This document shows, one piece after another, positions 1-64,000 of a stretch of 64,000 bases of DNA. The notes beneath the pieces are model-generated. The model had not been told where the DNA came from, did no database searches, and saw only the letters and a program-made list of their open reading frames with translations. Numbering within the stretch: the stretch's first letter is position 1; each line of letters opens with the position of its first letter. Source of the DNA: Synechococcus sp. PCC 7502. Its GTDB lineage: Bacteria; Cyanobacteriota; Cyanobacteriia; Pseudanabaenales; Pseudanabaenaceae. Made by a program: the position numbers and the translations under genes. The stretch is from the NCBI RefSeq assembly GCF_000317085.1, contig NC_019702.1, positions 3,192,394 to 3,256,393 of the forward strand, given 5' to 3'.

Positions 1-324
1 TGTCAACAGCATTTTTTTAATTCCCTAATTACCGTTGTGTGACTGATACCTAACCCCCTTCTTGTGTCTCGTATTCTGCTCCCATTCATTACCATATCTA
101 CTATTTTTTCTTTGACACTTGGCAAATATTCATTATGAATGTGTTACGAGTGCATTCTACATTTCGGCATATATATATTGCTTTTTTCCTGTGGCACTCT
201 GTCCATGACGGGAAATATCTGTCTGTCCGCAAGTTGGGCATCTGATTGCTGCTGTTACTATCTTTTTTGTCTTTATCTAGTTACTCTATGATCTATCTCC
301 TCTCAACAACTTTGTAACATTACC
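1..324 (-). pseudogene. insA: IS1-family element remnant (insA)
   Basis: On the minus strand, 277-165 reads as an InsA-type N-terminal zinc finger (RCPTCGQTDISRHGQSATGK). After a frame change in a TA repeat it continues with CRNVECTRNTF. After a second frame change it gives the InsA C-terminal helix-turn-helix, with KEKIVDMVMNGSRIRDTRRG and then TVIRELKKC, running to the window edge. This order matches InsA of IS1. The minus-strand sequence starting at 324 (GGTAATGTTACAAAGTTGTT) resembles an IS1 terminal inverted repeat, so 324 is probably the outer end. At least two frameshifts make this copy inactive. InsB would lie beyond base 1. There is no intact gene in this stretch. Confidence 0.7.
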
Positions 325-391
325 TGATGGTAGTTATCTATAGGCTTCCCTGATTGTGGATGGACTTGTCATGGATTTTATAGAGCCTGTT

Positions 392-970
392 TCATATCTT
401 ATGAGCAGCAATTCTCTTTAGCATTAAGCGAATAAAGCAAAGATTCAACTTAGCTGTGGCATTAAACAGAGTTCTCTCAAAGTTTTTGACTAAGATTTTA
501 CATCTTTCAACCCAGGCATTTGATCTCTCAATCACCCATCTGGTCGGCACAGTCACAAATCCAGATAAGCCCTTTTCTTGTTTCTCTTGTTTTGACATTT
601 TTGGAGCAATTTCAACCCTAATCTTTGTCATAATCTCAGGATATACTTTTTCTAAATCTGCTGTCAGTTTTTCAATGTGATATCCACTATCTAGCAATAT
701 TGTCGTGATGGGAATGTCATCTGGTTTAGTCTTAAAATATTCAATATTGATCGTTAACATTTCACTCAGTCCTTGGTCATCTGATACATTAGCTTTAGTT
801 AAGTGAGTAAAAAAAGGAAATCCTAGACTGTCGACTGCTAGATGTCTTTTGATCCCGTTAGTTGCTTTGTAGGAGCAGAAACCTCTGGATTCTACACCTG
901 CATTACAAGTGGTTTTCGTTGCCTGAGAGTCTATGATGATTAATGTTGTCCATTTTGGCTTTTTTTTCAC
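392..970 (-). CDS. IS5-family transposase, C-terminal frame (orfB), copy 1
   Basis: This 192-residue frame carries the DDE-type catalytic part of an IS5-family transposase: IIIDSQATKT near the start, GIKRHLAVDSLGFP, LLDSGYH at about residue 92, and the C-terminal RWVIERSNAWVERCK block holding the last acidic residue. In this family orfB is usually made as an orfA-orfB fusion by slippage on an A run. Eight A's are present at the junction near 963-970, right where orfA ends. The frame is intact, but its orfA partner has lost its own start and the element its other end, so activity is doubtful. Confidence 0.8.
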   Translation of the reverse strand: MKKKPKWTTLIIIDSQATKTTCNAGVESRGFCSYKATNGIKRHLAVDSLGFPFFTHLTKANVSDDQGLSEMLTINIEYFKTKPDDIPITTILLDSGYHIEKLTADLEKVYPEIMTKIRVEIAPKMSKQEKQEKGLSGFVTVPTRWVIERSNAWVERCKILVKNFERTLFNATAKLNLCFIRLMLKRIAAHKI

Positions 971-1191
971 TGCTCACGTACCGTTGAATGAAGAGCATCC
1001 ATGATTACAATAAATGTACCTGTATCTTTCCATTCTTTGTAGTATCGATACACTGTAGAAAATGGTGGTAAGTCTCCTGGCATATCTCGCCAATTACAAC
1101 GGTTTTTCAATTGGTAAAGGATGCCGTCTAGGATTTGTCTTTTTGTCCATGTTGGTGGTCTGGTTTGCTTTTTCTTGGGGATTAATACTTC
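967..1191 (-). pseudogene. IS5-family transposase, N-terminal frame (orfA), truncated
   Basis: This is the helix-turn-helix half of the transposase (KKKQTRPPTWTKRQILDGIL, then NWRDMPGDLPPFSTVYRYY). The intact form in copy 2 starts MLNPYSSSLTDKEWEIIEP. Here that N terminus is gone and the open frame continues upstream into the terminal repeat of copy 2 (to 1224), giving an artificial chimeric N terminus. The 3' end overlaps orfB by four bases at the A-run slippage site. It is a remnant, not a functional gene. Confidence 0.75.
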
Positions 1192-1204
1192 TATAGAGCC
1201 TGTT

Positions 1205-1740
1205 TCATATCTCATGAGTAGCAATTCTTTTTAGCATCAAGCGAATAAAGCAAAGATTGAGTTTAGCTGTAGCATTAACGAGAGTTCTCTCAAAGTTCTT
1301 AACTAAGATTTTGCATCTTTCAACCCAAGCATTTGACCTTTCAATTACCCACCTTGTCGGCACAACTACAAACCCAGACAGACCTTTTTCTGCCTGCTTT
1401 TGCTTTGATACCTTAGGAGAAATTTCAAACCTAATCTTAGTCATAATCTCAGGATAAACCTTCTGTAAATCAGTCGTCAATTTTTCGATATGATAACCAC
1501 TATCCAGCAATATCGTAGTTAACGTAATGTCATCTGGCTTCGATTTGAAGTAATCAATGTTAATCGTTAACATCTCAATCAGTCCTTGGTCATCTGATAC
1601 ATTTGCTCTTGTTAAATACCCAGAGTGTCAACGGCTAAATGTCTTTTGATCCCGTTAGTTGCTTTGTAGGAGCAGAAGCCCTTGGATTCTATACTTGCAT
1701 TACAGGTATTTTTCACTGCTTGTGAGTCAATGATGATTAA
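1205..1740 (-). pseudogene. IS5-family transposase orfB, frameshifted, copy 2
   Basis: Compared with copy 1 (bases 797-849), the segment at 1600-1636 lacks 16 bases in the middle of the gene. This shifts the frame between the LAVD region and the DDQGL region. Downstream of the lesion the frame 1205-1573 is intact and contains LLDSGYH and RWVIERSNAWVERCK. Upstream, the sequence around 1640-1740 still resembles the start of orfB. The 16-base deletion inactivates this transposase, so copy 2 cannot move by itself. Confidence 0.75.
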
Positions 1741-2038
1741 AGTTGTCCATTTTGATTTTTTTTGACTGTTCACGGGCTGTTGAATGCAAAGCTTCCATAA
1801 TCGCAGTAAATGTATCTGTATCTTTCCACTCCTTGTAGTATCGATAGACTGTAGAGAATGCTGGTAAGTCTCGGGGCATATCTCGCCAATTACAACCGTT
1901 TTTGAGTTGGTAGAGTATGCCGTCTAAAATTTGTCTTTTTGTCCAAGTTGGCGGTCTAGTTTGCTTTTTCTTTGGGAGCAATGGTTCTATAATTTCCCAT
2001 TCTTTATCTGTTAGGCTACTTGAGTATGGATTTAGCAT
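1727..2038 (-). CDS. IS5-family transposase, N-terminal frame (orfA), copy 2
   Basis: This is a 103-residue orfA with the full N terminus (MLNPYSSSLTDKEWEIIEPL) followed by the helix-turn-helix region (RQILDGILYQLKNGCNWRDM). It would supply the DNA-binding part of the transposase. The start codon lies 50 bases inside the element end. It reads through the A run that normally separates orfA from orfB. Its orfB partner is broken, so the protein probably has no transposition role by itself. Confidence 0.75.
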   Translation of the reverse strand: MLNPYSSSLTDKEWEIIEPLLPKKKQTRPPTWTKRQILDGILYQLKNGCNWRDMPRDLPAFSTVYRYYKEWKDTDTFTAIMEALHSTAREQSKKIKMDNFNHH

Positions 2039-2158
2039 TTTCTAAGCATCATAAATCTTGCTCATAATAAATATGAAACAGGCTCTATAGGACATATAGA
2101 CTGATTGCCAAGTAATACATTTATATATTTTAGAACTTACCCCATACAGTTATGGCGA

Positions 2159-2356
2159 TCAATGATGAGCTTCCTTATACGCTCGTAAGAAACTATTAAT
2201 CTGGGTTTGATAGCCTCGTCAGTGCGACTTGAACCACTCCATAACTTCACTGTCAATCCGCAAAGTTACTTGAGTCTTATTGTCTATGGGTAAACCTTGC
2301 CGAACCAATGCCTTTGCAGCGCTGACAAGCCTTACTTGAAACTTATTCTCTGGTTT
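2159..2356 (-). pseudogene. BrnA-like antitoxin remnant with in-frame stop
   Basis: The minus-strand frame reads KFQVRLVSAAKALVRQGLP, then QVTLRIDSEVMEWFKSH, a TGA stop at 2221-2219, then RGYQTQINSFLRAY. The second and third parts match the ribbon-helix-helix core of BrnA-family antitoxins (VTLRLD..V..WFK...GYQTRIN..LRAY). A single change of an arginine codon (CGA) to TGA would explain the stop. No start codon is visible in the frame upstream, so the 5' end may also be lost. No BrnT-like toxin lies next to it. It sits just outside the IS cluster and is most likely a decayed antitoxin. Confidence 0.6.
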
Positions 2357-2567
2357 CTAGATCGCTAATCCGTTTCTCAAGTATAGAAATCTTCTTTTGC
2401 GTTTCCTCTGCTACAAAAGCGAAGGTGATTGGCAGAAAGCGGAAAAAGGTAGGAACCCAAGCTGTATCAGAAGTGTGTTGGCTAATACTAGTGACGAGAA
2501 CTATAACACTTAGGCAAACAGAAAATACAAAGGCTAGCCAAAGTCCAAGGTTTTGTAATCTTTTCAT
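2343..2567 (-). CDS. small membrane protein with C-terminal coiled coil
   Basis: This is a 74-residue ORF of unknown function. Residues about 8-27 (LGLWLAFVFSVCLSVIVLVT) form a clear membrane segment, and a second weaker hydrophobic stretch (FFRFLPITFAFVAEE) follows at about 41-55. The last 18 residues (EKRISDLETRE and the preceding heptads) look like a short coiled coil. Its 3' end abuts the antitoxin remnant. No family is recognised. The composition and the positioning of its hydrophobic segments support a real small protein, but the evidence is modest. Confidence 0.45.
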   Translation of the reverse strand: MKRLQNLGLWLAFVFSVCLSVIVLVTSISQHTSDTAWVPTFFRFLPITFAFVAEETQKKISILEKRISDLETRE

Positions 2568-2738
2568 TTACTCAATTTATAGCTTAGAGAATGAGTCTAT
2601 TTTGACAACGATCAGTACTGGGAACTAAATAAAAGTGCTAATTATTATTGCTTGCCAAGCTTACCTAAAATATAGATAGCGTTAGCAGACTGAATGATTT
2701 CAACATAAGATATTCATATATTTTACCCACAAACAGCT

Positions 2739-3323
2739 ATGGCGATTGCCCCAATTATTCCAATATCTTCTAAAGGCTGGACAGATCAAGATTTAATGGC
2801 ACTACCTGACGATGGTAATAACTATGAACTTGTGGATGGAGAATTAATAATGAGCAATTCTGGACTAGAACATGGTTACATTGCCATTATTTTAGCTTCG
2901 GCACTCTTTGGCTTTGTTAGTTCTAGAAAGCTAGGGGTAATTTTGGATTCAAGTACTGCATTTACGATGCAATCAGGAAACAAGCGATCTCCCGACATTT
3001 CATTTTTAAGTAAAGAGCGACTAAAAGGGTTACAAAAGTTACCCAAAGGCTTTGGTGAAGGTGCGCCCGATTTGGCAGTGGAAATTCTTTCACCCAGTAA
3101 TACGATCGCTGAAATTCATACCAAGATTGTGGAATATTTTGAAAACGGTAGCCGCCTAATTTGGGTAATTAATCCCGAAGAGGAATATGTATTGGTATAT
3201 AAAAATATTCATAAACCTTCACCCGATCGCCTTCTTAGTTGCGTAGATAGTTTAAGTGGTGAAGAAATTCTGCCTAATTTTTCTTTTCCTGTTGCCGATT
3301 TATTTCCTGAACTTAATTTTTAA
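2739..3323 (+). CDS. Uma2-family (DUF820) endonuclease-like protein
   Basis: This 194-residue protein is of the Uma2/DUF820 family, a PD-(D/E)XK-type nuclease fold that is greatly expanded in cyanobacteria. The expected order is visible: YELVDGELI near residue 28, KRSPDISFL at about 89, PDLAVEILSPSN at about 111, and KIVEYFENGSRLIWVINP at about 129, which together supply the acidic residues of the fold. Length is normal. It is a stand-alone gene with its own leader. The cellular role of these proteins is not established. A short sequence resembling its leader and start recurs at 2117-2160. Confidence 0.85.
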   Translation: MAIAPIIPISSKGWTDQDLMALPDDGNNYELVDGELIMSNSGLEHGYIAIILASALFGFVSSRKLGVILDSSTAFTMQSGNKRSPDISFLSKERLKGLQKLPKGFGEGAPDLAVEILSPSNTIAEIHTKIVEYFENGSRLIWVINPEEEYVLVYKNIHKPSPDRLLSCVDSLSGEEILPNFSFPVADLFPELNF

Positions 3324-3430
3324 ATCAATTATTAAGTATTAAGGGAATTTTTACTTAATTTTCAGAATTCATCTATAGCATCAACCTAATCATCTACTGC
3401 CAATACTTCTAACTATAATAAAAAATTTTT

Positions 3431-4477
3431 ATGACCATGAATAGCAATTCCCTTAGGGATGTTGATCGCCGTCTATCTTTAGAACGTCTAATTGGTGACT
3501 TAGCTATTGCTTCTGAAGTTAATAACCATGGTAATAATGATGTTGTTCAGGGTTTAAGTAAATATCCTAAATCTATTCCCGCCAAGTATTTTTATGACGA
3601 TCGAGGGTCGGAACTATTTGAGCAAATTTGTGAATTACCTGAATATTATCCAACTCGGACTGAAACAGCGATTTTAGAAACCTATGCGCCCGAAATTGCC
3701 ACGCTTACTGGTTCCTGTGAGTTGGTAGAGTTAGGTAGTGGTAGTGCCATAAAAACTCGAATTTTATTGGATGCCTATCAAAATCTTAAATATCCTTTGC
3801 GGTACGTTCCCATTGATATTAGTGCAGGTATTTTAGAGACTAGTGCCTTTGCCCTGTTAAATGATTATCCCAGCCTTGAGGTACATGGTCTGGTCGGCAC
3901 CTATGAGTTGGCATTACAAAGACTTCATAGTTTTGGCAGCTTTGGAGTAAATCACAGCCCTAGGCGAATGGTGGTGTTTTTAGGTAGTACTCTGGGTAAT
4001 CTTAATCCTCAAGAATGCGATCGCTTTTTCGAGCAGATTACAGGAGCATTACAAGCAGGCGACTATTTCCTACTAGGTATTGACCTACACAAATCTAAAA
4101 CTTTACTAGAACCCGCTTACAATGATGCTCAGGGCGTAACGGCAGAGTTTAATTTAAATATGCTGCGGCATCTTAATCACAGGTTTAATGGCAATTTTGA
4201 TTTGTCTCAATTTAAGCACCAAGCAATTTACAACGAATACCAACACCAGATCGAGATGTACCTGCATAGTCAAACTGATCAAACCGTACATTTGCGATCG
4301 CTCAATCTCACAATTCACCTAGAAGCAGGAGAAAAAATCCTCACGGAAATTTCCCGTAAGTTTGATTTAACCCATCTGGAACAAGACCTAAAAAGTAAGG
4401 GCATAAAACCAGTTAAAACTTGGACTGATGACAAGCAATGGTTTGGCATGATTTTGGGGCAAGTTATCTCTGCGTAA
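3431..4477 (+). CDS. egtD: EgtD-like L-histidine N-alpha-methyltransferase
   Basis: This 348-residue SAM-dependent methyltransferase is of the EgtD/DUF2260 family, which trimethylates the amino group of histidine to give hercynine, the first step of ergothioneine synthesis. Visible family features are KYFYDDRGSELFEQICELPE, YYPTRTE, the SAM-binding ELGSGSAIKTRILL at about residue 96, FLGSTLGNLNP at about 183, and a C-terminal half with DDKQWFGMIL. The usual partner EgtB is not next to it, so the product may be used by an unlinked enzyme. Two in-frame ATGs lie close together (3431 and 3437); the first is taken. Confidence 0.85.
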   Translation: MTMNSNSLRDVDRRLSLERLIGDLAIASEVNNHGNNDVVQGLSKYPKSIPAKYFYDDRGSELFEQICELPEYYPTRTETAILETYAPEIATLTGSCELVELGSGSAIKTRILLDAYQNLKYPLRYVPIDISAGILETSAFALLNDYPSLEVHGLVGTYELALQRLHSFGSFGVNHSPRRMVVFLGSTLGNLNPQECDRFFEQITGALQAGDYFLLGIDLHKSKTLLEPAYNDAQGVTAEFNLNMLRHLNHRFNGNFDLSQFKHQAIYNEYQHQIEMYLHSQTDQTVHLRSLNLTIHLEAGEKILTEISRKFDLTHLEQDLKSKGIKPVKTWTDDKQWFGMILGQVISA

Positions 4478-4504
4478 CAGATAAGCTAAAGTTAAGCGGC
4501 GCTA

Positions 4505-4975
4505 TTAATATGCACGACCATCCTTGTGGGTTAAAGCCCATTTACCATTCGGCAGTTGTGTTGCTTTGAGATCATCATTGGGGTATTCGACCTCATCTCC
4601 CTCAGGGCGATCGCCAATCTCAAGATAGGTTACATTATCCTCAGATCGATTAATCAGTTGATGGGCGATACCTGTACCTGCCTTAAATCCATAGCATTCA
4701 CCAGGATTCAGGACAAATTCATCTTCGCCTAGTACCAGCGTTGGATTGCCTTCTAACACTAAGATAAATTCTTCTTGCTTTGAGTGGCTATGAGCAAGCG
4801 CAGAAATTGCCCCCGGTGCAAGATGAGTTAAGTTAACTCCAAAATGAGCTAAGCCAAAATACTCACCCAGTTTGCGCTTTTGTCGTCCCTTCAAAAGGGC
4901 AGCATAAGGTTCAGGATATATCGTCTTACCGAGCGGTGCTGCAATCAATTTTGCTGAAATTGGCGATGGATTCAT
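4505..4975 (-). CDS. cupin-domain protein
   Basis: This 156-residue single-cupin protein has the two cupin motifs: the first around residues 60-75 (ALAHSHSKQEEFILVLEG, with metal-ligand His and Glu candidates) and the second near 93-107 (GECYGFKAGTGIAHQLIN). It is probably a small metal-binding enzyme or sensor. The substrate cannot be read from the sequence. Its ATG overlaps the stop of the NTF2-like gene (ATGA, 4972-4975), so the two are translationally coupled and likely act in one pathway. Confidence 0.75.
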   Translation of the reverse strand: MNPSPISAKLIAAPLGKTIYPEPYAALLKGRQKRKLGEYFGLAHFGVNLTHLAPGAISALAHSHSKQEEFILVLEGNPTLVLGEDEFVLNPGECYGFKAGTGIAHQLINRSEDNVTYLEIGDRPEGDEVEYPNDDLKATQLPNGKWALTHKDGRAY

Positions 4976-5376
4976 AATTTATCCTGCCTTGTTATATTAA
5001 TGGCGTAACAAGCCCAAGCTTTCTTTACCTTCCCAGTCTCGTTAAACCATAGTACTTCAGTCACCATACCCCGATGTCCCTGGTAATAGAGCGTGATGCA
5101 ATCTACACCTGTCAGTACTTCTTTTAGTTCAAAATGAAGGTCAGGAATTTGCGCTAACCCCTTCTTCCAGTAGGCTCTTACATTCGCCTTGCCCTGTAAA
5201 ACTCCGCTAGATTCTCCAGCAATAGAAAGTATCAAAGGAGAAGTTAACTCGAAGTCATCCGTATAGTGGCTGAGGACAGCATCGATGTCATGTTGATTCC
5301 AATCCTCGATCCAACTGTGGGCAAAGCTTAATGCAAAATCTGTGCTGACAATCGGCGTGGTCACAGGATAAGGCAT
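4972..5376 (-). CDS. NTF2-like/SnoaL-like protein
   Basis: This 134-residue protein of the NTF2-like fold has the typical opening ALSFAHSWIEDWNQHDIDAVLSHYTDDFEL, GKANVRAYWKKGL in the middle and a beta-rich C-terminal half. Members include small enzymes and ligand-binding proteins, and the role here is unknown. I start at the ATG at 5376; an upstream TTG at 5394 would add six residues but lies inside the loop of a perfect inverted repeat (5374-5418). The ATG itself forms the end of one repeat arm. It is the first gene of a two-gene unit with the cupin. Confidence 0.7.
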   Translation of the reverse strand: MPYPVTTPIVSTDFALSFAHSWIEDWNQHDIDAVLSHYTDDFELTSPLILSIAGESSGVLQGKANVRAYWKKGLAQIPDLHFELKEVLTGVDCITLYYQGHRGMVTEVLWFNETGKVKKAWACYAINITRQDKL

Positions 5377-5418
5377 ATTAATTGACGTACTCAAATTAGC
5401 TGAACGTCAATTAATATG
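5374..5418. promoter_or_regulatory. perfect 15-bp inverted repeat at gene start
   Basis: CATATTAATTGACGT (5374-5388) is exactly inverted as ACGTCAATTAATATG (5404-5418) around a 15-base loop. The inner arm ends in the start codon of the NTF2-like gene. This could be an operator for a dimeric repressor controlling the NTF2-like/cupin pair. Alternatively, in the mRNA it could be a hairpin that hides the start codon. The stretch 5419-5634 beyond it holds no gene I can support, only a short palindrome TGATAGACCTATCA at 5490. Confidence 0.65.
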
Positions 5419-5634
5419 TCAATATGAATTATCTAAGTTGGTTTAAAAAACAAGATATAGGTGTGGAGTGAAGTTTCCAAATGATGTGGTGATAGACCTA
5501 TCATGGTGCAAGTAATGTCGTCGCCCAATACTTCCCTGCAACTAACATGCAGCAACGGCTGAGATGGAGCTTGAGTATGTTATTTTTTTAAGTTAATAAT
5601 CACAAGCTAAATTCGGCTAATTTTTTGGCTAATT

Positions 5635-6114
5635 TTAAAGTCTGCTAATTTGATCACGGGCGATCGCATCACATCTTTCATTATCTTGATCCCCTGAATG
5701 TCCCTGTACCCAATGCCAAGAAACTTTGGCTGAATTTAACTGGTCAAGGATTTGCCATAGTTCCTGATTTTTAACAGGTTGCTTACTAGCAGTCCGCCAG
5801 TTATTTTGTTTCCAACCTTTAATCCACTTAGTAATGCCATCAATTACATACTTGCTATCCGTAAATAGCTTAACGGACTGATCGGGGTCTAGTTCCTGCC
5901 AAAATCTTAAGCCTGCGATCGCTCCTTCTAATTCCATTTGATTATTAGTGGTAAAAGCCTTTCTACCCCGTAGCTCCCGCCTAGAGCCATCACTAAAATT
6001 AATAACCACACCCCAACCTCCCGCCCCCGGATTTCCAGAGCAAGCACCATCAGTATAAATAGTCGTAATTTTAGTTGGATTAGGAGATAAATCAGAGGAT
6101 TGAATTTTAGTCAT
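5635..6114 (-). CDS. rnhA: ribonuclease HI
   Basis: This is a 159-residue RNase HI, which cuts the RNA strand of RNA-DNA hybrids in the cytoplasm using Mg2+. All four acidic catalytic residues are visible in order: YTDGACSGNPGAGG at about 20, NNQMELEGAI at about 58, LFTDSKYVI at about 83, and GHSGDQDNERCD at about 139, which also supplies the conserved His. It is the usual length for a bacterial RNase HI without extra domains, and is monocistronic. Confidence 0.95.
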   Translation of the reverse strand: MTKIQSSDLSPNPTKITTIYTDGACSGNPGAGGWGVVINFSDGSRRELRGRKAFTTNNQMELEGAIAGLRFWQELDPDQSVKLFTDSKYVIDGITKWIKGWKQNNWRTASKQPVKNQELWQILDQLNSAKVSWHWVQGHSGDQDNERCDAIARDQISRL

Positions 6115-6291
6115 AAAGGCATTTTAGCGTAAATTCTAATACCAAAGAACAGAGGTAAGTAGGCGTAAAACTTTAAATAAAATGTAAATTTTTATATTTT
6201 TCAATAATTTGGTAACAATAGATACGGAAATATTTGATATAATTTGAACAAGAAATCGAAAATAACAAAAGCAAAATAGGAGAAACCCAAT

Positions 6292-6696
6292 ATGTCTAAT
6301 CAACAAGAGGCAAGAATGTTGGCAGCATCTCAACTTCAACAGCAAAAAAAACGCACCTCAGCCGTTCTTCACCGAACTGCAGAAGCAGAAATTAGTTTTA
6401 ATCATGGGCAAGAGCGTCTCATTGCCTTAAATCTGCAAAAACAACAACTGCATCAACAACAGACAGCCATGACTAGAGCCTCCCAACAGCACCCCAAATT
6501 TGTCAATGAAACTAGATTAATTGCGGCAAAAAGCTTACATAGTTTAAAGCATCGTCAAAAAAGTCTGTTAAATCGGCTAGAACCTCATAAAAATGACTAT
6601 AAAGAGCCAGAGTTCGATATTTCTCGGTGCTGGTGGATTACGGGGTCTAATGCGCTAACGCAATCTTGGAATGTTTTAGTGGGTGCAGGACGTTGA
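6292..6696 (+). CDS. hypothetical protein, Gln-rich coiled coil
   Basis: This 134-residue protein has no recognised family. It is rich in Gln, Leu and basic residues (ASQLQQQKKRTSAV, LNLQKQQLHQQQ), which predicts helical, coiled-coil structure for residues about 10-95. It ends in a short segment with tryptophans (CWWITGSNA). A good ribosome binding site (AGGAGAAA) lies nine bases before the ATG, and a hairpin plus T run follows the gene, so it looks like a real, independently transcribed gene. No membrane segment or signal peptide is seen. Confidence 0.6.
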   Translation: MSNQQEARMLAASQLQQQKKRTSAVLHRTAEAEISFNHGQERLIALNLQKQQLHQQQTAMTRASQQHPKFVNETRLIAAKSLHSLKHRQKSLLNRLEPHKNDYKEPEFDISRCWWITGSNALTQSWNVLVGAGR

Positions 6697-6732
6697 AAAA
6701 TTGCTCAAGATTTATCTTTAGATTTAACTGCT

Positions 6733-6763
6733 AGGGGGTGAAATTTCACCTCTTATTTTTTTG
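6733..6763 (+). terminator. probable intrinsic terminator
   Basis: AGGGGGTGAAATTTCACCTCTT forms a stem centred on the palindrome GGTGAAATTTCACC and is followed by a run of T's. It would end transcription of the Gln-rich coiled-coil gene before purA. Confidence 0.6.
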
Positions 6764-6868
6764 TTTTTACGCTTTTATTTTAAAATTCATGAACAAAATT
6801 TAATTGACAATTAAGCATTTGTTTGAAATGATGGTTGTTTGTGAAATTGTTATTACGCATTCATTCTC

Positions 6869-8188
6869 TTGGCTAACGTAATTGTAATTGGTACCCAGTG
6901 GGGCGACGAAGGAAAAGGCAAAATCACTGATTTGCTTAGTCGTTCCGCAGATGTCGTAGTTAGGTATCAAGGCGGAATCAACGCTGGACACACCATAGTT
7001 GTAAATGAGCAGGTTTTTAAGCTGCACCTCATTCCTTCAGGTATTTTATATCCCCAGACCGATTGTATTATTGCTAGTGGTACCGTAGTTGATCCAGAGA
7101 TTTTACTACAGGAACTTGAGCAACTGCGGAAAGTTGGTGTTTCTACGGATCGCCTATTTATTGCCGAAACAGCCCATGTCACGATGCCTTACCATCGCCT
7201 AATTGATAAAGCAGCAGAAGAGCTAAGGGCAGAGCATAAAATTGGCACCACGGGTCGAGGCATTGGACCTACCTATACGGATAAATCTGAACGTATTGGG
7301 ATTCGCATCATTGATTTGATGGATACAGACCTACTACGCAAACGCTTAAAGTGGGCAGTAGAGCAGAAAAATATTATTTTAGAACGTCTATACAACTTAC
7401 CTCCCCTTGACCCCCAAGAGGTCATAGATAAGTACATTGGTTATGCTGAACAACTACGCCCCTATGTAGTTGATGCCTCTTTAAAGATTGATGAGGCAAT
7501 TAGGAAACGTCTCAATATTCTATTTGAGGGGGCTCAAGGCACTTTACTTGATCTTGATCACGGTACCTATCCCTACGTTACTTCTTCTAATCCAGTCGCT
7601 GGCGGAGCTTGCATTGGGGCTGGAGTTGGTCCTACAATGATAGACCGAATTATTGGTGTGGCTAAGGCTTACACTACTAGGGTTGGTGAAGGTCCTTTCC
7701 CTACTGAACTTAAGGAGGAAATCGGTGCTCATCTGGGCGATCGCGGGGCTGAATTTGGGACAACTACGGGACGGAAACGTCGCTGTGGCTGGTTTGATGG
7801 GGTGATTGGACGATATGCAGTCCGAATTAACGGTTTAGACTGTTTAGCAATTACCAAGCTAGATATTCTCGATGAATTGGAAGAAATCAAAGTTTGTACA
7901 GCTTACGAACTAGATGGACAAATAATTAGAGATTTCCCTAGCGATGCCCGTGCATTTGCGCGCTGTGTCCCCATCTATGAAACCCTAAGCGGTTGGCAGC
8001 AATCCACTGCCGATTGCAAAGAGTTATCTGATCTCCCCTCAGCAGCTAGAGATTATCTTAAGTTCTTAGCTGACTTGATGGAAGTCCCCATAGCAATTAT
8101 TTCCTTGGGAGCTAGTCGTGGTCAGACTATTATTGTAGAAGACCCCATCCATGGACCTAAACGTGGTCTTTTGAGCGCAACCTTCTAA
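6869..8188 (+). CDS. purA: adenylosuccinate synthetase
   Basis: This is a 439-residue PurA, which joins IMP and aspartate using GTP to give adenylosuccinate in AMP synthesis. Signature motifs are present: [11 protein letters not shown] at residues 8-18, [20 protein letters not shown] at about 129, and [20 protein letters not shown] at about 221. The start is TTG at 6869 (TTGGCTAACGTAATTG), because the conserved N terminus [12 protein letters not shown] begins there and no ATG fits; this may limit expression. Length is as usual for the family. Confidence 0.96.
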
Positions 8189-8241
8189 AATTAACCTAAG
8201 GCTAACTTTGCACCTATCTTAATATAACTAAATTGATTCCT

Positions 8242-8802
8242 ATGCCACTAACTATTGAATGCCAATCTCGCTCCGATCAAACAAATCCCCGTGCTATTCG
8301 CCGTGGGGGTAGAGTTCCTGCCACTATCTATGGACATAAAGGAGCAGAGTCAACAGCCGTTACTGTTAATACTAAAGATGCCATTACCCTCCTGCGTCAA
8401 GCTGTAGTCAATAACACTTTGATTGATGTCAATGTTACTGATGGTGATTTTAGTGGAATTACAATTCTTCGAGAAGTGCAATATCATCCCTATAAAAATG
8501 ATATTTATCACATTAGTTTCTTTTCGATCGCTTCTCAGTCCAAGATTGAAGTGAGTATTCCTGTGACCTTTGTGGGAGTTCCCGTTGGCGTTAAAGTTGG
8601 TGGTGGCTCTGTAGAAGTACTGATGAATGAAATTCAAGTATCCTGTCCGCCCACCGCAATTCCTGTATCCTTTGAAGTGGATATATCTAAACTAGATGTG
8701 GGACAAGGTTTGCATGTTAGCGACATTGTTTTACCCGAGGGCGTATCTGTCACCTCCGACGGAACACCACTTCTAATCACCATCGCTGGTGGACGCAAAT
8801 AA
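8242..8802 (+). CDS. rplY: 50S ribosomal protein L25/CTC family
   Basis: This 186-residue protein is of the long (CTC/TL5) form of ribosomal protein L25, which binds 5S rRNA. The N-terminal L25 domain (SDQTNPRAIRRGGRVPATIYG, residues about 9-30) is followed by the C-terminal beta domain (GVPVGVKVGGGSVEVLMNEI; LPEGVSVTSDGTPLLITI). I use the ATG at 8242 rather than the TTG at 8233, since family members begin close to this Met. It follows purA by 53 bases and may be co-transcribed with it. Confidence 0.9.
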   Translation: MPLTIECQSRSDQTNPRAIRRGGRVPATIYGHKGAESTAVTVNTKDAITLLRQAVVNNTLIDVNVTDGDFSGITILREVQYHPYKNDIYHISFFSIASQSKIEVSIPVTFVGVPVGVKVGGGSVEVLMNEIQVSCPPTAIPVSFEVDISKLDVGQGLHVSDIVLPEGVSVTSDGTPLLITIAGGRK

Positions 8803-8814
8803 ATCAGGTAAATA

Positions 8815-9435
8815 TCACTTCTTTTTAGTTACAGCCCTTGATTCAACGATAAATTCGGGAATTTGGCTTAACTCCTCATCCTCAAGACAGTATTGTTCAC
8901 ACACTAAACTCAGGCGCAGAGTCTCACTTTTAACCGCATTGACGGAGTGAGTTAGATGCCCCTGAAAGTGCAGAAGTGTATTGACTTGGGGATAAATTTT
9001 GGCAACTTGGCGTTTGCGGCGGGAACCGCATCCGTGGGAATCACTCAGAATTAACTCTCCTCCTTCCAGATTCGGTGGGATATTTACATACAGAACGCTT
9101 ACTGTTTCTGGTGGTTCAATGGTTTTGCAATAGGAACGAAGGCTACGATCGATGTGAGGATCGACTCTGGAACCAGATTTTAATTGTAAAGGATTGAGGT
9201 AAAAGGCATTACAGTGCGGCATTAGAGCTAACTTCACATATTCCTTAAAAAACGGAAATTTAGTTACCATTTGACCGATATGCGATCGCTTAAATACCAC
9301 AGAGAAGCCCTTGGTATTTATAAAGTCTCGATTTAAGTTATTGGTAGTAAAGAGAGAACTGGCTAGAATCTCCCCTTGCAGATTACTTAAATATTCTGGA
9401 GTAAAAATGTTGCTAACGGTGGAATAGTATTTCAT
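8815..9435 (-). CDS. 2-oxoglutarate/Fe(II) oxygenase family protein
   Basis: This 206-residue protein resembles the prolyl-4-hydroxylase-like 2OG-Fe(II) oxygenases. The iron ligands are recognisable as HID in SRVDPHIDRSLRSY (about residue 93) and a distal His in LLHFQGHLTHSVNAV (about 160). The 2-oxoglutarate-binding Arg follows in ETLRLSLVCEQ. GGELILSD between them is typical of the jelly-roll core. The substrate is unknown. It converges on rplY with only 12 bases between the stop codons. The following intergenic region 9436-9720 shows no gene. Confidence 0.75.
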   Translation of the reverse strand: MKYYSTVSNIFTPEYLSNLQGEILASSLFTTNNLNRDFINTKGFSVVFKRSHIGQMVTKFPFFKEYVKLALMPHCNAFYLNPLQLKSGSRVDPHIDRSLRSYCKTIEPPETVSVLYVNIPPNLEGGELILSDSHGCGSRRKRQVAKIYPQVNTLLHFQGHLTHSVNAVKSETLRLSLVCEQYCLEDEELSQIPEFIVESRAVTKKK

Positions 9436-9720
9436 TCACACCCAAACTTTTTCAGCATAGCGCAGGTATTTAACTACTTATTAATCAAGAATCGTCTTAA
9501 AGCTTTTAACGAAGTTAGGCAAATTTCTAGTTAGGCAGATTTTTACAGATGGGATAGCCTAAATTTTTCAAAATCAGAGAAGGAGCTAAAGACTGTCCTT
9601 GTTTCGTCCTTGCTCCCTCTATGGTTCACCCTCACATCTGATGAATTTAGCCTAGAACTGCTGAAATATCAATCCCTTGATCAAAATTAATAGCTAATTA
9701 ATCAGTTAATTAATCTTTAC

Positions 9721-12543
9721 CTATGATTGCTGGGGCTGCTTTTTAGCGAAAAACCACCGAATAAAGAGCTTTTCACCCTCAATCCACAGAAAGACTAATG
9801 CACATATCCCCAAGCAAGCTCCTAGCTCTGGCAAAGATAGAGGTTCTGTACCGAAGAAGTCACTAATGGGCTGAATATAGAGTAATGCTAACTGTAGTAG
9901 GGCGGTTACGACTACAGAACCAAGGAGAAAAGGGTTAGAGAAGAAGTTCATTTCTATAAGTAATCGATTATCAGAACGAACGGCAAGGGCGTGAACTAAT
10001 TGAGCCAGACAGAGAGTAGTGAACACTATAGTCTTCCAATGATCTCGCCAAGTGGAGTCAGGATTGTTATAGGCAAACTCCATTAACCCAATGGTCAAAA
10101 TTCCAAATACAATGCCAATCCGAATAATATAAGAACCAAGTCCTCGATCAAAAATACTTTCCTTGGGGCTAAATGGCGGTCTTTCCATAATGTCTGGTTC
10201 AGGCGGTTCTACAGCCAAAGCCAAGGCGGGTAGTCCATCAGTGACTAAATTCATCCACAAAATTTGCAAAGGAATTAAAGGGACAGTGGGCAGTCCAAGG
10301 GCAGGAGCAGCAGCAATTGTGATCACCTCACCGATATTACTACCAAGAATATATTTTATAAATCGGCGAATATTGGTATAAACTACCCTACCTTCTTCGG
10401 TGGCGGCAACAATAGTGGCAAAGTTATCATCAAGGAGTACCATGTCGCTAGCTTCTTTAGAGACATCCGTGCCTGTAATTCCCATAGCAATGCCAATATT
10501 TGCCTGTTTGAGGGCAGGAGCATCATTAACCCCATCACCTGTCATAGCGACAAATTCTCCATTAGCTTGTAATGCCCTAACTATGCGAAGTTTATGTTCT
10601 GGGGCAACTCGGGCATAAACGCTGGTACGAGAGGCAATGGTCATGAGTTCAGAGTCAGACATTTTTTCAATTTCGGTACCAGTAATCACGGCTTGATTGG
10701 GTTCAGAAATACCTAAATCTAAAGCGATCGCCCGCGCAGTTAATTGATGATCGCCAGTAATCATAACCGTACGGATGCCAGCATGTTTGCAAGTATTTAC
10801 AGCTTCTGCCACTTCTAATCTTGGTGCATCACGCATTCCTACTAACCCTAACCACACTAGATTTTGTTCTGAAGCTTCTAGGTCATATTGATTAGGTAGA
10901 TGCTCTAAGGTATTGGTAGCAAATCCTAAAACTCGAATTCCCTTACTAGCAAGCAGATTATTTTGCTCTAAAATTTGACTACGTTGAGCGGGAGTAATAG
11001 GCTTAAATTCATGGTTGATTTGAATGCGATCACAGCATCCCAAGACTAACTCAGGCGAGCCTTTAGTAAAGACTAGATATGAATTATCCTTTTGACAAAC
11101 TACACTCATGCGCTTGCGCTCCGAGGAGAAGGGAATTTCTGCAATTCGAGGAAACTTAACATTTAAGACAGCAGATTCAAGACTAGCCTTAGCAGCGAGG
11201 GTAATTAATGCCCCTTCCGTAGGATCACCAATAATTGACCATTCCCCGTCATGATTTTTTTGCAGATGCGAATCATTACACAAGGTACAAGCAATTAGGA
11301 TTGCATTAACCTCATAGTCTTCTACGGGATTAAATAATTGTTGGTCGGTGTTAAGAAATTTCCCCTCTGGTTCATAACCTTTACCAGTGACTTGGGTGAT
11401 GGTTAATGCAGTATAGATGGTCTCAACCACCATTTTATTTTGGGTGAGGGTGCCAGTTTTATCGGAGCAAATCGTAGTTACAGAACCTAGGGTTTCCACG
11501 GCTTGGAGCTTACGAATTAGGGCATTACGCTTCACCATACGCTGAGTTCCTAGTGCCAAGGTTACGGTTACAACTGCCATTAACCCTTCAGGTACCACTG
11601 CCACTGCCATACTCAAAGAAGTATTTAACAAATTTTCAAATACATCTTTGGCAAATAGAACTTCACCAAATTTACTAAAGTCGGGCAGAATACCAATGAG
11701 ATTTTGTAAGATGCCACTCTGTAGTAAGCCCACAAAAATAACTAAAGTTACTAAAACTAAAGAGCTACTAACCAGAATATTACCCAGCTTATCCATGCGT
11801 TGCTGTAGAGGCGTTGGCTCACTTTCCACATTTTGGATCATGGAGGCAATTTTACCCAACTCTGTTTCCATGCCGATCTCAGTCACCAGTAAAGTACCAC
11901 GTCCTTGGATTACCTCTGTTCCTTGGAAAACAAAGTTATGGCGATCGCCCAAGGGTTCATTAATCGGCAAGACTAAATTGGCATCCTTATCCACAGCATT
12001 TGCCTCCCCTGTCAGGGCGGATTCGCGAATTTTTAAGTTTACTGATTCTAGTAGGCGTCCATCGGCAGAAACCTGTACTCCTGCTTCTAAAAACACAATA
12101 TCCCCAGGTACTAGATCAAGGGATGAAATTTCTTGAATATTGCCATTTCTAAGCACTCTGGCATTGGGAGAAGACAGCTTTTTCAGGGCTGATAGCTCCT
12201 TTTCCGCTTTACTTTCTTGAGCAAAACCTAAAATGCCATTTAAAAATACAATGACAAAAATAGCGATCGCATCTTTAGGAAATTCACTTTTGCGCCAATC
12301 TAAAATACCTGAAATTACTGCTACCACCATCAGCATTACCAGCATAATATTGGTAAATTGATCGATAAAGATTTGGAAGTTAGTTCTCCCGACTTTACTA
12401 ATAATTTCATTACGACCATACTGGGCTTGACGCTCCTGGACGGTGGAGATCGCTAAGCCTAAAGTTTGATCTACTGCCAAAAGTTCTATTGCTTCTGTGG
12501 ATGAAATGTTATGCCAAGCGGTTTCCCCAGAAATCATGAGCAT
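9721..12543 (-). CDS. pacL: P-type Ca2+-transporting ATPase (type II)
   Basis: This 940-residue SERCA/PMCA-type cation pump most likely exports Ca2+ across the plasma membrane. It has the cation ATPase N-terminal domain ([18 protein letters not shown]), the actuator TGES-like SALTGEA, the Ca2+-site helix [18 protein letters not shown], the phosphorylated Asp361 in [26 protein letters not shown] in the P domain, and the C-terminal membrane domain with [22 protein letters not shown]. About ten membrane helices are expected. Length matches PacL-type pumps. The gene stands alone, divergent from the succinate-semialdehyde dehydrogenase gene. Confidence 0.92.
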
Positions 12544-12717
12544 TCCTTAAAGTATTTGTACTGACTTTAATATTACTGGAAATTACGGTTCTAAGTCATT
12601 GCTGAAAATATCGCTGGAGATTGAGCAGATGATTCTCGTGAATTTTTACAGCAGGAAAATGCGATGATCAAGTCATGACATTAAGTACCGAGTTTATTAG
12701 GATGGTAATTTAAAACT

Positions 12718-14085
12718 ATGGCGATCGCTACTACAAATCCCACCACAGGCGAGGTCATTCAGACTTTTACCCCATTAACTAGTGAGGAAATTTCCGCAAA
12801 AATTGCGATCGCGCACCAAGCATTTCATAGTTATAAATCTATACCCTTACCACAAAGATCAGAATGGCTGAAACAGGCGGCGGATATTTTAGAAGCAGAT
12901 AAATACCGACTAGGAGCGATCGCTACCCTCGAAATGGGAAAAACCTTAAAAAGTGCCATTGCCGAAGTGGAAAAATGCGCCGTAGGCTGTCGTTACTATG
13001 CCGAACATGGTGCCAAATTTCTCCAAGATGTGACTGTACCCACCGATGCTAGGCTTAGCTTTGTCCGCTATCAACCCTTAGGAATTATTTTAGCGGTCAT
13101 GCCTTGGAATTTTCCCTACTGGCAAGTATTTAGGTTTGCTGCTCCTGCTCTCATGGCTGGTAATGTGGGTTTACTTAAACATGCTTCTAATGTGCCGCAA
13201 TGTGCCTTAGCGATCGCCGAAATTATCGAACAGGCAGGATTTCCATCGGGGGTATTTCAAACTCTTTTAATTGGCGCAGGACAAGTAGAACAGATTATGC
13301 GTGACCCTAGGGTTAAAGCCGCCACTCTTACTGGTAGTGAAGCTGCGGGACAGAGCTTAGCCACGATTGCAGGACATGAACTCAAAAAAACGGTTTTGGA
13401 ACTGGGAGGCAGTGATCCGTTTATTGTCTTGAAAACTGCGAATATCGATTTGGCAGTCCAAACCGCAGTCTCAGCCCGCATGATTAATAATAGTCAATCC
13501 TGTATTGCTGCCAAACGCTTTATCTTAGAAGAGACGATCGCCGAAGAATTTCAAATAAAACTGGTACAGGCATACCAAAAGCTGAAAGTTGGTGACCCCA
13601 TGCAGCCTGATACTGATTTGGGACCTTTAGCGACATCACAAATTCGTGCCGAAATCCATCAACAGGTTCAACATTCCCTTACCCAAGGTGCAAAACTATT
13701 AATTGGCGGAGAGTTTGATCCCGAACAAATTGGTAATTTTTATCCGCCCACAATCCTAACTAATATTCCAAAATCTGCTCCCGCTTATAGCGAAGAAATG
13801 TTTGGTCCCGTTGCCAGCCTATTTCGAGTTCCCGACCTAGATGCAGCGATCGCCCTTGCTAATGATACATCCCTAGGGTTAGGAGCCAGTGCCTGGACAG
13901 AAGATCAACATGAATGCGATCGCTTGGTGAATGAGATCGAGGCAGGATCGGTATTTATTAATGGCATGGTGAAATCCGATTGCAGTTTACCCTTTGGAGG
14001 CATTAAGCGATCGGGTTATGGGCGAGAGTTGGGGATGCTGGGGATGCAGGAGTTTTTAAATATTAAGACCGTTTGGATTAAATAG
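12718..14085 (+). CDS. gabD: NAD(P)-dependent succinate-semialdehyde dehydrogenase
   Basis: This 455-residue aldehyde dehydrogenase oxidises succinic semialdehyde to succinate. In cyanobacteria this is the second step of the 2-oxoglutarate decarboxylase bypass that closes the TCA cycle. Motifs are PWNFPYWQVFRFAAPALMAG, the cofactor loop TGSEAAGQ, general-base Glu228 in LELGGSDPF and nucleophile Cys262 in NSQSCIAAKRF. It is of the short SSADH type, as the other bypass-type enzymes are. The partner decarboxylase is not in the window. Several GCGATCGC palindromes lie inside the gene. The region 14086-14306 behind it holds no gene. Confidence 0.88.
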   Translation: MAIATTNPTTGEVIQTFTPLTSEEISAKIAIAHQAFHSYKSIPLPQRSEWLKQAADILEADKYRLGAIATLEMGKTLKSAIAEVEKCAVGCRYYAEHGAKFLQDVTVPTDARLSFVRYQPLGIILAVMPWNFPYWQVFRFAAPALMAGNVGLLKHASNVPQCALAIAEIIEQAGFPSGVFQTLLIGAGQVEQIMRDPRVKAATLTGSEAAGQSLATIAGHELKKTVLELGGSDPFIVLKTANIDLAVQTAVSARMINNSQSCIAAKRFILEETIAEEFQIKLVQAYQKLKVGDPMQPDTDLGPLATSQIRAEIHQQVQHSLTQGAKLLIGGEFDPEQIGNFYPPTILTNIPKSAPAYSEEMFGPVASLFRVPDLDAAIALANDTSLGLGASAWTEDQHECDRLVNEIEAGSVFINGMVKSDCSLPFGGIKRSGYGRELGMLGMQEFLNIKTVWIK

Positions 14086-14306
14086 GCATTGACCAAATTC
14101 TCTAACTTTAATTTTCTAAATTTAACTCCAAATTTAAAAGTATATAAGTTTACAATTTGGTGATTTTAGGGAATTATTAACATGCAAGTGAATGTATAAG
14201 TTACTTGTTCAGTCGCAATGTCTAAGGCGATCACGATCTGGGGTAACTAATCAGGGGCGATCGCTTTGGGCTTCCTATCTTTATTATTACAACTAACAGC
14301 ATCAGT

Positions 14307-15326
14307 TTAGGCAATTAATGGACGAAATCCATGCTTAATCGAAACTGCGCCAATCTTATCCATATTTTCAATGGTGATTTGGTTACGTCCCCAAGAAAAA
14401 TTAGTATGCCAGCCTTCAAATTCCAACAACATGGACTCAGCAAAACAGGCAAATAGGTGGCGAGCAGGTGCACTCATACTAACAATATTCATGATTTTCC
14501 AGTCAATATCAATGGAATGCTCAACAATGCCACCATTAATCACATGGACATCAGGCACTTGAATTGCTGTAGCCATATTCTTGGGGTAACCACCATCAAT
14601 CAAAATGCAGGGACGCTTGAGAGTGGATATATCTATTTCCATGCCCTTAGCCATACTTGCTACCCACACCACCACATCAGCAATGGGTAAAGCCTCTTCT
14701 ATGCCCATCACCTTACCTCGTCCTAGTTGCGATCGCAGATCATGCAAGCGTTCTTGATTACGGGCTACTAATACTAATTCCTTAACATCGGTACGGGCAT
14801 CTAACCATCTACATACAGCACTACCAATATCGCCTGTGGCACCACATACTGCAACAGTTGCCTTAGCTAAATCAATGCCAAATTTGCTGCAGCTTTCTTC
14901 AACTTGCCGACAGAGAATATAGGCGGTGTGGGTATTCCCCGTGGTGAACTTTTCGATTTCCAGATGAATGTTCCGAACTTGGCGAATTTGGCTCAGGTTA
15001 AAAGTTTCAAAAATAATCGAAGAAAATCCTCCTAAAGCCGTAATATCAATACCCTGCTTTTGGGCATAGACCATAGCATTAATAATCTTACGAGTGGCAG
15101 CCTTAAACTGTTTTGCGGCAAGCATTTCAGGTAAAAAGCAAGATTCTACATATTTACCTTGGATCACTTGCCCTGTGATACTAGTTACAGTAATGTCATC
15201 TACAATTTGCGGCGGAGCCATGCACCAAAACTCTAGCCCCTGTCCTGCATATTCGTCATAGCCTAAGTCCTTTGCCACAGCCTGAGCATGGGCGAGACTG
15301 GTGAGATGTCCGATCAAACCAAACAT
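14307..15326 (-). CDS. aar: long-chain acyl-ACP reductase
   Basis: This is a 339-residue acyl-ACP reductase, which reduces fatty acyl-ACP to fatty aldehyde with NADPH, the first step of cyanobacterial alkane synthesis. It has the characteristic N terminus [22 protein letters not shown], a Rossmann motif [16 protein letters not shown] at about residue 160, and [11 protein letters not shown]. Length matches the family (about 340). It lies 94 bases downstream of ado on the same strand, so aldehyde producer and consumer are encoded together. Transcription from the ado side is likely. Confidence 0.95.
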
Positions 15327-15420
15327 TAAATTTTTAGTACTCTTGTTACTGGAAGAAATTTATTGAAAGAATATTGTTATTCGAAGAATTTACGAGCAGA
15401 AACATTGATTTTGCCTAAAT

Positions 15421-16134
15421 TTAAGCAGCAACTAAACCCATAGCCGACATTTTCATGATTTCACGGGTGTTAAAGCCAATCTTACCCAGACTTTCGCCAT
15501 ATTGAATCATAAAATCTTCTACCAGGGCATCTTTTTCCATCCCTAAGACTTTGGCATCCTTTGCTACTTGATTCAGCATCTTCCAAACTAGGGGTAGGTT
15601 TTGCCTGTTAGCTATTTCTAATTGATTTTTAGCGGTTTCAAAGTTTTCTTGGAGCCAAACTTCCCCAAAATTCAGGTGCAAATATTCATCTTTAACTACA
15701 CCTTCGGTAATTTTACGGGCAAAGTCATCGGCAACGGGAATATAGATATTATAGGCAGCGATCGCAAAGCACTCAATAATTAAAGATTGAATCAAAAGAC
15801 AAGTAACAACATCGGTAATCGCAAATGCTTTTTGAAAGTTCCCATGCAAAGCATTAAAAAACTCCTTAGCAAACTGCATATCTGGAATTACACTGAGATT
15901 ACGCCCACATGCTTCAAATCCCTTCTTGTGGCGATTCTCCATTTTTGCCAACCCTGCTAACTCTGTTTTCAGTTCAGGTAATAACTCCCCCAGTTGCAGA
16001 TAGTTATCATGTGCCTCTTGCTCGCCTTCAATCACGATCGCATTAATTCTGCTGTAGGCATCACGATAGGTGTCAGAACGATAATCTATATCAATATTTT
16101 CATCTGCAAATGCTGCAAATATTTGACCTATCAT
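15421..16134 (-). CDS. ado: aldehyde deformylating oxygenase
   Basis: This 237-residue ferritin-like di-iron enzyme turns fatty aldehydes into alkanes (Cn-1) plus formate, using O2 and ferredoxin-type electrons. Di-iron ligands are visible: [12 protein letters not shown] (about 34), [10 protein letters not shown] (E..H, about 64), [12 protein letters not shown] (about 117) and [13 protein letters not shown] (E..H, about 148). It stands first in the pair with aar downstream. The products C15/C17 hydrocarbons go to membranes. Confidence 0.96.
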
Positions 16135-16209
16135 GGGTACCTCTAAATTTAATAATGCTTTAGTTATTCTATGCTATAGACGCAGTGTTGTTAAAAACTT
16201 TCTGGATTA

Positions 16210-17079
16210 TTAGCGTGGATAGAGTTGCATTAACTTTTCTACTTCCTCAGCATGGTAAGAACTCCGAGTTAAGGGCGAAGAGACAACCTGTAAAAATCCC
16301 ATTTCTTCACCTACTTTTTGCCAACTTGCAAAGCGATCGGGATGCACAAATTCTTGCACATTGAGGTGTTTCTGGGACGGCTGTAAATACTGCCCAATGG
16401 TCAAAATATCACAGTCAATCTGTCTTAAGTCTTGCATCACCTCAATTACCTCAGTCTCGGTTTCGCCTAGCCCTACCATTAGACCCGATTTGGTATATAC
16501 CCACGGTGCTAATTCTTTGGTAAGTCGCAGCAGTTCCATTGTGCGCTGGTAATCTCCCTGAGGACGTGTGCGTTTATATAATCTGGGGACGGTTTCAGTA
16601 TTGTGATTAAGGACATGGGGGTGGGCAGATAAAATTGTCTCTAACGCTTGCCAATTGCCGCACAGGTCGGGAATTAGGACTTCTATGGTGGTCTTAGGCA
16701 TGAGCTTTTTAACTTTCTCAATACACTTTATAAACTGCGAAGCTCCACCATCTGCCAAGTCATCTCGATTCACAGAGGTAATTACCACATGCTTTAACCC
16801 TAAGCGTTGGACTGCGATTGCTAGGCGATCAGGTTCGGTAGGATCAAGGGCTTGGGGCTTTTTTTCAAAATCAATATCGCAGTAAGGGCAGGCACGGGTG
16901 CAGGCGGGACCCATGATCAAAAATGTGGCGGTACCAATGCTAAAACATTCACCAATATTAGGGCAGGATGCTTCTTCACACACAGTATTTAAGCCCAAAT
17001 CTCGCAGGGTTTCCTTAACACTACCCACTCTTTGCCATTGGGGTGCTTTCACTCTAAGCCAGTCGGGTTTAACTACCAT
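16210..17079 (-). CDS. lipA: lipoyl synthase
   Basis: This 289-residue radical-SAM enzyme inserts two sulphurs into octanoyl groups on lipoyl domains. Both iron-sulphur motifs are visible: the auxiliary cluster Cys in [14 protein letters not shown] (about 33-45) and the radical-SAM [10 protein letters not shown] (CxxxCxxC, about 60-68). The C-terminal [13 protein letters not shown] contains the conserved Ser that ligates the auxiliary cluster. The standard start [15 protein letters not shown] is used. It lies 75 bases upstream of ado on the same strand. Its likely clients include the glycine cleavage system, whose P protein is also in this window. Confidence 0.95.
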
Positions 17080-17126
17080 TTCTCTGCATTAACTAAAAAA
17101 ACTAACTAAAATATAATTCTGGATAC

Positions 17127-17672
17127 TTATCCCAAAATATCCTTTACTGCAATTTCGACCCCTAAAACTGAAGCCATATCACTCCCATCTAGACTCTCTG
17201 TATTCTTATATCCCCTCAGATTAGGATTTGTATATCTGATCAGGTTTTTATTATTGACATCAATTAACCATGCTTCAGGAATTCCAAATTCTGCATACAA
17301 AGGTATCTTAATGTCACGATCATAGTTAATGGTGCTATCTGCCACTTCAATAATTAATAGAATATCCTCTGGGATAGGTAATCTCTCCGCATAAAAATCA
17401 TCACGCAATTTTAAAAGAGTTAAATCTGGCTGTGGTTCAGAGCCATCGTCTAACATAATAGAATTTTGTGTCCAGATAATTGATCTGTTTGCAAAATTTT
17501 GATGCAACAAGTATTGCAGTTTGGCAACACAAGCAGCGTGCTTTCTCCCAATCGGTGACATTTTAATAATTTCTCCTTTAATTAACTCTAGGCGAGTTTC
17601 GGGAACAAATACACCTGCGATCGCCATCAGGTGATACTGTTCGGAGCTAAATTTATGGGTGGTAACAGTCAT
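17127..17672 (-). CDS. Uma2-family (DUF820) endonuclease-like protein
   Basis: This is the second Uma2/DUF820 protein in the window, 181 residues. The fold's motifs appear in order: RLELIKGEIIKMSPIG at about 27, SEPQPDLTLL at about 73, DILLIIEVADSTINYDRD at about 98, and KIPLYAEFGIPEAWLIDV at about 121. It is only distantly similar to the copy at 2739-3323, so it is an independent family member, not a duplicate. It precedes lipA by 47 bases on the same strand, but a functional link is not evident. Confidence 0.85.
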   Translation of the reverse strand: MTVTTHKFSSEQYHLMAIAGVFVPETRLELIKGEIIKMSPIGRKHAACVAKLQYLLHQNFANRSIIWTQNSIMLDDGSEPQPDLTLLKLRDDFYAERLPIPEDILLIIEVADSTINYDRDIKIPLYAEFGIPEAWLIDVNNKNLIRYTNPNLRGYKNTESLDGSDMASVLGVEIAVKDILG

Positions 17673-17812
17673 ATTTTTAAGTATGTCCTATTAGAACTAT
17701 TTATATTTTATCTTTCTTCTGCTAGAGGACGATTGAAATTAGAATTAAGACCACTTTTCTGGGTATGATTTGAAAATAATACATTTCATCTAAAATCACG
17801 CAGCAATTAAAA

Positions 17813-18796
17813 ATGGTAATTAAAGTAGGAATCCTTGGGTTTGGCGGTTTAGGACAAGCAGCACTCAAATTATTAAGCACCAAACAGGAAATGCTTTGTG
17901 TTGCCCTTGCCGATCAAAAAGGTTATGTATATGCTTCTCAAGGTATAGATGTTAATAAGGCGATCGCTACATACCAAGCAAAAGGATCTGTGGGTTATTT
18001 AGAATCAGGAGTTTTAAGTGATCAAAGCATCAAAGCATTAATTAGTAATCCCAACCATAATGTTAGTGGCTATTTTCTGGCATTACCAAATTTACCGAAT
18101 ACTTTTATGGCAAGTGTAGCTAAGGAATTTATTAGCTCTGGCTGGCAAGGAGTTTTAGTAGATGCCATTAAGCGCACCAGTGCCGTTGAGCAACTCATTG
18201 GTTTATCTGAGGACTTAAAGGCAAGTGGCATTACCTATCTGACAGGTTGTGGAGCTACACCAGGTTTATTAACAGCAGCAGCAGCGATTGCCGCCCAAAG
18301 TTTTGCCGAAGTTCATAAAGTTGAAATTCAATTTGGGGTAGGAATTGCTAACTGGTCTGCCTATCGTGCCACAATTCGGGAAGATATTGCCCACATGCCC
18401 GGTTATACAGTGGATATTGCCCAAGCCATGACCGATGCTGAGGTAGAGGCATTATTAGATAAAACCAATGGTTTAATTACCCTTGAGCATATGGAACATG
18501 CCGATGATATTTTGTTGGAAAGATTAGGAATTTGCAGCCGTGATCGCGTTACTGTGGGTGGTGTTGTTGATACTCGTAATCCTAAAAAACCCCTCAGCAC
18601 TAATATGAAATTAACAGGTCGCACCTTTGAGGGCAAAATTTCTACCCATACTTTTACACTTGGCGATGAAACCAGTATGGCAGCAAATGTCTGTGGTACT
18701 GCCTTTGGCTATCTTAAAGCGGCTCAAGCTTTCCATCAGAAATCAATCCACGGGCTATTCACCTCAGCCGAAGTGATGCCTTTGTTTGTTCAGTGA
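17813..18796 (+). CDS. saccharopine dehydrogenase-like oxidoreductase
   Basis: This 327-residue NAD(P)-binding protein is of a family conserved in cyanobacteria and usually annotated as saccharopine dehydrogenase-like. The N-terminal Rossmann motif is [17 protein letters not shown] (residues 5-21). A second block, [21 protein letters not shown] (about 142-162), and [12 protein letters not shown] lie in the catalytic half. No substrate can be named. It precedes rpsJ by 135 bases and probably has a separate transcript. Confidence 0.75.
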
Positions 18797-18931
18797 TTTT
18801 CTGAAGTAGGAGATTTAGGTAACTCTCATAACTAACTTTTTCAAAATCTAGTTCTTCAAAATCTTGCCTAAAGATGCTAAAATGCGGATCGCTCAAAATT
18901 TGACCTAACTAACTTTATTTCTAAATAAGCT

Positions 18932-19249
18932 GTGGCAACCTTACAACAACAAAAAATTCGGATTCGCTTAAAGGCATTCGATCACAAACTTCTTGATGCA
19001 TCCTGCGAAAAAATCGTAGATACTGCTAATCGTACTAATGCAACTGCGATCGGTCCAATTCCTATGCCCACCAAACGACGGATTTATTGCCTTTTGCGAT
19101 CGCCCCACGTTGATAAGGACTCCCGTGAACACTTTGAAACTCGGACTCATAGCCGTATTATTGATATTTACCAGCCTTCAGCTAAAACCATTGATGCCCT
19201 GATGAAGCTAGACCTTGCCTCTGGTGTGGATATTGAAGTTAAATTGTAG
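18932..19249 (+). CDS. rpsJ: 30S ribosomal protein S10
   Basis: This is a 105-residue S10, part of the 30S head and also (as NusE) of transcription antitermination complexes. The sequence is full-length ([51 protein letters not shown]). The start is GTG. In many bacteria, and often in cyanobacteria, rpsJ follows tufA in the fus-tuf cluster; here its neighbours are an oxidoreductase and glgA, so the gene is detached from that cluster. TAAAAT at 18878 could be part of its own promoter. Confidence 0.97.
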
Positions 19250-19310
19250 AGTTAGTTAAACTTTGGTTACACTTTGCCTCAAAATAATGAAGTAGTAATC
19301 AAAGTTAGGC

Positions 19311-20687
19311 ATGAAAATATTATTTGCAGCAACAGAAGCGGCACCCATTGCTAAAGTTGGCGGTATGGCAGATGTGGTAGGTGCACTCCCCGCCGTGTTA
19401 CGAAAAATGGGACATGATGTACGGATCATAATGCCCTACTACGGCACCCTACCTGATAAGCTACCTGAAACTCCGCAATGGATTTGGAAAGGTTATGCGA
19501 TGTTCCAAACCTTTGATGTGTATGAAACTGTTCTTCCTGGTACCAATGTTCCGCTTTATTTGGTAGGTCATGGCTCGTTTTTGCCATCTCGAATTTACTA
19601 CGGCGATGATGAAGACTGGAGATTTACGCTATTTGCCAATGCCTGTGCCGAATTTTGTTGGAATTACTGGAAGCCAAACTTAATCCATTGTCACGATTGG
19701 CATACAGGTATGATCCCTGTGTGGATGCACCAAACCTCTGACATTGGTACTGTATTTACAATTCATAATCTTGCCTATCAGGGACCTTGGCGGTGGCGAT
19801 TAGAGCAAATGACTTGGGTACCTTGGTATTTCCGTGGACATAACACCATGGCGGCAGCAGTACAGTTTGCAGATCGGGTTAATACTGTATCTCCCACCTA
19901 TGCCAAACAAATTTGCACTCCTGCCTATGGTGAAGGTTTGGAAAGCACTTTATCATATCTTTCTCCCAGTGGAATCTTAAATGGCATTGATATTGACCAA
20001 TTTAATCCCAGTACTGATAAATATTTAGCCAAGAACTTTGACAGTGAAACCCTTGCCAAACGCATCGCTAATAAAAGTGCTTTACAGGAAGAAATTGGGT
20101 TGCAGGTAAATAAGTCTGCTTTCCTTGTAGGCATGGTAACTAGGCTGGTTGAACAAAAAGGCTTAGATTTATTAATTCAAGTTTTAGATCGATTTCTAGC
20201 CTATACCGATGCTCAGTTCGTAATTTTAGGGACAGGCGATCGTTACTACGAAACTCAAATGTGGCAAATTGCTTCTCGTTTCCCCGGCAGGATGTCAGCA
20301 CAGATTTTATATAATGCGGCACTATCTCAGCGTATTTATGCAGGTACTGACGCTTTCTTAATGCCTAGTAGGTTTGAACCGTGTGGCATTAGTCAAATGC
20401 TGGCTTTACGTTATGGCTCGGTGCCAATTGTGCGGAGAACGGGGGGATTAGTGGATACAGTTCAGCATCATGTGCCTAGCTTAAATCAGGGTAATGGCTA
20501 TTGCTTTGATCGCTACGAACCACTTGATCTCTATACTTGCATGATCAGAGCATGGGAGGGATTCTCTTATAAAGAACCTTGGCATGATCTGCAAAAACGG
20601 GGAATGGCAGGAGATTTTAGTTGGGATACTTCTGCTAAACAATATATTGAGTTATATCGTTCGATTCCAGGGATGGAACTTGCCTAA
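19311..20687 (+). CDS. glgA: glycogen synthase (ADP-glucose)
   Basis: This 458-residue GT5 glycosyltransferase elongates glycogen from ADP-glucose. Motifs are KVGGMADVVGALP (ADP-glucose binding, about 16-28), HCHDWHTGMIPVWMH, the linker VTRLVEQKGLDLL at about 277, and the C-terminal LMPSRFEPCGISQMLALRYGSVPIVRRTGGLVDTV holding the catalytic Glu pair region. Slightly shorter than the usual bacterial enzyme (about 477). It follows rpsJ by 61 bases. The downstream stretch to 20918 shows no gene. Confidence 0.95.
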   Translation: MKILFAATEAAPIAKVGGMADVVGALPAVLRKMGHDVRIIMPYYGTLPDKLPETPQWIWKGYAMFQTFDVYETVLPGTNVPLYLVGHGSFLPSRIYYGDDEDWRFTLFANACAEFCWNYWKPNLIHCHDWHTGMIPVWMHQTSDIGTVFTIHNLAYQGPWRWRLEQMTWVPWYFRGHNTMAAAVQFADRVNTVSPTYAKQICTPAYGEGLESTLSYLSPSGILNGIDIDQFNPSTDKYLAKNFDSETLAKRIANKSALQEEIGLQVNKSAFLVGMVTRLVEQKGLDLLIQVLDRFLAYTDAQFVILGTGDRYYETQMWQIASRFPGRMSAQILYNAALSQRIYAGTDAFLMPSRFEPCGISQMLALRYGSVPIVRRTGGLVDTVQHHVPSLNQGNGYCFDRYEPLDLYTCMIRAWEGFSYKEPWHDLQKRGMAGDFSWDTSAKQYIELYRSIPGMELA

Positions 20688-20918
20688 GATCGCTATTTAT
20701 TCTATTGGCACTACGTAATGTAAATGATAGGTATGTAGAGAGAGGGTTTAGCTTTCCTGATCCATGACAGTTTGACCAAGATATTGAGAGGATTGTGCTT
20801 GTTAATTTTTGGGAATAGCGATCGCCCTTAATACCCTTAATAATTTCCACCAATAAAGACTGAAGAAACATTTCCCCAGTCTTGGCTACAAAGATTAATT
20901 TAGGTTACTTAAGAGAAC

Positions 20919-21662
20919 TTATCTTAAAATTACAGAAGCAGAATTTAAGGATTCTTTGAGACTACGCACCACAGCAATCATTGCTATTTGATCTTTAAGT
21001 TGATTTACCGCCGAACCAACCCCTACTCCAGATGCTCCAGCAGCGATCGCCATTGGAATAGTAACATCCGTTAATCCCGAAGCACAAAGCACAGGCACAG
21101 ATACAGCACGACTAATCGCATGGGCAGCAGCAAGGGTAGGCGCAGCTTTTTCAATTAAGCCCAGAATTCCGCTATGTAAAGGATTACTACTGGTACCACC
21201 TTCAGTTTGAATGATATCAGCACCACAGGCTACCAATTCTTCAGCCAGAGTTACTTGTTGATCGAGGGGTAAGGTATGAGGCACAGTTACAGATAGTAAA
21301 GTCTCGGGTAATAAATTTCTGGTGGCTTTAGTCAAGGCAATTACCTCTAACCCCGAAAATATCCGTCCTTGGGTGTAAAAACTATCATAGTTACCAATTT
21401 CCACTAGGTCGGCTCCAGCATCTACTGCCTCTACTAATTTCTCTGGAGCGATCGCTGACACACACACAGGTAAGTTGGTTTGAGCTTTAGTTTGTCTAAT
21501 TAAGTTGCGATCAGCAGCAATATCCACAAAGGTTGCACCACCCAAAGTAGCAGCTTCCACAACCATTGCCACGAACTGAGAATCAAAGTTTTGCAAACCG
21601 CTAATAATTTTTAATGCCTGACGGTGGGTAAGGGTTTGGCGTAATTGGTTTAAGGTTGTCAT
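20919..21662 (-). CDS. ycf23: DUF561/Ycf23 family protein
   Basis: This 247-residue TIM-barrel-like protein of the Ycf23 (DUF561) family is found in cyanobacteria and red-algal plastids. Family hallmarks are ALKIISGLQNFD near the start, GATFVDIAADRNLI, and a C-terminal phosphate-binding-like stretch SGVGVGSAVNQL. QTEGGTSSNP at about 150 is also typical. No biochemical role is established. The 311-base gap to serA (21663-21973) contains no gene that I can see. Confidence 0.85.
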   Translation of the reverse strand: MTTLNQLRQTLTHRQALKIISGLQNFDSQFVAMVVEAATLGGATFVDIAADRNLIRQTKAQTNLPVCVSAIAPEKLVEAVDAGADLVEIGNYDSFYTQGRIFSGLEVIALTKATRNLLPETLLSVTVPHTLPLDQQVTLAEELVACGADIIQTEGGTSSNPLHSGILGLIEKAAPTLAAAHAISRAVSVPVLCASGLTDVTIPMAIAAGASGVGVGSAVNQLKDQIAMIAVVRSLKESLNSASVILR

Positions 21663-21973
21663 GGTTATTCTTGGAGATGATTGTTTAGATTAACCTAATA
21701 TACCCCGCAAATACCAGAGTAGAAAATTAGCAAAATCATAAATTGATCGCCGTCTTAAATCAGCAAATAATCAGCAAACTTAATCTTGAGGCGTTAGGAT
21801 GAGATTAGCTTTTAAGGGGATTTGCAAAATCTTAATAATCTTCTTAAATGTTTAAGCAATTAAGGGCTTGCCCCAGTAACCTGCAAAGAATACCCCAAAC
21901 AATTTGCTAAAGCGTCAAATTAACAACTAAAATACTTACTGCCTCACTGCATTAATCTGCTCACTATTCACCT

Positions 21974-23560
21974 ATGCCTAAAATTCTCGTTTCCGATCCT
22001 ATTGATCAAGTTGGTATTGATATACTCTCTCAGGTTGCCACGGTTGATATAAAAACTAACCTTACCCCCGATGAATTAGTACAAGTCATTCCCGACTACG
22101 ATGCCATTATGATTCGCTCTGGCACTAAGCTAACTAAGCAAGCGATCGAAGCGGGCAAAAACCTCAAAATTATTGGTCGAGCAGGTGTAGGCGTAGATAA
22201 TGTTGATGTTCCTACGGCGACTCGTCAAGGAATTGTGGTTGTAAACTCCCCTGAAGGAAATACGATTGCAGCAGCAGAACATGCCCTCGCCATGATGTTA
22301 TCTTTATCTCGGTTTGTCCCAGAGGCAAATGCTTCGATTAAATCAGGGAAATGGGATCGCAAAAGCTTTACTGGGGTTGAAGTTTATAAAAAAACCCTTG
22401 GCGTTGTGGGCTTAGGAAAAATTGGTTCCCATGTTGCCACGGTTGCCAAGTCCATGGGCATGAAACTGCTAGCATATGATCCTTTTTTAAGTGCAGAGCG
22501 TGCCGAACAGTTGGGCGTAAGCTTAGTGGAGCTAGAAATTTTACTGCGGGAATCGGACTATATTACCCTGCACATTCCTAAAACTAAAGAAACCCAGCAT
22601 TTAATCAATGCCAAAACCCTAGGGATCATGAAGCCCAATGCGCGGATTATTAACTGTGCAAGGGGAGGGATTATCGATGAAGCAGCCCTTACCGAAGCAT
22701 TAATTAATGGCACCATTGCGGGCGCAGCAATTGATGTATTTGAAAATGAACCCCTAGAAGCGGATTCACCCCTGAGAAATGCTCCCGCCAGTCGGCTTGT
22801 GCTTACTCCTCACTTGGGGGCATCTACGGAAGAGGCTCAAGCAAATGTAGCAATCGATGTGGCTGAGCAAATTCGAGATGTATTATTAGGTTTGCCCGCC
22901 CGAGCCGCAGTTAATATTCCCGGACTACGCCCCGATGTTTGGCAAAAACTCAAGCCCTATCTGCAACTTTCGGAAATGCTAGGGAATCTGGTAGGGCAAT
23001 TGGCTGGAGGACGGGTAGATAACCTAGATGTGCGCTTACAGGGTGAAATTGCCACTAGTGATAGCCAACCCATAGTTGTAGCCGCATTAAAAGGTTTATT
23101 ATCCCAAGCATTGCAAGAACGGGTAAATTTTGTGAATGCAAGTCTGGAAGCGAAAGAGCGGGGAATTAGGGTTACAGAGACTCGTGATGCAGCGATCGAG
23201 GACTATACGGGGTCTTTGACTTTAACGGCAAAGGGTTCCCAAGGGCAGCAGTCTGTGACGGGAGCATTACTGGGCAAGGGTGAAATTCGGATTACAAATA
23301 TCAATGACTTCCCGATCAATGTTGCCCCCACTCACTACATGCTTTTGACCTTGCATCGGGATATGCCCGGCATTATTGGCAAAATTGGTTCTTTATTAGG
23401 AACATTTAATGTCAACATAGCGAGTATGCAGGTTGGACGACGGATTGTCAGGGGCGAAGCAGTGATGGTAATTAATATTGATGATCCGTTACCCAGTGGG
23501 TTGCTTGATGAAATCGGACATATTCAGGGTGTGACGGATGCCTTTATGGTTAATTTATAA
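21974..23560 (+). CDS. serA: D-3-phosphoglycerate dehydrogenase
   Basis: This 528-residue long-form SerA oxidises 3-phosphoglycerate in the phosphorylated serine pathway. The N-terminal substrate domain (MPKILVSDPID) is followed by the NAD-binding motif GVVGLGKIGSHVA at about residue 142. The catalytic Arg, Glu and His are in NCARGGIID, FENEP and LTPHLGASTEEA. Next comes an intervening domain (VNIPGLRPD onwards), and a C-terminal ACT domain (HRDMPGIIGKIGSLLG, about 461-476) that can bind serine as feedback inhibitor. Length is typical of the long form. Confidence 0.95.
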   Translation: MPKILVSDPIDQVGIDILSQVATVDIKTNLTPDELVQVIPDYDAIMIRSGTKLTKQAIEAGKNLKIIGRAGVGVDNVDVPTATRQGIVVVNSPEGNTIAAAEHALAMMLSLSRFVPEANASIKSGKWDRKSFTGVEVYKKTLGVVGLGKIGSHVATVAKSMGMKLLAYDPFLSAERAEQLGVSLVELEILLRESDYITLHIPKTKETQHLINAKTLGIMKPNARIINCARGGIIDEAALTEALINGTIAGAAIDVFENEPLEADSPLRNAPASRLVLTPHLGASTEEAQANVAIDVAEQIRDVLLGLPARAAVNIPGLRPDVWQKLKPYLQLSEMLGNLVGQLAGGRVDNLDVRLQGEIATSDSQPIVVAALKGLLSQALQERVNFVNASLEAKERGIRVTETRDAAIEDYTGSLTLTAKGSQGQQSVTGALLGKGEIRITNINDFPINVAPTHYMLLTLHRDMPGIIGKIGSLLGTFNVNIASMQVGRRIVRGEAVMVINIDDPLPSGLLDEIGHIQGVTDAFMVNL

Positions 23561-23630
23561 GTTAAGTGTTGAACTCCTCTGAAAATTCATCATTCATCGG
23601 TTTGTTAAAGTTAGTTTATAGATAAAAGTA

Positions 23631-24146
23631 ATGTTTACAACTGCTGAATTTGGCACATTAACCCAGGGCATGGGTATTTTGGTGTTGGTATTAGCACTGA
23701 TTACGGCGGTAGCGTTTGGGCGATCAGTAAGCTGGCGATTTCGCATGGTTGGGATCACTTCTTTTGCAGTGGTGTTAACGGCGGGATTATTTGCGCTGTC
23801 CTTGGCACCAATTACGCGAACCAGTGTGGAGGGAGCTTTGCCCTATGTGTTAGTTTACGATCGCCTCGGTCCAGAAGCGGTAATCACCGTACCCTCGGAT
23901 ATTAAGGCACCCCAGTTAGAGGCAACCCTAAAGCAGGCAGCAACAAATTTATTTTCCCCCGGACGTAATAGTTTGGGTGAATCATCTACGTTAAAAATTA
24001 GAGCAAGGACTATTCTTCATCCCAGGGAAGGGGTTTCACAGTTAGTATATTTAGGAGAATTAGAGAGGTCGCTACGGATGCGTAATGATCCAGATATGAC
24101 GGTCAAGATTTTTAGTGATCGCCTATCTAACCTTCAAAAGTTATAA
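23631..24146 (+). CDS. ycf51: Ycf51-like membrane protein (DUF2518)
   Basis: This 171-residue protein is of the Ycf51/DUF2518 family, conserved in cyanobacteria and some plastids. Two membrane helices are evident (MGILVLVLALITAVAFG, about 14-30; GITSFAVVLTAGLFALSLAP, about 40-59). A soluble domain with YVLVYDRLGPEAVITVPSD follows. The function is unknown. It lies between serA (70 bases) and the cysteine desulfurase gene (2 bases), so it is probably co-transcribed with the latter. Confidence 0.8.
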   Translation: MFTTAEFGTLTQGMGILVLVLALITAVAFGRSVSWRFRMVGITSFAVVLTAGLFALSLAPITRTSVEGALPYVLVYDRLGPEAVITVPSDIKAPQLEATLKQAATNLFSPGRNSLGESSTLKIRARTILHPREGVSQLVYLGELERSLRMRNDPDMTVKIFSDRLSNLQKL

Positions 24147-24148
24147 AC

Positions 24149-25294
24149 ATGTCCGTTTACCTTGACTATGCGGCTACAACTCCCACCCGTCCTGAGGTTA
24201 TTGATCTAATCACAGAGGTTTTGCGGTCACAGTGGGGTAATCCTTCCAGCTTGCATAATTGGGGTGAACGTTCGACTATGGCTGTGGAGAGATCGCGGTT
24301 CATGGTTGCGGATTTAATTAATGCGGATCCTGAGGGCATAATTTTTACGTCTGGTGGAACGGAGTCTAACAATTTAGCATTGTGGGGAATTACCCAACAG
24401 TATGACAAGCCTCAACATCTAATTATTTCTGCTGTGGAGCATTCAGCGATCGCCCAACCTGCAAAGGTTTTATCACAAATGGGCTGGTCAGTAACTGAAC
24501 TACCTGTGGATCAAACTGGTAGAGTTAACCCTTCTGATTTAATTAAGGAAATTCAGCCTAATACCGTATTAGTTTCCGTAATTTTTGCCCAAAATGAAAT
24601 TGGTACAATTCAGCCGATCGCCGAGTTAGGAAAGATTTGTCGAGATGCTAAGGTGCTTTTTCATACGGATGCTGTCCAAGCGATCGGGAGAATAGATGTA
24701 AATCTCCAAGTTTTGCCTGTGGATTTACTAACAATCTCTGCCCATAAAATCTATGGCGGTCAGGGAGTTGGGGCTTTATATGTTCGCCCTAATTTACAGT
24801 TGATCCCACTAATTTTAGGCGGGGGGCAAGAACGAGGTATAAGGTCGGGGACAGAATCCGTTGCGGCGATCGCTGGGTTTGGATTGGCTGCTGAGTTGGC
24901 TAAATCGGAAATTGCCACAGAGATGCCAAGATTAAGAGCCTTGAGCGATCAGCTATTTAGGGAATTAGAAGATATACCCAACCTAATTCCTACTGGGGCG
25001 AAAAATGAACTCAGGCTACCCAATCATGTCAGTTTTTGTCATAGTTCCATAGATGGACGGCATATAGTTAGGGCAATGAATGCGACGGGAATTGGTATTA
25101 GCGCTGGTTCCGCCTGTAGCAGTGGGTCATTAATACCTAGTTCAACTCTTTTAGCAATGGGATTTAGTCATAGTCAAGCTTTAGGAGCTATTCGTCTGAG
25201 CTTAGGACTTAGGACAAGGTCATTAGATATTGAACAGGCAATTTTAAGTTTGAAGAAAGCTTTAGAAATCTCCCCCTCATTCAAATTAAACTAA
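24149..25294 (+). CDS. cysteine desulfurase (NifS/IscS family)
   Basis: This 381-residue PLP enzyme removes sulphur from cysteine for iron-sulphur cluster assembly. The start is typical (MSVYLDYAATTPTRPEV). The PLP lysine is in ISAHKIYGGQGVGALY at about residue 201, the persulfide-carrying Cys is in GISAGSACSSGS at about 326, and HFDTDAVQAIG-like FHTDAVQAIG precedes the lysine. It belongs to the NifS/IscS class, not the SufS class, judging by the Cys loop. It starts 2 bases after ycf51. Confidence 0.92.
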   Translation: MSVYLDYAATTPTRPEVIDLITEVLRSQWGNPSSLHNWGERSTMAVERSRFMVADLINADPEGIIFTSGGTESNNLALWGITQQYDKPQHLIISAVEHSAIAQPAKVLSQMGWSVTELPVDQTGRVNPSDLIKEIQPNTVLVSVIFAQNEIGTIQPIAELGKICRDAKVLFHTDAVQAIGRIDVNLQVLPVDLLTISAHKIYGGQGVGALYVRPNLQLIPLILGGGQERGIRSGTESVAAIAGFGLAAELAKSEIATEMPRLRALSDQLFRELEDIPNLIPTGAKNELRLPNHVSFCHSSIDGRHIVRAMNATGIGISAGSACSSGSLIPSSTLLAMGFSHSQALGAIRLSLGLRTRSLDIEQAILSLKKALEISPSFKLN

Positions 25295-25445
25295 AAAATT
25301 TTTGGAGTTGTTGAAATTTTGAAATTATAAGTTTGATTGCAGATACATGTTATTTGAGTCACTTCCTTAAAACAGTTGAAGTATATTCGTATCCAGCCCA
25401 ATTAATCTTAAACTACATTCAGACTGTAAGTTTCAAGCGAACGCC

Positions 25446-25931
25446 ATGAATAAAAAACTAACTAAAAATCTAATCCTAAGATTGGCAGGAGTAGCTACCT
25501 GCTCACTTGCAACTTTTTACTCTGCCTCAAGTTGGTCAAAGGAAAATACTCCAGAATATAAGTCTGACTATAAACAAGATATTAAGGTTACGCAACTACT
25601 TAAAACTCAGACTACCTCCATAGGTCAGCCAATTAACTTTGCCACAATCAATAAACCAGAAGTAACAGCCGTAAAAGTTGAAATTCCGCCCGGAAAAGAA
25701 ACAGGTTGGCACAAGCACCCTCATCCGGGATATGCCTATATTATTCAAGGCACATTAACCCTAGAACTTGAAAGAAATCAGAAATTTACATTTAAACCGG
25801 GTAGCACATTCGTAGAGGTAGTAGGTACTTTGCATAATGGCAAAAATTTGGGAAACGAACCAGTAATTCTGATCGCCTTTTTTACGGCGGAGGCAGGACA
25901 GCCCTTTGCAATTCCTGCAAATCCGAAATAG
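25446..25931 (+). CDS. exported cupin-domain protein
   Basis: This 161-residue protein has an N-terminal export signal (basic MNKKLTKN, then hydrophobic LILRLAGVATCSLATFYSASS). A single cupin domain follows. The metal-ligand motif is GWHKHPHPGYAYIIQGTLTLELE at about 90-112, and the second motif is PGSTFVEVVGTLHNGKNLG at about 119-137, giving three to four His/Glu ligands. It would act in the periplasm. Its substrate is unknown, and it is unrelated in detail to the cupin at 4505-4975. Confidence 0.75.
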   Translation: MNKKLTKNLILRLAGVATCSLATFYSASSWSKENTPEYKSDYKQDIKVTQLLKTQTTSIGQPINFATINKPEVTAVKVEIPPGKETGWHKHPHPGYAYIIQGTLTLELERNQKFTFKPGSTFVEVVGTLHNGKNLGNEPVILIAFFTAEAGQPFAIPANPK

Positions 25932-26026
25932 CCAGAGATTATTTTAAAATTCTAAGCTTCAGAATCCCAGTCATTTAACGATTTGGTATTACACAATTTA
26001 CTTAACACTCTCTGAATTTAGGAATA

Positions 26027-26662
26027 TTAAAGTGCGGCAATCCGATCTAGGTCTCTCTTGACCTCAAATGCTAGTTCTCGATTACTTGGATCAGTATTTA
26101 AAGCCTTATTTAAGAATACTTCTGCTTCTTTATATTTCTTTTTTAAGATTAGCTCATTGCCCCAACGATGATAGGTTACTGCCTGCCAGTGAATTACCTC
26201 TGGGGACTGGGGAAATTTGCCTCGCATTCCTTCTGCTATGGCGATCGCGACAATATATTTTCTCTGCTTTAAGAGGTCTTGCAGCCGTCTAAGGGTATCA
26301 AGTTTAAGTCTTAGCTCCGGATCACTAGCAATTGGATCAACTTTTTGGCGAACATCTTTGGATCTTACTTCGGATTTAACTTCAACTTTAACCTTAGGGG
26401 TTGGTGGGGTACGGGTAGGTTGGGGTTCTGGATGGTAGGATTGACTAAAATTAGCTGCCTGTGGAGGAATTATACCTAGCTGCACATCTTTCAAAATTTG
26501 ATACGCCTGCTGTACTAAACGAAACTTATCTGCCGCCGCAGGATCATCTTGATTAACATCGGGATGGTACTTTCTTGCTAATCGCCGATAGGAGAGCTTT
26601 ATATCTTCTAAAGATGCCCCCCGTGATAACCCTAATAATCGATAGCATTCAGACTGCTGCAT
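26027..26662 (-). CDS. J-domain protein with TPR-like C terminus
   Basis: This 211-residue co-chaperone-like protein starts with a J domain (residues about 1-58: ECYRLLGLSRGASLEDIKLSY, then KYHPDVNQDDPAAADKF). The invariant HPD that stimulates DnaK ATPase is present. A proline-rich linker (PEPQPTRTPPTPKV) follows, and then a C-terminal helical part with TPR-like repeats (RWGNELILKKKYKEAEVFLNKAL). There are no zinc-finger or DnaJ C-terminal domains, so it is a type III J protein that probably recruits Hsp70 to specific clients. It starts eight bases after a 55-codon ORF. Confidence 0.82.
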   Translation of the reverse strand: MQQSECYRLLGLSRGASLEDIKLSYRRLARKYHPDVNQDDPAAADKFRLVQQAYQILKDVQLGIIPPQAANFSQSYHPEPQPTRTPPTPKVKVEVKSEVRSKDVRQKVDPIASDPELRLKLDTLRRLQDLLKQRKYIVAIAIAEGMRGKFPQSPEVIHWQAVTYHRWGNELILKKKYKEAEVFLNKALNTDPSNRELAFEVKRDLDRIAAL

Positions 26663-26670
26663 TCTGAAAA

Positions 26671-26838
26671 TTACTGAGCTTTTTTACGAATAGAGTAGCT
26701 GCCATTTTTTAAGGTTGATGATCCTTTATTTGCTTCGACGAGTTCCATAAACTTATTAAGAGCTTGCTCTTTTGTAGCACACTCCGCAATAACATGAAAT
26801 TTACTTGAAATATTTGTCTGGATAATCACTTGGTACAT
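26671..26838 (-). CDS. 55-residue hypothetical protein upstream of the J protein
   Basis: The minus strand from ATG 26838 encodes MYQVIIQTNISSKFHVIAEC, continues with ATKEQALNKFMELVEANKG and ends NGSYSIRKKAQ. The codons GGGGAAAT just upstream give a plausible ribosome site. The stop is eight bases before the ATG of the J-domain gene, so the two are likely one operon. The predicted alternation of strands and one helix suggests a small folded domain. No family is recognised. The location of a clean short frame in a tight operon is the main support. Confidence 0.55.
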   Translation of the reverse strand: MYQVIIQTNISSKFHVIAECATKEQALNKFMELVEANKGSSTLKNGSYSIRKKAQ

Positions 26839-26892
26839 AATATTTCCCCAATTAAGCTTTATTTTAAATCTGGTTTTAAATTTAGTTTTATA

Positions 26893-29800
26893 CTACCAAG
26901 GACTACCAACTATAGTAAATCCTGCCCAATAGAAAGGATGGGATAAATCTCGGTTAATTGTAACTAGGTTACTGGGCAAGTTAATTGGGGTACCCCTTAG
27001 ACTTCTAATAGCACCATCTTTAAAGGTGATTTCTTTACGCAGCATAGCTAATTGTGCCTGCCTTAAGCCTTCAGCTTTGATTGTGACCTCAGGACGGTTC
27101 ATCTGTCGATAAAACTCACTCATTAAAGACAGTGTACCCTCATCACTGACCTGCCATAAACTTGCTAAGACTGATTTTACTCCAGACTGGAATGCCAGCC
27201 CGGCAAAACCTAATTGATCTGTTTGATCGCCAGCCGCAGTTTTACAAGCACTTAAAACTAGAAGCTCTACGTCTTTCCAGCCTAAATTACGAATTTGCTG
27301 AGGTCTGAGTTGCTCATCTCCCCAAAGCTGAATATAGGAGTCACCACCAGAGGTAAATTCGGCATGGGTTGCAAGGTGAATAATACCGTAGGGGGTTTGA
27401 TTACGCTGTGAGGTTAAATTTTCAAGACTAAAGTTTTGATTTAAAAATGAAACCCCATTCCATTCGCGACTCACAACTTTTACTTCTAAAGGTACAGCAG
27501 GCAAAGCTTTCAAGTTGGGATTACGAAACTCCGAGGCACCCATAACTAATGCCTGAACTTTGCGTAAATTGCGATAGCGGGTATCAACTAAACTCAAACC
27601 TGGAATTAAACCAAGACTATACTTTTCTACCATAAATTTTTTGCCATCATGAAAAGCTGCCACAGGGCGATCGCGCATTCCTTCAGGCATTTCAAACAAC
27701 ACCGTATCTATCTGCTGTTTCTCTAATTCGCTATCTAGGGGAGCTACTAACCATTGATAGAGCTTCTGAGCAGGTTTTAGGTAATCTTGAGGATTATTTC
27801 TGCCAATTGGCACAGAAGCAACTTCTAGGGACAAGTTATCAGCTTGATCAATGACTTGCTTACGATTAATAGGTAAAGACTTAACAATTTTGCCCTTAGA
27901 TGTGGAGAGAATCAAGACTAGGCGATCGCCCCCTGGGGTAAATTTAACTGTAATAATTGCTGGTTTTTTGCCAGTTTCTCGTTCTAAATCCTGAAGTATT
28001 TCTTCATTAGTAGATCGCAGAAAGTCTTGGGTAGGAAGAGAAAGAGTAACAACTGTTTTAGGTGTTTCCTCAATGGGAGGGCGAGATTCAAAAGGTACGG
28101 GAGTTGGGGTCGGTGTTGGGATGGGGGTTGGTGTTGGAGTAGGTACGGGAGTGGGTGTAGGCGTTGGGGTCGGTGTAGGTAAAGGCGTGGGAGTTCCACC
28201 AACTCCAGTAAAGGCAAAAATGAAAGTAGCAGGTGTTCCAGTAATTTGATTACCAATACCAGCACTATTTACCCCTGAAGATAAGCCTAGGGAATAAACT
28301 TCTGCTCCTACAGATGTAAGAGCAGTTCCCGCATTTGCCAGACTAGGTGTTGCCCCGTAAAAAATATTAAATACTTGACTCTTGCCTGCCGCCAGATTGC
28401 CAAAGCCAAAGGTAAAGGCTGAACCTTGATCTAGGGGACCATTATTCACAAAATCTCGATTTAGAGTAGAAGGGGTAATTGGTGAGTTGGTTGCTAGGGG
28501 ATTAACATTACCGAAGCCATTATTGCTGGAATAAATGACATTTGTAGCTTTTTCTCGTCCTTGTACAGTTACATATTCTCTAAATTCTGTAGGGGGGATA
28601 TCCCAGTCTTGGGTACGATTGTAGCGAATATCGTTAATGGTAGCAGCACTGGTATTAGTGATAGTAACTTGGTTCTTAAATAAAGCGGTAGTTTCTGGTG
28701 CGGGAGCATAGGTTTGGGTAACTTTCAGATTGGGTAAAGTACTGAGTACAGTTGTAGTTGACACAGATGTGGGCGTGGAACTCCAATTAGTGATTTTTAA
28801 ATTACCAGGATTAGGATTAGCAGGAGAAGCTCCACCCGCAATACCATTCCCAGAAACACCCCAACCTTCACATAAGCAACCGGGAGCAAGGGCATCTCCC
28901 ACTCCTTGAAATAGAAGTCCCACTCCTCCAGCATCGGTGATTGGATTTAAGTCACCTGTACCACGAATCCCAAGACTGATTTTACCTGTGGTGATTACAG
29001 CCCCAAGGGTGGGAATTAAAATCTCCCCATTGGTACTTGAGAGATTGATATTACCCGCAGCTAGCCACTCTGTTGGATTAGCTCCTAGGCTACCTGTATC
29101 AATTTTGGTGGCTGTAATATTACCAAAGGCAGTAATGGTAACAGAGCCGCCCAAGCTACCTGTTGAACCTTTAGTATTCAAACTACCTAAATTTATGCCA
29201 CCCTTAGATGCCGTAAGAGTAATATTGCCGCCCGGACTAGTTCTGGTAGTATCGATATTGCTAGTGGTGATATTGCCTGCGGTAATACCTAAGTTTGCAC
29301 CCCATGTGGAGATATTTCCAGTATTAGCTGAATTATCAGCCGTAAGATTGACTACTCCACCATTACCTTTTTGGGCGATCGTCGTAATGTTCCCCACGGA
29401 TAGATTATTAGCTTTTACCGTTACACTGCCCGCATTACCCGAAGTAGCAGTAAATCGAGTCCCAGCCGTGGCAGAAGTATTAGTTGTAATATCACGAGCA
29501 GTAACGTTCCCTGCTGCCATTAGCAAGATATTACCCCCATTGCCACTAGTGGCATTACGGTCAGAAATAGCTTCAGATTTGGTATTGAGATTACCACTGA
29601 CGGTAATATTGCCAGTACTGGTAATTAGGGAAATATTGCCACCATTTTGGGTGTTAGCATCAATTCCAGTAAAATTGACCCGTGATGCCGCATTAATATC
29701 ACCACCAATTACAATATCACCAACGGCATTAACGCTAATATCCCCTGCCTGTTGGATTGCTCCAGAGAATAGGGCCCCCCCAATATTGACATCACTACCC

Positions 29801-32800
29801 GATGTAATATTGATTTTGCCCCCTAGATTACTAGGACTGCTAAAGGTACCTGCTAGGATAACTTCTGAATTAGTAAGAATTGAACCAGTAATATTCACCG
29901 CTTTACCAGCATCAATAGTTACATTCCCCGCATCATTACTGGCAACAGTACTAACCACACCTTCGGTTGAAGTTGCTGAAGCAGAAGCGGCAAAGGAGCC
30001 AGCATTAATAACTCCCACATTCACATTATTACCAGCAGTTAGATTTACATCGCCACCTTTTTGAGTAATGGCTGTACCTGAACTTACACTCAATGCCGAA
30101 GAAGTATTAATAATATCGGTAATGGCTATATCCTGAGCAGCTTTGAGAGTAACCTTACCTCCTCCTCCTATGGAGTTTGCCTCAATATTGAGAGCAGTAA
30201 TTGAACCATTTGTACTGGTTGCAGTAATATCACCAGCTTTATCTTCAGGATTAGCAATAGGGTAGGACTCTAAATTATTAGCGATCGCAATATCATTTAA
30301 GGCAGTTAATGAGATTTTACCTAAGTTCAATTCATCGGGATAAGAACTAATACTATTCAAAGCGATTTTGCCATTAGTACTATTGGCAGTAACATCCGCT
30401 CCTTTAAGGTTGACGGCTGTTATATCCCCAAAAGCGTTAAGGACAATATCGCCTCCAATAGTGACGGGTATGCCGTGGGCAAAGAGGTTTGAGACTGAAA
30501 TTTTACCGTTGGTACTAGAAATTTTAATGTCTGCGCCAATATCACTAGTAACCTCAGAAACAGTGGATATATTGCCAGCGATCGCCACATCAGACTTAGC
30601 AGTTAAATCAACTGTTCCCCCACTATCATTTGTTCTCCAAGTATCAATGCTATTAACGGAAATACCACCATTGGAGCTAGAGAAATTAACCAGACCACCT
30701 GTGGTCACCAGACTACCCGTGGAAATATCTCCTGTAGCTGTAAAGTTCAGGTTGCCTCCCCTGAAGCTAACCCTTGAAGAATTAATATTGCCTGTGGCGA
30801 TCGCTCCTGTGGAAGTAATATCAACATTCCCTGCGTTGAGAGAACCCAGAATCCCAATACTGGAAGAATTTAAATCACCACTAGTAAAATTACCTGAACT
30901 AGAAATGAAAATATTGCCTGCATTTTGAGCAACTAAACTTGACTGCGAAGAGGTATTTATACTGCCTGATATGCTTGGCACCCCTGGAACTGTTAGTGTG
31001 CCGATATTGATAGATTTTCCAGTGAGAGTTACATCTCCACCATTGCCTGACTGACCAGATTGGGCAAAAGAAAGGGATAAAACTCCCAACCCCACATTAA
31101 TATTGCCATTTAAGGCTTGAAATGTAATTTTGCCAGCATTACTAGCATTGCCTATAAAAGTTGCCGATGCCGATGTGACATCCTGCAGAATACTAATGTT
31201 GCCATTGGTAGTATTAAGGTTAATATCACCGCCTATACCTGTATTACCCTGTGCTACTGCGGAAGTAGAAGATACACGTCTAGCTGAAATATTGCCCGTA
31301 GCATCAACTTGAATCTTGGCACCGTTGCCAGTATTACCTAGTCCCGCACCGTTACTAATTACGGATAACGTAGCAATATCTCGGGTACTAATGTTATTAC
31401 CCTTAAGGGTGATGTTGTTACCGTCACCTGTGGTACCTGATGCTCCTTTAATTTCCGAGTTACTTGTAACATCCTGAACACTTATATTTCCAGTAGTAGA
31501 AAGCAGAATTGCACCTGCTTTTTTAGTGGTGCCGTTACTTTGAACTACAGAACCAGAACGTACATTAGTGGCACTAATATTACCAGTGGTAGAGTTAACA
31601 CTAATATTGCCGCCATTACCTGCTATGCCATTTCCGTTAACAAAGGCATCGGTACTAATCCGATCAGTGACAGCAATATTTTTACTGGCATTAATTGTAA
31701 TGTTACCGCCGTTGCCTGTATTCCCAGTATTTACCCTAGCTCCCGCATCAATGATTGCTGCCGTAATTCCGCCATTAAGTGAGGATAGAGTAATATCTCC
31801 AGCATTGGCAGTGGTAAAACTAGTGGTATCGATCGCCCCTGAAGCAATATTATCCTGAGCCAAGACTTTAATAGCCCCAGATATAGTTCCAGTAGTAGTT
31901 GTAGTCAGAATATTTCCAGTTGTAACGCTACCACGGGAATCAATGACCACTGATCCACCATTCCCAGTTGCAGGTCTGGTATCGATATTACCCGTTTGAA
32001 TTTTGCCCGCTAGGGTTGGATTGGGGTTGTATTGGTTAGTTAAAACTACGTCGCCATTAGGGACAGCGATAGTCACATTACCAATGGTGATATTGGCACT
32101 GCTTGGCAAGAGTGTATCTGCGGCGATTGGAGGCTTAATCCCTGCTCTAATATCTAAGGTGGGCTTAATACTGCCATTAATACTAACAGTACTCACGCCA
32201 TCGGAAAGTCCAAAGGTTTCAGCAATAAAACTGGAAGTATCGGTACCAGTAATTATAATATTCCCCGGAATAGTCACCTGCCCACCCGCCAGAATATGTA
32301 AAGATGCCCCCGTATAAGAGGCTAAGCTGACATCTCCATTGGATTTTATGACTGGATCATAGGGACTGAAAAGATTACCTAAGCTGCCATCTAATTGCTC
32401 AATCTTGAAATTACCGCCAATAGAGTAATGAGCATCCCCATTGATCGTATTAGCAGACCTTAGGATCATGTCTGTACCAGAAAATAAGCCACTGGCAGCA
32501 TTATTCAAAGCAAAAACATCTATGCCTTGGTTACCTTGTATAGATAACTTAGCTCCTGCATTAGCGATAAAGGCAGTTGTGGCACTGTCTCTAATTCTGA
32601 CTGTATTTCCTGCGAGTAAGTTCAGGTTTTGTGATGTTTGGAGTTGAGAATTGACTAGCGTTAAATTATTAGCGGCACTGAGGGTACTTGAACCTGTATT
32701 AATGTTTTTAGCGATCGCATCTCCAACTGTGACTGGAAGTTTAGCGGCAGTTAAAATTACATCACCATTATTATTTACACTGAGACCCGTAGCTTTTTCG

Positions 32801-33573
32801 AGGTTGGCACCAGTTAATAACTGCGGCAGTGTTGGAATAGATAGTCCCCAAGGGTTAATGCCCAAGTCTGGATTAGGTTGAAATTCCAAACCAATGACAT
32901 CCCCAACTTGGCTAAGTCTTACTAGGTTTTTACCGGGGACAGCACTGAGGGTAATGCTACCATTGGGGGCAGATAGATTACCTGTACTGATCACAGTTCC
33001 ACCCAAGAAATTAATATCTTTGCCTGAGTTAACCGCTAGATCAGCCGCACTAATAATTGCCCCTGGGTGAGACATGGTAAAAGCAAAGCTATTGGGATTG
33101 CCAACTAAAGTTGCATAATTATTAGTCCCGATCGCATTAAAGAAATTATTTCCAAATCCAATCCCATTGGCAGTAGTAGCCGTAAAAGCCCCAGCTAAGT
33201 TCAAACTGGCATTATTGCCAAAGATAATTCCCGCAGGATTCATTAAAAATAAATTGGAGTTACCCCCACTTACTTGGATTAATCCATTAATAACTGAGGC
33301 ATCCCCACCGACAACCCGACCTAAAATATTTTGAATGCTAGGGTTAGAAAGAAAGTTGGCAATTTGATTAGTATTTAAGCCAAATTGTTGAAAGCTGTGA
33401 AAAAGATTGGTGCGATCGCCAGATAGTTGACCACCCGAAATATCAATGCGATTACCAATACTATTTACAGCAGTATTTGTGCCATCATTAGCAGGAATAA
33501 TAGACTGACTCCAACTAGGATAGGCAATGCTAATAAAAGGTAAAATAGCTAATAGTAGGGATGGTCTCGCCAT
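26893..33573 (-). CDS. secreted haemagglutinin-type beta-helix protein with CHAT domain
   Basis: This 2226-residue protein is exported. Residues 1-23 are a signal peptide ending SWSQ. Residues about 24-260 are a TPS/haemagglutination-activity domain with the hallmark NPAGIIFG. A very long right-handed beta-helix region follows, made of degenerate short repeats (GNI-, ITAT-, GGNI- type). A Pro-Thr linker lies at about 1793-1830. The C-terminal CHAT (caspase-like) domain has the catalytic His2070 in HLATHAEF and Cys2110 in VLSACKTAAGD, followed by GFAGLAFQSGVKSVLASLWQ. The export partner (TpsB, Omp85-type) is not in the window. It is probably a large two-partner-secreted surface protein whose C-terminal protease domain could process itself or other surface proteins. 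Confidence 0.85.
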   Translation of the reverse strand: MARPSLLLAILPFISIAYPSWSQSIIPANDGTNTAVNSIGNRIDISGGQLSGDRTNLFHSFQQFGLNTNQIANFLSNPSIQNILGRVVGGDASVINGLIQVSGGNSNLFLMNPAGIIFGNNASLNLAGAFTATTANGIGFGNNFFNAIGTNNYATLVGNPNSFAFTMSHPGAIISAADLAVNSGKDINFLGGTVISTGNLSAPNGSITLSAVPGKNLVRLSQVGDVIGLEFQPNPDLGINPWGLSIPTLPQLLTGANLEKATGLSVNNNGDVILTAAKLPVTVGDAIAKNINTGSSTLSAANNLTLVNSQLQTSQNLNLLAGNTVRIRDSATTAFIANAGAKLSIQGNQGIDVFALNNAASGLFSGTDMILRSANTINGDAHYSIGGNFKIEQLDGSLGNLFSPYDPVIKSNGDVSLASYTGASLHILAGGQVTIPGNIIITGTDTSSFIAETFGLSDGVSTVSINGSIKPTLDIRAGIKPPIAADTLLPSSANITIGNVTIAVPNGDVVLTNQYNPNPTLAGKIQTGNIDTRPATGNGGSVVIDSRGSVTTGNILTTTTTGTISGAIKVLAQDNIASGAIDTTSFTTANAGDITLSSLNGGITAAIIDAGARVNTGNTGNGGNITINASKNIAVTDRISTDAFVNGNGIAGNGGNISVNSTTGNISATNVRSGSVVQSNGTTKKAGAILLSTTGNISVQDVTSNSEIKGASGTTGDGNNITLKGNNISTRDIATLSVISNGAGLGNTGNGAKIQVDATGNISARRVSSTSAVAQGNTGIGGDINLNTTNGNISILQDVTSASATFIGNASNAGKITFQALNGNINVGLGVLSLSFAQSGQSGNGGDVTLTGKSINIGTLTVPGVPSISGSINTSSQSSLVAQNAGNIFISSSGNFTSGDLNSSSIGILGSLNAGNVDITSTGAIATGNINSSRVSFRGGNLNFTATGDISTGSLVTTGGLVNFSSSNGGISVNSIDTWRTNDSGGTVDLTAKSDVAIAGNISTVSEVTSDIGADIKISSTNGKISVSNLFAHGIPVTIGGDIVLNAFGDITAVNLKGADVTANSTNGKIALNSISSYPDELNLGKISLTALNDIAIANNLESYPIANPEDKAGDITATSTNGSITALNIEANSIGGGGKVTLKAAQDIAITDIINTSSALSVSSGTAITQKGGDVNLTAGNNVNVGVINAGSFAASASATSTEGVVSTVASNDAGNVTIDAGKAVNITGSILTNSEVILAGTFSSPSNLGGKINITSGSDVNIGGALFSGAIQQAGDISVNAVGDIVIGGDINAASRVNFTGIDANTQNGGNISLITSTGNITVSGNLNTKSEAISDRNATSGNGGNILLMAAGNVTARDITTNTSATAGTRFTATSGNAGSVTVKANNLSVGNITTIAQKGNGGVVNLTADNSANTGNISTWGANLGITAGNITTSNIDTTRTSPGGNITLTASKGGINLGSLNTKGSTGSLGGSVTITAFGNITATKIDTGSLGANPTEWLAAGNINLSSTNGEILIPTLGAVITTGKISLGIRGTGDLNPITDAGGVGLLFQGVGDALAPGCLCEGWGVSGNGIAGGASPANPNPGNLKITNWSSTPTSVSTTTVLSTLPNLKVTQTYAPAPETTALFKNQVTITNTSAATINDIRYNRTQDWDIPPTEFREYVTVQGREKATNVIYSSNNGFGNVNPLATNSPITPSTLNRDFVNNGPLDQGSAFTFGFGNLAAGKSQVFNIFYGATPSLANAGTALTSVGAEVYSLGLSSGVNSAGIGNQITGTPATFIFAFTGVGGTPTPLPTPTPTPTPTPVPTPTPTPIPTPTPTPVPFESRPPIEETPKTVVTLSLPTQDFLRSTNEEILQDLERETGKKPAIITVKFTPGGDRLVLILSTSKGKIVKSLPINRKQVIDQADNLSLEVASVPIGRNNPQDYLKPAQKLYQWLVAPLDSELEKQQIDTVLFEMPEGMRDRPVAAFHDGKKFMVEKYSLGLIPGLSLVDTRYRNLRKVQALVMGASEFRNPNLKALPAVPLEVKVVSREWNGVSFLNQNFSLENLTSQRNQTPYGIIHLATHAEFTSGGDSYIQLWGDEQLRPQQIRNLGWKDVELLVLSACKTAAGDQTDQLGFAGLAFQSGVKSVLASLWQVSDEGTLSLMSEFYRQMNRPEVTIKAEGLRQAQLAMLRKEITFKDGAIRSLRGTPINLPSNLVTINRDLSHPFYWAGFTIVGSPW

Positions 33574-33643
33574 AGATTTTGCTTCGCTATGTTTTTGTAG
33601 AAGAATATCACAGCCGTAAATTGATTTTGGTTAAATTACTGGT

Positions 33644-34732
33644 TTAAATTACTGTTATACGCCCGCCTATAACGGGTATTGTGCTTGTTAGCAAATCATT
33701 AATTTTTGTATCATAACTAACAAATAGTTCCGTAGGTGCCACTCCACAGGCGCGATGAACTTCTGACATAGCAGCTAATTGTAATGCTCCTTTTTGGGCG
33801 ATCGCACCATCTAGAGTGGTAGTAAATACAACATCTAGTCCTGCACCTACGGCAATTTTTGCTATTTTCTGGGCAGTTAAAATCCCACCTAATACCATTG
33901 GTTTGAGAATTACAATATCCGCAGCTTGCATGGCAATTATTTGTTCTAGCACCTGTATATTTTTAACCGACTCATCCGCAGCGATCGCTATTGACACATT
34001 CCTGCAGACTTCAGCCATTTCCGTTAAGTTTTGAGCAGATACAGGTTGCTCCACATATTCAATATCTAGATCACTAAAACTATTGAGTTTGGCGATCGCT
34101 TCTACAACTGTCCAAGCTTGATTAGCATCAATGCGAATTTTAATTTCAGTATTAATTTCACTAGTAGTAGCTGTCTTGCTAAATTCATCTACCGTCCTAC
34201 GAACAGCCTGAACTCTTTGTAAATCCTGCGGGTCTCCCACTTTGACTTTGAAGCATTTATATCCCAATTCGCAGAGTTGTTGAGTTTTTTGGGCGGCTAA
34301 CTCTGGTGATACTTGACCAATTAAGGCATTGACAGCAACTTCTGAGCGCTGATGGGAATGGAGAAGCTTTGCTAAATTTGTCTGGTGATAGGAAGCCCAT
34401 AAGTTCAAAAGGGCTAACTCTATTCCGTGTTTGGCAGCAGGAGGGAGATTATAGAGTGACAGCAAATTAGGGATGTCCTCTAAACTAGCAATCGCTTTAC
34501 CAATTAATAATCTTTGCATCCGCTTAAGCGATCGAGCGGTATAAATAATTGGCTCCATGCCAAAACCCGCCATAGGCGAAGACTCTCCTAACCCTCTATT
34601 ATGAAGCTGGTCAATAACTTCAATCACGATGCCCGTACGTTCGCGAATAGTAGAAGTAGCCGTAACTATGGGTTGACGCAGGCTAAGCTTAAAAAATTCT
34701 AAGTTAATTTGCTTGATAATAAGTGCAGACAT
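33644..34732 (-). CDS. menC: o-succinylbenzoate synthase-like enolase-superfamily enzyme
   Basis: This 362-residue protein is of the muconate-lactonising subgroup of the enolase superfamily. The motifs are KCFKVKVGD (catalytic Lys pair KxK), RIDANQAW (metal Asp), EYVEQP (metal Glu), IAADESV (metal Asp) and VILKPMVLGG (second Lys). In cyanobacteria this protein is the MenC step of phylloquinone synthesis (photosystem I). Dipeptide epimerases share the same motifs, so the assignment is by family and organism. It ends 70 bases upstream of the haemagglutinin gene. Confidence 0.8.
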   Translation of the reverse strand: MSALIIKQINLEFFKLSLRQPIVTATSTIRERTGIVIEVIDQLHNRGLGESSPMAGFGMEPIIYTARSLKRMQRLLIGKAIASLEDIPNLLSLYNLPPAAKHGIELALLNLWASYHQTNLAKLLHSHQRSEVAVNALIGQVSPELAAQKTQQLCELGYKCFKVKVGDPQDLQRVQAVRRTVDEFSKTATTSEINTEIKIRIDANQAWTVVEAIAKLNSFSDLDIEYVEQPVSAQNLTEMAEVCRNVSIAIAADESVKNIQVLEQIIAMQAADIVILKPMVLGGILTAQKIAKIAVGAGLDVVFTTTLDGAIAQKGALQLAAMSEVHRACGVAPTELFVSYDTKINDLLTSTIPVIGGRITVI

Positions 34733-34814
34733 TTATACTAGCTCAATTTTTTAGAATCCCTTTCTCTCCTAGCTTATACTCCACTCCCTTAACTTTATAA
34801 AGATAATCACAAAT

Positions 34815-35234
34815 ATGGAACGAGGATTGTTATGGTTGCCACTGTTAGCAATATTTATCTGGTTAGCTTGGGCAGGACAACAAGAGTACCGAAAAGTTGA
34901 AGCCTATAAGTCTTGGGCTAAGGATTTTGAACGTCATAAGTACGATATTTATGCAGTCTTGGGGCAGCGAGGCGATCGCCTTACATGGGGAACACCTACA
35001 CCTAAAAATCCGATAAACCTTAAAACTATTCGCTTTAGTGAAATTCACAAAATCCAATTAAAACTTGACCAAACTCTCTACGATGAAATTCCGCTTAATC
35101 TAACGATAAAAGTTAAAAATATTTCCATAGAACTAAACGCAGATTCCAATTTAAATATTCCATTTACTGATTTAGAAATTGCCTATAACTGGTATAAATA
35201 CTTAAGGGATAATTTATCTGTCCATTTGCCTTAG
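34815..35234 (+). CDS. hypothetical single-pass membrane protein
   Basis: This 139-residue ORF is of unknown function. Residues about 5-20 (LLWLPLLAIFIWLAWAG) form a membrane anchor, and the remainder is a soluble domain rich in charged and aromatic residues (FERHKYDIYAVLGQRGDRL; NLTIKVKNISIELNAD). It is divergent from menC, with an 82-base spacer. No family is recognised. The clean start and the single N-terminal anchor support a real gene. Confidence 0.55.
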   Translation: MERGLLWLPLLAIFIWLAWAGQQEYRKVEAYKSWAKDFERHKYDIYAVLGQRGDRLTWGTPTPKNPINLKTIRFSEIHKIQLKLDQTLYDEIPLNLTIKVKNISIELNADSNLNIPFTDLEIAYNWYKYLRDNLSVHLP

Positions 35235-35719
35235 TACCATCAAAATAAAATCGATTTACTTCATCAAATAAACTAAAAATTTTTAGAAATCCAATAATTC
35301 AACTTAACTAATCTTAATTTTTTGTTTGCCCCCTGATAAATAGCCAAGCATTTATCCACTAATAGTTACAAGAGAATTAAGCCCTAGTTAATATTTGATA
35401 TTTTAGATCGCAGTTATCAAAACTTAGTTTTACTTAACTTAAGTTTACATCTTATTGCAATCACAAAATCTTGCAACTCATTACTATGTCTGATTCCTAC
35501 ATGTATTTTGTTGGGATTACTACAATTTTGCAATTTGTAATAATTAATGCCCACTCAGCGTTGTAAATTTTTTAAGGAAGGAAAAAGCCACTACATAATG
35601 GGCTTAGAACCAACCAAAGCTTAAAAGTTATTTAAAAAATATCTGTGAAGTTTTAAGGTTCTCATTTCCGATTTCTCAAAGATTAAAAAAACACTAAATC
35701 ACACGGAGTTAATTTAAGT
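35235..35719 (+). promoter_or_regulatory. leader and probable promoter region of the phycocyanin operon
   Basis: This 485-base gene-free AT-rich stretch lies before cpcB. The hexamer TTGCAA occurs three times (35455, 35471, 35528). The last is inside an imperfect dyad (ATTACTACAATTTTGCAATTTGTAATAAT, 35517-35545). AGTTTACAT at 35441 resembles half of the light-response (HLR1) type motif. I cannot place the transcription start. The cpcB ribosome site is the GGAG at 35705. Highly expressed cpc operons generally have long 5' leaders, so much of this may be transcribed. Confidence 0.5.
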
Positions 35720-36238
35720 ATGTTTGACGCATTTGCAAAAGTAGTCTCACAAGCTGATTCTAAGGGAGAATTTCTTTCTTCTAGCCAAATTGATGCATTG
35801 TCTGCATTGGTAGCCAGTGGTCAAAAGCGCATGGATACAGTAAACCGCATTACCAGCAACGCTTCTAGTATTGTTGCTAACGCTGCTCGTAGCTTGTTTG
35901 AAGAACAGCCTCAGTTGATCGCTCCTGGTGGAAATGCCTATACCCATCGTCGTATGGCTGCATGTTTACGCGATATGGAAATCATTCTTCGCTATGTTAC
36001 CTATGCAACAATCGCAGGTGATTCAAGCGTGCTTGATGATCGTTGCTTAAACGGTCTTCGTGAAACTTACCAAGCTCTAGGTGTTCCTGGTGCTTCCGTA
36101 GCAGTTGGCATTGGCAAAATGAAAGAAGCAGCTATTGCGGCTGTTAACGATCCAACTGGTATTACCCGTGGTGATTGCAGTCAATTAGTTTCTGAAGTAG
36201 CCAGCTACTTTGATCGCGCTGCTGCTGCTGTAGCTTAG
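35720..36238 (+). CDS. cpcB: phycocyanin beta subunit
   Basis: This is the 172-residue beta subunit of C-phycocyanin, the main pigment protein of phycobilisome rods. The phycocyanobilin-binding cysteines are Cys82 (AACLRDM) and Cys153 (RGDCSQL), and the methylated Asn72 site (GGNAYTHRR) is present. It has full family length and the classic start [13 protein letters not shown]. First gene of the operon; cpcA follows after 56 bases. The lack of an extra Cys and the presence of cpcE/F indicate phycocyanin, not phycoerythrocyanin. Confidence 0.98.
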
Positions 36239-36294
36239 TTTTTACTATATTTTTTTTGAATCTTAACTATACTTAACTGGAGAAAATTTTAACC

Positions 36295-36783
36295 ATGAAG
36301 ACCCCTATCACCGAAGCGATCGCTACTGCTGATTCTCAAGGACGTTTTTTAAGCAACAGCGAATTACAAGCTGTTAACGGACGCTTTGATCGTGCTAAAG
36401 CTAGCATGGAAGCTGCCAAAGCTTTAACTGCAAATGCTCAAAGCTTGATTGATGGAGCCACCCAAGCTGTTTACTCCAAATTCCCTTACACCACTTCCAC
36501 TCCTGGTAACAACTATGCTGCTGATGCTAGAGGCAAGTCCAAGTGTGCTCGTGACGTAGGTTACTACCTCCGCATTATCACCTACAGTTTAGTTGCTGGT
36601 GGAACTGGTCCTTTGGATGAGTATCTGGTTGCTGGTCTAGCTGAAATCAATCGCACCTTTGAACTTTCTCCTAGCTGGTATGTAGAAGCTCTCAAGAGCA
36701 TTAAAGCTAGCCATGGTTTGACTGGTCAAGCTGCTAATGAAGCTAACACCTATATTGACTACGCTATCAACGCTTTAAGCTAA
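36295..36783 (+). CDS. cpcA: phycocyanin alpha subunit
   Basis: This is the 162-residue alpha subunit, which pairs with CpcB to form the rod hexamers. Cys84 in [11 protein letters not shown] carries phycocyanobilin, attached by CpcE/CpcF encoded downstream. The start [20 protein letters not shown] is standard, and GGAG lies 13 bases upstream. A strong stem-loop follows 10 bases after the stop, as in other cpc operons, which is expected to make cpcBA far more abundant than the linker genes. Confidence 0.98.
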
Positions 36784-36793
36784 TAGCTGCTTT

Positions 36794-36875
36794 TTGCCCG
36801 GTAGAGAGGAATGGGTGTTGGCATTAAAAAGTCAACATTTACTCCCTTCGCCGGGTAATCTCTTTTTGAAGAGAT
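36794..36875 (+). terminator. stem-loops after cpcA (partial terminator / mRNA stabiliser)
   Basis: TTGCCCGG (36794-36801) pairs with CCGGGTAA (36851-36858), with an inner stem GGGTGTTG/CAACATTTACTCCC around it. A second hairpin ATCTCT-TTTTGA-AGAGAT follows at 36858-36875. Such intercistronic structures in cpc operons are thought to stop or protect most transcripts, so that linkers are made at lower level than the subunits. I see no long U tract typical of a complete terminator. Confidence 0.6.
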
Positions 36876-37010
36876 CAAAAATTGAGAAGATAGAAAAATT
36901 TTAATTTTACCTTTCTATACCTCTGGATATTTATTTTTAATCATCCATAAACATCCTTAACTTAAATTTAATAATAACCCTCATAAAATATACTAACCCA
37001 AGGTAAAACT

Positions 37011-37859
37011 ATGGCTGTTACAGTTGCAGCAGACTCACTGGGGATAGGAGCATTTGATCTAGATTCTGGTTTAGAATTGCGATCGCCTTGGACAGAAGAT
37101 GATCTACAGGCTGTTATTCGGTCAGTATATCGTCAGGTTCTAGGTAATGACCATTTGATGCAAAGTGAAAGACTAGTTAGCTCAGAGTCACTTTTGCGTC
37201 AGGGTAATATCACAGTTCGCGAATTTGTGCGTTCTGTGGCTAAATCGGAACTCTATCGTGGAAAATTCTTCCATTCTAATCCTCAAAATCGTCTGATCGA
37301 GCTAAATTACAAGCATTTACTGGGAAGAGCTCCCTATGATGAATCGGAAATAGCTTTTCATACTGATTTATACATCAAAGAAGGTTATGATGCCGAAATT
37401 GATTCTTACATTGATAGTCAAGAATATTTAGAAGCCTTTGGTGAAAATATTGTGCCTTACTATAGAGGCTTTGCTTCTCAGTTAGGACAAAAAACCGTTG
37501 GCTTTAATCGTATGTTTCGACTCTATCGAGGTTATGCCAATAGCGATCGCTCTCAATTTGGTAGCAATAAAGCTCGTTTAACTCGTGAAGTTGCTCAAAA
37601 TGCAACTAATGCGATTTTATTTCCTACGGCTGCGACCAAAGCTACGGCTAATCCTACTGCTAAACTTGCAGGTGTTTCTGCAGGTGATTCGGGACGGATA
37701 TATTTGATTCAAGTTTCCAATGGTTCTACCAAAGCAAATAGGACTCAAATTCGCCTTGATCATGTTTCTTATCTAGTTCCATACAATCAACTTTCCACAA
37801 AACTTCAGCAAATTGGCAAATCTGGTGACAAAATCCTCAGTGTTACCATTGCTAAATAG
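37011..37859 (+). CDS. cpcC: phycocyanin rod linker polypeptide 1
   Basis: This 282-residue rod linker has an N-terminal linker (pfam00427-type) domain covering about residues 20-170 ([50 protein letters not shown]) and a C-terminal CpcD-like domain from about 225 ([12 protein letters not shown]). It inserts into the hexamer cavity and joins stacked hexamers. It is followed by a second, similar linker gene after 106 bases. Confidence 0.95.
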
Positions 37860-37965
37860 TTAACCAATGGGGATAGGTTTTACTTGTCCTCTTGACTTTC
37901 TTCCAATTTTATTTCAATTCTCAAATAGATCATAAATCTCAAATAAATCATAAGGAGTTCATAGC

Positions 37966-38826
37966 ATGGCTGTAACCACAGTAGCGAACCGACTAGGACT
38001 TGATGCATTTCAGGGTTCATCCCCAGTAGAATTGCGACCAAATTATAGCCTAGAAGACTTACAGGTAGTGATTCGTGCTACCTATCGTCAAGTACTTGGA
38101 AATGATTATGTATTAGAAAGTGAGCGCTTAGTTGGAGCAGAGTCGTTATTAAAGGAAGGCAATATTAGCGTACGGGAGTTTGTCCGTTTAATCGCTAAAT
38201 CTGATTTGTATAAGAAGAAATTCTTTTTCCCTAATTCTAATAATCGCCTGATTGAGTTAAATTTTAAGCACTTACTAGGTCGCGCTCCCTTTGATGAAGC
38301 TGAAGTAATTGCTCACTTTCACATTTATGATACGCAAGGCTATGATGCCGATATTGACTCATATATTGACAGCATTGAGTACTCAGAGAGCTTTGGAGAG
38401 AATATTGTCCCCTATTATCGAGGTTTTGACTTCAGTATTGGAGCCAGAACTGTAGGTTTCAATCGCATGTTCCGCCTATATCGGGGATATGCTAACAGTG
38501 ATACTTCTCAAGTTGAGGGCAAATCTCCTCGTTTAAGTCGTGAGCTAGGAAGGAATACGACCTCTGCTATCGTTGCTCCTTCTGGTGGTTCTAATGCTTG
38601 GTCATACAGGGACTCTAATGATAATGCCCCAAGTGTACGCCTAGGTATCGGAGCCGATGAAAAAGGTAAAGTTTATCGGATTGAAGTCACCAGCATGTAC
38701 GGACAAGGTTATCCTAAGACCCGTCGTAGCAGCACAGCTTATTTAGTTCCGTTTGATGACCTTCTACCAAAAATGCAACAAATCCACCGTCAAGGCGGTA
38801 AAATTGCATCTATAACCGCTATTTAA
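37966..38826 (+). CDS. cpcC: phycocyanin rod linker polypeptide 2
   Basis: This is the second rod linker, 286 residues, with the same architecture as the preceding gene: linker domain ([46 protein letters not shown]) and C-terminal CpcD-like domain ([15 protein letters not shown]). The two proteins are clearly paralogous but diverged, especially in the C-terminal half. Two core-like rod linkers plus a small cap suggest rods of at least three hexamers. AGGAG-type ribosome site (AAGGAG) lies 13 bases before the ATG. Confidence 0.95.
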
Positions 38827-38988
38827 GTTCGATTTGAGTATTTTTAGGGAAATTTTTAACTTCCTTCAAGCTATATTTTAATTTTAGGCTATTGGAGGAA
38901 GTGATAAATCAGGAGTAATAATGCTCCGTACTTTTATCTTTACCATTGAGCATTACTTAAAAACATAAAGATTAACTAAGGAGAAATC

Positions 38989-39222
38989 ATGCACGGTCAA
39001 ACATCAATTGGAGTTGCTGCAAACACAGAAGCAGGACGCAGAATTTTTAGAATAGAAGTTTCTGGACTTCGTCAAACTGAAGAGTCTGATAAAACCAAAT
39101 TTCCTATTCGCAAAAGTGGAAGTACTTTTATCACCGTACCCTATAGCAAGATGAATGAAGAAATGCAGCGTATTAATAGGTTAGGGGGCGTAATTATTTC
39201 CGTTTCACCATTGGTTATTTAA
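38989..39222 (+). CDS. cpcD: phycocyanin rod-capping linker
   Basis: This 77-residue CpcD domain protein is a little shorter than the usual 80. The fold's core is visible (GRRIFRIEVSGLRQ; FITVPYSKMNEEMQRINRLGG). It caps the outer end of the rod and so ends its growth. Good ribosome site (AAGGAG) nine bases upstream. The gene stands between the two long rod linkers and cpcE, a common order in cpc operons. Confidence 0.92.
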   Translation: MHGQTSIGVAANTEAGRRIFRIEVSGLRQTEESDKTKFPIRKSGSTFITVPYSKMNEEMQRINRLGGVIISVSPLVI

Positions 39223-39247
39223 GTATCCTCAATCTAACAACCATCTA

Positions 39248-40060
39248 ATGCATGAACAGCAGTCTAATGTAGCAAGTAATGAACTGACGATCGCCACAGC
39301 AATTGCTAACCTGCGATCGCCAGACCTAAGTCTTCGTTACTATGCTGCTTGGTGGTTAGGTAAAATGCGCGTGTACGAAGCGGTAGATATTTTGTTAGTT
39401 GCTCTTGAAGATAGCGAAGATCGAACAGAATTAGGCGGTTATCCTCTAAGGCGAAATGCCGCAAGGTCTCTCGGTAAATTGGGAAACCCTAAAGCTATAC
39501 CCGCTTTGATTATAGCCCTAAACTGTGAAGACTTTTATGTGCGAGAAGCGGCAGCACAGGCGATCGAAGAAATAGCTAGTCATGCCCAAGGTTATGTAGC
39601 TGCTCAGGTGGCAGTTCTACCGTTGGCAAAATTACTAACTTCTAAGGACTATCGTGATTTAGATCAGCCCTACGAAGCAATTTTAGAAGCTTTGGGTAGG
39701 TTGAAAGCTCAATCAGTTAAGCATTTAATTGAACCATTTCTGAATCACATCGTCCTGCGTATTCGTCTAGCGGCTGCTCGTTCTATGTATGGTTTAACCA
39801 GTGATCCTTACTTTGCTAACCTGCTGATCGAGGCATTATCTGGTTCTGACGTTAATATTCGCCGTGTAGCTTTGACGGATTTAGGGGAAATTGGTTATTT
39901 GCCTGCGGCTGAGGCAATTGCCCAAACTCAGACTGAAAATAGTTTTAAACTTTTTGCCCTCAGGGGAATTCTGGATACCCATCTACCTAATGTGAATCAA
40001 GACCCCCAACTATTAGCAAATCTACAGCAAGTAATGCTGTTAATGGACGATCTCTTATAA
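39248..40060 (+). CDS. cpcE: phycocyanobilin lyase subunit CpcE
   Basis: This 270-residue HEAT-repeat protein joins CpcF to attach phycocyanobilin to Cys84 of CpcA. Repeats are visible (LRSPDLSLRYYAAWWLGKM; YPLRRNAARSLGKLGNPKAIPALI; VREAAAQAIEEIA; IRRVALTDLGEIGYLPAAEAI). It lies 25 bases after cpcD and 23 before cpcF. The two subunits act as a heterodimer, which explains their adjacency. Confidence 0.95.
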   Translation: MHEQQSNVASNELTIATAIANLRSPDLSLRYYAAWWLGKMRVYEAVDILLVALEDSEDRTELGGYPLRRNAARSLGKLGNPKAIPALIIALNCEDFYVREAAAQAIEEIASHAQGYVAAQVAVLPLAKLLTSKDYRDLDQPYEAILEALGRLKAQSVKHLIEPFLNHIVLRIRLAAARSMYGLTSDPYFANLLIEALSGSDVNIRRVALTDLGEIGYLPAAEAIAQTQTENSFKLFALRGILDTHLPNVNQDPQLLANLQQVMLLMDDLL

Positions 40061-40083
40061 AAACTAAGCTGGAAATTAAGCCC

Positions 40084-40716
40084 ATGACTAATATTAAGGT
40101 ATTGATTCAAGAAATAGATAAGTCACATAATCCTACTCAACTAATACAGGCAGTTCATGCTTTAGCTGCTACGCGTAGTGAACAGGGAATTGCAACTTTA
40201 ATTTCGGTTTTAGGCTATAACAATCCCGGGGCGGCGATCGCTGCTATGCACGGGTTAGTGGCAATTGGACGTAGTAGCGTTGACAGCCTGATTGCATTAA
40301 TGGATGACTACAATTATGGGGCAAGAGCCTATACAGTTAGAGCCTTGGCTATGATCGGTGATCCTAAAGCATTACCAGTTCTACTAAATTGTGCGAAAAC
40401 CGACTTTTCTCCTAGTGTACGCCGTGCTGCAATCAAAGGCTTAGGCAAAATTCACTGGGAATGGGCAGAAATAATTGATTATTCTGAAATTTTAGCGACA
40501 TTACAATCTATTCTTAAGGATCAGGACTGGTCAATTCGCTATGCTGCCATTGTGGCATTAGATGCTCTGAGCAAGTTAAATCATGGGTCTGCCCGTGGGG
40601 CGATCGCCTTATTAGAAGGTAATAAACCTCAAGAGTCTGATCTAGTCGTAAAGTCTCGGATGGAGATGGCATTATCCAATGTCAGGCATGACCGTCAACG
40701 TGTAAGTTGTCTATAG
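40084..40716 (+). CDS. cpcF: phycocyanobilin lyase subunit CpcF
   Basis: This 210-residue partner of CpcE is also built of HEAT repeats (PGAAIAAMHGLVAIGRSSVDSLI; ARAYTVRALAMIGDPKALPVLL; VRRAAIKGLGKI; IRYAAIVALDAL). It is the expected size for CpcF. The CpcE-CpcF dimer can both attach and transfer the bilin on CpcA. 23 bases separate it from the first cpcG. Confidence 0.95.
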   Translation: MTNIKVLIQEIDKSHNPTQLIQAVHALAATRSEQGIATLISVLGYNNPGAAIAAMHGLVAIGRSSVDSLIALMDDYNYGARAYTVRALAMIGDPKALPVLLNCAKTDFSPSVRRAAIKGLGKIHWEWAEIIDYSEILATLQSILKDQDWSIRYAAIVALDALSKLNHGSARGAIALLEGNKPQESDLVVKSRMEMALSNVRHDRQRVSCL

Positions 40717-40739
40717 TTTTTTAAATAGGATTATTTAAT

Positions 40740-41558
40740 ATGCTTCCTTTAACTTCTTTTAAACCCACCACTCAAAATCATCGTGTTAACGGCTACGATG
40801 TTCCCGATGAAGATGATCCAGTCATTTATCGCCTTAGTGATGTCACTGATTCAGAGGGATTAAATGCCTTGATCTGGGCAGCCTATCGCCAGATTTTTAG
40901 TGAACATTTAATTATTGAAAGTAATCGTCAAACATTTTTAGAATCTCAACTTAAAAATCGCCAAATTTCCGTTAGAGATTTTATCCGAGGCTTAGGTAAA
41001 TCAGAACCTTACTATCGGCTGATTGCGGAGACAAATTCTAACTATCGTTTAGTTGATTTAAGCTTTACTCGCTTTTTGGGGCGAGCCTCCTACGGGAAAG
41101 ATGAACAGATTGCCAACTCGATCATTATTGGAACGAAAGGACTAGAGGGTTTCATTGATAGCATCATTGATAGTGATGAATATTTAGATAACTTTGGTGA
41201 AGATATTGTCCCTTACCAAAGACGTAGAAATGGCGATCGCCCCTATAATCTAGTCAATCCCAGATACAGCGACTATCAAAGAGCTAAAGAAGCAGCACTT
41301 GTAACTTCTGGAAGTTTGAATGTCAATAAGAAATTCAAATATGGTGTAGTCAGCCGAGAACGAATTCGGAGTGGCATTCCTTCTGTATTTTTTAGTTTAG
41401 TCAGCGAAATTGCTCCTGCTCAGGCAAATTACCAATATGCTCGTTCGGGCGGGATTAATACTAACATCATAGATATTCCTGATACAACAGTTGAAAGTAA
41501 AGCTGCAACTGTATCTCGGCGTGAAAGTTTGTCTCCCTATCGTTATTTACCTAAATAA
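40740..41558 (+). CDS. cpcG: phycobilisome rod-core linker CpcG (first of three)
   Basis: This 272-residue rod-core linker attaches a phycocyanin rod to the allophycocyanin core. The linker domain (residues about 25-185) is evident: LIWAAYRQIFSEHLI, SNRQTFLESQLKNRQISVRDFIRGLGKSE, and YRLVDLSFTRFLGRASYGKDEQ. The end of the domain is EDIVPYQRRRNGDRPYNLVNPRY. The C terminus is hydrophilic (SLSPYRYLPK), without the hydrophobic tail seen in CpcL, so it is not membrane-anchored. It is the most divergent of the three. Confidence 0.95.
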   Translation: MLPLTSFKPTTQNHRVNGYDVPDEDDPVIYRLSDVTDSEGLNALIWAAYRQIFSEHLIIESNRQTFLESQLKNRQISVRDFIRGLGKSEPYYRLIAETNSNYRLVDLSFTRFLGRASYGKDEQIANSIIIGTKGLEGFIDSIIDSDEYLDNFGEDIVPYQRRRNGDRPYNLVNPRYSDYQRAKEAALVTSGSLNVNKKFKYGVVSRERIRSGIPSVFFSLVSEIAPAQANYQYARSGGINTNIIDIPDTTVESKAATVSRRESLSPYRYLPK

Positions 41559-41599
41559 CTTAAATCTTTAATTCATTTAATCCTGTTTATTTAATCAGC

Positions 41600-42340
41600 A
41601 TGGCAATTCCCTTACTAGAAATTAAACCATCTTCGCAAAATCATCGAGTCCCCGGCTATGATGTTCCCAATGAAGATACTCCTCTTATCTATCGATCCGA
41701 AGATTTAACTGACTCCAACTCAACCGAAGAGTTAATCTGGGCAGCCTATCGGCAAATTTTTAGCGAACATGTTATTCTCGAAAGTAGTCGTCAGACATTC
41801 CTAGAGTCCCAGTTCAAAAATCGGCAGATTTCTGTACGAGATTTTATTCGGGGTTTAGGTAAATCTGAAACCTTCTATCGACTTATAGTAGAGCCAAACT
41901 CCAACTATCGCATTGTAGAAATCGCTCTGAAAAGGTTTCTTGGTCGCACTCCTTACAATGAAGGTGAGAAAATTACCTGGTCAATTGCGATCGCTAATAC
42001 AGGTATTGGTGGATTTATTGATGCTCTTGTCGATAGTGCAGAATATTTACAAAGTTTTGGTGAAAATACTGTTCCCTATCAACGCCGAAGGCTAAAAGAC
42101 CGCCCATTTAACTTGGTTACCCCTCGCTATGGGAATGACTGGAGGCTTAAACAAGAGAAAGAGTATCCTAAACAGGGTGATATTCGCAATTTCTTGAGCT
42201 TAGCCAGAGAAATTACAATTAAGCAAGTTATTCCTAAGCCTGTTAGCACTGCGAAAATTGCTATTCCTGATAGTACTCGCAAATCTAATGATCCCTCCCC
42301 TGCCTCAATTCGGGGTTCCTTTAGATTTCCTGTTAAATAA
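41600..42340 (+). CDS. cpcG: phycobilisome rod-core linker CpcG (second)
   Basis: This is a 246-residue rod-core linker with the same linker domain (LIWAAYRQIFSEHVILESSR; SVRDFIRGLGKSETFYRL; VEIALKRFLGRTPYNEGE). Its tail after residue about 185 is different and rich in basic residues and Pro/Ser (SNDPSPASIRGSFRFPVK). Different CpcG tails are thought to dock at different core positions, so the three paralogs may give positional specificity. No hydrophobic tail is seen. Confidence 0.95.
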   Translation: MAIPLLEIKPSSQNHRVPGYDVPNEDTPLIYRSEDLTDSNSTEELIWAAYRQIFSEHVILESSRQTFLESQFKNRQISVRDFIRGLGKSETFYRLIVEPNSNYRIVEIALKRFLGRTPYNEGEKITWSIAIANTGIGGFIDALVDSAEYLQSFGENTVPYQRRRLKDRPFNLVTPRYGNDWRLKQEKEYPKQGDIRNFLSLAREITIKQVIPKPVSTAKIAIPDSTRKSNDPSPASIRGSFRFPVK

Positions 42341-42379
42341 AATCATCAAACATTACTAAACATTATTGGAGAAATATTA

Positions 42380-43147
42380 ATGTCACCTTTACCCTTATTA
42401 ACTGTAATTCCTTCTTCCCAAAATCAACGGGTAGCTAGCTTTGGCTTTGCTGATGAAGATGATGATAGTCCATTTATCTATCGTACTGAAAATGCCTCTG
42501 ATGCCGCAGATTTAGAGGAAATCATCTGGGCTGCCTACCGTCAAGTTTTTAGCGAACATGTTATTCTCGAAAGTAATCGTCAGACCTTCCTAGAGTCCCA
42601 GTTCAAAAATGGGCAAATTTCTGTGCGTGATTTTGTGCGGGGTCTCGGTAAATCTGATACCTACTATCGCCTTGTTGTCGAACCAAATTCTAACTATCGG
42701 GTTGTAGAGCTAAGCTTAAAACGCATCCTTGGACGTGCGCCTTACAATAAGTTAGAAGAAATTACTTGGTCGATTGTAATTGCCGAACAGGGAATTGGCG
42801 CATTTATTGATGCTCTAGTAGATAGTGATGAGTATGAGCAAGTATTTGGAGAAAATACACTGCCTTACCAACGTAAACGGCTACAGGAGCGTCCCTTTAA
42901 TTTGGTTACCCCACGCTATGGCGCAGACTACCGTGACAGTGCAGGTATTACCAAGTACGATTGGCAATTTACTTTACAAAAATACTTCACTGCTAAGGCT
43001 AAGACTCGTCGTCTTCCCGAAGGTGATCCTGGTAGATTTAGAGAAATTGCCCAATCTATTGCACCAAAGGTTAATTATGCTCAAAAGCTTAAGGCATCTG
43101 ATATTCCTGACTATTTGGCAGCCGTTCCCTATCGTGGTCGCCGCTAA
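42380..43147 (+). CDS. cpcG: phycobilisome rod-core linker CpcG (third)
   Basis: This 255-residue rod-core linker, last gene of the operon, shares the linker domain (IIWAAYRQVFSEHVILESNR; SVRDFVRGLGKSDTYYRL; ILGRAPYNKLEEITWS). The tail contains YTAKAKTRRLPEGDPGRF-like charged segments and ends AAVPYRGRR. It is closest to the second cpcG at DNA level around 42545-42660, where long stretches are nearly identical, which points to gene conversion or recent duplication. An intrinsic terminator follows within 30 bases. Confidence 0.95.
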   Translation: MSPLPLLTVIPSSQNQRVASFGFADEDDDSPFIYRTENASDAADLEEIIWAAYRQVFSEHVILESNRQTFLESQFKNGQISVRDFVRGLGKSDTYYRLVVEPNSNYRVVELSLKRILGRAPYNKLEEITWSIVIAEQGIGAFIDALVDSDEYEQVFGENTLPYQRKRLQERPFNLVTPRYGADYRDSAGITKYDWQFTLQKYFTAKAKTRRLPEGDPGRFREIAQSIAPKVNYAQKLKASDIPDYLAAVPYRGRR

Positions 43148-43174
43148 GAGTATTTAATTAGTTACTATAATTGC

Positions 43175-43207
43175 GAAGGAGTGGGGCTAAAATTCCACTC
43201 CTTTTTG
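43175..43207 (+). terminator. intrinsic terminator of the cpc operon
   Basis: AAGGAGTGG (43175-43183) pairs with CCACTCCTT (43194-43202), leaving a ten-base loop, and is followed by a T run. It is a strong Rho-independent terminator just after the last cpcG. Confidence 0.85.
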
Positions 43208-43352
43208 TTGCTAATTTTTAATTTTACTCTGAGTGCATAAACGAAATCATTTACACAACTCAAGCGATAGTATGGTTTTTAAGAATTATATTTTTGAGGG
43301 TTTGGTAGTGAATTTATGTGCTTACTTTACTTAACACTATATATAAGCGACT

Positions 43353-43730
43353 ATGACTAAAAGTAAAATAAAGTTCATATCAATTATTGCCTTAGTATGC
43401 TTAGGGATACGCTATTATCCAGATAATGCGAACGCCCAAACAAGAGATCTTCAGAAATTTGTTGATTCTATTCGTTCTGTCGAGCAAGTAAAAAAAAATA
43501 TTGGTAAGCTAATCGTAGCAATCGATAACTGTGCTGTGGGAAGTTGCTTTAATTTTAACAGTACAGCAATATGTGAGTTGGTTGCAACCCTTGATGTTCA
43601 GGTTAATGGTCAGATTGTAGGAGGGATGACTTCGGTTGGATCGGCAGGGAAAATTCCAATCTCTAAAAGTGATTTAAGCCTAATGCAAGATATTTTTAGC
43701 CAATGTAAGCCTACAAATTACCAATATTAG
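43353..43730 (+). CDS. small exported hypothetical protein with cysteines
   Basis: This 125-residue ORF has an N-terminal signal (basic MTKSKIK, hydrophobic FISIIALVCLGI, small residues NANAQ before the mature part). The mature part has four cysteines (CAVGSC, CELVA, CKPTN), which could form disulphides in the periplasm. The function is unknown. It lies in the gap between the cpc operon and gcvP and has no visible partner. The stretch from 43731 to gcvP holds only a 27-codon frame (see rejected items). Confidence 0.5.
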   Translation: MTKSKIKFISIIALVCLGIRYYPDNANAQTRDLQKFVDSIRSVEQVKKNIGKLIVAIDNCAVGSCFNFNSTAICELVATLDVQVNGQIVGGMTSVGSAGKIPISKSDLSLMQDIFSQCKPTNYQY

Positions 43731-43984
43731 AATTTTGACTCTATGCTCCATGTTTACTATGCCCCAAAACCAGAGGTAGATCAAAAAGTACGAAAAGCAC
43801 TGAAACTTCCTCCCCGTAAGGTGTAATTAAAGAGTTTGCGAGCAAATTTAATCGAAATTTAAAACTTCCTTTAAAACCTAAAATCTGTTCTTTAGCAACA
43901 GTTCTATTCTGTGGATTCCAATATTTTTGTAATTAGTTATAATGTCTCCACACTTGTTTACAAAAATTAATCACAAATTCATAA

Positions 43985-46879
43985 ATGCTAGAAATGGCGA
44001 TCGCCCCCCATCAGTCTTTACCATTTACTCCCACTGATACCTTCAGTCATAGGCATATCGGGATAAATCAAGTAGATATTGAGGAAATGCTTAATGTGCT
44101 TGAATTAGATTCTATTGATGACTTAATTAATAAAACCATACCTAGTACGATTCGCTATCAAGGATTACTAAATTTAGGCGAGTTTACCGAAGGCAGAGGA
44201 GAACAAGAACTATTACAAAGTCTCAAAGCGATCGCTTCGCAAAATCAAGTATTCCGTTCCTTTATCGGTATGGGCTACGCCAACTGCATTACCCCGCCAG
44301 TAATCCAACGTAACATCTTAGAAAATCCTGGTTGGTACACCCAATACACGCCCTATCAAGCAGAAATTGCCCAAGGCAGACTAGAGGCTTTACTTAACTT
44401 CCAAACCATGATTATTGATCTAACAGGAATGGAAATTGCCAATGCTTCGCTTTTAGATGAAGGTACTGCCGCCGCCGAAGCTATGAGCATGATTTATGGG
44501 CTGCATAAAGATCATAATGCCATCAAGTTCTTTGTATCAGAAACTTGTCATCCCCAAACCATTGCTGTAGTCAAAACCCGATCGCAGGCATTAGGTATAG
44601 AAGTAATCGTAGGCAGTCATACCGAGTTTAATTTTGATGCTTCCTGTTTTGGAGCCTTACTGCAATATCCAGCTTCCGATGGCACAATTTATGACTACTC
44701 TGAATTTATTTCTAAAGTTCATGGTGCGGGTGGTTTCGCGATCGCGGCGGCGGATTTATTATCTTTAACCGTTTTAAAGCCCCCTGGTGAGTTTGGTGCC
44801 GATGTAGTAGTGGGAAATTCACAAAGATTTGGCATACCTCTTGGTTTTGGAGGACCCCATGCGGCATTTTTTGCAACCAAAGAAGTCTTCAAGCGACAGA
44901 TTCCGGGACGAGTTGTCGGCATATCTAAGGATGTACATGGCAATCAAGCATTAAGACTAGCTCTGCAAACTCGTGAACAACACATTCGCCGAGATAAAGC
45001 CACCAGTAATATTTGTACAGCCCAAGTTTTATTGGCAGTAATGGCAGGAATGTATGCTGTTTATCATGGTGCTGAAGGCTTAAAGCAAATTGGCGATCGC
45101 ACCCATAGGTTAACAAAAATTTTAGCCACAGCCTTAGAAACATCAGGTTATAAACTTGGAAATTCTTCTTTCTTTGACACGATAAAAGTCACTGTAGATC
45201 ATGCCAACGATATTATTAGCCGAGGGATAGCAAAAGGGATTAATCTCCGTGCCACTGATCGATGCACCATAGGGATTACCCTTGATGAGACCACTTCTAA
45301 GCAAGATATTATCGATATTCTTAGCATTTTTACTTTTACTAAAATTGATCTGGAAAGTATAGATAGTTCTGAAGATAAATTGGGAGCATTTAAGCGCACA
45401 AGTTCCTATCTCACTCATCCTGTATTTAACCAATATCACACCGAAACCGAACTGCTACGATATATTCACCGTCTGCAATCTAAGGATTTATCCCTTACCA
45501 CTTCTATGATTCCCTTGGGTTCCTGCACCATGAAGCTGAATGCCACTTCAGAAATGCTCCCCGTAACTTGGGCAGAGTTTGGACAAATTCATCCCTTTGC
45601 TCCCTTAATGCAAACTCAGGGTTATCAAATTCTGTTTCAACAACTGGAAGCTTGGCTGGCAGAAATTACGGGCTTTGCAGGTATATCACTTCAGCCTAAT
45701 GCTGGTTCCCAAGGTGAATATGCAGGACTGTTAGTCATTCGGGCATACCACGATTATCGGGGCGAACACCATCGTCGAGTCTGCCTAATTCCTCAATCTG
45801 CCCACGGAACTAATCCTGCCAGTGCAGTGATGGCAGGTATGAAAGTAGTAGCGATCGCCTGTGATCAGATGGGAAATGTGGATTTAACTGATCTACGCAC
45901 CAAAGCTGAAAAATATCAATATGAACTAGCAGCCCTGATGGTGACCTATCCTTCTACCCACGGCGTATTTGAAGCATCAATTAAAGAAATTTGTGAAATC
46001 GTGCATTATTACGGTGGACAGGTTTATATGGATGGTGCCAATATGAATGCCCAAGTTGGTCTGTGTCGTCCGGGGGATTTTGGTGCCGATGTCTGTCACT
46101 TAAACTTGCATAAAACCTTCTGTATTCCCCACGGTGGCGGTGGACCTGGTATGGGACCGATTGGGGTTATGTCCCACTTAGTTCCTTTCTTACCTGATAC
46201 TACATTTGTTAATCACATTGAGTCTTCCAAACCAAATGTCGGCGCAGTTTCGGCAGCACCTTGGGGGAGTGCTAGTATCCTTACCATCTCTTGGGTATAT
46301 ATTGCCTTAATGGGAGCAAAAGGCTTAAAACTAGCAACAGAAGTAGCTATCCTCAATGCTAATTACATTGCCAAGCGTTTGGAATCTTCCTATCCAATTT
46401 TGTATAAAGGTGAAAATAGTTTAGTGGCACACGAGTGTATTTTAGATTTACGCAGCTTAAAATCTTCAGCGGGCATTGAAGTGGACGATATTGCCAAACG
46501 ACTTATGGATTACGGGTTTCATGCTCCAACCGTAAGCTGGCCCGTGGCAGGAACCATGATGGTAGAGCCAACGGAAAGTGAATCAAAAGCAGAACTCGAT
46601 CGCTTCTGTGATGCCATGATCTCTATCCGTGCTGAGATTTCCAAAATTGAGTCTGGAGCAATGGATAAGTTGGATAACCCCCTAAAAAATGCTCCCCATA
46701 CGGCTGAATTCTTGCTCAAAGATGAATGGACACACCCCTACTCCCGATCGCAAGCTGCCTATCCCGCCCCTTGGACAAAAGTTCATAAATTCTGGGCAAC
46801 GGTGGGTCGGATTGATAATGCCTTTGGCGATCGCAATTTTATTTGTTCCTGTCAGCCGATGGAAGAGTACTCAGAGTAA
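43985..46879 (+). CDS. gcvP: glycine dehydrogenase (decarboxylating), P protein
   Basis: This 964-residue P protein is of the homodimer type, with N- and C-terminal halves in one chain. It decarboxylates glycine and passes aminomethyl to lipoyl-GcvH, as part of photorespiratory glycine breakdown. The PLP lysine is Lys710 in [32 protein letters not shown] and [16 protein letters not shown] are typical. The start ATG at 43985 (MLEMAIAP) is followed by an alternative ATG at codon 4. TATAAT at 43938 is a plausible -10. No glycine riboswitch was recognised upstream. Confidence 0.96.
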
Positions 46880-46999
46880 ATAAATCCAATAAATAAATCA
46901 GATTTAAATCGTAGAATTTATGGGTATGTAACGGGAAATATTCCCCAGCATGGGATGATATAACTATTAACTTTTATTTATTTAGGTTCTAGAGTAACT

Positions 47000-47680
47000 G
47001 TGAATACTGTTCGGACTGTGGCTGATGCCAAGCATGATTTTTATAAAGCCTTCTCCAAGCCTGTAAATTCGATCTATCGGCGTGTAGTGGATGAGCTTTT
47101 AGTAGAAGTGCATTTACTCAGGGTTAGTCAAAACTTTGGCTATGATTCCATATTTGCCCTTGGTTTAGCCACAGCCTTTGATCGCTTTATGGCAGGATAC
47201 CAACCTGAGTCAGACCTCGAACCGATATTTAAGGGTTTATGCCAAGCTTTACTCTTTGACCCAGACCAAATTCGTCAAGAAAGCGCCCATTTAATTGAGT
47301 TATCCAAGCAATTTCCTGCCGAAGTTAAAAGTTTATTCACAACCTTAGAAGCTGGTGCTGACTTAGATACACTGATGGGGCAAATTAGAGCGATCGCTAC
47401 TAACCCTAAATTTAAATATAGTCGTCTATTTGCGGTGGGTGTATTTATCCTCCTTGAAACTGCTGATCCAGAGGCGATCGCCGATCAAGACAAACGCCAA
47501 GCTCTAATTACCCAAGTGGGTGATACACTCAAAATCAACTCGGAGCGACTGCTGAAAGATTTAGATTTATATCGATCTAATCTCGAAAAAATTCAACAGG
47601 GACGGCAAATGATGGAAGATATGGTGGAAGCAGAGCGTAAAAAGCGGGAAAAGAAAGCTAAGTCAGTTATTAGCTCTTAA
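47000..47680 (+). CDS. thf1: photosystem II biogenesis protein Psb29/Thf1
   Basis: This is a 226-residue Psb29 (Thf1), a thylakoid-associated protein needed for normal photosystem II assembly and FtsH function. Recognisable blocks are TVADAKHDFYKAFSKPVNSIYRRVVDELLVE, FGYDSIFALGLATAFDRFM and YSRLFAVGVF. The C terminus is a charged coiled coil (EAERKKREKKAKSV). It starts at GTG, as the conserved N terminus begins there. cutA follows after 32 bases. Confidence 0.93.
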   Translation: MNTVRTVADAKHDFYKAFSKPVNSIYRRVVDELLVEVHLLRVSQNFGYDSIFALGLATAFDRFMAGYQPESDLEPIFKGLCQALLFDPDQIRQESAHLIELSKQFPAEVKSLFTTLEAGADLDTLMGQIRAIATNPKFKYSRLFAVGVFILLETADPEAIADQDKRQALITQVGDTLKINSERLLKDLDLYRSNLEKIQQGRQMMEDMVEAERKKREKKAKSVISS

Positions 47681-47712
47681 AATTATTAACGCATTCTCTA
47701 TAAATTCTGTTA

Positions 47713-48054
47713 ATGGATGAGTTAATCATTGTAATGACTACGGTGTCCGATGCAGCGATCGCCCAAATCATAGCCCAAACTCTGGTCACCGAAAAATTAG
47801 CAGCCTGCGTGCAGATTATCCCCAACCTAAATTCCACTTATATGTGGGAAGGTAAGCTATGTATAGAATCAGAGCAGCTAATCATGATCAAAACCCTAGG
47901 CGATCGCTATACTGATCTCGAAATAAAATTACGCTCCATCCATCCCTACCAAGAGCCAGAAATTATTGTCATAGCTGCGATCTCTGCCAGTAATGGATAT
48001 ATGCAGTGGGTGACTAATTCTCTCAATTTTTTGCAGTCAGACCTAAATCAATAA
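47713..48054 (+). CDS. cutA: divalent-cation tolerance protein CutA
   Basis: This 113-residue CutA-family protein is a small trimeric ferredoxin-like fold linked in other bacteria to copper tolerance. Family features are KLAACVQIIPNLNSTYMWEGKL at about 35-56 and HPYQEPEIIVI at about 81-91. The usual length is kept. It may be co-transcribed with thf1 (32-base gap). Its cyanobacterial role is unclear. Confidence 0.9.
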   Translation: MDELIIVMTTVSDAAIAQIIAQTLVTEKLAACVQIIPNLNSTYMWEGKLCIESEQLIMIKTLGDRYTDLEIKLRSIHPYQEPEIIVIAAISASNGYMQWVTNSLNFLQSDLNQ

Positions 48055-48163
48055 AACATCTAGTAAAAATGCTTAACTGTTCTTAATAAGTTGATCATGT
48101 AAAAGCCCATAAACTAGGAACTATCATAAAAGTAGTAATAGTTAAGTTGAGCATTATATAGAT

Positions 48164-49228
48164 ATGGTAGCCTCTCCTGCAAAGACCCAAGTTCATAATA
48201 AAACCCAAGCCGAACGTAAAGAAACCATTCTGACTCCCCGTTTCTACACCACGGATTTTGAAGAAATGGCGAGTATGGATATTGCCGACACTGAAGCTGA
48301 CTTTGAGGCAATTCTGCAAGAATTTAAAGCTGATTACAATCGCCGTCATTTCCAAAGAGATCAAGATTTTGAGCGTTCTTGGGATCATCTCGATGACCGC
48401 ACCAAAGAAAACTTCCGTACATTTTTAGAAGGCTCCTGCACCTCCGAGTTCTCTGGTTTCCTACTTTATAAAGAAATCTCGGTCAAAATGAAGCAAAAAA
48501 ATCCTTTAGTAGCGGAAATTTTTTCGTTAATGAGTCGTGACGAAGCACGCCATGCTGGTTTTTTAAACAAGGCAATGCAAGACTTTAACATGACCTTAGA
48601 CTTATCAAACCTATCACAAACCAAAAACTACGTTTACTTTAAGCCCAAGTTTATTTTCTACGCCACCTACTTATCTGAAAAAATTGGCTACTGGCGTTAT
48701 ATCAAAATCTTCCAGCACTTAGATGCTCATCCCGAACACCAAATCTATCCCATCTTTAAATTCTTTGAAAGCTGGTGCCAAGATGAAAGCCGCCACGGAG
48801 ATTTCTGTAATTTACTGCTTAAAAGCCAGCCTCAATTCTTAAATGACTGGAAAGCCAAGCTATGGTGCCGTTTCTTCCTGCTTTCGGTGTTTGCCACCAT
48901 GTATTTGAATGATATTTGTAACCGTTCCGAATTTTATGAATCCATCGGCTTGAATACTAAAGAGTACGTTCACGCTGTCCTTAAGGATACTAACCGTGAT
49001 TCTGCTAAGGCTTTTCCTGTAATCTTAGACTTAGATAATCCTAAATTCTGGTCACATTTGGAAAAATGTGTAGAAAATAATGCTGCCCTTAGTAAAATTG
49101 CTAATGCCAGTACACCTAAGCCTCTCAAATTTTTACAAAAGCTACCTTTTTACATTGGTAATGGTTTAGAGTTACTGCAAATGTACTTTATCAAACCTAT
49201 TCCAGTTACCAAAGGTGTGGTTCTGTAA
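48164..49228 (+). CDS. acsF: Mg-protoporphyrin IX monomethyl ester (oxidative) cyclase
   Basis: This 354-residue AcsF (ChlA/ChlE) di-iron oxygenase forms the fifth ring of chlorophyll under aerobic conditions. Iron-ligand motifs are visible: [19 protein letters not shown] (about 88), [11 protein letters not shown] (E..RH, about 125) and [11 protein letters not shown] (E..RH, about 209). FYAATYL-type membrane-proximal segments follow. Length is standard. It acts on the thylakoid membrane with Ycf54. rnpB follows 32 bases behind it. Confidence 0.96.
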
Positions 49229-49260
49229 ATTCTCCTGTAAATTTGGTTAATATAGATACA

Positions 49261-49735
49261 GAAGAGTAGGCGTAGGTGGTTGCGGAGACTTAAAAAATCT
49301 CTGAGGAAAGTCCGGGCTTCCACAGAATCAAACTGCTGGATAATACCCAGTGTGAGCGATCGCGAGGAAAGTGCCACAGAAAAATACCGCCTTGATCATA
49401 ATTTATTAAGTATTCAGGATACTAAACCTATTGCTAAATATTTAAATCAGATTATGCTAAAGGTAAGGGTGCAAAGGTGTGTTAAGAGCGCACCAGCAAA
49501 GTCGAGAGGCTTTGGCTCGGTAAACCCCAGTTGGAAGCAAGGCGAGAGGAATAAGCTATAACTGATTCTGGTCGGCTTTTCCGTTGTTAACTCCAGAGTT
49601 AGCGTGAGCCGCTTGAGGTGGTTGGTAACAGCCATCCTAGATAGATAACTACCTGTGAAAAGTTAAACTACAGTTCAAACTATAGTAAATTCAAACATTT
49701 CATAAACAGAACCCGGCTTATGTCCTGCTCTTCTT
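49261..49735 (+). ncRNA. rnpB: RNase P RNA (type A)
   Basis: The catalytic RNA of RNase P, which cuts the 5' leaders of tRNA precursors. The conserved core is clear: GAGGAAAGTCCGGGC at 49303 near the 5' side, GAGGAAAGTGCCACAGAAA at 49363, GTAAACCCCAGTTGGAAGCA at 49520, and ACAGAACCCGGCTTA at 49707. Helix P1 closes the molecule: GAAGAGTAGG (49261-49270) pairs with CCTGCTCTTC (49724-49733), with one G-U. The open frames that cross this region are accidental. TATAGAT at 49250 could be the -10. Confidence 0.95.
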
Positions 49736-49772
49736 TTGATTTATAGGATGATTTACAAGATTTTATAGATAT

Positions 49773-52130
49773 ATGGGTCTTTCCCCTAATGTTATTACCC
49801 GTGTGCTTTGCTGTCCTAAAAGAGAGTGGCTCAGTAGAGTAACTATCGGTGCTACTTTTGTATGTCTAACCATTACCGTGGGTAGTCGCTTTTACTGGGA
49901 GCCTCAGTTAAATATTGGTGAATTTGCACCTACTAATATTAAGTCTCCGAAAACCATGGAGATTACTGACATAGAAGCAACCCGTATTGCCAAAGAAAGA
50001 TTAAAGCAGGAAGTTCCCCCCGTTTATCGCCTTGATCCTAGTTTAAGCCGCAGAGCAATGGATCACTTAGAGGATTTACTTACTTCAGGCGATCGCCTAT
50101 TGCAATTATCCGGTGAACTCCCCTATACAACTCTGCTTTCCTATCCCGCCCAAATAGAGCTACGCATGCTCTCAGAGATAGAATGGCAGAGCTTACAAAA
50201 GCAAGCTAACTTCACGAACCCTGCCAGCACCTTAACTAGTAACTTAAAAGGATCAGTAAAAGAATTAGCAGCCCATAAATCTAAACTATCCGCCAGTGCT
50301 TACCAAAATCTAGTTGATCAGATTACCAAAGCGAGACAAAAATATCAAATCGCCCGCCAAGAACTAGCACAATCACCAGATTTATTTCGTAATCGTCTCC
50401 TTAATTTAAGTAAAACCGAATGGGAAAGTTGTAAGCAGTCTGCCCGTAAAATCTTAGAAGACATCCTATTAGCTGGTCTAGTCCCCGGATTACCCGAAGA
50501 ATCTAAACAATATCGCATTAGAAATTCCGCCTATCTTCCCACAGACCCAATTCGGCGCATTCTAGTTATCGATCTAATTAATGCCGTATTAATTCCCAAT
50601 CTGCAACCAGACTTTATGGCAACTAGGGAAAAAATTTCCACTGTCATAGAATCTCTCCAACCCCAAACTGTCACAATTAGAGAGGGAGAAATCATTGTTA
50701 GAGCGGGACAGGAAATCACGGCTAGGGAATTTGCTTTTTTGGATGAACTGGGTTTAACCCAACGCCGACCTAATATCTGGGCAATTGTGCTTACGGCTCT
50801 GGCGGTATCGGGGACAATAATTATTTTTAAGTTGGTAATTGTTAATCGCTACCTTAATAATCCTAAGACAATTAATCTTAAAATTAGAGACCTTGTGTCC
50901 ATTAGTTTAATTTGTACAGCCACGGCTACTGCCTGCGTAATTTTAAGCCATACCTCCATTGCCTTCATTCCTCTTGCCACTATGGGCATGATTTTAGGTA
51001 GTTTTTATGGTTCTAGGTTAGCAACAGTAACTACAATCTTAGGGTCTGGTTTAGTAGCGATCGCTATTAGCCCAACCCTAATCAGTTATTTACCCTTGGT
51101 TTTAGGTGCAGTAATAGGCTCAGGTTTGACGGATCGCCCTAATACTCGTTCCAGAATATCGATTAATGGAATAGTAGTAGCAGTAATCCAAGCTGGAACC
51201 TATATTGCCTTGGCAGTATTAATTGGGAATGTGGCTCCGATCGCTCTAGGAATTAATGCTTTACAGTATGCTGCTAGTGGTTTATTAGCTTCAGTGGTGG
51301 CACTAGGTTCTATTCCCTATTTAGAGCAATTGTGTTATGCCATTACCCCCATTCGCTTGGCAGAATTGGCTAACTTAGATCGACCTTTATTACAAAAGCT
51401 AGTAACTGAGGCACCAGGTACTTTTCAACACACCTTATTTGTGGCTAATCTGGCGGAAGCGGGAGCGCGGGAGTTGGGAGCAGATACTGCCCTTGTTCGC
51501 ACAGGCACGTTGTATCATGACATTGGTAAAACCATCCGCCCTGAGTATTTTATTGAAAACCAAATGGGGCAGGTTAATCCCCACGAGATTCTCAATGATC
51601 CTTGGGCTAGTGCCGATATTATTCGCGAGCATGTCACAGGGGGCTTAAGACTGGCACAAAAGTATCACCTCCCGCCTTTGCTGCAAACTTTTATTCCTGA
51701 ACATCAAGGCACGATTGTCATTTCTTATTTTTATTTTCAGGCACAGCAGCGATCGCCTATGGTGTGTGAAGAGCATTTTCGCTATAGCGGACCGATTCCC
51801 CAGTCCCGTGAAACTGGAATTGTGATGTTAGCAGATGCCAGTGAAGCAGCTTTACGATCGCTTGGCAGTGATACAACCTTAGAAGAAGCTACATCCGTAA
51901 TGATGAGAATTTTTAAAGCACGGTGGGATCAAGGGCAATTGCTCAATTCAGGATTGACTCTTGAAGAATTGGAAAAACTTGCACCTGTATTCATTCAAGT
52001 GTGGCGAGAACGCAATCATGGACGGATTAAATATCCAGACTTTGCGGCGAAGGTTGACCCCAGTGGTGCATCGTTGCCTATTAAGTGTGAGCCAGAGAAA
52101 GTAGAAAAAGTTTTGACAGTGCACTCTTAG
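49773..52130 (+). CDS. 7TM-HD family protein (PgpH-like phosphodiesterase)
   Basis: This 785-residue membrane protein has an extracytoplasmic 7TMR-HDED-type N-terminal domain after one membrane helix (residues about 24-40, GATFVCLTITVGS), a block of about six membrane helices (about 330-510) and a C-terminal HD domain. HD metal ligands include His582-Asp583 in YHDIGKTIRPEYF, HTLFVANLAE before it, and EHQGTIVISYF after it. Homologs such as PgpH degrade cyclic di-AMP, and this is the likely activity. The stop at 52130 is followed directly by the cobQ duplicate. Confidence 0.85.
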   Translation: MGLSPNVITRVLCCPKREWLSRVTIGATFVCLTITVGSRFYWEPQLNIGEFAPTNIKSPKTMEITDIEATRIAKERLKQEVPPVYRLDPSLSRRAMDHLEDLLTSGDRLLQLSGELPYTTLLSYPAQIELRMLSEIEWQSLQKQANFTNPASTLTSNLKGSVKELAAHKSKLSASAYQNLVDQITKARQKYQIARQELAQSPDLFRNRLLNLSKTEWESCKQSARKILEDILLAGLVPGLPEESKQYRIRNSAYLPTDPIRRILVIDLINAVLIPNLQPDFMATREKISTVIESLQPQTVTIREGEIIVRAGQEITAREFAFLDELGLTQRRPNIWAIVLTALAVSGTIIIFKLVIVNRYLNNPKTINLKIRDLVSISLICTATATACVILSHTSIAFIPLATMGMILGSFYGSRLATVTTILGSGLVAIAISPTLISYLPLVLGAVIGSGLTDRPNTRSRISINGIVVAVIQAGTYIALAVLIGNVAPIALGINALQYAASGLLASVVALGSIPYLEQLCYAITPIRLAELANLDRPLLQKLVTEAPGTFQHTLFVANLAEAGARELGADTALVRTGTLYHDIGKTIRPEYFIENQMGQVNPHEILNDPWASADIIREHVTGGLRLAQKYHLPPLLQTFIPEHQGTIVISYFYFQAQQRSPMVCEEHFRYSGPIPQSRETGIVMLADASEAALRSLGSDTTLEEATSVMMRIFKARWDQGQLLNSGLTLEELEKLAPVFIQVWRERNHGRIKYPDFAAKVDPSGASLPIKCEPEKVEKVLTVHS

Positions 52131-52176
52131 TTAAGAGTATTAACGACTAATTATAAAGCTTGGTAACCTATAACTA

Positions 52177-52335
52177 ATGAAGGCAATTTCGATGTTAGGA
52201 ACTTCATCCAATGCGGGTAAAAGTTGGATAGTAAATGCCTTGGGAGCTTGGCTGCACCGACAGGGAGTCAATGTAGCCCTATTATTGATCATCCCAGCAA
52301 TAACTAGATTTTTAGTTGCGAATATAATGATGTAA
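52177..52335 (+). pseudogene. duplicate of the cobQ 5' end
   Basis: The first 34 codons match the start of the intact cobQ at 54457: 88 of 101 bases by my hand count and 30 of 34 residues, including the P-loop [10 protein letters not shown]. The differences are mostly silent. After codon 34 the similarity stops and the frame runs 18 more codons to a TAA. It cannot make a functional cobyric acid synthase. Bases just before the ATG also resemble those before cobQ (GGTAA then AT-rich). It marks the left border of the TPR/ATPase insertion. Confidence 0.85.
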
Positions 52336-52351
52336 GGTTTTCAGATGAAAT

Positions 52352-53218
52352 ATGGCTTTTCTCTATTCACGACTAATAGCAACGTATGTTCACTTTCGTA
52401 GAGCAATATTTTCTATTTTCGGGAACAAAGGTGATGCCCTCACTAAATATATTCGAGCCATTGATCTTTCCCTTGACTACTTAGATAGTGGACTTACAAA
52501 ATATGATTCCAAAGACTATGAAGGTGCGATTACCGATTTAAACCAAGCTATCCAAATATGCTTAAATCATCGGGATGCAAAAAATGAATTAGAGGATTAT
52601 GAAAGTGAAATTGCTAGTTACGACAAAAGCAAACATATCTTTGTAGCCGCTTATACTCTTCGTGGAAATGCCAATCATATTCTACAAAACTATGAAGGGG
52701 CGATCTCTGACTTCAATCAAGCAATGGTACTTATAAAATCTACAGAGACAGAGTATCTTCAGTCATATCTACCAATTTTGCATGGATTTGAGGCAAACAG
52801 TCGCAGTCGGTTAGGGGCATATTATGTATCTGAAGGTAGATGGCATGAGGGATTAGAACAACTTCAGGCAAGTCTTGATTACTATCGCCAAACTGATAAC
52901 CTAGAGCGGCGTGCTGATGTACTGGCTCAAATTGCCCGTGTCCAACTCTTATTAGGTGACTGGGACAAAGCCCGAATGCTCTATCGTGATGCGTTGCGGC
53001 TCTATGTTCATCTAAATAAAAAAGAAGGGATCGCTAACTGTCATCTTGCCCTTGGGAGAATGATGCTACGTTTAAATTACATCACCGAGGCACAAAAGGA
53101 ACTAGAAACCGCTTGTAATCTTTTTAGGGAATGTGGGCTTAGCCAACGTCAAGCCGAAACTAAAGAAGTCTTAGAAGTTGTTTCTCAATTTAAATCTAAA
53201 CAAGCAATAAAGCTATGA
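52352..53218 (+). CDS. TPR-repeat protein of the cobQ-linked cassette
   Basis: This 288-residue helical protein has at least five TPR-like repeats: LDSGLTKYDSKDYEGAITDL at about 46, AYTLRGNANHILQNYEGAIS at about 102, LGAYYVSEGRWHEGLEQLQA at about 156, AQIARVQLLLGDWDKARMLY at about 196, and LALGRMMLRLNYITEAQKEL at about 235. TPR domains bind proteins or peptides. There is no catalytic motif and no signal peptide. The stop overlaps the ATG of the ATPase by four bases (ATGA), so the pair is made together. Only with the ATPase does it suggest a two-part sensing or defence-type module; this is inference. Confidence 0.7.
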   Translation: MAFLYSRLIATYVHFRRAIFSIFGNKGDALTKYIRAIDLSLDYLDSGLTKYDSKDYEGAITDLNQAIQICLNHRDAKNELEDYESEIASYDKSKHIFVAAYTLRGNANHILQNYEGAISDFNQAMVLIKSTETEYLQSYLPILHGFEANSRSRLGAYYVSEGRWHEGLEQLQASLDYYRQTDNLERRADVLAQIARVQLLLGDWDKARMLYRDALRLYVHLNKKEGIANCHLALGRMMLRLNYITEAQKELETACNLFRECGLSQRQAETKEVLEVVSQFKSKQAIKL

Positions 53219-54444
53219 GTGAAATTGATGACCTATTTAATCAAAGCGATCGTATTTTTAAAGAATGGAACCTCAAGCAGATCCCTTTTACGGAGAGTGC
53301 ATCTAGTCTGGAATCTAACATTGATGCTGTATTTACTGGTAGAACAGAAGAGCTAAAACTTGTAATTCCTTTGTTGAGAGGGAAAGAACGCAAGCGCATC
53401 CTTGTATATGGATGGACAGGAATCGGTAAATCTGCATTTATACTAGAAATCCTCAACTTTTTGAAACGCACCGATCAAAAAGCCATAGTTGGTTATATCA
53501 CCCTCCAACCTGATATGGAATTAGGTGAAGCAGCATTTATTGCTCTTGCCCGTGAAATGCCCGAAGACGAATGGGCGCAACGACAACTGAATGAACTAAC
53601 AGGGTTGGGTAATTTGATTCGTAGCCGTAAAAGTGAAATAGGTGGCAATTTAGGTATTCAAGCCAAGACATCAGAGGAAACCCTAAATGTCCAACCTAGT
53701 AAATATCCTGCCTTAGCTTTTGAAGAACTACTCAACCGTGCCTTAAAAAAGTACGATCGCGTGATTATTGGCATTGACGATCTCGATAAACAAGACCCCG
53801 CCCGTGTACGTCAACTATTAGAAAATGCCCAAGGAATGCTTAAAGGTAATGCTTGGTTCTTTCTTAGCGGTCATCCCAGTGGACTTACCCGTGATTTAGT
53901 TAACCGTGAACGAGGACTATTTGACCTCAGCATCGAATTAAAACCCTTTGATGATGACACGACCTACAAAATGCTCAAAAAGTATCTTGCCAGTGCCAGA
54001 ATTAAAGAAGTAGATGAAAATAATGAAGCCGAAGCTCTCCATCCTTTTACCCCTGAAACCGCGCGATCGCTCTGTGAAAAATCCTCTGGTATTCCCCGTT
54101 GGTTCAATCGCAATGCTAGTTATATTCTCCTTCGAGCTGCGAACTTAGGAGCGAAAAAAATTACTTCTAATGTTCTCCAATCTGGGTTTGAATACGCCCG
54201 TCAGCAACTAGGTGGGAAAGATCAACTAACTGCCGAAGAATACTATCTCCTCAACTTAATTCTTGCTAAAGGCATTCTTTCCGATGAAACTATCACCCTT
54301 GAAGAACTAAAAAAAATTGGGGCTAGCGAATTTAATGAAATCTTACCGATCTTAAATGGCTTAATTCAAAAAGATATCGCCCGTCTACTTCCTGATGAAC
54401 GCTTTTATAGTGTTACGACTAATCCTATCCTTTCAGAAGATTAA
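53215..54444 (+). CDS. AAA/STAND-like P-loop ATPase of the cobQ-linked cassette
   Basis: This 409-residue ATPase has a typical Orc/STAND-like entry (FTGRTEELKLVIPLLRG, about 40-56), Walker A GWTGIGKS at 66-73, Walker B RVIIGIDDLDKQD at 182-194, a sensor-1-like FFLSGHP at 215-221 and a sensor-2-like SGIPRWFNRNA at about 291-301. The last 70 residues look like a winged-helix domain (LTAEEYYLLNLILAKG; LEELKKIGASEFNEILPILNGLI). It has no HTH at the N terminus and no TIR, nuclease or protease domain. It could be the sensor/switch part of a conflict or signalling system with the TPR partner. The function is unknown. Confidence 0.7.
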   Translation: MSEIDDLFNQSDRIFKEWNLKQIPFTESASSLESNIDAVFTGRTEELKLVIPLLRGKERKRILVYGWTGIGKSAFILEILNFLKRTDQKAIVGYITLQPDMELGEAAFIALAREMPEDEWAQRQLNELTGLGNLIRSRKSEIGGNLGIQAKTSEETLNVQPSKYPALAFEELLNRALKKYDRVIIGIDDLDKQDPARVRQLLENAQGMLKGNAWFFLSGHPSGLTRDLVNRERGLFDLSIELKPFDDDTTYKMLKKYLASARIKEVDENNEAEALHPFTPETARSLCEKSSGIPRWFNRNASYILLRAANLGAKKITSNVLQSGFEYARQQLGGKDQLTAEEYYLLNLILAKGILSDETITLEELKKIGASEFNEILPILNGLIQKDIARLLPDERFYSVTTNPILSED

Positions 54445-54456
54445 GGTAATTATTTA

Positions 54457-55965
54457 ATGAAGGCAATTTCGGTGTTAGGAACCTCATCTAATGCGGGTAA
54501 AAGTTGGCTAGTTACGGCTTTAGGGGCTTGGTTATACCGACAGGGAGTCAATGTAGCTCCGTTTAAGTCTCAAAATATGTCTAATAACTCCTACGTTACC
54601 CTTGAAGGTGGAGAAATTGGTCGTGCTCAAGCTGTTCAGGCGATCGCCTGTGGAATGCGTCCGATCGTCGAGATGAATCCAATCTTACTGAAACCTTCAG
54701 CAGTAGGCACTTCTCAATTAGTAATTTTAGGAACAGCTAAACAGCATATTGCTGCCATTGACTACTATCAGCACATTGAAACCCTATGGCAAACTGTGTG
54801 TGATTGTTTAGAGTTTTGGCGCGATCGCTGTGATGTTTTGTTACTAGAAGGGGCAGGTAGTCCTGTAGAACTAAATTTAATGCACCGAGATTTAGTTAAT
54901 TTGCGACCAATTCAGTATCTAAATGGACGATGGCTATTGGTGGGAGATATTGAGAAAGGAGGAGTATTTGCTCAAATTATTGGTACCCATCAACTCATGC
55001 CCAAGCATTCTCAAGCGCAAGGGTTGGGTTTGATCGTGAATAAATTTCGGGGTGATCTGCGCCTATTTGCGGATGCGGACAAGTATTTTAAGGACTATAT
55101 TCCCGATACTCCTTATCTAGGAGTGCTGCCCTATTGCTCAAATCTGCAACCAGAAAGTGAAGATAGTCTATGTGCTGAAGCGGAGACTAAGGGAAAGGGA
55201 GCAAAAATTGCATGGGTGCGGTTTCCCCATCTCTCTAATTCTCAGGACTCTCAGCCGTGGCAGTTAGACTTTGGCATAGAAACTTGTTGGGTGCAGACTA
55301 TAGATGACTTAAGGGATGCCAAGATCATCATTCTTCCCGGCAGTAAAAATACCATAGCCGATTTGGAATGGTTGAAGAGTAATGGTTTAGATCGGGCAAT
55401 TATCAAGGCAGCTAGTCAAGGCGTTCCCATAGTTGGAATTTGTGGTGGTTATCAAATGTTAGGTATTAGTTTGGGCGATCGCCACGGGGTAGCAGGTGCA
55501 GCAGGTATGGTAGAGGGTTTAGGGCTTTTACCAGTAACTACAGAATTTTTACCGATTAAACAAGTGCGACAGGTGCAAGCAAGTTTTCAAGCAGATACTT
55601 GGATGGCTTACGAAATTCACATGGGACATACTCAGTTAATTCCTCAGTTAGTTCATGATCGCAATGATCTAGATATACAGCCATTAGTAAAGATTCAGCA
55701 CCAAAATCAATCGGAATATAAAGAATATAAAGGGGAAGGATGGCGATCGCTCAGTTTACCCAGAGTATGGGGAACTTACTTACATGGCTTATTTGAATCT
55801 AGTCAAGTTAGGCAAGCATTAATTCAGATGGCGGATATTTCTGACTATCAAGTTTCCGATCTAAATTGGCAGACTCACCAGCAAACTCTGTATAACCAAA
55901 TGGCTGATCTACTAGAAATTCATCTCGATCTTAATCCCATCCGTAGATACCTTAGTTCACCCTAG
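54457..55965 (+). CDS. cobQ: cobyric acid synthase
   Basis: This 502-residue CobQ amidates cobyrinic acid side chains in cobalamin synthesis, using ATP and glutamine. The N-terminal ATPase domain begins with [10 protein letters not shown], followed by FKSQNMSNNSYVT. The C-terminal class I glutamine amidotransferase domain has the nucleophile in GICGGYQMLG at about residue 330 and His in WGTYLHGLFES. The gene begins 12 bases after the ATPase stop, so its native leader has been replaced or displaced by the cassette and it may now be read from the cassette's promoter. The 3' end overlaps the convergent YdeP-like gene by 14 bases. Confidence 0.95.
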   Translation: MKAISVLGTSSNAGKSWLVTALGAWLYRQGVNVAPFKSQNMSNNSYVTLEGGEIGRAQAVQAIACGMRPIVEMNPILLKPSAVGTSQLVILGTAKQHIAAIDYYQHIETLWQTVCDCLEFWRDRCDVLLLEGAGSPVELNLMHRDLVNLRPIQYLNGRWLLVGDIEKGGVFAQIIGTHQLMPKHSQAQGLGLIVNKFRGDLRLFADADKYFKDYIPDTPYLGVLPYCSNLQPESEDSLCAEAETKGKGAKIAWVRFPHLSNSQDSQPWQLDFGIETCWVQTIDDLRDAKIIILPGSKNTIADLEWLKSNGLDRAIIKAASQGVPIVGICGGYQMLGISLGDRHGVAGAAGMVEGLGLLPVTTEFLPIKQVRQVQASFQADTWMAYEIHMGHTQLIPQLVHDRNDLDIQPLVKIQHQNQSEYKEYKGEGWRSLSLPRVWGTYLHGLFESSQVRQALIQMADISDYQVSDLNWQTHQQTLYNQMADLLEIHLDLNPIRRYLSSP

Positions 55966-58210
55966 TATAAACAGCCACAGGAACCCGTTTAAAAGCAGGC
56001 GTACCACAGCGATTATCAATCGGTGCGCTAAAAATGGCATTCACCTCTGGATAAAACATCAAAGCCGAACCCTGACGAATCTGTCCAAAGATAATCTCAA
56101 CATCCTCCAATTTACCCGCATTACCCTGCACCGTTACCCATTGATGCTCCTGCCAATGAGCCTGTTTTGCATCGATCTCATTCATCAAAATACAGTTGCG
56201 GTGAGGTATGCCCCGATAATAATCACCTTCTTTATATACCACCGTATTATGCTGTCCATAGCTGCGCCCCGTTCCCAGAATTAAAACCATACCTGTAATC
56301 GTGCTAGGCAGTCCAAAATCCTCCAGACTAGGCACTATCAATTGAGGTAGAGGGGTCACAAACATCTGAGCCTTTCGGGATGGCGTGCCAAATTCGGGTT
56401 TATGAAAAATTCTGCCTTCAATCGTAAACTCGGTTTTAGTATCGTCAATGTCGCCAATCTTTTCGTACCCTGGAGTCGTCTCAGCAATAAGCTTGCGTAC
56501 ATATTTGGTGTCTTGGAGCGATCGCCAATTAATTGGAGTATTACCATGAATGCGATCGGCTATTTCTGTAAGAAATTTCACTTCTGAAATTAAATCGGCA
56601 TTTTCTTTAAGGTGCGAAGTTCCCTCGTCATTTAAGCGCACAAAATTATTACCCGACTCGGTTGTGGTTTTATGGGGATTCTCAAAGCGGGCAAACACAG
56701 GAATAATCAGAGTATTCTGCTTTCCTAATCCGTGAAAATGTCCTAAATTGGGCTTCGTCGAAATATAAATAATCGTCTCAATTTTGCCTAAGGCTCGTTT
56801 TGCCTGTTCAGAATCTGGATTAGCCCCATAGAGATTTCCCCCTAAGCAAAGTAATGTATCAATTTGGTGGCGATCGCTAGCTGCAATTAAGGCTCTGGTA
56901 TCGTAGCCCAACTGCCGACTGAGAGGGCGCTGTAGTAATTTCTCTAAGGTCTGTAAAATTTCCTCTTTCAGGCGAATGGTCACACCCATAGAACCAAAGC
57001 CCTGCACATTGGAATGTCCCCGAATTGGCATGGTACCTGCACCTTCTTTGCCTGCATTTCCAGTTAGTAAGGCAGTATTAGCGATACTAAAAATATTATC
57101 TACAGCATTAGCATGTTGCGTAATTCCCATTGCCCATGCAAATACCACCCGTTGCGAAGTTCCAATCATCTGCGCTGCGATTTCGATCTCTTCTTGGGCA
57201 ATTCCACAGCAATTAGTAATTTCTGACCAGGTGAGGGTTTGAGCCTGTTTAATTACCGCTTCCCATCCTTCCGTATATTGCTGAAGATAATCATACTGAA
57301 CCAGTTCTTTTTCTATTAAGGACTTCTGAATCCCTAAAAACAGAGCAACATCGCTACCAGATATGGGTTGGAGATAAAAAGAGGCAATATCCGAACCCGT
57401 AAGTAAGGATTTAATTGGATAGGCAGGAGAGGCAAACTTAACCAGTCCAACTTCGATTAACGGATTGATAATAATTACCTTACCGCCGCGATCGCGCACT
57501 TGAATTAGTTCATTCATCAGTCGAGGATGATTAGCAGGGGCATTGGAGCCAACGAGTACCACGCAGTCGCTCTTTTTTAGATCGGCAAGGCTAACCATCG
57601 AAGTTCCTGAACCAAACATCTCCTTTAGTCCTACTGTAGATGGGGCATGGCATAGATCGGAGCAATCTGCCAAATTATTTGAACCCGCCGCCCGCATCAG
57701 CAGTTGTAATAAAAAAGCGGCTTCATTAGAAGAACGTCCCGAACTATAGGAAGCAATGCGATCGGGGGATTTACGAAATCCTGCTTCCACAATTTCATAC
57801 ACCTCTTGCCACGAGATGGGTTCGTAAAAGGAAGTATTTGCCCTTTTAATGACTGGAAAACTCAAACGCCCCAGCTTATCCGCCTGCATGGACGTGAGTT
57901 TTTGGAGTTCTTCAAGGCTAGTACCCGTTAAAACATCGGCGGGAACGGCATCCATTAATTCCGAGGCGATCGCTTCTACACTTTTAGCACAGCGTTGTAA
58001 GGGTTCTTCATCCTCATTGTGAAATCCACCTTTTTGACCACCAGTTCCCCAAGCACAGGATAGACAGGCACTTTTATGTAAAAGCCTTTGCCACAGCAGT
58101 CCCCCTTTCGGGTGTAGGGTTTTCTCTGCCCAGTAGGAAATTATGGGTAATCCACCCCCCATGTTTACGGACTGGTTATGATTTTCGGGGCTATTTTCGT
58201 TACTAGGCAT
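55952..58210 (-). CDS. FdhF/YdeP-family molybdopterin oxidoreductase
   Basis: This 752-residue protein resembles the formate dehydrogenase-like YdeP family (Mo-bis-MGD enzymes). The N-terminal half has LHKSACLSCAWGTGGQKGG (CxxC, about 46-64), which is the reduced cluster motif of this subfamily. SDLCHAPSTVGLKEMFGSG at about 181 holds the Cys expected to ligate molybdenum. MPIRGHSNVQGFGSMG and GRSYGQHNTVVYKEGDYYRGIPHRNC are cofactor-binding blocks of the family. The substrate is unknown; YdeP is linked to acid resistance in E. coli. No accessory subunit gene is adjacent. Confidence 0.88.
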   Translation of the reverse strand: MPSNENSPENHNQSVNMGGGLPIISYWAEKTLHPKGGLLWQRLLHKSACLSCAWGTGGQKGGFHNEDEEPLQRCAKSVEAIASELMDAVPADVLTGTSLEELQKLTSMQADKLGRLSFPVIKRANTSFYEPISWQEVYEIVEAGFRKSPDRIASYSSGRSSNEAAFLLQLLMRAAGSNNLADCSDLCHAPSTVGLKEMFGSGTSMVSLADLKKSDCVVLVGSNAPANHPRLMNELIQVRDRGGKVIIINPLIEVGLVKFASPAYPIKSLLTGSDIASFYLQPISGSDVALFLGIQKSLIEKELVQYDYLQQYTEGWEAVIKQAQTLTWSEITNCCGIAQEEIEIAAQMIGTSQRVVFAWAMGITQHANAVDNIFSIANTALLTGNAGKEGAGTMPIRGHSNVQGFGSMGVTIRLKEEILQTLEKLLQRPLSRQLGYDTRALIAASDRHQIDTLLCLGGNLYGANPDSEQAKRALGKIETIIYISTKPNLGHFHGLGKQNTLIIPVFARFENPHKTTTESGNNFVRLNDEGTSHLKENADLISEVKFLTEIADRIHGNTPINWRSLQDTKYVRKLIAETTPGYEKIGDIDDTKTEFTIEGRIFHKPEFGTPSRKAQMFVTPLPQLIVPSLEDFGLPSTITGMVLILGTGRSYGQHNTVVYKEGDYYRGIPHRNCILMNEIDAKQAHWQEHQWVTVQGNAGKLEDVEIIFGQIRQGSALMFYPEVNAIFSAPIDNRCGTPAFKRVPVAVYTRVN

Positions 58211-58312
58211 AGATTTGATGCAACTGATAATCTTCAGTATATCTAAGGAGTTGAAGTAACCAAGCTAAAATAAATGTGATCATCAAATCAAAACATCTAT
58301 CTCCAAATCTAA

Positions 58313-58837
58313 ATGCCATCTTCTCCAGAAATTAATACTGCCCCAAGCGAAACCCCTTGGAAAATCAAACTCCTATTTGATGGTGCTTGCCCTCTATGTG
58401 TAAGAGAAGTAAACTTTTTGAAACGTAAAGATGGCGATCGTAATTTGATCAAATTTGTGGATATAGCTGCCGCAGACTATGACCCAGCCCAAAACGCCAA
58501 CATTGACTTTGAAACGGCTATGGGCAGGATTCATGCTGTTTTGCCCAATGGTGAAGTAATTCAAAATGTGGAAGTATTTCGCCAAATCTACGATGTTCTC
58601 GGCATCGGTTGGATTTATGCAGTGACTAAATTACCTGTAATTGGGAGCCTAGCGGATGCATTATATGGGGTTTGGGCTGATTATCGCCTATTTCTCACAG
58701 GACGCACTGATCTTAAAACAGTTATTGCCCAGCGTCAGCATTTTATGAAGTACAAAATGAAGGATCAAATGCAGGATAAGGAACTTTGCACTGATAGATG
58801 TACAACAGGGGTCACCGTCAATCAGGATAAATTATGA
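58313..58837 (+). CDS. DCC-family thiol-disulfide oxidoreductase-like protein (DUF393)
   Basis: This 174-residue DUF393 protein is named after its motif, seen here as LLFDGACPLCVREVNFLKRKD at about residues 20-40 (DxxCxxC). The middle has AADYDPAQN and a C-terminal helical segment. Members are predicted thiol-disulfide oxidoreductases. The TspO gene overlaps its stop by four bases (ATGA), so the two form a translationally coupled pair. Confidence 0.85.
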   Translation: MPSSPEINTAPSETPWKIKLLFDGACPLCVREVNFLKRKDGDRNLIKFVDIAAADYDPAQNANIDFETAMGRIHAVLPNGEVIQNVEVFRQIYDVLGIGWIYAVTKLPVIGSLADALYGVWADYRLFLTGRTDLKTVIAQRQHFMKYKMKDQMQDKELCTDRCTTGVTVNQDKL

Positions 58838-59301
58838 TCTGGGCTTGGCTAGCGATCGCTGTTAATGCCTTTATCTTAGGATTTATTCTGAATAAACTTG
58901 CTCCCAGTGACTATAGATGGTTCATGGGATTACGCCGCCCCCGATGGCTAACCTTTGAGTCAGCTATTCCAATCATCTGGATATTTATCTTTATCTGTGG
59001 AATTACCTCAGCTACTTTTCTTTGGCAAATTCAATCCATGAATACATGGCTGTTTATGGCAAGCTATGGAATTTTAGAATGCCTGATTTTAGCCTTTACG
59101 CCAGTTTTAACCCGTTTACGTAATGTCAGAGCAGGGGCGATCATAGGGGCAATTGGTTTTATCTTTGGTTTGATTTTAACAACTCAAGTTTGGCAGGTTT
59201 CCAATATCGCAGGTTGGCTATTGATGCCTTATTTACTGTGGAGTCCCGTTGGTACCTACGTTACATGGGTCATGGCAAGATTAAATCCCCCAGAGGGTTA
59301 A
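58834..59301 (+). CDS. tspO: TspO/MBR-family membrane protein
   Basis: This 155-residue protein has five membrane helices and the layout of TspO: RWFMGLRRPRWLTFES after helix 1, and LLMPYLLWSPVGTYVTWVMARLNP in the last helix. TspO proteins bind porphyrins and related ligands and are light- or stress-linked in bacteria. The signature tryptophans and the PYLxW of the family are present, though the match to characterised TspO is moderate. It is coupled to the DCC gene. Confidence 0.75.
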   Translation: MIWAWLAIAVNAFILGFILNKLAPSDYRWFMGLRRPRWLTFESAIPIIWIFIFICGITSATFLWQIQSMNTWLFMASYGILECLILAFTPVLTRLRNVRAGAIIGAIGFIFGLILTTQVWQVSNIAGWLLMPYLLWSPVGTYVTWVMARLNPPEG

Positions 59302-59456
59302 AACCTGTGAGTTAAAGGCTTAATCCAATTCCAAAATTAAAGTTAAGATGGATTTTAGATACTAAAGAAATATCCTGTATATAAAAATAAATTGTTATTA
59401 TCCCTTGTTCACTTTGGACATATTCCATATTAGATTTCATATTTAGAGATAGTTGA

Positions 59457-60530
59457 ATGCAGCCAAATCATGGGGGGAATTTACGGTGGGCAGCTAATAT
59501 CGCTGGGACTTCAGAAGCTAATATTTTAGATTTTTCCGCTAGCATTAATCCCCTTGGCACTCCAGATTCAGCGATCGCCGCCATTCATTCCCATTTAACC
59601 AGCCTCAAGCATTATCCCGATCCAGAATATATAGCTCTACGGCAAGCATTAGCAGAGTTTCATCAAATTTCTTCCGGTTGCATATTAGCGGGCAATGGTG
59701 TATCAGAATTATTGACATGGGCAGGACGAGATTTAGGGCAGTTTGTAGCTACGGTTTTATTTACACCTGCTTTTTCCGACTATTACCGAGCTTTTAAGAC
59801 CTTTGGCGTAGAGATTGAAGATTATGCTTTAGGCATTGACGACGATCGCGAACTTAAATTTTTTCTGCCTGAATTGCCCAAAACTGGATCAAGATTACAA
59901 AAGGGCATATTAATTAATAATCCCCATAATCCCACGGGCTATTTATTTACAAGAAAGGCTTTGATCCCATACCTAGATGAATTTGGACTGGTGGTAATTG
60001 ATGAAGCTTTTATGGATTTTCTCCCCCTATGGCAGCAACAAAGCTTAATTGATTTAGTCCCGAAATATTCTAATCTTGTTATTTTACGATCACTCACCAA
60101 ATTTTATGGATTACCCGGTTTAAGACTTGGCTATGCGATCGCCCATCCAGATCGAGTAAACCAATGGCAGCAGTGGCGAGACCCTTGGAGTGTTAATAGT
60201 TTGGCAGTGGCAGCAGGCATAGCGATCGTTAAAGATATAGAATTTCAGCAAAAAACTTGGGATTGGTTAAGTTCCGCTCGTCCGCAGTTATGGCAGGGTT
60301 TAAATCATTTAGAAGGTATTTACCCAATTATGGGAGCTGCCAATTATCTATTAGTGAGGACAGAGGCATCTGGAGCATGGCTACAACAACAACTTTTACA
60401 AAGCGATCGCATTTTAATTAGAGATTGTTTGAGCTTTACCGAGCTAGGTGATCACTATATTCGAGTTGCCGTCAGACTAGAGGCAGAGAATAACCGATTG
60501 ATCAAAGGTTTAGCTAAAATTATGAATTGA
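59457..60530 (+). CDS. cobD: threonine-phosphate decarboxylase (CobD-like)
   Basis: This 357-residue class I/II PLP enzyme of the histidinol-phosphate aminotransferase fold has the CobD/CobC N terminus (HGGNLRWAANIAGTSEANILDFSASINPLG). CobD makes aminopropanol phosphate for the cobalamin side chain. The PLP lysine is in RSLTKFYGLPGLRLGYA at about residue 216, and INNPHNPTGYLF holds the Asn. The opening rather than the core separates it from HisC. It overlaps the convergent cobS by 11 bases. Confidence 0.85.
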   Translation: MQPNHGGNLRWAANIAGTSEANILDFSASINPLGTPDSAIAAIHSHLTSLKHYPDPEYIALRQALAEFHQISSGCILAGNGVSELLTWAGRDLGQFVATVLFTPAFSDYYRAFKTFGVEIEDYALGIDDDRELKFFLPELPKTGSRLQKGILINNPHNPTGYLFTRKALIPYLDEFGLVVIDEAFMDFLPLWQQQSLIDLVPKYSNLVILRSLTKFYGLPGLRLGYAIAHPDRVNQWQQWRDPWSVNSLAVAAGIAIVKDIEFQQKTWDWLSSARPQLWQGLNHLEGIYPIMGAANYLLVRTEASGAWLQQQLLQSDRILIRDCLSFTELGDHYIRVAVRLEAENNRLIKGLAKIMN

Positions 60531-61356
60531 AAAAATTAACCAAAATAGTTAACCCGCATAATATCAATGTTTCTGTCCATTCCACCACAGCACCGTAGGT
60601 ATCTCCTGTATGCCCAGATAGTTTGTAGTTAAACCAAGCCCCGACCATAAAGGCGATCGCTACTCCCATCACCAACGTAAATATTGCCAACATCCAATGC
60701 GCTTGATTAACCATAATTTGGGCGATCGCTAAACCAATTAACAGTAAAGTTGCGGGGACTAAATTCCCGATAGATGTGATCGATTCTTTGTGAAATGCGC
60801 CCTTGCCCTGCGATCGTAAATAAGGGTATCGCCAAATTGCCAACAACTGCCCCCAGCGTCCCCAACCACAGACTGCCATCATTAAACAGAGATAATCAAA
60901 GCCACTTTGGAGCGTAAATTCTGAGTTTAAATCGTTTAAATCATAGAGAGCTAAGGTTTTTAATAAAATCACAACCATGCCTGCCACTGCTCCATAGGCT
61001 CCAGTCCTACTATCCGCCATTACTGCTAATCGCTGACTGGGATCGGTTACGGCAAGCCCATCGGCAGTATCCATCACGCCATCCAGATGTAAACCACCCG
61101 TAATTAATATCCATAACCCTACGGTCACGCCACTACTGGTTAATTCAGGCATACCCACATAATGTAAACCTAGGGTAGCTAATCCTAAACATCCACCAAT
61201 CAAGATGCCAATGGCTGGGGCAAAACCCGCAATACCCTCAAAGGCGATCGCCCAATGCTGGGGAATCGGTAAGGCGGTATAAAAGGTTAGACTACCCCAA
61301 ACCTTAGCAAAAAACCTAGAGAAAAACTGGGTCAAGAATAGGGATATTTGAGGCAT
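60520..61356 (-). CDS. cobS: adenosylcobinamide-GDP ribazoletransferase
   Basis: This 278-residue membrane enzyme (CobS/CobV) joins adenosylcobinamide-GDP to alpha-ribazole, the last assembly step of cobalamin. Hallmark: GGLHLDGVMDTADGLAVTDPSQRLAVMADSRTG-like block at about 86-117, holding the metal-binding Asp residues. Around six membrane helices. The adjacency to cobQ and cobD supports a cobalamin cluster. Tab2/Atab2 lies 25 bases upstream on the same strand. No cobalamin riboswitch is visible before it. Confidence 0.92.
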   Translation of the reverse strand: MPQISLFLTQFFSRFFAKVWGSLTFYTALPIPQHWAIAFEGIAGFAPAIGILIGGCLGLATLGLHYVGMPELTSSGVTVGLWILITGGLHLDGVMDTADGLAVTDPSQRLAVMADSRTGAYGAVAGMVVILLKTLALYDLNDLNSEFTLQSGFDYLCLMMAVCGWGRWGQLLAIWRYPYLRSQGKGAFHKESITSIGNLVPATLLLIGLAIAQIMVNQAHWMLAIFTLVMGVAIAFMVGAWFNYKLSGHTGDTYGAVVEWTETLILCGLTILVNFFNS

Positions 61357-61381
61357 CGTCTCATAATTTATTCCTTCAAAT

Positions 61382-62281
61382 TTATTCCTTCAACAACCAA
61401 AATCCCGTGAAATGCTCGACCTCAAGGCTAGTTTGAATGGCAATAAAGTGAATACCATTACTATTTTTCTTTGCCTGTTCAAAACTTCCAGCTTGGGAGA
61501 TCACCTTTGGTATCCGTTCCGCCGACTTCTGCCCCTTAGGATTAGCTGTATTTAAGGTAGTTAAAATCCACCGAGATTCTTCCCCTGCTTCAAGGATTAA
61601 TTGTATTTTCCCTTCGCTAACCTCAAATTTCAAAGCAACGGGATCGACTCCTGCCATCCAAGCTGCTAGAGCCAAAGCTCGACTAGAGGTAATAATTAAA
61701 CCAGAAATTAAAGTCTCTGGATCGGAAATATGATCTAAAGCAAACAACTCGCCAAAATCCATCGACCATTCCGTAGCTTCCTGAAAATCAGCAACTTTTA
61801 GTGATGCTACTAGCCAAGACTCTCCCATAAGGGCATCGGGTGCTGGTTTTGCCACAGGAACCTGTATCCCAATTTTGAGGGGCAGGGGTTGGGGATCGGG
61901 AGCAATAAACCCCTCTCGTTGAGGATAAATACTTTCCATTCGAGTTTGGAGCCAACTGGATAAAGTAAATAAACGGCGTGAGGGTTGGGGGATAAGTTCT
62001 GCCTGCTTACAACCACGGGTAATTATATTGGTCATGCTCGGACGATAGAACCGTACTTTTTGCGGATCACGATTACCTAAGCTGGCATTATGGGCGATCG
62101 CTAATTTCAACTCGGTAGCTAACCATCCTGAATTGACTTCTTGGGCATTACATTCTTTAATCCACTGAAATGGTTGTGAAGAGCGATCGGGAGAATTGCA
62201 AATTAATAACTCCCATATCTTTTTTTGATTCTCATCTAAAACAGGACGAGAGTAGAAATCTAGCTCCCAGGTAATTGTCAT
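61382..62281 (-). CDS. Tab2/Atab2-family RNA-binding protein
   Basis: This 299-residue protein is of the Tab2/Atab2 (DUF1092) family. In algae and plants, these bind psaB (and psbA/D) mRNA and support photosystem I translation. The family start is WELDFYSRPVLDENQKKIWELL. Middle blocks (RFYRPSMTNIITRGC; YPQREGF) and the C-terminal EVEHFTGFWLLKE are typical. Cyanobacterial members are presumed to act in photosystem gene expression. The 65-base gap to the S41 protease upstream suggests a common transcript. Confidence 0.85.
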   Translation of the reverse strand: MTITWELDFYSRPVLDENQKKIWELLICNSPDRSSQPFQWIKECNAQEVNSGWLATELKLAIAHNASLGNRDPQKVRFYRPSMTNIITRGCKQAELIPQPSRRLFTLSSWLQTRMESIYPQREGFIAPDPQPLPLKIGIQVPVAKPAPDALMGESWLVASLKVADFQEATEWSMDFGELFALDHISDPETLISGLIITSSRALALAAWMAGVDPVALKFEVSEGKIQLILEAGEESRWILTTLNTANPKGQKSAERIPKVISQAGSFEQAKKNSNGIHFIAIQTSLEVEHFTGFWLLKE

Positions 62282-62346
62282 TTATTAGATTAATTTAATT
62301 AGGTTAATTGATAAGAAAGGGATGGGTTTATATTTAAGACTAACAG

Positions 62347-63690
62347 CTAATTAATATTTGGCGATTCCAACTTAGAAATTTTCTTAGAAATTTTTGCATC
62401 TTGATGCAGTAATAAGTCCACTGCTGCCACATATTGGTTATCGTCTTTAGTTCCCAATTGATTACGAGTTAAGGAATTAGCAGGAATTACTTCCACATCG
62501 GGCTGAATACCGCTTTTGTGAATGTCCGTATGGTTCGGGGTTTGATAGTGGGCGATCGTCACTGCTAATCCAGCCCCATCTTCAAGGGTAAATAAGGACT
62601 GCACTAAACCCTTACCGTAGGTTCTTGTCCCTAAAAGCCTTGCTCTACCATTGTCATGCAGGGCGCCAGACAAAACTTCGCTTGCACTAGCAGTACCACC
62701 ATCGGTCAAGATCACCAAAGGATCAAGGGTCAGAGGACTGGTATCATTGGCAGTAAAACTTTCTTGAATACCTTGGCGATCGGCAGTATAAACAATCACG
62801 CCTTTGGGTAGCCACATCCGAGCAATTTCTATGCCTGCCTGTAATAGCCCCCCCGGATTACTCCGCAAGTCTAAAACATAACTATCAGTATTCCGTGCTT
62901 CTAAGTCTTTAATTGCCTCTGCCATCTCTGTAACGGCATTTCCGTTAAATTGATTGAGCCGAATATAGCCAATTTTCTGTTCACCCTCTTGGTTGAGTTT
63001 ATAAATTACGGGATTAACAGCAATGCGATCGCGTTTCAGAACAACATCAAAAATTTCTGGAGATGGCTTTTCTGTATCCACAGGATTATCAAGCTCAGTT
63101 TTAGTGGTTCCTTTAGTGGCTCTACTAATATCTCTACGAATAGTTAAGGTTACTTCGCTTCCAATTTCTCCCCGTAGGCGATCGGCACATTCATCCAAGC
63201 TGAGATTTTGAGTAGAAAGGTTGTTAATTTTAATAATTTGATCAAGCGATCGCACATCAGCTTTAGCCGCAGGAGAGCCTTCAATCGGGGCAACAACAGT
63301 TAAAAATTTGGTATCAGCATCCACAACTATCTGTAAACCCACTCCAGTCAACGCCCCAGAGGTACTAGTTTGCATACTTCTAAACTGATCTGGTCGCAGC
63401 AGCCTTGTAAATGGATCATCAAGAGTTGCCAACATTTCTTGAATTGCATCGTAGGTTTCCTCCCTAGACTTAAATTTCTTGCCACTGTACTGTTTTCGTA
63501 CTTTGTACCAATTTTGATGGTTAAAGGTACTATCGACGTAGGAGTGATTCACAATTTGCCAAACATCTGTAAAAAATTTCTGTTCTTGCAGGTAATCTGC
63601 GGCGGCAACTGCTCCAGTACCCATAAATTCTAGGGCGATCATCAACACCAGACCCAATAACCAGATACAAATACGTTTAACCATGCTCAC
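62347..63690 (-). CDS. S41-family C-terminal processing protease
   Basis: This 447-residue Ctp-type serine protease has an N-terminal export signal (RICIWLLGLVLMIALEFMG), a PDZ domain (GVGLQIVVDADTKFLTVVAPI, about 118-200) and a protease core. The catalytic Ser is in GGTASASEVLSGAL and the Lys is in GTRTYGKGLVQ. CtpA of cyanobacteria matures the D1 precursor of photosystem II, and others of this group (CtpB/CtpC) have related roles. Which of the three this is cannot be decided from the sequence. Confidence 0.9.
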   Translation of the reverse strand: MSMVKRICIWLLGLVLMIALEFMGTGAVAAADYLQEQKFFTDVWQIVNHSYVDSTFNHQNWYKVRKQYSGKKFKSREETYDAIQEMLATLDDPFTRLLRPDQFRSMQTSTSGALTGVGLQIVVDADTKFLTVVAPIEGSPAAKADVRSLDQIIKINNLSTQNLSLDECADRLRGEIGSEVTLTIRRDISRATKGTTKTELDNPVDTEKPSPEIFDVVLKRDRIAVNPVIYKLNQEGEQKIGYIRLNQFNGNAVTEMAEAIKDLEARNTDSYVLDLRSNPGGLLQAGIEIARMWLPKGVIVYTADRQGIQESFTANDTSPLTLDPLVILTDGGTASASEVLSGALHDNGRARLLGTRTYGKGLVQSLFTLEDGAGLAVTIAHYQTPNHTDIHKSGIQPDVEVIPANSLTRNQLGTKDDNQYVAAVDLLLHQDAKISKKISKLESPNIN

Positions 63691-63811
63691 TAAGTATCAA
63701 TTATTAAAATAGATTATCTCTATCTATACTAACTAAGCTAGATAAACATTTTTAAGAGTAGAACGGGACTGTTTAAGACAAGAAGAAATAGCCAAATTCA
63801 AAGCAGAAAAA

Positions 63812-64000
63812 TCAGGATAATAAATGGGCAATACTTGACTTAAGAAATTCGATAAATATTCGTACTTTTAAGGGTATATAGATTCGAGATGGATAGACCA
63901 ACCATGCAGCCGTATGGAAATTAGTAGCAGTAACTTCGTAGTCAGGAAAAGCATTCACTAGTACGCCATTGCTAAGGTCTTTCCCCACCAACCAATCAGG
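63812..64000 (-). CDS. LysR-family transcriptional regulator, C-terminal end (partial)
   Basis: The last 62 codons of a minus-strand gene cut by the window edge. The sequence PDWLVGKDLSNGVLV, then TNFHTAAWLVYPSRIYIPLK and VRIFIEFLKSS, matches the end of the effector-binding domain of LysR-type regulators (LP..LV..DL..G.L, lYPs.r..PlKVR.FIDFL). The DNA-binding part lies beyond the window. No target can be named. The 121 bases between it and the protease gene hold nothing obvious. Confidence 0.7.
   Translation of the reverse strand, partial: PDWLVGKDLSNGVLVNAFPDYEVTATNFHTAAWLVYPSRIYIPLKVRIFIEFLKSSIAHLLS

Follow-up and report, generated by a model that had tools for sequence, protein, structure and literature searches.

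A conserved and mobile pair of a TPR protein and an AAA+ ATPase in cyanobacteria, a candidate conflict-type signaling module

The window analyzed here, a stretch of 64,000 nucleotides of Synechococcus sp. PCC 7502, carries two overlapping genes, for a TPR protein and an ATPase, that form a conserved and mobile pair which is undescribed within a literature coverage that was not exhaustive. The two proteins are obligately paired and diverge together, the TPR partner shares its scaffolds with CHAT and NB-ARC proteins, and the nucleotide motifs of the ATPase are intact. We read the pair, in a judgment evenly poised for and against, as a mobile two-gene signaling module of conflict type, combining an exchangeable sensor or scaffold, a TPR socket and a dedicated ATPase switch. 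Its features are as follows.

52,352-53,218, plus strand: TPR partner protein of 288 aa (open reading frame; Pfam matches to TPR families only)
52,352-52,789, plus strand: N-terminal part of the partner, variable between homologues and made up here of ordinary TPR motifs (residues 1-33 of low pLDDT)
52,790-53,215, plus strand: conserved C-terminal TPR module "A2" of about 140 aa, three TPR hairpins and a capping helix (from the A2 alignment, the C-terminal position and pLDDT)
53,215-53,218, plus strand: ATGA stop/start overlap, with an overlap of exactly -4 nt in 33 of 48 homologous pairs
53,215-54,444, plus strand: AAA+ ATPase of 409 aa with an ORC/Cdc6-STAND fold and an acidic C-terminal winged-helix domain (from Pfam, alignment, model, structure matches and charge)

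Both open reading frames and their four-base overlap are as the first-pass annotation had described them. The absence of a catalytic motif from the TPR protein, also noted there, agrees with Pfam, which gives generic TPR families alone, with no catalytic family and no CHAT domain; the window's own partner has neither NB-ARC nor the N-terminal domain A3 described below. For the ATPase, Pfam gives weak matches to ATPase_2 and AAA_16, of which ATPase_2 lies above its own cut-off, and NCBIfam a weak ExeA-like match in the lid region. The ORC1/Cdc6 family model TIGR02928 scores 23.7 bits and does not reach its cut-off of 181.3. No specific family was given for either protein by Pfam, NCBIfam or PADLOC, the PADLOC 2023 curated defense models yielding only matches at E 0.01-0.02.

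One profile was made for the ATPase (A1) and another for the region of about 140 aa that is conserved at the C terminus of the upstream proteins (A2, the socket), and the fetched loci were searched with both, on either strand. A gene bearing A2 stands directly upstream, on the same strand, in 47 of the 48 distinct intact homologous ATPases, which rules out a chance overlap of unrelated genes and answers the earlier question of whether both proteins always occur together. In the exception, genome G349, the two genes lie two megabases apart, and the same gene for a 499-aa transposase is found beside each half, where the partner should stand (L139 near 9904; L125 near 8330-9829). This suggests that an insertion sequence split the unit and that a rearrangement then moved the halves apart. 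All intact pairs consist of separate, overlapping genes, and no natural fusion of the two was seen among them. When the A2 profile was searched in 388 genomes, the matches showed a sharp gap: those with E below about 1e-28 almost all adjoin an ATPase, and the next ones, from E 4e-20 upward, are generic TPR proteins as judged by score and length. A few A2 proteins (L138, L140 and L141) have no adjoining ATPase.

The end of A2 lies 1-17 aa from the C terminus of the partner in all 53 cases. Pairwise distances between A2 modules follow those between the ATPases closely (r = 0.90 over 35 pairs, the largest of 2000 permutations giving 0.27), whereas the first 120 aa of the partner reach only r = 0.41 in the subset with long N termini, at a mean identity of only 21%; such correlations are inflated by relatedness, and the telling point is the contrast between A2 and the N-terminal part. 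Judging from these alignments, the part that travels with the ATPase is the C-terminal TPR module alone. The socket is modeled with very high confidence (pLDDT mostly 95-98) as three TPR hairpins and a capping helix, and it resembles the TPR domains of LGN and kinesin light chain.

The regions N-terminal to the socket are far more diverse. The partners range from 128 to 1399 aa, and their N-terminal parts are unrelated or swapped: plain TPR, HEAT, NB-ARC, PNP-NB-ARC, CHAT-NB-ARC or an unnamed domain, A3. Examples from Pfam are the following.

L031 partner: CHAT, an AAA_16/NB-ARC-like NTPase and TPR
L034 partner: NB-ARC
L030 partner: HEAT
L039 partner: PNP_UDP_1 and NB-ARC

The conflict or signaling flavor proposed at first pass finds support in these homologues: NB-ARC, PNP and CHAT, which their partners carry, are domains that conflict systems typically have. 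A3, an N-terminal domain of about 120 aa without a Pfam name in the proteins tested, is common to many cyanobacterial partners. It was searched in 242 genomes, and 20 regions were inspected, picked from matches without a strong socket match. The socket-less A3 proteins with a complete C terminus in these regions end in a CHAT-type pattern (SCHG ... LSACETG); the frames that do not are those cut by the region end and one short frame (L242:281-1972). Pfam matched CHAT in all three socket-less A3 proteins submitted. A3-TPR proteins thus end in CHAT or in the socket, and one A3-TPR scaffold appears, from sequence comparison, to bear either a CHAT protease or a socket with a separately encoded ATPase. 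CHAT and the socket were found in one protein only in L031 among the partners examined. An A3-TPR-CHAT gene lies downstream of the pair, on the same strand, in G056, and a second A3-TPR protein follows the ATPase in three Moorena loci; A3 may bind homotypically. Cyanobacterial TPR-CHAT caspase-like proteins have the A3 domain and the TPR array in common with many partners, but end in a CHAT protease, where the pair has a TPR socket and an ATPase encoded apart. In addition, two clusters of at least four tandem A3-TPR genes, most of them CHAT-ending, were seen in L247 (G021:C2:126000-145000) and L248 (G167:C1:1-20000). Two Chloroflexota partners (L030:9195-10004 and L036:4555-5979) have in common an N-terminal motif, GGDVVGRDKI or RGDMVGRDKI, which Pfam leaves unnamed. 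One cyanobacterium has a three-gene unit, in which a gene for a KAP/AAA_14-like ATPase (L033:6320-7711) overlaps with the beginning of the TPR partner gene.

These features could be parts of a simple mechanism. The variable N-terminal part of the partner would recognize a cue, and the socket would hold the dedicated AAA+ ATPase, whose nucleotide state, through assembly or remodeling by the acidic winged-helix end, would be the switch or the output. The ATPase may thereby fill the place that the CHAT protease has in the sister proteins; in the NB-ARC fusions, it may instead act alongside an effector at the N terminus. We infer physical docking of the ATPase on the socket and ATP-driven switching, and a role in conflict or cell fate, possibly anti-phage; a defense role is plausible. 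More tentatively, and with the balance leaning against it, the pair could be a hitherto undescribed module that provides the output in prokaryotic innate immunity or in programmed cell death. In that case an ATPase would do the work of the CHAT caspase-like protease, attached to the same sensor scaffolds as well as to NB-ARC proteins of NLR-like type. If this were true, cyanobacterial sensors, and some of Chloroflexota, would swap a caspase-like protease for an AAA+ ATPase via a small TPR plug. This would give a simple modular rule for conflict-type signaling, with a defined and testable two-protein interface, and a handle on the many uncharacterized TPR proteins of multicellular cyanobacteria.

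The sharing of scaffolds with TPR-CHAT proteins is no proof of immunity, because such proteins can have cellular roles in cyanobacteria: HetF, a CHAT-TPR protein, is a component of the divisome with roles in division and heterocyst formation (PMC8406250). A cellular role for the pair is thus a serious rival, in which the same switch would serve, like HetF, as a non-defense accessory module of division, differentiation or stress response; we consider it somewhat unlikely, though by no means negligible. Beyond this precedent, it draws on the genomic neighborhoods. The 113 proteins flanking pair loci within 5 kb are mainly housekeeping, with sporadic matches to methyltransferases or PDC (counted without a matched background), and no clustering with known defense genes was seen among them, so that closeness to such genes, one of the checks named at first pass, finds no support. 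Moreover, 12 bases separate the end of the ATPase gene from cobQ in the window, and the ATPase gene of one Chloroflexota locus overlaps the one for glycyl-tRNA synthetase. The patchy presence of the pair, its decay and its disruption by an insertion sequence argue the other way, as does the swapping among NB-ARC, PNP and CHAT scaffolds, which is typical of conflict systems.

This patchiness can be quantified. The ATPase is present in 34 of 388 genomes of the cyanobacterial class (19 of 160 genera), mostly in one copy each, and in only two of 301 genomes of Chloroflexota; several copies are broken. In one of the loci in that phylum (L030:9195-14250, Anaerolineae), the pair is flanked by recO and by a fused gene for glycyl-tRNA synthetase, which it overlaps by four bases. 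The window's own family contains three distant ATPase clades and a sampled genome of the same genus lacks the pair, which points to horizontal gain and loss as the probable history on sequence grounds; paralogy is a possible source of the three clades. We also considered spread on plasmids or phages and rejected it, as no relatives were found in the plasmid, phage and viral collections PLSDB, INPHARED and IMG/VR. A fixed locus was likewise discarded: in relatives, cobQ and pgpH stand apart without the pair, and the pair of G005 lies elsewhere. Flanking genes differ between loci, in line with the variable places that the first-pass annotation had asked about, and its proposal of a linked NTPase-plus-repeat unit holds, given the conserved pairing and the patchy presence at variable sites. 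Separate homologues at fixed core loci, or a known housekeeping family, had been named there as evidence to the contrary; the homologues are instead paired and patchy, and match no known housekeeping family.

The place of the pair in the window bears what looks like a scar of recombination or insertion.

52,175-52,277, plus strand: displaced 103-nt copy of the cobQ start (34 codons), 87% identical to the intact one (first copy of direct repeat D1; translation)
54,455-54,557, plus strand: second copy of direct repeat D1, the intact cobQ start
54,457-55,965, plus strand: intact cobQ, starting 12 bases after the ATPase stop

The pair is thus flanked by two starts of cobQ, one broken and one intact. 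The simplest reading is that recombination at cobQ brought in the pair; a tandem duplication followed by an insertion would look the same. In the genome of the same genus, a divergent lipA-like gene precedes cobQ and pgpH is on another contig.

If the pair does act in conflict, it could be a canonical anti-phage system of STAND or Avs type whose sensor repeats have moved to a second gene, an explanation that we regard as improbable. The motifs listed at first pass (Walker A, Walker B, sensor-like motifs and a winged-helix-like end) are confirmed: the sequence has GWTGIGKS as Walker A, IIGIDDLD as Walker B, FFLSGHP as a sensor-1-like stretch and an invariant GxPR, and in an AlphaFold2 model (mean pLDDT 84.5) the chain folds into an AAA+ core and a lid, with a winged helix at the C terminus and a poorly predicted hairpin insert at 132-160. 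The G-x4-GKS/T and IDDxDK patterns occur in all 27 aligned rows, corresponding to a STAND-type Walker A and an hhhhDD Walker B. Residues that never vary are, among others, the P-loop, D188/D189 and G292-x-P294-R295, the last of these giving the STAND GxP motif before the winged helix, followed by an invariant arginine. Along with this Walker B and the GxP, the NB-ARC partners and structural matches to resistosomes and CED-4/Apaf-1 favor a STAND system. However, sensor-1 in the main ATPase clade is TGH and so lacks the arginine of the T/S-x-R type found in STAND proteins, and in a divergent clade it is TGR. In structure the ATPase comes closest to ORC/Cdc6 proteins of archaea, with Z 17.8 to 1w5t over 314 residues and 17.7 to 2v1u over 330 residues; archaeal Walker ATPases (2qen, 2fna), BrxC, plant resistosomes and TnsC follow at Z 13-16, and Foldseek agrees. 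PADLOC gave nothing convincing, and there is no fused effector and no defense-island context. Compared with STAND NTPases, Avs and NB-ARC-TPR proteins, the pair has in common a P-loop NTPase with a winged helix and TPR repeats, some partners carrying NB-ARC, but its ATPase is free of a fused effector and its repeats are on a second polypeptide, encoded by a separate overlapping gene, where STAND NTPases have them fused in one chain. Hence, of the AAA/STAND-like label given at first pass, the ORC/Cdc6-STAND-type fold stands as modeled and a clear membership of STAND does not.

ORC1/Cdc6 proteins and the archaeal ATPases of ATPase_2 type (2qen, 2fna) have the same AAA+ and winged-helix fold over most of the chain (Z 14.5-17.8) and differ by an identity of 10-20%, the acidic winged helix of the pair and its obligate TPR partner. 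This winged helix is acidic throughout the 48 homologues, with net charges from -2 to -11, so that DNA binding by it is doubtful, and a DNA-acting winged-helix effector, one sense of the first-pass proposal that this end could be the effector, is disfavored. We also dismissed the idea that a basic socket complements the acidic winged helix in charge: the pI of the socket is 8.8 in the window, but its median across homologues is 6.4.

A housekeeping role in cyanobacteria, as a chaperone or assembly pair, is a slightly weaker candidate than the STAND system. It would account for the single copy where present and for the core-gene neighbors, but the pair is missing from about 90% of the genomes of the class, including the sampled same-genus relative, and it has variable sites and decayed copies. 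Weakest of all and very improbable is a transposition or recombination ATPase related to TnsC, TniB or ExeA with a TPR helper: TnsC structures match at Z 13-15 and the NCBIfam lid match is ExeA-like, but these scores are no better than those for ORC or NLR proteins, the winged helix is uniformly acidic, and the unit includes no transposase, since the only insertion sequence found interrupts a pair.

The signaling module that we favor has further parallels in the MoxR-vWA ternary and iSTAND conflict systems (PMC7159879, PMC8195603), in which exchangeable domains are associated with an AAA+ core that sets a threshold, and which are enriched in multicellular cyanobacteria and Chloroflexi. The pair is similar in its AAA+ core, exchangeable domains and host groups, but differs from these systems in having neither vWA nor MoxR and in the intact motifs of its ATPase. 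The sharing of one scaffold by socket and CHAT is reminiscent of the logic of shared adaptors that PMC8195603 proposes for other conflict systems. Within the sections of these two papers that were covered, and in a literature coverage that is not exhaustive, the socket-ATPase pair is not described.

The neighbors of the pair in the window include an RNase P RNA, a 7TM-HD protein and cobQ, and what we take to be an acsF-like gene and a molybdopterin-type oxidoreductase. The RNase P RNA, of bacterial class A, lies at 49,263-49,735 on the plus strand (235.8 bits), between the acsF-like and 7TM-HD genes. A scan for promoters and terminators found sites no more numerous than in shuffled sequences. 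Elsewhere in the window, at 26,893-33,573 on the minus strand, a protein of 2226 aa, apparently destined for export, combines an N-terminal two-partner-secretion (TPS) domain with a C-terminal CHAT domain.
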